Shown here: one piece after another, positions 1 to 33,849 of the stretch | How positions within the stretch are numbered: position 1 is the stretch's first letter | How the letters are laid out: each line of letters opens with the position of its first letter | NCBI GenBank assembly: GCA_944390085.1 | Contig: CALXOT010000138.1 | Location: 1 to 33,849, forward strand | Direction: 5' to 3' | Length of the DNA: 33,849 nucleotides | Origin: an uncultured Succinivibrionaceae bacterium | Lineage (GTDB): Bacteria > Pseudomonadota > Gammaproteobacteria > Enterobacterales > Succinivibrionaceae | Program-made: the position numbers and the translations under genes | The notes under the pieces: generated by a model | The model's database searches: none | The model's input: the letters and a program-made list of their open reading frames with translations, nothing else | What the model was told of the DNA's origin: nothing

Positions 1-35
1 CAGTCTTAACTGTAAAGGTGTTGGAATAAGAAACC

Positions 36-689
36 ATGAAATCGCATGACAGCCGCGAACAAGCTTCATCTGATGCCGAAATCGTCAGGCGCGTGCAGCA
101 TGGTGACGTTCAGGCTTACAACATTCTGGTGCTGCGCTATCAGCATAAAGTCTGTGAGGTGGCCAACAAGTTCGTAAAGAACCCGGCTGATGCAGGCGAT
201 GTGGCGCAGGAAGCTTTCATCAAGGCCTATAAGGCCATCGGAAGCTTTAGGGGTGAAAGCTCCTTTTACACCTGGCTCTACCGCATTGTGGTAAATGCTG
301 CCAAGACTTATCTGGAGTCCAATGCCAGGCACCGCTATGCCGAGGATGTGGATGCCCCAGAGTTTGAGTCCAGGGATACGCAGGGGGTATTGACCTCACA
401 GGACACCCCAGACCGGTTGCTGGAGTCAGAGGAGCTGGAGCAGGTAATTTACCAGGCTTTAGCTGAACTGCCTGATGAACTGAGGCAGGCCATCACCTTA
501 AGAGAAATTGAGGGCATGTCTTATGAAGACATTGCGCTCGTGATGAAAACCCCGATCGGCACAGTCCGGTCCCGTATTTTCAGGGCACGTCAGTTTATCG
601 AGGAACGGATGGCCCGGCTGAGCGACAGTAATGCGCAAGGCGTAGTAAACGCTGGAGAGATGTATGCAGACAAGAAAAACAGACAATGA
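36..689 (+). CDS. rpoE: RNA polymerase sigma factor RpoE (sigma-E, ECF family)
   Basis: Extracytoplasmic-function sigma factor that directs RNA polymerase to envelope-stress promoters. It is 217 aa against 191 in E. coli and alignable over nearly all of it. Sigma region 2 spans about residues 28-100 (LVLRYQHKV, QEAFIKAY, FYTWLYRI). Region 4 spans about 146-188 (LPDELRQAITLRE, GTVRSRIFRAR helix-turn-helix). The last 25-30 residues extend past the E. coli protein. The ATG is preceded by GGAATAAG. Only 35 bases of upstream sequence are in the window, so the autoregulated promoter cannot be judged. Its 3' end overlaps rseA by 26 bases, which suggests coupled synthesis of sigma and anti-sigma. Confidence 0.96.
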   Translation: MKSHDSREQASSDAEIVRRVQHGDVQAYNILVLRYQHKVCEVANKFVKNPADAGDVAQEAFIKAYKAIGSFRGESSFYTWLYRIVVNAAKTYLESNARHRYAEDVDAPEFESRDTQGVLTSQDTPDRLLESEELEQVIYQALAELPDELRQAITLREIEGMSYEDIALVMKTPIGTVRSRIFRARQFIEERMARLSDSNAQGVVNAGEMYADKKNRQ

Positions 690-1281
690 AATTTTAGAAG
701 AAATTTCTGCTGTTTTTGACGGAGAAGGCCTGCCTGAGGGCAAGCTGCCCAAATTCGGACAGGATGCTTCACGACATCTGCAAAACTGGTCAGTAATTGG
801 CAGTGCCCTGCGCCATGAACTGCCGCCTAAAGTCGATTTGTCCTTTGCCGACAAAGTGATGGCTCAGGTGGAGCAGACTAAGATTGACTTAGTTGAACAG
901 CCCGCTGAGCTCAAGCTGCCGGCTACCCGGAAATTCTCGCTGTTAAAGCGTTGCGGTCTCATTGCTTCGCAGCTTGCCGTGGCAGCCTCAGTGGCCGCAG
1001 TGACCGTCATCGGTTGGCAGACTTACAGCGCAGGTTCTGTACCGGCTTTAGATGAGCCTGCAGCCAACGCCGTGATGGGCAGCGCCGGCGGGCTTAGCCT
1101 TGCTAGTTATCAGAATGATAACCGGGAGTTGAAGCTTAATGTCAGCAATATTGCAAGTAAGGATGTCATGCCGGGTAATACCAAGCCTGATGCCGAAACC
1201 TTGCGACAAATGCAGCAAAAGGAAATGGAGCGCATCAATCATTATGTGCGCGGCTATATCCTGCACTCAGCTGCTGAATAA
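664..1281 (+). CDS. rseA: Anti-sigma-E factor RseA
   Basis: Inner-membrane anti-sigma factor that holds RpoE until DegS and RseP cleave it. It is 205 aa (E. coli 216). The N-terminal sigma-binding domain (about 1-75) carries ISAVFDGE near the start, matching the E. coli LSALMDGE motif. A single membrane helix lies at about 97-118, and the periplasmic tail ends in a RINHYVRGYILHS segment similar to the E. coli RseB-binding region. A Val160-Ser161 pair in the tail could be the DegS cut, by analogy with Val148-Ser149 of E. coli; that is inference. ATG 664 has GGAGAG 4 bases upstream and lies inside the end of rpoE. Confidence 0.93.
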   Translation: MQTRKTDNEILEEISAVFDGEGLPEGKLPKFGQDASRHLQNWSVIGSALRHELPPKVDLSFADKVMAQVEQTKIDLVEQPAELKLPATRKFSLLKRCGLIASQLAVAASVAAVTVIGWQTYSAGSVPALDEPAANAVMGSAGGLSLASYQNDNRELKLNVSNIASKDVMPGNTKPDAETLRQMQQKEMERINHYVRGYILHSAAE

Positions 1282-1336
1282 TTGCAGGAAAAGTGCAGCG
1301 CAGGCAGCTTAGCTTCAGATTTGTCCCATTCCCCAG

Positions 1337-1353
1337 GCCGCGCCGGACGCGGC
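1337..1353 (+). terminator. GC-rich hairpin downstream of rseA
   Basis: A perfect 6-bp stem GCCGCG/CGCGGC with a 5-base loop lies 55 bases after the rseA stop and is followed by tctttcc rather than a clean T-run. It may be a weak terminator or RNA-stability hairpin. Seen directly; function inferred. Confidence 0.3.
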
Positions 1354-1597
1354 TCTTTCCTGCAGCAGGCAGGAGTTTTCCGCCATCAGTATCAGCAGTA
1401 TGTTCAGATGGCGTTCTTTTCTTAAGTTCCGTGCAGTTACAGCTTAGCAATTGAGGTTACAATGAAGCCGCGCCATGGTGCAGCAGATCCCTGCGCTCCT
1501 CAGCGTAATGTCCGACGCCTTCAAGTTACTAAGACAGATACAAAGACAGATCTGGAGGCAGTTGAAATGCCGTTACAACTGCAGTTACAGAGACTAA

Positions 1598-1625
1598 GTT
1601 ACAACTGCATTGCATTTTGTATAGT
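1598..1625 (+). promoter_or_regulatory. Possible sigma-70-like promoter for rseB
   Basis: GTTACA (1598-1603), a 16-base spacer and TATAGT (1620-1625). The -35 box falls inside the second copy of the GTTACAACTGCA repeat; the first copy is 26 bases upstream, so the pair could be a regulator site. Consensus match is moderate. Confidence 0.35.
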
Positions 1626-1783
1626 GCAGGGACGGGGTAAGTGACTGCTCAGGCTGTTCTTGCTTGGCGTACTTAGCACGGTTAAGGCAGAGTTTTTGGT
1701 TTATCCAGGATATCAGGCAGGAAGATCAGGTGTTTTTTAAACTGACTAAGCTGACAGGTTTTAAAGCAAGTGTTGAAGGTGCG

Positions 1784-2917
1784 GTGCGCACGGTACTGCG
1801 AGGGCTGCAGGGGCTACTGCTTATAGGCCTTTCCCTTGGGTTAAGTGTGTCTGTAGCCCAGGGCTCTCCAGAGCGAAGCGGGGATTTGTATGTCACAGCC
1901 GAAGCTGGATCAGCACGGGATACTGCTTCCTTTAACCCGGCAGCACATACGGCTCCTGCTACCTTGGGACAGGACAATGCCGTGAGCAGGGATGAAACTC
2001 AGTCACAGTTATCATCGGCCACCACCACCTCCTCCCCATCATCATCTTCTTCTTCTCTATCAGCCTGCCTTGATGAATATGCCAAATTACAGCAGGCTTA
2101 TTTCAATGCCAGGGGACAGCTTACGGTAGTGAGCTCTGATGGCAATTCCATGGAACCCTTCATGCTGCTGCGTTCCATGGCCGGAGGTAATTCCTATTCT
2201 TTCTGGGAGCATCTGAACGGGGAGATCCGCGGTTATGCCCTGCGCAATGGCAAAGGCTTTGATTTCAATCAGGGACAGCGTGCTGTCGATGAGCTCAACT
2301 GGCATCCTACCTTGATCTGGGATCGGCTGCTCGATAAGGACACATCTTTGAAAGATTATGTCTGTGTGTTTACCGGCAGGGCACGCCTTGCCGGCCATAA
2401 AGTGTCACTGCTGCGCCTGGCTCCGCAGGATGGCATGCGTTATGGCTATCTGATAGCTAAGGACGATGAAAGCTCCCTGCCGGTGGAAATAGCGATTTTG
2501 GAACCGCAGGGCGGCATTGCCGGCAGACTGCTGGTGGTGGATACCAAACTGCAGCCAGATCTGGAGTTCCCGATAGATGATGCAACCTTTGACCGCTTTG
2601 AGCAGGCTCCGGTACGTAAGCCTGATAACAGCGCCACTCCCTGGCCGGAGCTGACGCTGCCGCGTGCCTTTGAACTGATCGATGCAGGCTTCGTTCAGGT
2701 GGGGACAGAGCGCCATGATTTTCAGGAATTTTCTGACGGACTGAACAGTTTTAGGGTCTATAAGGCTGCTCGAACTTCAGTGCTGTATCCAGCCCTGAAC
2801 AATGGCACCATCAGTATTTTGCGGAAAAATGCGGCCAACAGCGAATATGCCGTGGTTGGAGAAGTGCCACTGCGGCTTGCTGAACTGGTGCTCTCCAAAA
2901 TAAATGCAGTGCGTTAG
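1784..2917 (+). CDS. rseB: Sigma-E factor regulatory protein RseB (MucB/RseB)
   Basis: Periplasmic protein that binds RseA and blocks its cleavage until lipid or LPS signals release it. From GTG 1784 it is 377 aa (E. coli 318). The start is chosen because it begins directly with a signal peptide (RTVLRGLQG, then LLLIGLSLGLSV, cleavage near VAQG) and has GAAGG 4 bases upstream. The same frame is open back to TTG 1664, which would add 40 residues in front of the signal. The mature protein opens with a roughly 65-residue low-complexity stretch rich in Ser/Thr that ends in a run of serines. A lipoprotein-carrier-like domain follows (YSFWEHLNGEIRGY, RLAGHKVSLLRLAP), then a C-terminal domain with a TVLYPALNNGTISI-like segment. 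The Ser-rich linker is not typical of the family. Confidence 0.88.
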   Translation: MRTVLRGLQGLLLIGLSLGLSVSVAQGSPERSGDLYVTAEAGSARDTASFNPAAHTAPATLGQDNAVSRDETQSQLSSATTTSSPSSSSSSLSACLDEYAKLQQAYFNARGQLTVVSSDGNSMEPFMLLRSMAGGNSYSFWEHLNGEIRGYALRNGKGFDFNQGQRAVDELNWHPTLIWDRLLDKDTSLKDYVCVFTGRARLAGHKVSLLRLAPQDGMRYGYLIAKDDESSLPVEIAILEPQGGIAGRLLVVDTKLQPDLEFPIDDATFDRFEQAPVRKPDNSATPWPELTLPRAFELIDAGFVQVGTERHDFQEFSDGLNSFRVYKAARTSVLYPALNNGTISILRKNAANSEYAVVGEVPLRLAELVLSKINAVR

Positions 2918-2925
2918 GTAGGAAA

Positions 2926-2948
2926 GGCAGATCCTGGCAAGATCTGCC
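2926..2948 (+). terminator. Inverted repeat downstream of rseB
   Basis: GGCAGATC (2926-2933) and GATCTGCC (2941-2948) form a perfect 8-bp stem with a 7-base loop, 8 bases after the rseB stop. There is no T-run, so a factor-dependent terminator or 3'-end stabilising hairpin is more likely than an intrinsic terminator. Confidence 0.4.
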
Positions 2949-3426
2949 AAGGCATGGTAAGGCATTGATAGTGCCTGGCATTGCCAGTCAGTCTGGGATT
3001 TTGCCTGTTGCACTAGACACAAAACAGGAGCTACCAGGGATCAGAAAGATGGCAGCTTGCCTGTACTAGAGGCAGTTCTGGTTACTATTCCTGCAGGTAC
3101 CAGGGGCAGCCCTGACTACTTATACATACAGCACATACAACCTTGGGAGCCCGTCCAGGATCTCGTTACAGATCCTGCCCCGGAGGTTGCCGCCAGGAAC
3201 AGGTTGCAGCCGTATCTTTTCGGGCTGCGGATTTATTTGGGCTGATCTCTTTCAGATATAGGGCTAAATTGCTAAAATTCACAGCTCAAAACGAAGATAG
3301 AATCAGGCTGATTTTTCAGCGTAAAACGGGATTGACCAGCAAGCGGCAAGTAAGGCTTAGCTGAGGCCTTACAGCCTTATCACGGTAATTGATACAGCTG
3401 CTGCGCAGGTATTTTCAGGGAACCAT
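2949..3426. other. Intergenic region upstream of lepA (about 480 bp)
   Basis: No rseC-like gene and no convincing coding frame; the 60-73-codon frames here lack recognisable sequence. Two hairpins are visible: GCAGCC/GGCTGC at 3206-3228, followed by a T-rich gattta stretch, and GTAAGGC/GCCTTAC at 3350-3372, about 55 bases before lepA. A weak promoter-like pair is TTTCAG (3250) and TAAAAT (3273-3278) with 17 bases between. Confidence 0.55.
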
Positions 3427-5238
3427 ATGTCCGAGGCAATTTCTCAGAGCTTAATCAGAAACTTTTCCATCATCGCCCACATTGATCACGGCAAGTCCAC
3501 CTTATCAGATCGCTTTATCCAAGAGTGCGGCGGTCTGTCTGAGCGCGAAATGCAGGCGCAGGTGCTCGATTCCATGGATATTGAGCGTGAGCGCGGCATT
3601 ACCATCAAGGCACAGGCAGTGACCTTGCGCTATAAGGCACAGGACGGTAAGACCTATGAGCTCAACTTCATTGATACCCCGGGACATGTGGACTTTGCCT
3701 ATGAGGTGTCACGTTCTCTCTTTGCCTGTGAGGGAGCCCTGCTGGTAGTGGATGCCGGACAGGGAGTGGAGGCTCAGACCCTGGCCAATTGTTATCAGGC
3801 CATTGATCTGAACCTGGAGGTGATCCCGGTCTTGAACAAGATTGATCTGCCGGCAGCTGATCCGGATCGGGTGATCGACGAGATTGAGGATATTATCGGC
3901 ATTGAGGCCCATGATGCCTGCCGTTGCAGTGCCAAGACCGGACTTGGTGTCACCGAGGTGTTGGAGCGCCTGGTAGCTCAGGTGCCGCCGCCTAAGGGTG
4001 ATCCGGAAGCTCCGCTGCAGGCTCTCATCATCGACTCTTACTTTGACGATTACATGGGCGTGGTGTCCCTGGTGCGGGTTAAGAATGGCACCATCCGCAA
4101 GGGCGACAAGATTAAGGTGATGTCCACTGGTCAGAGCTGGGAGGTGGAGCGTCTGGGTGTCTCTACCCCCAAACGGGTGGATGTGCCGGTATTAAACTGC
4201 GGCGAAGTGGGCTGGGTGGTTTGCGGTATGAAGACCATCCATGGCGCCCCGGTGGGCGATACCATCACCAATGCCAAAAATGGTGCTGCAGAGGCCTTGC
4301 CTGGTTTCCATAAGGCCAAGCCCCAGGTTTATGCCGGCATGTTCCCGGTGGATACCGATGACTACAATGCCTTCAGGGATGCTTTGGACAAGCTGTCCTT
4401 AAATGACGCCTCGCTGTTCTTTGAGCCTGAAAACTCCAAGGCTTTGGGCTTTGGCTTTCGTTGCGGCTTCCTGGGTATGCTGCACATGGAGATCATTCAG
4501 GAGCGGTTGGAGCGTGAGTATAACTTAAATCTGATCACCACAGCTCCGACTGTGATTTATGAGGTGCAGTTGACTTCAGGGGAAGTCATGCATATTGACA
4601 GTCCGGCAGCGCTGCCGCCTGTCAGCAATATTGCCCAGATCAGGGAACCGATTGCCGAGTGCCGCATGCTGATGCCATCAGCTTATGTGGGACCGGTGAT
4701 GAAATTGTGCCAGGAAAAACGCGGGGTGCAGGTTGGCATGGTTTATCATGGGGAACAGGTGGCGCTGACCTATGAACTGCCGATGTCTGAGGTGGTGCTG
4801 GATTTCTTTGATCGCCTGAAATCGGTGTCACGCGGCTATGCCTCCCTTGACTATGGCTTCAAGCGCTTTGAACGCGGTGATCTGGTGCGTGTGGATATTT
4901 TGATTGCAGGTGAGCGTGTGGATGCGCTGGCCCTGATTGTGCACCGTGACGAGGCGCAGTCCAAGGGACGTGCGCTGGTGGAAAAGATGCGTGAGCTTAT
5001 TCCGCGGCAGATGTTTGATATTGCCATTCAGGCCGCCATCGGGGCACAGATCATCGCCCGCTGCACGGTGAAGGCTCTGCGTAAGGATGTGCTGGCCAAG
5101 TGTTACGGCGGTGACATCACCCGTAAGCGCAAGCTGTTGGAAAAGCAGAAGGCCGGCAAGAAGCGCATGAAGCAATTGGGGCGCGTGGAAGTGCCGCAAG
5201 AGGCTTTCCTGGCGATTTTAAAGGTCGGCAAGGATTAA
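3427..5238 (+). CDS. lepA: Elongation factor 4 (LepA), back-translocating GTPase
   Basis: Ribosome-associated translational GTPase of 603 aa (E. coli 599). GTPase motifs appear in order: AHIDHGKST (17-25), [25 protein letters not shown] and SAKTG. EF-G-like domains follow, then the LepA-specific C-terminus with [22 protein letters not shown] 3427 has AGGGA 5-9 bases upstream and the E. coli protein starts at the same point. It lies 41 bases before lepB, the usual lepA-lepB operon. Confidence 0.98.
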
Positions 5239-5279
5239 GGCTGGCACAGGATATCAAAGGACTTTTATAGAGATTTTAT

Positions 5280-6197
5280 ATGAATACCTTTTCCCTGATC
5301 TTAGTGATAGCGACCATTGTGACCGCTCTTTGCTTTGTCTATGACTGGCGTTACCGCCGTCCGGCACGGCTACGCTATTGTGAACGTATGGCACAGGCCG
5401 ATCCCACTTTTAATAAGAAAAAGCGCAAGGCTCTGCTGGAACCTACCGGCCTGATTGGCCAGCTGGCCAGCCTCTTTCCAATCATCCTGATAGTGTTCCT
5501 GTTCAGATCATTTATCATCGAGCCTTTCCGCATCCCGTCAGGATCGATGATGCCTACCTTGCTGTCAGGAGACTTTATTGCGGTGACCAAATGGTCTTAT
5601 GGCATTAAGAACCCGCTGACCAATGCCACCTGGATCCGCACCGATGAGCCGCAGCGCGGGGACGTCATTGTGTTTAAGTATCCTGAGGACACTAAGGTCG
5701 ATTACATCAAGCGGGTGGTGGGACTGCCCGGCGATGAGATCACCTACCGCAACAAGCAGATTTATATCAGGAGAGCCTGCACTGCAGGGCAGGAATGTGA
5801 AAGCCCGCTGCCGGTGGAAATGATCCCTACCGGGGAGTATATGGCACAGGGGCTTGGTTATACCGAGCGTTATCTGGTGTTTAAGGAAAAGCTTGGCCAT
5901 ACTGAGCATGAAACCATGGTAAATCCCCGGGCTCCGGAGTTCCTGGCGCATTATTACCGTCAGGAAGGCGGTTTCCTTGGAACCTGGACCGTGCCTGAGG
6001 ACTGCTACTTTGTGATGGGCGATAATCGCGATAACAGCCGGGACAGCCGTTTCTGGGGCTTTGTACCGCGTGATTACATCATCGGCAAGACTGTCGGGAT
6101 CTGGTTGTCCCTGGAATTTGACAATGACGGTTCAGGCCTGCTGCCGTCCTGGCTGCCCTCAGGCATCCGCTTTGAGCGCATGGGAGGAATCGATTAA
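5280..6197 (+). CDS. lepB: Signal peptidase I (leader peptidase)
   Basis: Inner-membrane serine protease that removes signal peptides from exported proteins. It is 305 aa (E. coli 324). Two N-terminal membrane helices (about 4-21 and 64-80) are separated by a basic cytoplasmic loop. The Ser/Lys dyad is visible as Ser89 in IPSGSMMPTLLSGDF and Lys144 in DYIKRVVGLPGDE, one position from the E. coli residues. The family box MGDNRDNSRDSRFWGFV is near residue 250. It shares a TAATG junction with rnc, with GGGAGGA upstream, so the two are translationally coupled. Confidence 0.97.
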   Translation: MNTFSLILVIATIVTALCFVYDWRYRRPARLRYCERMAQADPTFNKKKRKALLEPTGLIGQLASLFPIILIVFLFRSFIIEPFRIPSGSMMPTLLSGDFIAVTKWSYGIKNPLTNATWIRTDEPQRGDVIVFKYPEDTKVDYIKRVVGLPGDEITYRNKQIYIRRACTAGQECESPLPVEMIPTGEYMAQGLGYTERYLVFKEKLGHTEHETMVNPRAPEFLAHYYRQEGGFLGTWTVPEDCYFVMGDNRDNSRDSRFWGFVPRDYIIGKTVGIWLSLEFDNDGSGLLPSWLPSGIRFERMGGID

Positions 6198-6904
6198 TGT
6201 TTAAAATTGATGCGGCCCGGGAGCAGAGCCTGGAGAGCCTGGAAAAAGCCATTGGCTATGGCTTTCAGAATATTGCCTATTTGGATCGGGCCTTAACTCA
6301 CCGCAGCTTTGGCGCCGAGCATAATGAGCGTCTGGAGTTTTTAGGCGATTCTATCCTCGGCATGATCATCGCAAAGCGCCTTTTTGATAAATTCCCCAAT
6401 TGCCCGGAGGGTGATCTGACGCGCATGCGCTCTTCCTTAGTGCGGGAGACAACACTGGCCGAAATAGCCCGCAGCTTTCAGTTGGGCGACAAGCTGCGCC
6501 TGGGGGCCGGGGAGCTCAAGTCCGGCGGGGCGCGGCGTGACTCCTTGCTGGCCGATGCAGTGGAATCCATCATCGGGGCCATGTTTCTGGATACCCGTCA
6601 GGATTATGCCCTGGTCTGTCAGGTGGTGCTTTCTTGGTTTGAGGAGAGGGTGAACACCATCAAGCCTGATATCAATCAAAAGGATCCCAAGTCACAGCTG
6701 CAGGAGATGCTGCAGGGACAGCATAGGCCGCTGCCGGTGTATACGGTGGATAAGATCAGCGGTGCTGATAACAATCAGACCTTTTTCGTCACCGCCCGGG
6801 TTTCCGGTATTTCCACTGAATTTAAGGGATCGGGTACTTCGCGACGCCGGGCTGAACAGGCTGCAGCTGAGCAGGCACTGCACTATCTGATGCAAAAGGA
6901 TTAA
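6197..6904 (+). CDS. rnc: Ribonuclease III
   Basis: Double-strand-specific endoribonuclease for rRNA and mRNA processing, 235 aa (E. coli 226). The catalytic signature ERLEFLGDS is at 44-52 and DAVESIIGAMFLD at 120-132, supplying the acidic residues Glu44, Glu47, Asp51, Asp120 and Glu123. A C-terminal double-stranded-RNA-binding domain follows, ending in GTSRRRAEQAAAEQAL. The start overlaps the lepB stop by one base. In E. coli rnc is followed at once by era; here an A+T-rich island of about 1.6 kb lies between them. Confidence 0.97.
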   Translation: MFKIDAAREQSLESLEKAIGYGFQNIAYLDRALTHRSFGAEHNERLEFLGDSILGMIIAKRLFDKFPNCPEGDLTRMRSSLVRETTLAEIARSFQLGDKLRLGAGELKSGGARRDSLLADAVESIIGAMFLDTRQDYALVCQVVLSWFEERVNTIKPDINQKDPKSQLQEMLQGQHRPLPVYTVDKISGADNNQTFFVTARVSGISTEFKGSGTSRRRAEQAAAEQALHYLMQKD

Positions 6905-6916
6905 TTTATATTGCAT

Positions 6917-6946
6917 TTGATGCTAATGTGGCGTGTAGGCTATATC
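6917..6946 (+). promoter_or_regulatory. Possible promoter for the Fic gene
   Basis: TTGATG (6917-6922), an 18-base spacer and TATATC (6941-6946), in the 85-base gap between rnc and the Fic start. Moderate match to a sigma-70 promoter; no terminator is visible after rnc, so readthrough is also possible. Confidence 0.35.
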
Positions 6947-6989
6947 TTTTAGAGCATCCTTTTTGCACGTCCTGTCGGGGGTAGTAAAA

Positions 6990-8108
6990 ATGCCGGTAAA
7001 ATATCAGAGTCATGGATTTCCGCCTAAGAAATTAGATTTTCAAAGGCTGTTACCCTATATCATAAATGCCCACAGGGCGGTAGCCAGATTCGACGGACTT
7101 TTGGCAGCAATCCCTAATGCTGATATTTTATTAGCCCCCCTGATGAAAAAAGAGGCGGTACTGTCGTCTAAAATTGAAGGCACACAGGCTTCTATTAGCG
7201 ATGTTCTGGAATATGAAGCGGGAAATGTCATAAAAAACGAGTCTGTCAGGCAGGATATTCAGGAGATTATTAATTATCGGCTGGCGATGCAAAGGGCGGA
7301 GGAATTATTAGCAGAACTGCCGCTTTCTCTCAGACTGGTCAAAGGTATTCATCAGGTTCTTATGTCTGGTGTCCGTGGTGGCAATAAGTGTCCGGGTGAA
7401 TTTAGGAAAGTACCTAATTGGATTGGATCTCCGGGCAGCAGTATCGACAATGCCACTTTTATCCCAATTTCTGCCGATAAACTTCCAGATGGCCTGAAAG
7501 ACTGGGAGCAGTTTATTAATGACAATGAGTTTAGTGAGTCAAAAAGTCCACTGGTGCAGATAGCTCTGGTTCACGCTGAATTTGAGGCTTTACATCCATT
7601 TTTAGATGGCAATGGCAGAGTTGGCCGTATTCTGATTCCTATTTTATTGTGGCAGAAAGGGCTTATTTCAAGACCGTCGTTTTATATAAGTGCTGCTTTT
7701 GAGCGCAAACGCTCTGAGTATTATGAAAGATTATTAAAAGTATCTGAAAAAAGTGAATGGGAAGAGTGGTGTATCTTCTTTCTTAATTGCATCAAGGAAG
7801 AAGGAGAGATCAATGTCGCTAAATCACAACAGATACTGGCATTGTACGATGATTTAAAGTTAAAAATAGCGGAGCTGACAAAATCGCATTTTTCTATATT
7901 TGTACTGGATGCCTTATTCAGTTTATGCATTTTCAACACTTCTCAGGTCGCAGAAGCAGCAAAAGTTCCGTACTACAGTGTCAGCAGAATTTTAAAGGTT
8001 CTTTGTGATAATGGAATTATTGCGGTGAACAGCAAGGGGCACGGAAGAATATCCACTCAGTATGTTTTTACTGAGTTACGTAATATTATCGAAGACATGG
8101 ATTCTTAG
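6990..8108 (+). CDS. Fic family protein (class II, putative adenylyltransferase with winged-helix tail)
   Basis: Fic proteins usually transfer AMP from ATP to target hydroxyls. The core motif HPFLDGNGRVGR (202-213) has the catalytic His202 and the nucleotide-binding Asn/Gly/Arg residues. An N-terminal Fic_N domain carries the inhibitory motif SSKIEG (59-64), of the (S/T)xxxE(G/N) type, on the helix before the core, which makes it class II, self-inhibited. Residues about 305-365 look like a winged helix (FNTSQVAEAAKVPYYSVSRILKVL). The length of 372 aa fits class II proteins such as that of Shewanella. ATG 6990 is chosen because GGGGG lies 8 bases upstream; TTG 6963 would add nine residues. The gene is visibly A+T-richer than its neighbours, which suggests import. 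The target is unknown. Confidence 0.92.
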   Translation: MPVKYQSHGFPPKKLDFQRLLPYIINAHRAVARFDGLLAAIPNADILLAPLMKKEAVLSSKIEGTQASISDVLEYEAGNVIKNESVRQDIQEIINYRLAMQRAEELLAELPLSLRLVKGIHQVLMSGVRGGNKCPGEFRKVPNWIGSPGSSIDNATFIPISADKLPDGLKDWEQFINDNEFSESKSPLVQIALVHAEFEALHPFLDGNGRVGRILIPILLWQKGLISRPSFYISAAFERKRSEYYERLLKVSEKSEWEEWCIFFLNCIKEEGEINVAKSQQILALYDDLKLKIAELTKSHFSIFVLDALFSLCIFNTSQVAEAAKVPYYSVSRILKVLCDNGIIAVNSKGHGRISTQYVFTELRNIIEDMDS

Positions 8109-8132
8109 AATGTTCATCCTAAAGTTGAGCTT

Positions 8133-8254
8133 TAACAAAGAGCTTTGATGTACATAAAAGTGTAACAAAGAGCTTTGATAGAGATAAAAGTAAGTTTGTG
8201 AGACAAAAATGACCGGCAAATGATTTTGTGAGACAAATATGTCCTCTAAATGTC
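8133..8254. repeat. Four-unit array with 30-bp period downstream of the Fic gene
   Basis: Units 1 and 2 (8133-8162, 8163-8192) share TAACAAAGAGCTTTGAT and then ATAAAAGT. Units 3 and 4 (8195-8224, 8225-8254) share TTTGTGAGACAAA. All four contain TTTG followed 6-7 bases later by an A-rich run, so they look like diverged copies of one element spaced 30 bases (2 bases extra between units 2 and 3). The first pair holds a CAAAG-AG-CTTTG palindrome. Regularly spaced terminal repeats are typical of some transposon ends, and regulator arrays look similar. No transposase is present. Confidence 0.75.
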
Positions 8255-8347
8255 TTTCAGGACTAGGCGATACCGTAAGTGAGATATGGAAATAAAAACT
8301 TTTGTAATTCACTTGGAGCGCGAAACGGCACGCCGGGCTGAGATCTG

Positions 8348-8456
8348 CCGTAGCTTTAAGCAAGTTCAGATCACATACAAGTTTCTCCCCGCGATCTGGA
8401 GTGCAGATCTTGTCATCACAAAGCTTTCTGCAGGCATAAACAACAGAAAGCTACGG
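8348..8456. repeat. Nested inverted repeats upstream of era
   Basis: CCGTAGCTTT (8348-8357) is perfectly inverted as AAAGCTACGG (8447-8456). Inside it, AGCTTTCTG (8422-8430) is inverted as CAGAAAGCT (8444-8452) with a 13-base loop. The right arm is shared, so the two structures are alternatives in RNA. The right-hand hairpin loop includes the candidate -10 box of era. Confidence 0.6.
8410..8440 (+). promoter_or_regulatory. Possible promoter for era
   Basis: TTGTCA (8410-8415, five of six consensus bases) and CATAAA (8435-8440) with a 19-base spacer, or GCATAA with 18. Era is cut off from rnc by the island and needs its own promoter or long readthrough; this is the best pair seen. Confidence 0.3.
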
Positions 8457-8538
8457 TATCTTGAACGAAAACAAAAAAAACGGAGGACGGCAATTTTTAT
8501 CTCGCTTAAAGATGCGGGAATATCCTTGCCGTGAATTG

Positions 8539-9441
8539 ATGGAAAATCAGAAATTCGGCTTTGTAGCCATTATCGGCCGTCCTAATGTCGGCAAATCCAC
8601 CCTGATGAACCACATCCTGGGGCAGAAGATCAGTATTACCTCCAGACGGCCGCAGACTACCCGCAACCGGGTGCTGGGCATTGACACTGAGGGTATTTAT
8701 CAGACGGTGTATGTGGATACCCCGGGACTGCACCGTGAGGAAAAGCGTGCCATCAACCGGCTGATGAACCGCGCGGCTGAAAGTGCGCTCGGTGATGTGG
8801 AGCTGATTTTACTGGTGGTGGATGCCACCTTGTGGACTGATGATGACGAGATGGTGTTCTCCAAGTTAGAGCAGAGCAAGGTACCGGTGGTACTGGTCAT
8901 CAATAAGATTGATAAGGTTCGCGACAAAGATACGCTGCTGCCCTTAATTGAGAGATTGAGCTTAAGGCTTAAGTTCAAGGACATTGTGCCGGTGTCGGCA
9001 GCGCATGGCACTAACCTGGATAGGCTTAAGGAAATTGTGCGCGCCTCCCTGCCTGACGGGGAGCATTGCTTTGATGATGACAGTATCACTGACCGCTCAT
9101 CACGTTTTATGGCTGCAGAACTTATCCGCGAGAAGCTGATGCGGCAGATGGGCGATGAGCTGCCCTACAGTGCCACGGTAGAGATTCAGGAATTTAAGGA
9201 AGAGGAAAAGTTGCTGCGCATCAGCGCGGTGATCCTGGTTGAGCGCAACGGACAGAAGAAGATGGTGATCGGCGCCGGTGGCTCGCGCATCAAGAAAATT
9301 GGCACTGATGCGCGTATTGATATGGAAAAGCTGTTTGGGCAAAAGGTATTCCTATCTATCTTTGTCAAGGTCAAGGCCGGCTGGGCCGATGACGCCCGGG
9401 CCTTAAAGAGCCTTGGTTATGCGGATTTTGAGGATAAGTGA
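8539..9441 (+). CDS. era: GTPase Era, 16S rRNA/30S assembly factor
   Basis: Essential Ras-like GTPase that binds the 3' end of 16S rRNA and assists 30S maturation. It is 300 aa (E. coli 301). GRPNVGKS is at 13-20, DTPG at 60-63 and NKID at 122-125; SAAHG follows. A C-terminal KH domain contains [21 protein letters not shown] 8539 matches the E. coli N-terminus, but no good ribosome site precedes it. The frame is open upstream, with further possible starts at ATG 8512 and TTG 8461 (326 aa). The changed upstream context comes from the inserted island. TGATG junction with recO. Confidence 0.96.
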
Positions 9442-10202
9442 TGCCGGAGCTGCTGCAGGCAGAGCCGTGCTTTATCATTCACGCACGCGCTTATAAGGAA
9501 AGAAGCCGCCTGCTTGAGATCTTCACCCTCAATTACGGCCGGATCTGCGTGATGGCCCGTGCGGTGAAAAAACCGGCACTGCAGGCGCTGCTGCAGCCCT
9601 TTGTCCCGTTAAAGCTTGATCTCCTAAGGGGGCGCAGCGAGATCTGGAATTTGTCTGAGTGCTGGGAAGCGGGCTCTGAAATCAGGCTGAGGCTGCCGCT
9701 ATCCTTGTGTGCCTCCTATTTAAATGAGCTGCTGTACTATCTGTTAAAGCCAGGCGATCCGGCTGCGGAACTGTTTGGCTCATACCTGTCTGCATTGCGG
9801 GCTCTGGAACAGGAAAAGGAGAGTGAAATTGCGCTGCGGCGCTTTGAGCTTACCTTGTTGGAACATCTGGGGATGGCCCCGGATTTTTCTTGTTTTAACC
9901 AAAGCCTCTATCCAGGCTACCCGGGGGCGGATCCTGATCAGCCTATTCCAGCTGATGCTTTGTTTTGCTACAGCCTGCAGCAGGGATTTTGTCCGGTAAA
10001 TCGAAGTGAAGCACAAAATTGTCCATTGCCGGTTTTAAGTGTAAGGCAGCTTAAATTACTCGCAGCCCAAGATCTGACGCTGCCTGAGAGCCAAAAAGCT
10101 TTAAAATTGCTGACGCGTTTTTGCCTGAACGCGCTGTTAAACGGCAGGATACTTAAAAGCAGGCAGTTGTACCGGGATTATCTGCACAGCATATCAGCTT
10201 AG
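9441..10202 (+). CDS. recO: DNA repair protein RecO
   Basis: Recombination mediator that works with RecR (and RecF) to load RecA on SSB-coated single-stranded DNA and anneals strands. It is 253 aa from ATG 9441 (E. coli 242). The N-terminal OB-fold is seen in FIIHARAYKERSRLLEIFT and ALLQPFVPLKLDL. The helical domain has SYLNELLYYLL and ALRRFELTLLEHLG, and the end has LNGRILKSRQLYRDY, all alignable with E. coli. GTG 9438 is one codon earlier. Its ATG overlaps the era stop (TGATG), the normal era-recO coupling. Confidence 0.95.
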   Translation: MPELLQAEPCFIIHARAYKERSRLLEIFTLNYGRICVMARAVKKPALQALLQPFVPLKLDLLRGRSEIWNLSECWEAGSEIRLRLPLSLCASYLNELLYYLLKPGDPAAELFGSYLSALRALEQEKESEIALRRFELTLLEHLGMAPDFSCFNQSLYPGYPGADPDQPIPADALFCYSLQQGFCPVNRSEAQNCPLPVLSVRQLKLLAAQDLTLPESQKALKLLTRFCLNALLNGRILKSRQLYRDYLHSISA

Positions 10203-10225
10203 GCTGCAACAGCTACGGGGTTAAG

Positions 10226-11599
10226 ATGGCGGTTTTTTATCAGGAAAAAAAGAAAAGGACAGTGTTAAAGCCCTTTGAGATCACGGCAGAGGACCTTGAT
10301 CTGCAGGGGCGCGGAGTGGCCAAGGCCATGGGGCGCACCTGGTTTATTCCCGGTGTGCTGCCCGGGGAGCAGGCCAAGGTGATGCCAGAGGGCAGCCGGG
10401 ATCTTACCGGTACTGCACGGGTAATAAAACTGCTTAAGGCTTCAGACAAGCGGCAGCTTCCGGATTGTGCAGTCAGTGCAAGCTGTGGGGGCTGCCCGCT
10501 TATCCATCTGCCGCAGCAGCTTGCCATGGATGCCAAGGTAAAGGCGGTGCGCCGGCTGTTCTATAAAAATTGCGCGCTTAACTTAGATGAGCCTGATTTT
10601 GTGGAAATGGGGGCTGCAACCCATTACCGCCGCGCCTGCCGTCTGAGCGTGCGGCTTAATCATGGCAAGGTGGAGCTTGGTTTCCGTGAGCGTAGTTCAC
10701 ATGAACTGACGGCAGTTTCTGCCTGTGCCGCCTTAAGTTCCCGGCTTAATTTGCTGTTACCTGAGGTAACGGCACAGATCAATGCGCTTGAGGGCAAAAG
10801 GAAGGTCGGGCATGTGGAACTGGTGGACAGTGACGGGATCCCGGGATTGCTGCTGCGCCTGACATCTCCTTTAACTCCGGCTGATGAAAGCAAGCTGTGC
10901 GCCTTTGGCCAGGCCAGGCAAGTGTTGGTAAGCCTGGTGGAGGCACAGCCGCATCCGCTTACTGATGCTGAAGTACTAAGCGAAAGGGTGCTTACTGACA
11001 ATGCCGGGGAGTTTTTTCTGCAGGGGGCTGATGGCGGCAAGCCCTACCGGCTGTGGTTCAAGCCATCGGCATTTGTGCAGGTAAACAAGGAGATCAATGA
11101 GCGCCTGCAATCCCGGGTAGTGCAACAGATTCAGCAGCTGCCGGCAGGAGAACAGCGGTTTTTGGATCTGTTTTGCGGTCTTGGTAACTTTGCCTTTGCC
11201 CTGGCAGCTCAGGATGCAGGGGCACAGGTGACCGGAGTGGAAGTGGTTCCCGGCATGGTGGCAGAGGCCCGGGATAATGCGGCACGCAATGGCTTTGCAA
11301 ACCTTGAGTTTGTGCAGGCAGACTTAGAGGAGAGCTTTGAGGCGCAGCTCTGGGCTAAGCGGCAGTATACTGCAGTAGTGCTGGATCCGGGACGGCAGGG
11401 GGCAAAACGTGCGGTGCAGTTTTTAGCTGAGCTGAAAAGTCCATTAATTGTTATGATATCCTGTAACCCGCTGGCAGCTGCCCGTGACAGTGCCACGCTG
11501 CTGCGCTCCGGTTACCGCCTGAAGGCGTGGGGAGCTCTTGACATGTTCCCGCGCACTTCACACCTTGAGCTGATGCTCACTTTTGCCAGGCAGGAGTAG
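10226..11599 (+). CDS. rlmD: 23S rRNA (uracil-1939-C5)-methyltransferase RlmD
   Basis: SAM-dependent methyltransferase forming m5U1939 in 23S rRNA, 457 aa (E. coli 433). An N-terminal TRAM domain covers about 12-70. Iron-sulfur ligands are Cys81, Cys87, Cys90 and probably Cys167; the first three have the same numbering as E. coli. The SAM motif is FLDLFCGLGNFAFALA (312-327), DPGR is at 387-390 and the catalytic cysteine is Cys413 in ISCNP. It lies 3 bases before relA, the same rlmD-relA neighbourhood as in E. coli. The start has ACGGGG about 8 bases upstream. Confidence 0.95.
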   Translation: MAVFYQEKKKRTVLKPFEITAEDLDLQGRGVAKAMGRTWFIPGVLPGEQAKVMPEGSRDLTGTARVIKLLKASDKRQLPDCAVSASCGGCPLIHLPQQLAMDAKVKAVRRLFYKNCALNLDEPDFVEMGAATHYRRACRLSVRLNHGKVELGFRERSSHELTAVSACAALSSRLNLLLPEVTAQINALEGKRKVGHVELVDSDGIPGLLLRLTSPLTPADESKLCAFGQARQVLVSLVEAQPHPLTDAEVLSERVLTDNAGEFFLQGADGGKPYRLWFKPSAFVQVNKEINERLQSRVVQQIQQLPAGEQRFLDLFCGLGNFAFALAAQDAGAQVTGVEVVPGMVAEARDNAARNGFANLEFVQADLEESFEAQLWAKRQYTAVVLDPGRQGAKRAVQFLAELKSPLIVMISCNPLAAARDSATLLRSGYRLKAWGALDMFPRTSHLELMLTFARQE

Positions 11600-11602
11600 A
11601 TC

Positions 11603-13840
11603 ATGGTTGCCCTCAGAGATACGCATAAAGCATCCTTTGACTTTGAGCAATGGAGCAATGCCCTGGCCTTGCCTGCAGAGGACAAGGACAGACTGCACCG
11701 TGCGCATCTCTTCGTGATGGAGAAGATTGGCGATCGCAATAAGGAACTGGCACAGCGCCACTCCAATCTGTCAGCCGAGATAGTCGGGATCCTGATGACG
11801 CTGAATATGGACGTGGAGTCCTTGGAGGCAGCTTTCCTATACCCGGCCTTTGAGGATCATTTGATCACCAGGGACGAGGTGGAGGAAAAGTTCGGGGCCG
11901 GGGAGGCCAAGCTGCTGCTGGCGGTCAAGGACATGGAGGCCATCCGCTATCTGCAGAATTTAAGTCAGGGTCGTGATTTTTCCGGTGCCAAGGTCGACCG
12001 GGTGCGGCGCATGCTGCTTGCCATGGTGGACGATGTCCGGGCAGTGGTGATCAAGCTTGCAGAAAGGATAGCGGTGATCCGGGCTGCCAAGAAGGCCGAT
12101 GAAAAGGTAAGGCTGCTGATTGCCAAGGAAGTGTCCAATATCTATGCCCCGCTGGCCAACCGCCTGGGCATCGGTCAGCTCAAATGGGAACTTGAGGATC
12201 TGGCCTTCCGCTTCCTGCATGAAAAAACCTATAAACAGATTGCCCATGATCTGGGGGAGCGGCGTATTGACCGCGAAAAGTACATCGCCGCTTTTGTCGC
12301 TGAGCTCAAGGCTCTGCTCGATGCTGAAGGCATCCATGGCGAAGTCTACGGCAGGCCCAAGCATATCTACAGCATCTGGCGCAAGATGCAGAAAAAACAC
12401 CTGGAGTTTAATGAGCTCTACGATATCCGCGCCGTGAGGGTAGTGGTGGATACCATGCCAGAGTGCTATGCCGCCCTCGGCGTCATTCATACCAAATGGC
12501 AGCATCTGGCCAAGGAATTTGACGACTATATTGCCAACCCCAAGCCCAATGGTTACCAGTCCATTCATACGGTGGTGTTCGGTGATGGTGGCAAGGCCAT
12601 TGAGGTGCAGATCAGGACCAAGGCCATGCATCAGATGGCTGAGCTTGGCGTGGCGGCGCACTGGAAGTATAAGGAAGGTTCAGGCCAGGTATCTGGTGCC
12701 GAACAGCGCATCAATTTCTTGCGTAAGCTCTTGGCTTGGCGCGATGACATGGTCGAATCCGGTGCCCTGCTTGAAGAGTTCCGCAAGCAGGTGTTTGAAG
12801 ACCGGGTTTATGTCTTCACCCCGCAAGGAGAGGTTATAGATCTGCCCACCGGATCAACCCCGCTGGATTTTGCTTATCACATCCATACCATGGTGGGGCA
12901 TCGCTGCATCGGTGCCAAGGTAAACGGGCGCATTGTGCCTTATACCTATAAGCTTAAGACCGGTGAGCAGGTTGAGATCATCACGCAAAAAGAGCCCAAT
13001 CCCTCGCGTGACTGGATGAATGCGGATGCTGGCTTCTTAAAAACTAATAAGGCGCGCTCTAAGGTACAGGCCTGGTTCCGTAAGGTCGATTATGAGCGTA
13101 ACTTTGCCGATGGCTGCGAGATCGTGGAACGGGAGGTGGCAAGGCACAGCCTTAATCTGAATAAGGATCAGGTAGCCTCGCTGTTAAAAGACAAGCTGGA
13201 GCGCTTTAACGTCAAAACGGTGGATGATGTTTATGCCGGGGTGGGCGCGGGCGATATCAAGATAAATCAGATTATTGCCTATCTTGAGGAACGTACCGGC
13301 AAGCGCACGGAAAATGAACGTGAGCCTGATCTGGCCTCCCTGGTGAGCTCCGGCAAAAACAACCGCCAGCTGATACATCAGCGCAGCAACAAAAGCGGCA
13401 TTATCGTGGATGGGGTGGGCAATATGATGACCCACATCGCCAGATGCTGCCAGCCGATCCCGGGAGATCGGATAGTAGGCTTTATCACGCAGGGGCGTGG
13501 GATCTCCATTCACCGCCAGGACTGTCCGCAGGTGCGCAATTTGATAAAGACCAGTCCGGAGCGCATGGTAAAAGCCCAATGGGGGAGTGCTACTTCCGAT
13601 GCTGGCTATACTGCCACCTTGCGGGTGATCGCCCCTGACTATTCCGGTTTACTGCGTGATGTGACTACAGTGATCGCCAATGAAAAGCTCAATGTGCTGG
13701 GAGTACGCTCACGTATTGACCGCATGAAGGATCTTTCAATTATTGATGTGGATCTGATGCTGGTAGGAGTGACTTCGTTAGGTCGACTGATAGAAAAACT
13801 TAAGGCAGTGCCTAAGGTCAGGAGCGTAAAACGCTTGTAG
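11603..13840 (+). CDS. relA: GTP pyrophosphokinase RelA, (p)ppGpp synthetase I
   Basis: Ribosome-bound enzyme that makes (p)ppGpp when uncharged tRNA enters the A site. It is 745 aa (E. coli 744), alignable throughout. The N-terminal hydrolase domain is degenerate: the HD motif region reads LYPAFEDH. The synthetase domain has YGRPKHIYSIWRKMQKK and EFDD (305-308) in EFDDYIANPKPNGYQS; an acidic ExDD motif is the mark of synthase-only RelA. TGS domain (VYVFTPQGEVIDLPTGSTPL), zinc-finger region ARCCQPIPGD and C-terminal ACT domain are all present. GGAG lies 6 bases before ATG 11603, overlapping the rlmD end. No mazEF or mazG follows. Confidence 0.97.
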   Translation: MVALRDTHKASFDFEQWSNALALPAEDKDRLHRAHLFVMEKIGDRNKELAQRHSNLSAEIVGILMTLNMDVESLEAAFLYPAFEDHLITRDEVEEKFGAGEAKLLLAVKDMEAIRYLQNLSQGRDFSGAKVDRVRRMLLAMVDDVRAVVIKLAERIAVIRAAKKADEKVRLLIAKEVSNIYAPLANRLGIGQLKWELEDLAFRFLHEKTYKQIAHDLGERRIDREKYIAAFVAELKALLDAEGIHGEVYGRPKHIYSIWRKMQKKHLEFNELYDIRAVRVVVDTMPECYAALGVIHTKWQHLAKEFDDYIANPKPNGYQSIHTVVFGDGGKAIEVQIRTKAMHQMAELGVAAHWKYKEGSGQVSGAEQRINFLRKLLAWRDDMVESGALLEEFRKQVFEDRVYVFTPQGEVIDLPTGSTPLDFAYHIHTMVGHRCIGAKVNGRIVPYTYKLKTGEQVEIITQKEPNPSRDWMNADAGFLKTNKARSKVQAWFRKVDYERNFADGCEIVEREVARHSLNLNKDQVASLLKDKLERFNVKTVDDVYAGVGAGDIKINQIIAYLEERTGKRTENEREPDLASLVSSGKNNRQLIHQRSNKSGIIVDGVGNMMTHIARCCQPIPGDRIVGFITQGRGISIHRQDCPQVRNLIKTSPERMVKAQWGSATSDAGYTATLRVIAPDYSGLLRDVTTVIANEKLNVLGVRSRIDRMKDLSIIDVDLMLVGVTSLGRLIEKLKAVPKVRSVKRL

Positions 13841-13926
13841 CAAGAGTTATTTGGGAATTGAGGATTTTAGCTTCAGCATGTGGGGGCAGACTGTTTTCTG
13901 GTGCCGTAATCCTGGCTGCTTCAGTT

Positions 13927-13977
13927 CACTGGTAACAGTGTGATCAGATACGTGAGCATAAATAAAAATGTTATAGT
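13927..13977 (+). promoter_or_regulatory. Possible operator and promoter of the two-gene unit
   Basis: CACTG-GTAA-CAGTG forms a short perfect palindrome at 13927-13940. A TATAGT box lies at 13972-13977 with only a poor -35 (TACGTG, 13949-13954). The gap from relA is 221 bases, so independent transcription is plausible. Confidence 0.35.
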
Positions 13978-14061
13978 AAGCTGCAGTTGTATTTAGATGT
14001 CAGTCATGGCCCATGAAATTACAGATCTCAAATTGCAGATAATGTTAACTGGAAATATCAA

Positions 14062-14688
14062 ATGCCATCATTAAGTGATACAGAAATAGCAGAGGCAAGA
14101 GCAAAAGGTCTTTTGGTAATCGATCCTTTTATTGCTGATAATCTGCAGCCTGGAAGTATTGATCTGACTTTGTATAAATTTATTGAGGTATTAGATGACA
14201 GTCAACCTGTTATTCTTCCTGTAGGCAAGGAAGATATTGAGCGCAGAACCAAGGTTGTTGATATTAGTACGGGGTATGTACTAAAAGCCGGCAGTTTTGT
14301 TACAGGTTACAGTAATGAGCAAATCCGTTTGCCCAGCAATATAAATGGCATTATAACCAATCGCAACAGCCTGGCTAGAATTGGTTTAAATGCCGGGATC
14401 AGTTCTTATATTAATCCTGGTTTTCACGGCAGAAAGGTGATCGTAATTAAAAATGAAAGTAGAGCTGATATTACGATTAAGGCCGGGCTCAGGATCTGTC
14501 AGTTAGTGCTTTTTCATTTAGGATCAGAAACGCTGCGCAGTTATGATAACCGGCATAATGAAGCTGAAATTCTAAGCAAACTTAAGGAAAAGGGGAATGG
14601 TTCTGCACGCAGAACACCGGGGATTGACGACAGTCTGTCTGATTTTTTAAACAAACGGATAGCCCAGATGGCAGGGAATTTGTCATGA
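14062..14688 (+). CDS. dCTP deaminase/dUTPase-fold protein lacking the catalytic glutamate
   Basis: A 208-aa protein of the trimeric dCTP deaminase/dUTPase fold. Family landmarks are QPGSIDLTL (29-37), NRNSLARIGL (100-109, matching the E. coli Dcd RSSLARLGL phosphate-binding loop) and INPGFHG (117-123). Two key positions differ: the Asp of the IDPG motif is Asn118, and the residue equivalent to Glu138, the general base of E. coli Dcd, is Val128 (GRKVIVIKN instead of GCIVLEFYN). Ordinary deamination or dUTP hydrolysis therefore looks unlikely, while nucleotide binding may be kept. A 40-residue C-terminal tail follows the fold. The ribosome site is weak (GGAAA). The gene is A+T-richer than its neighbours, and its stop overlaps the next start (ATGA). 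Confidence 0.85.
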   Translation: MPSLSDTEIAEARAKGLLVIDPFIADNLQPGSIDLTLYKFIEVLDDSQPVILPVGKEDIERRTKVVDISTGYVLKAGSFVTGYSNEQIRLPSNINGIITNRNSLARIGLNAGISSYINPGFHGRKVIVIKNESRADITIKAGLRICQLVLFHLGSETLRSYDNRHNEAEILSKLKEKGNGSARRTPGIDDSLSDFLNKRIAQMAGNLS

Positions 14689-15143
14689 ACAAAAACCTTG
14701 CAAAGCAGAACATTAAACAATTGCTGTTGCAGAAAACTGAGCTGCCTGAGCAGATATTGCTGGATTTGGCAAAACAGAAGCTTTCCAATATTTATTCAGC
14801 TACAGGAAGAGATAGCAGCCGGATTGGGAAGGAAGAGTTAAATAAATTTATAGAACAAAATTACACTAGTTTAGCTAAAGACAGCGATAAGATTTTAGAC
14901 GAACTGTGTACTGAAGCTATTCCAGGGCATTGGATAAAAGGTTTTCTGTTAAATTTTGGTGTGCTGTCTGTTTTTCTGGTCGTGCCTATTTATCCCTTGG
15001 TCAAATATGCTGTCTGTATCTGGAGGAATGTGCCGTTTGATACAAGTGAATTTGCTTCCTGCGTGATAGCAATTTTACTATTGTCTATCTTATTTTTAGC
15101 TTCAGCTTGTGCTGTCATTAAAGATAATCTCAGAAAAGTATGA
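14685..15143 (+). CDS. Small protein with two C-terminal membrane helices, partner of the preceding gene
   Basis: A 152-aa protein of no family I recognise. Residues 1-82 are hydrophilic and probably helical (AKQNIKQLLLQKTELPEQIL, EELNKFIEQNY). Two hydrophobic segments follow at about 86-108 (FLLNFGVLSVFLVVPIYPL) and 124-145 (ASCVIAILLLSILFLASAC), with a short basic tail DNLRKV. It starts within the stop of the upstream gene and has AGGGAA 6 bases before its ATG, so the two proteins are probably made together in fixed ratio. A membrane effector controlled by the soluble nucleotide-binding-fold protein is inferred, not shown. Confidence 0.8.
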   Translation: MNKNLAKQNIKQLLLQKTELPEQILLDLAKQKLSNIYSATGRDSSRIGKEELNKFIEQNYTSLAKDSDKILDELCTEAIPGHWIKGFLLNFGVLSVFLVVPIYPLVKYAVCIWRNVPFDTSEFASCVIAILLLSILFLASACAVIKDNLRKV

Positions 15144-15165
15144 TGGGTATCTTGCCTTGGACTTG

Positions 15166-15227
15166 AAAAAATCTGGGCGCTTGACCCCTGACCTGAAGGT
15201 CAGAGGATTGCGCGCCCAGATTTTTTT
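15166..15227 (+). terminator. Strong two-tier intrinsic terminator, probably bidirectional
   Basis: A6TCTGGGCGC (15166-15180) pairs perfectly with GCGCCCAGAT7 (15212-15227), giving a long stem with an A-run before and a T-run after. Its loop holds a second perfect stem, CTGACC/GGTCAG (15188-15193 and 15198-15203, TGAA loop). It ends the two-gene unit and insulates pyrG. Confidence 0.9.
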
Positions 15228-15278
15228 CAATGAATCTTGAGGCTGCCGGAATAAAAGTACAGAGTGAAAGCAGCAGTT

Positions 15279-16982
<1,704 letters not shown>

Positions 16983-17000
16983 AGAGCCGGAGGCGGTTAA

Positions 17001-17294
17001 ATGCGCGTGCTCAGCCTGCTGTTGCTCTGTGCCATTGCTTTTCTTTGCTACGATATGTATGCAGGGCGCAATGGCTATCTGAGCTATCAGGAAGCAAGCG
17101 CTGAGCTGGAGCTGCAAAAACAGCGCGCGCAGCTGTTAAACCGGCGCTATCAGGCGGCACAGGACGAGCTTAACGATTTAAAGCAGGGCAATGCCGCCAT
17201 TGAGGAGCTGGCTCGCAGTGAGCTTGGCCTGATTAAGGAAGGCGAGGTTTTCTACCGCGTGATTGGCGGGGGACAGACGGGACATGGACAGTAA
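17001..17294 (+). CDS. ftsB: Cell division protein FtsB
   Basis: Bitopic membrane protein of the FtsQLB divisome complex, 97 aa (E. coli 103). One membrane helix is at about 2-20 (VLSLLLLCAIAFLCYDMY). A periplasmic coiled coil follows at about 28-68 (ELELQKQRAQLLNRRYQAAQ), then the conserved IEELARSELGLIKEGEVFYRV. The gene sits directly before ispD as in E. coli and overlaps it by 11 bases. Confidence 0.93.
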   Translation: MRVLSLLLLCAIAFLCYDMYAGRNGYLSYQEASAELELQKQRAQLLNRRYQAAQDELNDLKQGNAAIEELARSELGLIKEGEVFYRVIGGGQTGHGQ

Positions 17295-18006
17295 AGGGCA
17301 ACTGAAACTGGACGTGGTAGTGCCGGCGGCCGGAGTGGGGCGGCGCATGGGCGCGGCTGTGCCCAAGCAATACCTTAAGCTGCAGGGGCAGACGATTCTG
17401 GAGCTGACGCTGGCAAAGCTGCTGGCCTGTTCCTGTGTCAGTCAGGTAATCGTGGCCTTAAGCCAGGAAGACCCTTACTTTGATACTTTGGAGATCAGTA
17501 AAGATCCCCGCATCATCAGAACCGCGGGCGGGGCGGAGCGCCCTGACAGCGTGCTGGCTGGCCTTTATCTTGCCCATAGCCCGTGGGTGCTGGTACATGA
17601 TGCCGTGCGCCCTCTGGTCAGCCCTGCTGATATTGAAAAGCTGGTTACCGCCTGTGTGCAGGCAGATTGCGGGGGCATCCTGGCAGCCCCGGCGGTGGAC
17701 AGCCTGAAACTGGTACAGCCCAAGGGTTCTGCTGGCGATGAAGCGCAGCTTTTGATTGAGCGCAATTTGCCACGCGATCTGATCTTCAGGGCACTGACCC
17801 CGCAGTGTTTTAAGCGTGAGCAGCTTACTTTGGCTCTGCACAGTGCGCTGCAGCAGGGCATGCCGGTCACCGATGAGGCCAGTGCCATGGAACAGGCTGG
17901 TTATCCCTGCCAGATAGTGCCGGGCAGAACCGATAACTTTAAGATCACCACCAAAGAGGATTTGCAGCTGGCCGCGGCGCTGCTTGGCAATATTTGCCCT
18001 GCCTGA
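17284..18006 (+). CDS. ispD: 2-C-methyl-D-erythritol 4-phosphate cytidylyltransferase
   Basis: Third step of the MEP isoprenoid pathway: couples MEP with CTP to give CDP-ME. It is 241 aa from ATG 17284 (E. coli 236). Motifs are VVPAAGVGRRMG with PKQYL (CTP binding), VLVHDAVRPLVS, TPQCFKREQL, TDEASAMEQAG and GRTDNFKIT, all family landmarks. The frame also opens at TTG 17263, which would add seven residues; ATG is preferred for alignment with E. coli. It overlaps the ftsB end. Confidence 0.96.
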   Translation: MDSKGQLKLDVVVPAAGVGRRMGAAVPKQYLKLQGQTILELTLAKLLACSCVSQVIVALSQEDPYFDTLEISKDPRIIRTAGGAERPDSVLAGLYLAHSPWVLVHDAVRPLVSPADIEKLVTACVQADCGGILAAPAVDSLKLVQPKGSAGDEAQLLIERNLPRDLIFRALTPQCFKREQLTLALHSALQQGMPVTDEASAMEQAGYPCQIVPGRTDNFKITTKEDLQLAAALLGNICPA

Positions 18007-18046
18007 TTGAGCGGATCCTTACAGTACAGGTTCACTGATTTCTCTT

Positions 18047-18538
18047 ATGCAAAACAAGACTAATTTCAGAATCGGGCACGGTTTTGACGTGCACCGTTTT
18101 GGCGGTTCCGGCCCCTGTGTGTTAGGCGGGGTCAGGGTGCCTTATGAGCAGGGGCTTATCGCTCATTCAGATGGTGATGTGCTGCTGCATGCGCTGTGCG
18201 ATGCACTGCTCGGCGCTCTGGCGCTCGGTGACATCGGGCAGCTCTATCCTGATCATGATGATAAGTTTTTAAATATTGACAGCAGGGTGTTGCTGCGGGA
18301 CTGTTATGCCCGGATTGTGCAGGCAGGCTATGCCATTGCTAATTTAGATGTGACAGTATTGGCTCAGGCGCCCAAATTAGCGCCCTATGAGCTGCAGATG
18401 CGGCAGAATATCGCCGCAGATTTGCAGCTTGAACTGGAGGCAGTCAGCGTGAAGGCCACTACCACCGAAAAACTGGGCTTTGTGGGCCGCAAGGAAGGTA
18501 TAGCTGCTGAGGCGGTAGTGCTGCTGTATAAGGCTTGA
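18047..18538 (+). CDS. ispF: 2-C-methyl-D-erythritol 2,4-cyclodiphosphate synthase
   Basis: Fifth step of the MEP pathway: cyclises CDP-ME 2-phosphate with loss of CMP. It is 163 aa (E. coli 159). Metal ligands are Asp14 and His16 in [12 protein letters not shown] and His48 in [28 protein letters not shown] and the C-terminal [15 protein letters not shown] are characteristic. It lies 40 bases after ispD. truD, which follows in E. coli, is missing. Confidence 0.97.
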
Positions 18539-18668
18539 TCTAATAAGAACAAAAAGACTGCAAACAAAAACTGCAAATATAAACAGCAAGTAAAAATCCG
18601 CAGGGAAACAGCGCGGCGCGGCCTTAAGCTAGCCCTGCTTGCGGACAATACGATTAAAAAGGTGCCCC

Positions 18669-19295
18669 TTGAAGATTTTCTCCTATCTCTACGAGCTGTG
18701 CATACAGCTGGCCAAGCATCCGCGTGCCCCGCTCTTTTTATGCATCAACAGTTTCATTGAGTCCGTATTCTGGCCGATTCCGCCTGATGTGATGTTAGCC
18801 CCGATGTGTCTGGCTAAGCCCCGGCTGGCCCTGCACTATGCCGCCCTGACGGTGCTCTTTTCTGTGCTCGGTGCGGTATGCGGCTATTACCTGGGCTACT
18901 TTATCTATGATCCGTACATTGCGGATCTGATTGCCTGGCTTAACTATACCGAGGCCATGGAGACCGTGCGCAGCTGGTACGTGATGGAGTACGGGGTGCT
19001 GATGATCTTCGTGGGAGCCTTTACCCCGGTACCCTATAAGGTTATTGCAGTCACCACCGGCGTGGTGGCAGCTGAGAGCATGGCCAACACCGGCAGCACC
19101 GGTATGATCAATATCGTGGTTTTTGTGCTGGTGTCCTTGGTCGGGCGGGGGCTGCGCTTTTTCCTGGAGGCTGGGATCATCATGTGGGGCGGTGAGCGTA
19201 TGGAAAAAGCATTGCGCCGCTCTGTGGATCGCATCGGCTGGGCATGTATAATCCTAATTGCGATCTATATTCTCTATCAATGGCTGTTTGCCTGA
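18669..19295 (+). CDS. YqaA family membrane protein (VTT/DedA superfamily)
   Basis: Inner-membrane protein of the VTT/DedA superfamily, 209 aa from TTG 18669. That start has AAAAAGG 6 bases upstream; TTG 18639 would add ten residues. Motifs include FIESVFWPIPPDVMLAPM near the start and FVGAFTPVPYKVIAVTTGVV, the re-entrant region of the superfamily, followed by VGRGLRFFLEA and a final helix. YqaA-like genes lie between pcm and nlpD in Vibrio and Shewanella, which fits the nlpD neighbour. Some DedA-superfamily members move lipids; no activity can be assigned to this one. Confidence 0.85.
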   Translation: MKIFSYLYELCIQLAKHPRAPLFLCINSFIESVFWPIPPDVMLAPMCLAKPRLALHYAALTVLFSVLGAVCGYYLGYFIYDPYIADLIAWLNYTEAMETVRSWYVMEYGVLMIFVGAFTPVPYKVIAVTTGVVAAESMANTGSTGMINIVVFVLVSLVGRGLRFFLEAGIIMWGGERMEKALRRSVDRIGWACIILIAIYILYQWLFA

Positions 19296-19334
19296 CAAGG
19301 CGGCAACAGCCTGCTGCCGGAATAAATCCGGCCA

Positions 19335-19358
19335 CGCCCTGCAGGCGGACGCAGGGCG
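19335..19358 (+). terminator. Hairpin between yqaA and nlpD
   Basis: CGCCCTGC/GCAGGGCG, a perfect 8-bp stem with an 8-base loop, is followed by cagttaaattttt. The T-run starts about 8 bases from the stem, so this is a weak terminator or attenuator candidate. Confidence 0.4.
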
Positions 19359-19398
19359 CAGTTAAATTTTTACGCAAGAATAAGGTAAGGTTTTAAAA

Positions 19399-20850
19399 AT
19401 GCACAAACTGCCCCGTATTTTCAGGCTGCTGCCTTGGTGTGCAGCACTGCCCGCAGTTTTAGTGGCTGCCGGTTGTGAAACCTCCAATCAGGATTACAGC
19501 GGTTCTGCCCAGGTGGTGAATGTTACCGGAAATCCTGCCTACGGCGCAGACAGCCAGGCGGTGATGAACCCTTCCCAGCAGGCAGGGCTTAGAGGTACAG
19601 CGGCGGTTTCCAGCGGTTACAACGGTACTGCCGCGCGCTATCAGCAGGCGGGGACAGGGGCTGCCGCAGCGCAGGGCTATCAGGATAGTGCCATGATCCC
19701 GGTACAGGCTGCAGTCGGTTCCCAGGCCGTAAGCGCAGTCAACAGCGGTACGGTGCCGGCTCCTGCCGCAACTTACAGTTCTGATGGGACGATGCCCAAT
19801 TACACGGTCAGCACTGCCGCCTTGCCGCCGGATACTCCGGTTGCGGCAGCTGCATCTCCCGCTGCTTATCCAGCAGCGGTCAGTACTGCAGGAGCTGGGG
19901 TGGTCAAACCCTATCAGCCCGATGGAAGTACGGCGTCCAGCGCTCCGCTGAAGGCGACGGGTACAGTCAGTGGTGATACTTACACGGTGGTAAGAGGAGA
20001 TACCCTGTACTCCATTGCCTTCCGCTATGGCCTGGATTTCCGGGCACTGGCTGCCAGTAACGGCATTGAACCTCCCTACAATATTGCCGTGGGACAGGTG
20101 ATCAGGTTAAACCAGCAAGCCTCTCGCGCCCCTACCTATACCGTAAAGCGCGGTGATACACTGTACTCTATTGCCAAAAGCAATGGTCAGTCCGTTTCCT
20201 TCCTGGCCGGGGTGAACAATCTGACAGCGCCTTATAATCTCAGTGCCGGGCAGGTATTGTATTTGGCGCGGACTGATGCCACCACCAATGCCAACCGGGC
20301 AGTGCAGACGGATGTGCCGGTGGCAGGCCAGATCAAGTCATTAGGTGGTGGCAGCGGAGCGACCACAGCTGCCACTGCAGCAACTGCAGCCGCGTCGGGT
20401 AAACAGGCTGCCGGGTCTGCTAGCACTACCACGGTATTGACCAAGCCGGTAGTGGTGCCTGGTGCTACCCGTAAGGTAGGCGGGGTTACCTGGACCTGGC
20501 CTGCCAAGGGCTCGGTCATAGAGGGCTTTTCCACGGCAGAGCAGGGCAACAAGGGCATTGATATTGCCGGTAACCGGGGCCAGCAGGTTTTAGCTGCTGC
20601 CGATGGACAGGTGGTCTATGCCGGCAATGCGCTGCGCGGCTATGGCAATCTCATCATCATCAACCACGCTAATGAATATCTGTCAGCCTATGCCCATAAT
20701 GAGGTACTGCAGGTAAAGGAAGGCCAGAGCGTCAAACGGGGCCAGCAGATTGCGCGCATGGGCTCAACTGATGCCAAATCAGTACGCCTGCATTTTGAGA
20801 TCAGATATCGCGGCCAGTCGGTAAACCCGATAGGCTATCTGCCAAAATAA
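19399..20850 (+). CDS. nlpD: Lipoprotein NlpD, LytM-domain activator of cell-wall amidase
   Basis: Outer-membrane lipoprotein that activates AmiC for daughter-cell separation. It is 483 aa (E. coli 379). The lipobox LVAAGC puts the acylated cysteine at 26. An Ala/Ser/Thr/Pro-rich spacer runs to about 190, then two LysM domains (194-237 and 247-289, each with RGDTLYSIA), a second Ala/Thr-rich linker and a LytM/M23 domain (368-481). The LytM domain is degenerate as in E. coli: NKGID replaces the zinc-binding HxxxD, so it activates rather than cuts. E. coli NlpD has one LysM. rpoS, normally the next gene, is absent. Confidence 0.95.
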   Translation: MHKLPRIFRLLPWCAALPAVLVAAGCETSNQDYSGSAQVVNVTGNPAYGADSQAVMNPSQQAGLRGTAAVSSGYNGTAARYQQAGTGAAAAQGYQDSAMIPVQAAVGSQAVSAVNSGTVPAPAATYSSDGTMPNYTVSTAALPPDTPVAAAASPAAYPAAVSTAGAGVVKPYQPDGSTASSAPLKATGTVSGDTYTVVRGDTLYSIAFRYGLDFRALAASNGIEPPYNIAVGQVIRLNQQASRAPTYTVKRGDTLYSIAKSNGQSVSFLAGVNNLTAPYNLSAGQVLYLARTDATTNANRAVQTDVPVAGQIKSLGGGSGATTAATAATAAASGKQAAGSASTTTVLTKPVVVPGATRKVGGVTWTWPAKGSVIEGFSTAEQGNKGIDIAGNRGQQVLAAADGQVVYAGNALRGYGNLIIINHANEYLSAYAHNEVLQVKEGQSVKRGQQIARMGSTDAKSVRLHFEIRYRGQSVNPIGYLPK

Positions 20851-21139
20851 GCACCCGTGCCCGGGAATTTACGGGCTTTAGCTGAAGGCATAAGCCGTGC
20901 GGCCGTGACAGCAGGGCGCTAAAAAGTTAATCGGGGGCACCCGCTGCGGCGGGCTCCTTACAGGTTACGGCTTACGGGGCACTGTCCACTGCCCCGTCGC
21001 GCTGGCAGGCCTGCAAAGAGCAGGCAGTTTTACCAGTCAGCAAGCCCGTCTAAGTTACCTCCACCCCTAGTTACCCTATCAGTTATCCTCGCTCACCCGG
21101 ATTGGAGCCTTGGGAAGCGCTCACCTTGCAGCCCAGGCC
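20851..21139. other. Convergent intergenic region between nlpD and mutS
   Basis: No gene is visible. Several inverted repeats are present: CCCGT/ACGGG or GCCCG/CGGGC at 20854-20876 just after nlpD, CCCGC/GCGGG at 20940-20953 and ACGGGGCA/TGCCCCGT at 20974-20997 with an 8-base loop. None has a clear T-run on either strand. They probably help end the two converging transcripts. Confidence 0.5.
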
Positions 21140-23929
21140 TCAGGCAGGTTCCGTACTCTGGGGGTGCTGTATTTGCGTAAGCTCCTGGCGCAGCGTAAAC
21201 AGTAATTGCAGAGCCTCAAGCGGGCTTAGGGTATTGGGATCACTCTGCTGCAGCCTGGTGATGACAGGCTGCAGCGCAGTTGTCTGTTCTTCATTTTCCG
21301 CAAGACGCTGCTTTAGCTGTCTAAGTTCGTGCTCCAGTGCCGCAAGCTTATTTGCAGCGGTGTGTGCTGATCCCTCTGGCTGTGCTGCAACTTCCCTGTG
21401 GCTCTCGCTGTGGGGGATTGCAATTGCCTCGCTTGGTAGCACTGATCTGATTTTGTCTGCAGGATCCGTAAGTTCGCCAGGGGCGCAGACTGTGGGTGCA
21501 GCTGCAGCTGCTGCGTGGCCTGCTGTTACTGTTGCTCTTCCGGCAGCAGGAATGATGGCGCGGGCGCTGGAGATGACTTCGGCCGGCAAGCCAGCTAGTT
21601 TGCCCACTTCCACCCCGTAGGAGTAGGACTGGGCACCGTCCTGAGCCTTATAGAGGAAAATAATGCGACCCTGCGCTTCCTCGGCCTTGAAGCAGAGGTT
21701 CTTTAACTGGGGAAATTCATCATCAAGGCGCGTCACCTCGGCATAATGGGTGGAAAACAGGGTCAGGGCATTGATGTGGGAGCACAGATAGCGGGTGATG
21801 GCGCAGGCAATCGCCGCCCCCTCCACGGTACTGGTGCCCCGGCCTACCTCATCCATCAGCACCAGGCTGTCGGCAGTTGCGTTATTGAGGATGGAGGCGG
21901 TCTCTTCCATTTCCACCATGAAGGTGGAACGGCCGGAGGCCAGATCATCTGAGGCGCCGATGCGGGTGAAGATGCGGTCAATGCGGCCGATGCGGGCGGC
22001 GGCCGCCGGCACAAAGGAACCGATGCGCGCCATGATGGCAATCAGCGCAATTTGGCGCATGAAGGTGGACTTGCCGCCCATGTTGGGGCCTGAGATGATG
22101 AGCACGCGCTTGTCCTTAAAGCTTACATTGTTGGCAATAAATGGTCTTTGGGACAGGCACTCGATCACCGGATGGCGGCCGTCAGTGATTTCAATTTCGG
22201 CATTGTCAGACAATTGGGGGCGGACATAGTGGCGCTCTTCGGCCTGCGCGGCAAAGGCACACAGCACGTCAAGCAGTGCCAGTTTGCCGGATAAAAAGGT
22301 CATGCTTTCGATGCGCCCGAGTAACTGCTGCACCACTTCAAAGAACAGATCCTTTTCCAGTTCAAGGGCGCGGGCCTTGGCAGTTAAAGTCTTCTCTTCA
22401 AGCTCCTTCAGCTCCGGCGTGATATAGCGCTCAGTGTTCTTTAGGGTCTGGCGGCGCTGATAGGATGGCGGCACCTGAGTGCTTTGCACCTTGGAGACTT
22501 CAATGTAATAGCCATGTACCAGGTTAAAGGCTACTTTTAAGGTCGAAAGGCCGGTGCGATCGCGCTCCTGCCTTTCTATTTCCCGCAGGGTGTCCTCTGA
22601 GCCGCTCATTAAAGAGCGCAGTTCATCTAGCTCTGCTGAAAAACCCGAGGCAATGACTCCACCCTCACGCAGCTGGCTGGACGGAGTGGGAGCAATGGCC
22701 TGCTGCAACAGTTTAAGACACTGCTCCAGCTGTGGCAGCTCCTGGGCGCAGCGGCGCAGTGGCTCCGACCCGGCATTGAGCAGCTCCCGCAGCTGGGGCA
22801 GGGAGGCCAAGGTGGTACGCAGGGTCACCAGATCCTTGGGGCGGGCGGTATTTAAGGCTATGCGGGCGACGGCGCGCTCGACGTCTCCGCAGGCTGCTAT
22901 CAGGGAACTTAGTTCCTCACGCCCGGGCAGGGAGATCAGGCTTTCAGTCAGATCAAGGCGGGCATTTATTTCAGCATTGTCACGCAGCGGTTCCAATAAA
23001 AATCCGGAGAGCAGGCGCGAGCCCATGGGGCTTGCCGTGCGGTCAAGGATGGAGAGCAAGGAGCCGCGTTTTTCGCCGCGCAAATTGGACAGCAGCTCCA
23101 GATTGCGCTGGGCGCATTTATCTAGTAGCACATAATTGGAGCTTTCCTCCCGCCTGATCGCGCGGATATGACTCAAGGACACATTCTGCGTATCCTTGAC
23201 GTAGTTAAGCAGTGCCCCGGCGGCACAGATGGCATCCTCAATATTCTCAAGATCAAAGCCAAACAGGCTTGAAGTGGCAAATTGCTGGCATAAGGACTGA
23301 TAACAGGACTTTAAGTCAAAGCTCCAGTCAGGCAGTCTTTTCTGACAGTTAAGATCGGCAGTCAAGGCCGCTTCATTGTCCTTAAAGCTCTCGGGCAACA
23401 CCAGTTCTGCCGGGGCATGTTTTTCAATCAGGAGCCTGAGATCAGCAGGTTTTGCCGCCACCGCAGCCCGGAAATCCCCGGAGGACAGGCTCAGGCAGGC
23501 AAAGCCAAAATAATCGCGGCCCCGGCAAATGCAGGCAATGGTATTGTCACGGTTGTCCGGCGCAATTCCCTCATCGGTGACGGTGCCGGGAGTTAAGATC
23601 TTGGAGACCTTGCGCACCATCATGCCCTTGCCGCTTTTAGGATCGCCTATCTGTTCACAGATAACCGCAGATTGCCCTAAGCGGATCAGTTTTGACAGAT
23701 AGCTGTCCACTGAGTGAAAGGGTACCCCTGCCATCGGAATAGGCTCACCGCCCTGATTGCCCCGCCGGGTTAAGGTCAGATCAAGCAGCGCCGAGGCCTT
23801 TTTGGCATCATCAAAAAAGAGCTCGTAAAAGTCGCCTAAGCGGTAGAACACTAAAGTATCAGGGTACTTTTGCTTTATTTCGTAATACTGCCGCATCATC
23901 GGGGTAAGTTTGGAAAAATCAGGTTCCAT
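21140..23929 (-). CDS. mutS: DNA mismatch repair protein MutS
   Basis: Mismatch-recognition ATPase that starts methyl-directed repair with MutL. It is 929 aa (E. coli 853). The mismatch-contact motif Phe34-Tyr-Glu36 lies in LGDFYELFF. Core and clamp domains follow, then the ATPase with GPNMGGKST (614-622), LVLMDEVGRGTSTVEG (689-704) and FSTHYAEV. The C-terminal tetramerisation segment is recognisable (DPNTLSPLEALQLLFTLRQ). Between the ATPase (about 800) and that segment lies an insertion of roughly 60-70 residues, rich in Ala/Glu/Ser/Pro with a short coiled coil. It is on the opposite strand to its neighbours and divergent from pncC. Confidence 0.97.
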   Translation of the reverse strand: MEPDFSKLTPMMRQYYEIKQKYPDTLVFYRLGDFYELFFDDAKKASALLDLTLTRRGNQGGEPIPMAGVPFHSVDSYLSKLIRLGQSAVICEQIGDPKSGKGMMVRKVSKILTPGTVTDEGIAPDNRDNTIACICRGRDYFGFACLSLSSGDFRAAVAAKPADLRLLIEKHAPAELVLPESFKDNEAALTADLNCQKRLPDWSFDLKSCYQSLCQQFATSSLFGFDLENIEDAICAAGALLNYVKDTQNVSLSHIRAIRREESSNYVLLDKCAQRNLELLSNLRGEKRGSLLSILDRTASPMGSRLLSGFLLEPLRDNAEINARLDLTESLISLPGREELSSLIAACGDVERAVARIALNTARPKDLVTLRTTLASLPQLRELLNAGSEPLRRCAQELPQLEQCLKLLQQAIAPTPSSQLREGGVIASGFSAELDELRSLMSGSEDTLREIERQERDRTGLSTLKVAFNLVHGYYIEVSKVQSTQVPPSYQRRQTLKNTERYITPELKELEEKTLTAKARALELEKDLFFEVVQQLLGRIESMTFLSGKLALLDVLCAFAAQAEERHYVRPQLSDNAEIEITDGRHPVIECLSQRPFIANNVSFKDKRVLIISGPNMGGKSTFMRQIALIAIMARIGSFVPAAAARIGRIDRIFTRIGASDDLASGRSTFMVEMEETASILNNATADSLVLMDEVGRGTSTVEGAAIACAITRYLCSHINALTLFSTHYAEVTRLDDEFPQLKNLCFKAEEAQGRIIFLYKAQDGAQSYSYGVEVGKLAGLPAEVISSARAIIPAAGRATVTAGHAAAAAAPTVCAPGELTDPADKIRSVLPSEAIAIPHSESHREVAAQPEGSAHTAANKLAALEHELRQLKQRLAENEEQTTALQPVITRLQQSDPNTLSPLEALQLLFTLRQELTQIQHPQSTEPA

Positions 23930-24001
23930 GGCGCTTCCGGACTCTCTTGGGTATGTTTACTGTAGTTACTGTAGTTGCTTTGTCTTTCCGTTAGAGCGCC
24001 C

Positions 24002-24031
24002 ATTTTAGATCGTTTTTGTCCCTGACAAAAA
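24002..24031 (-). promoter_or_regulatory. Possible mutS promoter overlapped by a perfect palindrome
   Basis: On the reverse strand, TTGTCA (complement of 24023-24028) and TAAAAT (complement of 24002-24007) are 15 bases apart, slightly short. TTTTTGTC-CCT-GACAAAAA (24013-24031), a perfect 8-3-8 palindrome, covers the -35 box. A DNA-binding regulator site is the simplest reading. Confidence 0.4.
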
Positions 24032-24084
24032 TTCGCAGTAAATGTACAGATCCTGCCCCGGGCCCGGAAGGTGGCGTAAACTTA

Positions 24085-24103
24085 AGTGCAGATTATTTGC
24101 ACT
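24085..24103. repeat. Short inverted repeat upstream of pncC
   Basis: AGTGCA-gattatt-TGCACT, a perfect 6-7-6 inverted repeat, lies about 95 bases before the pncC start in the mutS-pncC divergent region. It could be an operator or an RNA hairpin in the pncC leader. Confidence 0.35.
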
Positions 24104-24198
24104 GCCCCGCTTATTGGTCTGACGGGCAGTAGTGTTAACTCAGTGCAGGGATGAAATTTACTGCAGGGCTAGAAAATAAGGATAGTGCGGGAGGATGT

Positions 24199-24771
24199 AT
24201 GGACGCATTGAATGATAAGGCTCAGGGCAGCAGCCCTGTGGACATTAGCCCTGAGGGCATCAGCTTTGTTGGGCTGAAGCAACTGGCGTTGGCGCTGCAG
24301 CAGCAGTGCCTTAAGCGTGGCCTGTTGGCGGTGAGCGCTGAGTCCTGTACCGGCGGACTGATTGCGGCAACTATTACTGAGATCCCGGGCAGTTCCGGCT
24401 ACTTTGAGCGATCCTTTGTCACCTATACCAATATTGCCAAGCAAGAAATGCTGGGGGTACGCTCTGAGACCCTGGCTGCCGTAGGGGCGGTCAGTGAGCG
24501 TACTGCCAAGGAAATGGCAGCAGGAGCCCTGCAGCACAGTCATGCTGATCTGGCGGTGGCCGTAACCGGTATTGCAGGTCCAGGGGGCGGCAGTGCGGAC
24601 AAGCCGGTAGGCACGGTGTGGATCGCTTTTTGTAAAAAAGGGGAATTGCCACAGGCCTGCTGCCATCATTTTGCCGGCTCAAGGGAACAGGTCCGGTTGC
24701 AGACCGTGCGGGAGGCCTTAAACGGTCTTTTTTGTTGCGCTATTGGGCAGGAACTGCTAAACTACAAATAA
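24199..24771 (+). CDS. pncC: Nicotinamide-nucleotide amidase (CinA C-terminal family)
   Basis: Converts NMN to nicotinate mononucleotide in pyridine-nucleotide recycling. It is 190 aa from ATG 24199, chosen because GGGAGGA lies just upstream; ATG 24151 would add 16 residues. E. coli PncC is 165 aa. Family motifs are SAESCTGGLIAATITEIPG, SFVTYTNIAKQEMLGV, GAVSERTAKEMA and VTGIAGPGGG with KPVGTVWIAF. The pncC-recA-recX-alaS-csrA order is the same as in E. coli. The C-terminus has extra cysteines (FAGSREQ, then LFCCA). Confidence 0.93.
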   Translation: MDALNDKAQGSSPVDISPEGISFVGLKQLALALQQQCLKRGLLAVSAESCTGGLIAATITEIPGSSGYFERSFVTYTNIAKQEMLGVRSETLAAVGAVSERTAKEMAAGALQHSHADLAVAVTGIAGPGGGSADKPVGTVWIAFCKKGELPQACCHHFAGSREQVRLQTVREALNGLFCCAIGQELLNYK

Positions 24772-24775
24772 ATTA

Positions 24776-24805
24776 TTAAGCATAACCGATAATACATCTT
24801 ATAAA
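24776..24805 (+). promoter_or_regulatory. Weak candidate recA promoter
   Basis: TATAAA (24800-24805) with TTAAGC (24776-24781) and an 18-base spacer. The -35 match is poor. It would place the transcript start near 24812, just before the dyad at 24817-24836. Confidence 0.3.
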
Positions 24806-24816
24806 TAATATTCATA

Positions 24817-24850
24817 TTCTGGAAGTTTTTTCAGAAACTGCAGAAAAAAC
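24817..24850 (+). promoter_or_regulatory. Overlapping dyads before recA, possible LexA-type operator
   Basis: TTCTG (24817-24821) and CAGAA (24832-24836) are separated by 10 bases, giving the CTG-N10-CAG spacing of gammaproteobacterial LexA boxes, although the inner bases (CTGG, TCAG) are not consensus. A second dyad, GTTTTTTC (24825-24832) and GAAAAAAC (24843-24850), ends directly at the GGAG ribosome site. No textbook CTGT-N8-ACAG box is visible upstream of recA. Confidence 0.4.
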
Positions 24851-24860
24851 GGAGTTTATT

Positions 24861-26042
24861 ATGGTTGAACGCGCCAAAACTAAGAAAGAGGAAGGCGGCA
24901 GTGCGGCTAAGCTGGCATCCAATCTTACGTCTGATCCGAAAAAACAGAAGGCGTTGGAAGCCGCGATGGAGCAGATCGAAAGGCAGTTTGGCAAGGGGGC
25001 CATCATGCGCCTGGGGCAAAGTGAGCTGGAGGACATTGAGGCTATTCCGACCGGTTCGCTGTCCCTTGATTTGGCTCTGGGTATCGGCGGCCTGCCTATG
25101 GGGCGCATCATTGAGATCTTTGGACCGGAATCATCCGGTAAGACTACCCTGACTTTGGAACTTATCGCCCAGGCGCAGAAGAAGGGCAAGGTGTGCGCCT
25201 TCATTGATGCTGAGCATGCCCTTGATCCGATTTACGCCAAAAAGCTGGGGGTTAAGATTGAGGACATGCTGATCTCCCAGCCCGATACCGGCGAACAGGC
25301 ACTGGATATCTGCGAGAGCCTGGTGCGCTCTGGCGGTGTCGATGTGGTGGTGATTGACTCAGTGGCAGCCCTGGTGCCTAAGGCTGAAATTGAAGGTGAC
25401 ATGGGTGACAATCACGTCGGCCTGCAGGCCCGCCTGATGTCCCAGGCTTTGCGCAAGCTGACTGGTACTATCAAGCAGGCCAATTGCATGGTGGTGTTCA
25501 TCAATCAGCTGCGCATGAAGATCGGGGTGATGTTCGGCAATCCGGAGACGACCACCGGCGGCAATGCCCTTAAGTACTATGCTTCAGTGCGTCTGGATAT
25601 CCGCAAGGCCAATGTGATCAAGGAAAAGGAACAGGCTATTGGCAATGAGACACGGGTCAAGGTGGTCAAGAACAAGGTGGCTCCGCCCTTCAAGCAGGCT
25701 AATTTCCAGATCCTGTTCAATTACGGCATTGCAAAGAACGGTGAGCTCATCGATCTGGGCGTGGACTGCAAGGTAGTGGAAAAGACCGGCGCCTGGTTCT
25801 CCTATAACGGCAATAAATTGGGGCAGGGCAAGGTCAATGCCATGCGCTATCTCGATGAGCATCCGGAAGTTGCCGATGAGATTGAGGGCAAGATCCGCGC
25901 CTATTACAAGGAGCAAAAGGATTATGCCTCAAGTGTGGACATCGGAGCCCCGGTGGCTGCAGCTGCAGCAGGTCCTGATCTTACAGATCTGCCTGAGCTG
26001 GATGAGGCTGATCTCATCACTGAGATCCCCGAGGATCTGTAA
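24861..26042 (+). CDS. recA: Recombinase RecA
   Basis: Forms filaments on single-stranded DNA, performs strand exchange and triggers LexA self-cleavage. It is 393 aa (E. coli 353). Walker A GPESSGKT is at 88-95, an offset of 22 from E. coli. [22 protein letters not shown] and [28 protein letters not shown]-type motifs are intact. The extra length is a charged N-terminal extension of about 22 residues (KTKKEEGG) and a longer acidic C-terminus ([20 protein letters not shown]). GGAG lies 6 bases before ATG 24861, supporting this start. Confidence 0.98.
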
Positions 26043-26089
26043 GATTGCAGGCAGTGCAGATATGGTAGGGCGGTCACTGATTCTGCAAG

Positions 26090-26112
26090 CCGCCCTCTTT
26101 AAGGGGGGGCGG
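26090..26112 (+). terminator. recA-recX hairpin 1 (partial terminator candidate)
   Basis: CCGCCC (26090-26095) and GGGCGG (26107-26112) form a GC-rich stem 48 bases after recA, followed by tattt. In E. coli a leaky terminator between recA and recX sets the low RecX level, so the same role is plausible. Confidence 0.5.
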
Positions 26113-26118
26113 TATTTG

Positions 26119-26162
26119 AGGCAGGATGTGTACAGGAGGTGGTACTGCCCAGCATCCTGCCT
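26119..26162 (+). terminator. recA-recX hairpin 2, loop containing a Shine-Dalgarno-like AGGAGGT
   Basis: AGGCAGGATG (26119-26128) and CATCCTGCCT (26153-26162) form a perfect 10-bp stem with a 24-base loop. The loop carries AGGAGGTGG but no start codon at a useful distance. It has no T-run, so it may protect the recA mRNA 3' end or modulate recX. Confidence 0.45.
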
Positions 26163-26255
26163 GAGCCTTGGCTTTTGGATCTTAGATCCTGCTGTTGCAG
26201 CTCCCAGGTTCCCTGGTCTTTGGCCAGTAACCATTAATCATAATCATTAGCTGTC

Positions 26256-26294
26256 ACTGTCAGTTAACTGTCAGTTATAAGTTATAAGCTATAA
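26256..26294. repeat. Short tandem repeats before recX
   Basis: ACTGTCAGTTA occurs twice in tandem (26256-26266, 26267-26277), running into three 7-mers GTTATAA, GTTATAA, GCTATAA (26274-26294). They lie 24 bases upstream of the recX start. Confidence 0.6.
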
Positions 26295-26317
26295 GCCGAG
26301 ATTTATTTTTGTAGCAG

Positions 26318-26809
26318 ATGCCCTTTCCGTCCCGCTCCTTGTCATCGGGCAGCCGCCCGCGTTCAAGCGATCCGAATAAAGCGCTGAACCTGGCCCTGCG
26401 CTACCTGACGGCCCGCGAATATTCCTATCATGAACTTGTCACTAAGCTGTGTGCCCGTTTTACAGAAGAGGTGGCGCAGGCTGCAGCGCAGCATTGCCGG
26501 GAGCAGGGTTGGCAGAGTGATGAGCGCTATGCGGACATGCTATGCCGCCACATGCTGCTGCAGGGTTATGGCCCGCTGAAACTTAAGTTTGAAGGGGTAA
26601 AGCGCGGGCTTGATGCAGCCTTAATTGCAGAGTGTATTGAAAGGACGGACTGGACGGCCTGCGCCCTTGAGTATTTACAGCGCCATTGCGCAGATCCCGC
26701 TGTCCTGGATTATGCACAAAAGCACAAGTTGCTCGCCCGCCTGTCCCGGCGCGGATTTTCCGGCTCCCAATGCCTGCAAGCCCTTAATTTGTTGTGCGCG
26801 GAATCTTAA
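26318..26809 (+). CDS. recX: Regulatory protein RecX
   Basis: Small helical protein that caps and limits RecA filament growth. It is 163 aa (E. coli 166). Three-helix repeats are visible: ALRYLTAREYSYHELVTKL, HCREQGWQSDERYADML and QGYGPLKLKFEGVKRGLD, which matches the E. coli KGYGPARIRQELNQKGI segment, ending in RLSRRGFSGSQCLQAL. The N-terminus is rich in Ser/Arg. It lies 275 bases after recA with two hairpins between, consistent with lower expression than recA. Confidence 0.92.
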   Translation: MPFPSRSLSSGSRPRSSDPNKALNLALRYLTAREYSYHELVTKLCARFTEEVAQAAAQHCREQGWQSDERYADMLCRHMLLQGYGPLKLKFEGVKRGLDAALIAECIERTDWTACALEYLQRHCADPAVLDYAQKHKLLARLSRRGFSGSQCLQALNLLCAES

Positions 26810-26866
26810 TTCCGGGCTATAATTCTGCGTTATTAAAAATCAAGCAATCCTGCAAGGGACCTTAAT

Positions 26867-29494
26867 ATGTACATGACAACCGACGAGATACGTACCACGT
26901 ATCTTGAATTTTTCAAAAAGCATGGCCATGAGATCGTGCGCTCCAGCTCCCTGGTGCCGCATAACGATCCCACCCTGCTTTTTACCAACGCCGGTATGAA
27001 TCAGTTCAAGGACATTTACCTGGGCAAGGAAAGTCGTCCTTATCTGAGAGCCACCACCGCGCAAAAGTGCGTGCGTGCCGGCGGCAAGCAGAATGATCTG
27101 GATAACGTCGGCTATACCGCCCGTCATCATACTTTCTTTGAGATGCTGGGTAATTTCAGCTTCGGCGACTACTTTAAGAAAGAAGCCATTTATTATGCCT
27201 GGACTTTGTTAACTGAGGGCTTCAAGCTGCCCAAAGAGTCCTTAATGGTGACGGTCTATGCCGAGGATGATGAAGCCTATGATATCTGGCATAACACCAT
27301 TGGCCTGCCAGCAGAGAAGATTGTGCGCATCGGTGACAATAAGGGCGGCAAGTACAACTCCGACAATTTCTGGCAGATGGGCGATACCGGCCCGTGCGGC
27401 CCGTGCTCTGAGATCTTCTACGATCACGGCCCTGAGATCTGGGGCGGCCCTCCGGGATCACCGGATGAGGACGGTGATCGCTTCATCGAGATCTGGAACA
27501 TCGTGTTCATGCAGTATAACCGTCAGGCTGACGGCACCTTTGAGCCCCTGGCCAAGCCCATGATCGACAATGGCCTGGGTCTTGAGCGTATTGCTGCTGT
27601 GCTGCAGGGCGTGCATTCCAATTACGACATCGATCTGTTCCGTTCCTTAATCAGTGAAGTGGCACAGGTGCTTGGGGTTTCTGATCTGTCCTCAAAGTCC
27701 TTGCGGGTGATAGCAGATCACATCAGATCCTGCTCCTTCCTGATTGCCGACGGGGTGCTGCCTTCCAATGAAGGCCGCGGCTATGTGCTGCGCCGCATCA
27801 TCCGCCGTGCGGTGCGCCATGGCAGGTTGCTCGGTGCCAAGGAAGTGTTCTTCTATAAGCTGGTGGGCAAACTCGCTGAACTCATGGGCAAGGCTTACCC
27901 GGAGTTAATTGAGCAGCGTGAGCTGATTGAGCGTACCTTAAAGAAGGAAGAGGAACAGATCTTAAATACCCTTGATCGCGGTCTGGCCCTGCTGGATGCT
28001 GAGCTGGAGAAACTGGGTGCCGAGCGCACCATTCCCGGCGAAGTGGTGTTCAAGCTTTACGATACCTACGGTTTCCCGGCCGATCTGACTCAGGATGTGG
28101 TGCGTGATCGCGGCTACATCGTGGACATGGACGGCTTTGACAAGGAGATGAAGAAGCAGCGTGAGCGTGCCAAGTCAGCCTCCACCTTCGGTATTGACTA
28201 TAACAAGGAATTAAAGCTTGCCGATGTCACCACCTTCAGCGGTTATGAAAAGCTGCAGGACAATGCCACTGTCCTTGGTATTTACAAGGGGCTTGACAAG
28301 GTAGAGCAGATCTCCACGGACGAGGAAGCTGCCATTGTGCTGGATAAGACCCCGTTCTACGGGGAGATGGGCGGTCAGGTCGGCGATACCGGCGTGATTA
28401 AGCTTGGTGCCAACAATCTCTTTATCGTGGAGAATACCAGGCACGTGGGCAAGGCGGTGATCCATTTAGGTCGAGTGGAGCTCGGGCAGTTCCGTCAGGG
28501 CGATGCTGTGGAGGCCTGTGTGGATGAAAAGCGCCGCCGCAATATCGCAGCGCACCATACTGCCACCCATCTGCTGCATGCAGCCCTGCGCCAGGTGCTG
28601 GGCAACCATGTCTACCAGAAGGGCTCTTCAGTAGGTCCCGATCGCCTGCGTTTTGATTTCTCGCATCCGCATCCTTTATCTACTGCAGAACGTCAGCGGA
28701 TCATTGCCCTGGTCAATGAGTATATCTGCGACAACGTAGAAGTGCGCACTGATATCATGGATCTCGAGACGGCCAAGCACTCCGGTGCCATGGCCTTGTT
28801 TGACGAGAAGTATGAAGGTCAGGTGCGGGTAGTCTCCTGCGGGGATCTGTCAAAGGAGCTGTGCGGTGGTACCCACGCCAGACGTACCGGTGATCTGGGC
28901 TATTTTGCCATCGTCAGTGATGAGAGCATTGCCTCCGGGGTACGCCGTATCGAGGCCCTGGTGGGAGCATCTGCTATCAGTTATCAGCAGGCCATTGGCC
29001 GCGTCATCGCGCAGGCCTGCAATATCCTGAAGACCGACAATTACTCCGTGGTCGAGAAGGTCAGATCCCTGATTGAGCATACCCAGTCCATTGAGCATGA
29101 AAACATGCTGTTAAAGGAAAAACTGGTGCATACCGAAACCTTGGGTCTTGCTCAGCAGGCACAGGAGATAAACGGCGTTAAGGTTGTGATTGCCAGCGTC
29201 GAGCATTACAGCATGCGTGAGCTGCGCCTAGCGGTCGATGAGCTGAAGAACAGCCTGAAGAGCTGCGTGGTGCTGCTGGGCAGCGCTGATGGCAATAAAG
29301 CCAGTCTGATTGCCGCCGTCTCCAAGGACCTTACCTCAAAGCTCAAGGCCGGCGATCTGGTCAACTTTGCTGCATCCTTTGTGGACGGCAAAGGGGGCGG
29401 ACGTCCTGACATGGCTCAGGCAGGCGGCAATGATGCCTCCGGCCTGCCCAAAGCTTTGGCCGAGGCTCCGGCCTTTATTGCGGAGCACCTTTAA
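26867..29494 (+). CDS. alaS: Alanine-tRNA ligase
   Basis: Class II aminoacyl-tRNA synthetase, 875 aa (E. coli 876). The N-terminal motif [28 protein letters not shown] is nearly identical to E. coli in two adjoining parts. A catalytic core, tRNA-recognition domain, editing domain with the zinc-binding [16 protein letters not shown] and [11 protein letters not shown] motifs, and a C-Ala domain ending in [11 protein letters not shown] are all present. ATG 26867 has AAGGGA about 9 bases upstream; a second in-frame ATG lies two codons later. The stop overlaps the csrA start (TAATG). Confidence 0.98.
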
Positions 29495-29682
29495 TGCTGG
29501 TTTTGTCCCAGAAAAAAGGTGAAAGCGTGCAGATAGGCGCTGATATCACGGTGACAGTGTTGGACGTCAAGTCCGGCAAGGTCCGCCTGGGGATCAGCGC
29601 TCCCCGCTCAGCCGTGGTGACACGGCTGCAGCCGGGGAAGGAAACTTCTGCTGAGGATAAGGATACGGCGGCAGCTCCTTAA
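29494..29682 (+). CDS. csrA: Carbon storage regulator CsrA (divergent)
   Basis: Dimeric RNA-binding protein that represses or activates mRNAs by binding GGA sites near the ribosome site. It is 62 aa (E. coli 61). The core SVQIGADITVTVLDVKSGKVRLGISAP is clear. Leu4 and Arg44, key RNA contacts in E. coli, are kept, but Arg6 is Gln and the segment after Arg44 reads LQPGKE instead of EEIYQR. That loses Ile47 and puts Pro-Gly where a helix normally starts. ATG 29494 shares a base with the alaS stop and has GGAG 8 bases upstream, so it is probably co-translated with alaS. Confidence 0.93.
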   Translation: MLVLSQKKGESVQIGADITVTVLDVKSGKVRLGISAPRSAVVTRLQPGKETSAEDKDTAAAP

Positions 29683-29691
29683 GCTCCGCCG
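29666..29691 (+). terminator. Hairpin over the csrA stop codon
   Basis: CGGCGG/CCGCCG with inner AGCT/AGCT (one bulged C) forms a 10-bp stem with a CCTTA loop across the csrA stop. No T-run follows, so termination may be factor-dependent. Confidence 0.45.
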
Positions 29692-29715
29692 CTACGCGTC
29701 CTCATAAAAAATTTC

Positions 29716-29744
29716 TTGACAAGGGGCGGCTAAATCATGATAAT
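29716..29744 (+). promoter_or_regulatory. Strong promoter of tRNA-Ser
   Basis: A perfect -35 TTGACA (29716-29721), 17-base spacer and GATAAT (29739-29744), about 22 bases before the tRNA. An inverted repeat GGCGGCTA (29725-29732)/TAGCCGCC (29744-29751) covers the spacer, the last -10 base and the expected start site. Confidence 0.85.
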
Positions 29745-29766
29745 AGCCGCCATCAAATCGACCCGC

Positions 29767-29860
29767 GGAGAGATGACCGAGTGGCTGAAGGTACTCCCCT
29801 GCTAAGGGAGCATACGACCATAAAGTTGTATCGAGGGTTCGAATCCCTTTCTCTCCGCCA
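29767..29860 (+). tRNA. tRNA-Ser (anticodon GCU)
   Basis: A 94-base class II tRNA with CCA encoded. The acceptor arms GGAGAGA and TCTCTCC pair, the anticodon stem CTCCC/GGGAG encloses GCT at 29801-29803, the long variable arm is CATACGACC..., and the T arm has GGTTCGAATCC. It reads AGU/AGC codons. It follows csrA as serV does in E. coli. Confidence 0.96.
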
Positions 29861-30106
29861 TGCCTCCTTGATTTTCCAAAGAATTTACTCTTCCAATATT
29901 CATTTTTCTGCCCAAAGTTCAACTGTCTCGTAGTTATTGCTAACTTGCGTGAGGACAGTGCTGCCATTTGCAGCAAGAAAAATGTAAAAAATTTTATCGA
30001 ACCAGTTTTATAAATAACATTTTGTTTTTAAAATTAAATTTTAAAGAGAACCGGGGCTGTAACCTCCTTGATCAGCGCTTTTAGCCCGGAAAGGTGCGAA
30101 AAATCC
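29861..30106. other. A+T-rich spacer between tRNA-Ser and tRNA-Arg
   Basis: No gene is visible. It holds TGCTGC-cattt-GCAGCA at 29959-29975, a very A+T-rich stretch at 29978-30048 and an imperfect hairpin CCGGGGCT/AGCCCGG at 30051-30089. Confidence 0.6.
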
Positions 30107-30134
30107 TTGCACTGTAAAATTTTGATGATATAAT
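30107..30134 (+). promoter_or_regulatory. Promoter of the tRNA-Arg pair
   Basis: TTGCAC (30107-30112), 16-base spacer and a perfect TATAAT (30129-30134), followed by a GC-containing discriminator (tcacgcccg) of the type seen at stringently controlled stable-RNA promoters. Confidence 0.82.
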
Positions 30135-30164
30135 TCACGCCCGTAACTTAGACAACAGTACTGC

Positions 30165-30241
30165 GCACCTGTAGCTCAGCTGGATAGAGTAATCGGCTAC
30201 GAACCGATCGGTCGGGAGTTCGAATCTCTCCAGGTGCGCCA
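30165..30241 (+). tRNA. tRNA-Arg (anticodon ACG), copy 1
   Basis: A 77-base tRNA with encoded CCA, very like E. coli argV/argQ. Acceptor arms GCACCTG/CAGGTGC, D arm AGCTCAGCTGGATAGAGT, anticodon ACG at 30199-30201 in stem ATCGG/CCGAT, T arm GAGTTCGAATCTC. It reads CGU/CGC/CGA after A-to-I editing by TadA (known for this tRNA). Confidence 0.97.
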
Positions 30242-30278
30242 TTCACTGTCAGTTCCTTAAGTTTGCTTCATATGCTGC

Positions 30279-30355
30279 GCACCTGTAGCTCAGCTGGATA
30301 GAGTAATCGGCTACGAACCGATCGGTCGGGAGTTCGAATCTCTCCAGGTGCGCCA
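30279..30355 (+). tRNA. tRNA-Arg (anticodon ACG), copy 2
   Basis: Identical in sequence to the copy 114 bases upstream, with anticodon ACG at 30313-30315 and encoded CCA. There is no separate promoter in the 37-base spacer, so both are probably cut from one precursor. E. coli has four argV-type copies at this site. Confidence 0.97.
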
Positions 30356-30492
30356 TCTCAGTTTTCTATTTTCCACTTTGTTTTTGCAGTGTTTTCTGTC
30401 AGCGGATTGCGCTTGCCAACGTCTGATTGCAACGCTATAAAGTTCTTGCTAAAGCGCTTGCAGGCTGCTAGTCTTTGCAACAAAATTCAGGC

Positions 30493-30520
30493 AAAGCGCT
30501 GCATGCAGTAATTGCGCTTT
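30493..30520 (+). terminator. Hairpin between tRNA-Arg and dnaB
   Basis: AAAGCGC (30493-30499) and GCGCTTT (30514-30520) form a perfect 7-bp stem followed by tcc. The loop contains the palindrome TGCATGCA. It could end the tRNA transcript, though it lies 138 bases past the last tRNA. Another AAAGCGCTTGCA copy lies about 40 bases upstream. Confidence 0.4.
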
Positions 30521-30593
30521 TCCATCCTGCTTAGCTGCGCTGTTTGCAGTAAGATCGCAGGATATTGCAGGATCAAGTCTGTGGAAACCCAAC

Positions 30594-32048
30594 ATGCCGA
30601 TTAGCGAAATCAATAAATCAAGCGAGAGCCTGCAGCGTGAACTGCCAAAGGATCTTAACGCCGAGCGCAGCCTACTAGGTGCCATTTTGCTTGATGGCTC
30701 TACCTTAAATCGCGTCAGTGAGGCCATCGGGCTGTTAGAGGCCGATGACTTTGCCTCTGAGCGCAACCGCGTGATCTATGAGGCAATTTTACGCCGCTCC
30801 GCCTCCTCCGATGATTTCAACCCCACGGTACTGTGTGATCAGTTAGAAAACGAGGGGCTGCTGGAGAAAGCAGGGGGCAGAGCATATATCTCGGGACTGA
30901 CTGCACTTACTGATCCGCTGTCAGCTGCCCCTGAGTACGCCATCATTGTGCGCAATAAGGCACGCCGCCGCCGTCTGATTGAGGCAGCGCAGAGCATTGC
31001 TGATATCTCCTATAACCCTGAAGGGCGCACGGTCGATGAGATTTACGACGTGGCGCAGCAGCTGGTATTCAAGCTCTCAGAGAAAAATGCCCATACTGAC
31101 AGTGGACCACGGGAAGCGGTGCCGATAGCCATTGAGCTTTTAGATAAGATCAGAAGCGAGATGGGCCTGAACCGCATGACCGGTACGGCCACCGGGTTTA
31201 CCGAGCTTGATGAGCTGACCTCAGGACTGCAGCCGGGCAGCCTCAATATTGTGGCGGCCCGCCCGGGTATTGGTAAGACTTCCTTTGCCATGAATATCGT
31301 GGAGAATATCGCGATGAACCCCGAGGTGCATCACCCGGCACTGGTGTTCTCGCTGGAAATGCCGGCACAGCAGATTTTAATGCGCATGCTCTGTACCTTC
31401 GGGAGAGTGGGGCTTAAGGATTTGTCCGAAGGCCGGGTCATCACCGAACAATGGCATGACATGATAAGGAAGCTGTCCTTACTGGTGGAAAAGACCGCAG
31501 ACGGACAGAAGCGGCACAAGCTGTATATTGATGACTCCGGTGACATTACCCCGCTGGAGCTGCGCTCGCGCGCCCGCCGCCTGGCGGCAGAATATGGCGG
31601 GCTGTCGGTTATCATGGTGGATTATATTCAGCTGATGAAGGGGCAGACCCGCATGGAAAACCGCAGCTTGGAGGTAGGTGAGATCTCGCGTTCCTTAAAG
31701 CTTTTGGCCAAGGAGCTCAATATTCCCATTATTGCCCTGTCGCAGTTAAACCGTGAGGTGGAAGGCCGGCGCGATCACCGTCCGATGAACTCAGATCTGC
31801 GTGAATCAGGCTCCCTGGAGCAGGATGCTGATATGATCATGTTCCTGCATCGTGGCTCGGTATACAAGAGTGCTGAGGATGGCAATATCGATGATGGCAA
31901 GGCTTTGCTCATCGTGGGCAAGAACCGTAACGGTGCCACCCGGGACATTGAACTGCAATTCCAGGGTGCTTATACCGCCTTTTATGATAAGGCCAATCCA
32001 TTGGCTGCAGATGCAGATCTGCCACCAGAGGCGGCACTGATGCAGTAA
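30594..32048 (+). CDS. dnaB: Replicative DNA helicase DnaB
   Basis: Hexameric 5'-3' helicase of the replisome. It is 484 aa (E. coli 471). The N-terminal primase-interaction domain (about 20-125) has LNAERSLLGAILLDG. Walker A AARPGIGKTS is at 221-230, then VFSLEMPAQQILMRML, IIMVDYIQLM-type Walker B (VIMVDYIQLMKGQ), LSQLNREVEGRRDHRP and SDLRESGSLEQDADMIMFLHR. The GIGKT loop has Ile where E. coli has Met. dnaB-alr is the E. coli order. The ribosome site is weak (GTGGAAA). Confidence 0.97.
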   Translation: MPISEINKSSESLQRELPKDLNAERSLLGAILLDGSTLNRVSEAIGLLEADDFASERNRVIYEAILRRSASSDDFNPTVLCDQLENEGLLEKAGGRAYISGLTALTDPLSAAPEYAIIVRNKARRRRLIEAAQSIADISYNPEGRTVDEIYDVAQQLVFKLSEKNAHTDSGPREAVPIAIELLDKIRSEMGLNRMTGTATGFTELDELTSGLQPGSLNIVAARPGIGKTSFAMNIVENIAMNPEVHHPALVFSLEMPAQQILMRMLCTFGRVGLKDLSEGRVITEQWHDMIRKLSLLVEKTADGQKRHKLYIDDSGDITPLELRSRARRLAAEYGGLSVIMVDYIQLMKGQTRMENRSLEVGEISRSLKLLAKELNIPIIALSQLNREVEGRRDHRPMNSDLRESGSLEQDADMIMFLHRGSVYKSAEDGNIDDGKALLIVGKNRNGATRDIELQFQGAYTAFYDKANPLAADADLPPEAALMQ

Positions 32049-32080
32049 GCTTCTGGCTTAATTAATTTTCAGGAAAAAAG

Positions 32081-33160
32081 ATGAACGTTGTAACGGCACA
32101 GATAAACCGGCAGGCCCTGATCCACAATATTCAGGTGATTAAGTCCCTGGTGCCGGATTCAAAGATTGTGGCAGTAGTCAAGGCCAACGGTTACGGGCAT
32201 GGACTGTATCTGGTGGCCAATACCCTGGATCCTTACGTGGATGCCTTTGCAGCAGCACGCATCAGCGAAGCCATTTCGCTGCGTGACCGGGGGATCAAGA
32301 AACCCATCATTTTGCTCGAAGGCTTTTATGAACCCTCGGATGTGCCGCTGCTGGCCAAATATGATCTCGATACGGCGGTACATGATATGGAGCAGCTGGA
32401 GGCTATTGAGCAGGCTGAGCTCGTAAGTCCGGTCAGGTGTTGGCTGAAAATAGATATCGGCATGCACCGCCTGGGCGCAGCTCCGGATGAGATCGCCGAG
32501 ATGAAGGTACGCCTGGAGCAATGCGTCAATGTACAAAAGCCGCTGGGTCTGATTTCACATCTGAGTGTGGCTGATACCCCAAGCGAGTACGCCTATAACG
32601 AAGAGCAGATAGCTTATTTCTTCAAGGTGGCTGAGGGCTTCAACGGCCCCTTGTGCCTGGCCAATTCAGCTGGCATCCTGCGCTGGCCCAAGTCCCATAC
32701 TGACTGGGTGCGCCCGGGGGTTATCCTCTACGGGATCTCCCCTTTTACAGGCAAGACTGGCAGTGATTTTAACCTGGAGCCGGTAATGACCTTAAAGAGC
32801 TCACTGATTGCGGTACGCAAGGTGAAACGGGGTGCTAAGGTTGGTTATGGTGCGGCCTGGACAGCGCCGCGCGATACGGTGATAGGAATTGTAGCTACCG
32901 GCTACGGGGATGGTTATCCGCGTACTGCTCCCAATGGTACTCCGGTATGGGTCAATGGGCGCCTGGTGCCGACTGCAGGCCATGTGTGCATGGATATGCT
33001 GTTCGTAGATTTAGGTCCGAATGCCAACGATAAGGTGGGCGACAAGGCAGTGCTGTGGGGCAAGGAAGTGCCGGTGGAGCGCGTGGCAGAACTGTGTGGC
33101 ACCATCCCATATGAACTGGTCTGCAGGATCATGCCGCGAGTCAACGTGGAGACCTTGTGA
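32081..33160 (+). CDS. alr: Alanine racemase
   Basis: PLP enzyme that interconverts L- and D-alanine for peptidoglycan. It is 359 aa, the E. coli length. The PLP lysine is Lys34 in VVAVVKANGYGHG, and the second catalytic base is Tyr256 in VGYGAAW. LKIDIGMHRLG, RPGVILYG and ATGYGDGYPR are family motifs. It starts 32 bases after dnaB with AGGAAAAAAG upstream and shares a TGATG junction with the next gene. Confidence 0.97.
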   Translation: MNVVTAQINRQALIHNIQVIKSLVPDSKIVAVVKANGYGHGLYLVANTLDPYVDAFAAARISEAISLRDRGIKKPIILLEGFYEPSDVPLLAKYDLDTAVHDMEQLEAIEQAELVSPVRCWLKIDIGMHRLGAAPDEIAEMKVRLEQCVNVQKPLGLISHLSVADTPSEYAYNEEQIAYFFKVAEGFNGPLCLANSAGILRWPKSHTDWVRPGVILYGISPFTGKTGSDFNLEPVMTLKSSLIAVRKVKRGAKVGYGAAWTAPRDTVIGIVATGYGDGYPRTAPNGTPVWVNGRLVPTAGHVCMDMLFVDLGPNANDKVGDKAVLWGKEVPVERVAELCGTIPYELVCRIMPRVNVETL

Positions 33161-33591
33161 TGGAGATCATCGCTCAGCGCGTCATTGCACTAAAACCACT
33201 GACGCGCGGTTTTCACATAATTACCCCGGACATAGTGCGGGCACTGCCTGAGATTGAATCTTGTCAGGCGGGGCTGCTGCACTTGCAGCTGCTGCACACC
33301 TCAGCTTCGCTGACCATCAATGAGTCAGCAGATCCGGACGTGCGCAGCGACATGTTAAACTTTTTTAAGCGGGCGGTGCCGGATGGAGCCCCGTACTTCA
33401 ATCATGTGCTGGAGGGGGAAGATGATATGACCGCCCATATCCTGTCTTCTGTGCTCGGCCAGACTTTGACGCTGCAGGTGCAAAACCGCAACCTGCTGCT
33501 GGGCACCTGGCAGGCTATTTACCTCGGTGAGCACCGCCACTTTGGTGGCAGCCGCCGGATCAGCGCCCTGCTTGCCGGTCAGCGCGCTTAA
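33160..33591 (+). CDS. yjbQ: YjbQ family protein (UPF0047)
   Basis: Small trimeric protein of the YjbQ/UPF0047 family, 143 aa from ATG 33160 (E. coli 138). E. coli YjbQ has a minor thiamine-phosphate synthase activity in vitro and its true role is unclear. Conserved residues are visible in LLHLQLLHTSASLTINE, FNHVLEGEDDMTAHI and LGTWQAIYLGEHR. GGAG lies 8 bases upstream. The start overlaps the alr stop, so expression is coupled. Confidence 0.9.
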   Translation: MEIIAQRVIALKPLTRGFHIITPDIVRALPEIESCQAGLLHLQLLHTSASLTINESADPDVRSDMLNFFKRAVPDGAPYFNHVLEGEDDMTAHILSSVLGQTLTLQVQNRNLLLGTWQAIYLGEHRHFGGSRRISALLAGQRA

Positions 33592-33593
33592 TG

Positions 33594-33732
33594 ACGGGCT
33601 TGCATGAAACTACCTACGCACTTACGTGCGAGGTTTCGTGAAGACGGTGCCTCACTTTTAGTAAGCACCCATTACTGGGCACTTACGGGCATGTACACAA
33701 TGCCACCATCAGGTCGGAGCAAAAAAGCCCGT
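33594..33732. repeat. Structured element: outer inverted repeat enclosing three hairpins
   Basis: ACGGGCTT (33594-33601) pairs with AAGCCCGT (33725-33732). Inside are CGCAC/GTGCG (33617-33630), GGTGC/GCACC (33646-33669) and GGCAT/ATGCC (33688-33704). GCACTTACG occurs twice (33618-33626, 33679-33687). It could be a folded RNA, a small non-autonomous mobile element or a complex terminator. No gene is seen from here to the end of the window beyond a 22-codon frame at 33761. Confidence 0.5.
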
Positions 33733-33849
33733 TCCTGAATTCTTAGAGAGTATTGGACATGATCAAAATGTGCGACACCCGCCGCTTTCATCCCCAGGCT
33801 CACGCAAGGGGAATTACGCGTCATTAGTTAAACAAATTATGTAAGTAGT

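Follow-up and report, generated by a model that had tools for sequence, protein, structure and literature searches.

The RexAB systems, described in lambda and in P. putida P1, Sbash, CarolAnn and Butters (gp30/gp31), are prophage-borne and consist of adjacent genes for a soluble and a membrane protein. According to the accessible parts of two reports, RexA senses, and activation of RexB leads to membrane damage and growth arrest (PMC12894663, PMC7542560). The effectors with two transmembrane segments (2TM) of CBASS, SLATT and type III CRISPR systems (Cam1, Cap1) are small membrane proteins joined to a nucleotide-binding sensor, as far as the available excerpts describe them, and such an arrangement is also proposed here. 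The literature matches listed, in the text accessible and with most subscription journals outside the coverage, described no dCTP-deaminase-fold protein coupled to a membrane protein.

When a phage infects, dNTP pools are reshaped, and genes for dUTPases and dCTP deaminases are common in phages; examples were found in this analysis. Defence dCTP deaminases of the AvcID type deplete dCTP and have a zinc-deaminase fold. We know of no described protein that directly senses a change of the dNTP pool and drives a membrane effector.

The locus studied here lies in a window of 33,849 nt (the whole stretch of DNA that was analysed) from an uncultured Succinivibrionaceae bacterium. Two genes, A and B, are inserted between relA and pyrG. 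The features are as follows:

11603..13840, + strand: relA, left flank of the insertion
13841..14061, + strand: leader of 221 nt between relA and gene A, presumed location of the promoter
14062..14688, + strand: gene A, 208 aa, ATG start; matches Pfam DCD (1.7e-28) and TIGR02274; proposed sensor
14413..14415, + strand: codon AAT for Asn118, occupying the motif-3 Asp position (E. coli D128)
14443..14445, + strand: codon GTA for Val128, occupying the catalytic Glu position (E. coli E138)
14685..15143, + strand: gene B, 152 aa, ATG start; C-terminal hydrophobic segments at about 87–105 and 127–145; proposed membrane effector
15163..15230, + strand: Rho-independent terminator-type hairpin with a U run, −42 kcal/mol, z −6.0, closing the A-B unit
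15339..16982, + strand: pyrG, right flank of the insertion

An earlier note, made from the letters alone, had described a two-gene unit with an ATGA junction, A+T-richer than its neighbours and ending in its own strong terminator. All three points were confirmed. Both ORFs lie at the coordinates above, and their overlap is the shared ATGA. The motif AGGGA, within gene A, precedes the start of gene B, so that A and B are probably translationally coupled. The GC3 values of genes A and B were 0.341 and 0.368, against 0.53–0.69 in 23 of the 24 other listed window genes; the 24th is fic (0.39). The longest ORF in 500 base shuffles of 13841–15330 was 163 aa, and ORFs of at least 208 and 152 aa arose in 0/500 and 2/500 shuffles. 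The strong hairpin behind gene B was absent from the output of a simple terminator scan, whose loop limit is 8. A simple promoter scan, uninformative in this respect, gave no convincing sigma-70 site in the leader, and no Rfam match was found in 13800–15400.

The insertion site was compared with those of four congeners (G001–G004), none of which had a gene A match. The relA-pyrG gap of G001 is 188 bp and empty of insert, and in G003 and G004 relA did not adjoin pyrG in the stretches fetched. Given the variable site and the lack of a gene A match in the congeners, the A-B unit is best explained as a recent acquisition at a variable position. The same gap of G002 (L193, 4092–8194) holds other cargo, with ORFs of 788 and 551 aa, and the relA-pyrG gap may be a cargo hotspot. 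A fic/doc-family gene (6963–8108; Pfam Fic 1.6e-18, Fic_N 8e-24) lies in the window between rnc and era. With its low GC3 and the A+T-rich spacer that follows, it is a second foreign-looking passenger amid housekeeping genes.

The gene A product matched Pfam DCD with 100.1 bits (cut-off 27) and the dUTPase family at 1.1e-9. Its score against TIGR02274, the curated equivalog for dCTP deaminase, was above the cut-off (97.5 against 92.8 bits). Chain 2qxx_A, which we take to be the M. tuberculosis bifunctional DCD-DUT, matched at 4.7e-17, so that fold and overall sequence are alike. Gene A differs from RexA in having a DCD fold: its best and above-cut-off matches were DCD/dUTPase, with no Rex family match in the libraries searched. 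Against the 5027 PADLOC models, 0/15 gene A rows matched at E 0.1. The C-terminal tail of gene A is longer than that of the E. coli protein.

The catalytic residues are missing from gene A. Residues 110–138 are given here in E. coli DCD numbering, in which D128 and E138 correspond to N118 and V128 of the window protein. The comparison covered 69 aligned proteins, namely 18 family rows (window included) and 51 ordinary dCTP deaminase rows; the 118-aa gene A of L044 was omitted. Residue 128 was Asn in 18/18 family rows and Asp in 51/51 ordinary rows. Residue 138 was Glu in 51/51 ordinary rows and in none of the 18 family rows (Leu in 10, Val in 4, Ile in 3, Ala in 1). The two groups were sorted by residue 128 itself, and only residue 138 is an independent test. 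The genome and viral scan patterns contain Y-I/M-N-P-G, so that N128 and Y126 were partly selected for; none of the patterns includes residue 138. The Asn pattern played no part in finding four members (the window, G031 = L006, L027 and L213); each of them has Asn and is without Glu138. The L213 motif is SFINPGY, with Phe at 126; it does not fit the Asn scan pattern and was found through another. E138 is presumably the catalytic Glu and general base of E. coli dCTP deaminase, and the E. coli structures in the Protein Data Bank include E138A and E138D, in line with a catalytic position. In a maximum-likelihood tree, the 18 family rows lay on one side of a branch with support 98/96, for which the program warned that some long branches meet.

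From these residues, gene A looks like a pseudo-enzyme. Of the "deaminase/dUTPase-fold protein" in the earlier note, the fold is upheld by Pfam DCD and TIGR02274, and the word deaminase is not. Gene A differs from E. coli Dcd and the DCD-DUT protein in its replaced Asp128, Glu138 and S111, in its mostly replaced R115 and in its membrane-gene neighbour. It shares with the AvcID type the name and the link between pyrimidine dNTPs and defence, but catalysis is not expected of it.

Two enzymatic assignments were rejected. An active dCTP deaminase is contradicted by the changes D128 to Asn and E138 to Val, despite the TIGR02274 score. For a trimeric dUTPase or DCD-DUT, the motif-3 catalytic Asp is Asn118 here, and it is Asn also in L213. 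According to the accessible part of PMC4827122, human dUTPase with this Asp changed to Asn loses its activity, and its substrate binding is unaffected.

At the nucleotide pocket, R110 and Y126 were kept in 18/18 family rows. In a conservation count of 15 rows, which left out L040, L043 and L046, R110, Y126 and N128 were invariant, the last two being partly pattern-selected and L213 having Phe126. This suggests a kept pocket and ligand. S111 was replaced by Tyr, Asn or His in 18/18 family rows and R115 was kept in 2/18, whereas both were present in 51/51 ordinary rows. By these losses, nucleotide binding may be gone, above all in Bacillota. The window protein has Asn102 at the S111 position and retains Arg106 at the R115 position. 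L213 retains R110, S111, S112 and R115, an intact phosphate-side motif without the catalytic residues. The ordered pocket with its three invariant (partly pattern-selected) residues would also suit an enzyme that acts on another nucleotide by altered chemistry, but the general base and the catalytic Asp are both gone, and we consider such activity extremely improbable.

Gene B encodes a small predicted membrane protein of 114–167 aa in the uncut copies (mechanical starts). The two C-terminal membrane helices claimed for the window protein were recovered as the hydrophobic segments listed above, with a script that always picks the best two windows. With the Kyte-Doolittle cut-off set at 1.5, at least two segments were counted in 15 of 23 gene B ORFs, one in six and none in two; one of these two is L046, where the ORF is cut short. 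The alignment of 16 gene B rows showed two C-terminal hydrophobic stretches, the first weak in several rows, again by the script that always picks two. In the 12 Bacillales-type rows, 3–7 Lys/Arg lie in the 12 residues before TM1 and the loop has 3–7 residues, which suggests an N-in/C-in hairpin. The loop of the window protein has 21 residues, and its charges do not decide the topology. RexB-type proteins have four transmembrane segments, against two hydrophobic segments in gene B.

The window gene B had no Pfam or NCBIfam match above cut-off and nothing convincing in PADLOC or PHROGs. For the 16 family members at E up to 0.1, matches were scattered over 23 Pfam, 12 PADLOC and 20 PHROGs models, none of which claims gene B. 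A known housekeeping membrane family, which the earlier note had named as speaking against the pair, was not found for it: no curated family reached its cut-off. The best of the PADLOC matches was 0.00029 (DruE, 2/16), the best for the window protein was 0.022, and these were taken as chance. Among the 2TM effectors of CBASS and SLATT there was no convincing family match (RT-SLATT at 0.032 in 1/16, PADLOC). The Protein Data Bank profiles gave one match at 0.083. The YtxC-like family (Pfam PF08812), the most frequent of these matches, was rejected: it matched 5/16 members at E up to 0.1, with a best score of 26.8 bits below the cut-off of 33.1. The YtxC matches are confined to the N-terminal 40–52 residues of some gene B proteins, with none in the window protein; a distant link of this N-terminal part is possible.

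No conserved stretch suited to a scan was found in the full gene B alignment. Gene B diverges faster than gene A, with a mean pairwise difference over 15 pairs of 0.77 against 0.59. For 15 pairs the distance matrices of A and B correlated with r = 0.87, and for the 11 Bacillota pairs with 0.82; 0/5000 permutations were as high. By this correlation, A and B appear to be inherited as a unit. Alignment A4 leaves out L040, L043, L044, L046 and duplicate loci.

The pairing of the two genes was conserved. When an alignment of three gene A proteins was used for family scans, 16 genome and 8 viral loci were obtained; among them, the distinct gene A ORFs number 18. A gene B relative lay directly downstream of gene A in 23/24 loci (17/18 distinct gene A ORFs), mostly with overlaps of 4 or 8 nt. 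Rare adjacency elsewhere had been named in the earlier note as what would speak against the pair, and the opposite was found. Since 15 of these sequences and that of the window went into the gene B profile, its score is not an independent test; the adjacency is. In the 12 genomes behind these loci, this profile matched beside gene A in 11, gave none in that of L044, and had one further weak match. The sole unpaired locus is L044, where gene A is truncated.

Ordinary dCTP deaminases served as the control. A short membrane ORF was found behind 0/34 parsed loci; 53 loci were tried, 19 had no parsable motif, and the 34 counted comprise 29 distinct loci and 5 second copies. The viral loci with the ordinary motif (L212, L214, L215, L220, L221/L222, L223 and L224) also had no membrane ORF directly behind. 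Viral loci L216–L219 were dropped, as the script gave no gene A ORF. L253 and L254 were rejected as family members, being dCTP-deaminase-type ORFs with Asp and Glu in place. In G117 (L104, 1498–1929, minus strand), the same membrane hairpin was seen on a different N-terminal part with gene A absent; a different 112-aa ORF lies upstream and a DUF1653 gene downstream. This single example reads as a module swap and is possibly a recombination remnant. The chimeric G117 protein had no relative in a viral scan.

In L046, a prophage copy, an IS3-like element (by eye; 5644–7657) interrupts gene B; gene A stays open, and DUF1653 lies beyond. A broken B beside an open A would suit a toxin-antitoxin pair that stabilises mobile elements, with B as membrane toxin, A as its neutralising partner and any phage effect secondary, and two small overlapping genes on a plasmid and on prophages are in keeping with this. 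Antitoxins of enzyme fold are uncommon, and the invariant R110, Y126 and N128 (15 rows, the last two partly pattern-selected) suggest a kept pocket and ligand, which both count against it. We regard the toxin-antitoxin reading as rather unlikely.

Neighbouring genes were named by eye from the ORFs unless a family match is given. The copies from the viral collection lie in prophages, often near endolysin/holin genes. In L213 a Cro-like gene and a cI-like S24 repressor precede the pair, which is the order of cI-rexA-rexB (by eye). This is the one copy seen directly behind a cI-like repressor, the rexAB position; its downstream ORF runs off the contig after the first TM, and the remaining prophage copies have other positions. 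L029 is found amid phage replication genes, and conjugation genes adjoin L030. Plasmid pBpOF4-01 bears one copy, and there gene A is annotated as "dcd: dCTP deaminase"; what may be an immune module can thus go by a housekeeping name. Behind the Fictibacillus pair (L039) come DUF1653, a specificity-subunit-like ORF and then Avs2 (PADLOC 5.3e-234), the last about 1.2 kb from the pair. In L031 a pentapeptide protein follows, and then, two genes behind the pair, a PDC-S09-type nucleotidyltransferase (1.8e-8). In L033 the distance from the pair to an HNH type-IV-like protein (5.9e-8) is about 1.5 kb. Two neighbours in L041 and one in L104 had no PADLOC match. This neighbour scan covered ten proteins from five loci and had no random-locus control; the other loci were read by eye. 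DUF1653 follows gene B at −49 to +19 nt in L039, L041/L051, L042, L045, L047, L049 and L050, all Bacillota. It was rejected as a defining third gene, as it was not found behind gene B in the other loci listed, and gene B was present in 6 of the 80 viral loci fetched with DUF1653. Among the literature matches listed, one paper mentions DUF1653.

The endolysin/holin genes near many prophage pairs (by eye) also bear on a role in phage lysis, in which gene B would be holin- or antiholin-like and gene A would time lysis. Holin models matched gene B weakly (PHROGs 1/16 at E 0.015, Pfam 1/16 at 0.048). Against this, reading by eye the flanks fetched for the window pair, pBpOF4-01, L030, L033, L039 and L042 revealed no lysis genes, and the pair of L213 lies in the immunity rather than the late region. 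An accessory role in lysis is therefore judged highly unlikely.

We give about an even chance to the reading that A-B is a horizontally moved two-gene abortive-infection (or prophage-exclusion) unit, with a dead deaminase as sensor and a membrane hairpin as effector. Most likely it works like RexAB, without apparent relation to it; the ligand, the contact between A and B, the membrane damage and the phage protection are what we infer. A conserved fold without its catalytic residues agrees with a sensor that is not an enzyme. The prophage and plasmid copies, Avs2 near one copy and the one cI-adjacent copy fit a role in conflict. The sensor and membrane effector proposed in the earlier note are thus partly supported. 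Since dCTP deaminases are regulated by dTTP, according to the accessible part of PMC4827122, a protein of this fold could plausibly read pyrimidine dNTPs.

In the proposed mechanism, the gene A product would be a DCD-fold oligomer that no longer deaminates or hydrolyses. It may still bind a deoxypyrimidine nucleotide, or it may encounter a related protein made by a phage. An infection-induced change would alter its shape, and the signal would pass by way of the extra C-terminal tail of gene A and the N-terminal region of gene B. This would allow the gene B hairpins, each with two TM segments, to assemble and breach the inner membrane, by analogy possibly as a pore, and the cell would stop before phage is made. 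A more specific version is put forward tentatively and is less probable than the abortive-infection unit as such. Here the dead deaminase would be an immune sensor that reads the deoxypyrimidine pool (phage-made dUTP, shifts of dTTP or dCTP) or forms mixed oligomers with a phage dUTPase or deaminase, and it would gate the two-TM effector directly, without a second messenger. By eye, no second-messenger synthase was recognised in the ORF lists. The A-B unit is small and present in named Bacillota strains, so that clear tests are possible. PBS1 is a dU-containing phage with B. subtilis as its host.

The A-B unit is rare and patchy. Carriers were found in Succinivibrionaceae, Halanaerobiales and other Bacillota, prophages and one plasmid being among the copies. 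When genomes were searched with the gene A profile, members of the family reached at least 223 bits and all else at most 141, the members being in the profile. In the viral loci, the pair-type L213 (133 bits) scored below the ordinary L212 (148 bits), so members like L213 are missed by score and the following counts are lower bounds. High-scoring gene A was found in at least 3/56 genomes of the Succinivibrionaceae family (the window and the genomes of L029 and L030). In the phylum it was found in at least 1/398 genomes, in two Bacillota orders in at least 1/299 and 1/296, and in the Halanaerobiales class in at least 1/59 (G061), the match in each case being the centre genome itself. A viral scan with the L213 protein matched its own contig alone, and its best match in the 398 phylum genomes was the window protein, with 38% identity.

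This distribution bears on a metabolic reading, in which A-B would be a membrane-tethered dead subunit that modulates a host or phage dCTP deaminase or dUTPase, or the local dNTP pool. The fold is that of dNTP-pool enzymes. The genome of the window has a dUTPase (C79), G061 of Halanaerobiales has the dead form together with an ordinary dCTP deaminase (135.7 bits), and a DCD-like protein of other Bacillales has a C-terminal TM. The patchy distribution, the partly mobile setting and the fast-evolving partner speak against such a regulator, as does the absence of the membrane gene at ordinary dCTP deaminase loci. It is considered distinctly unlikely, and the abortive-infection unit remains the preferred reading.

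An ordinary dCTP deaminase was detected in 6/56 genomes of the family of the window (family profile, E 1e-6), and many of them may thus lack dcd. In three Bacillales loci (L195, L196 and L197 of G279, G110 and G175), a DCD-like ORF lies beside another that has a single C-terminal TM, and an ORF resembling a dimeric dUTPase (by eye) is nearby. The neighbourhood of at least L195 resembles, by eye, the slot where relatives keep a trimeric dUTPase gene.
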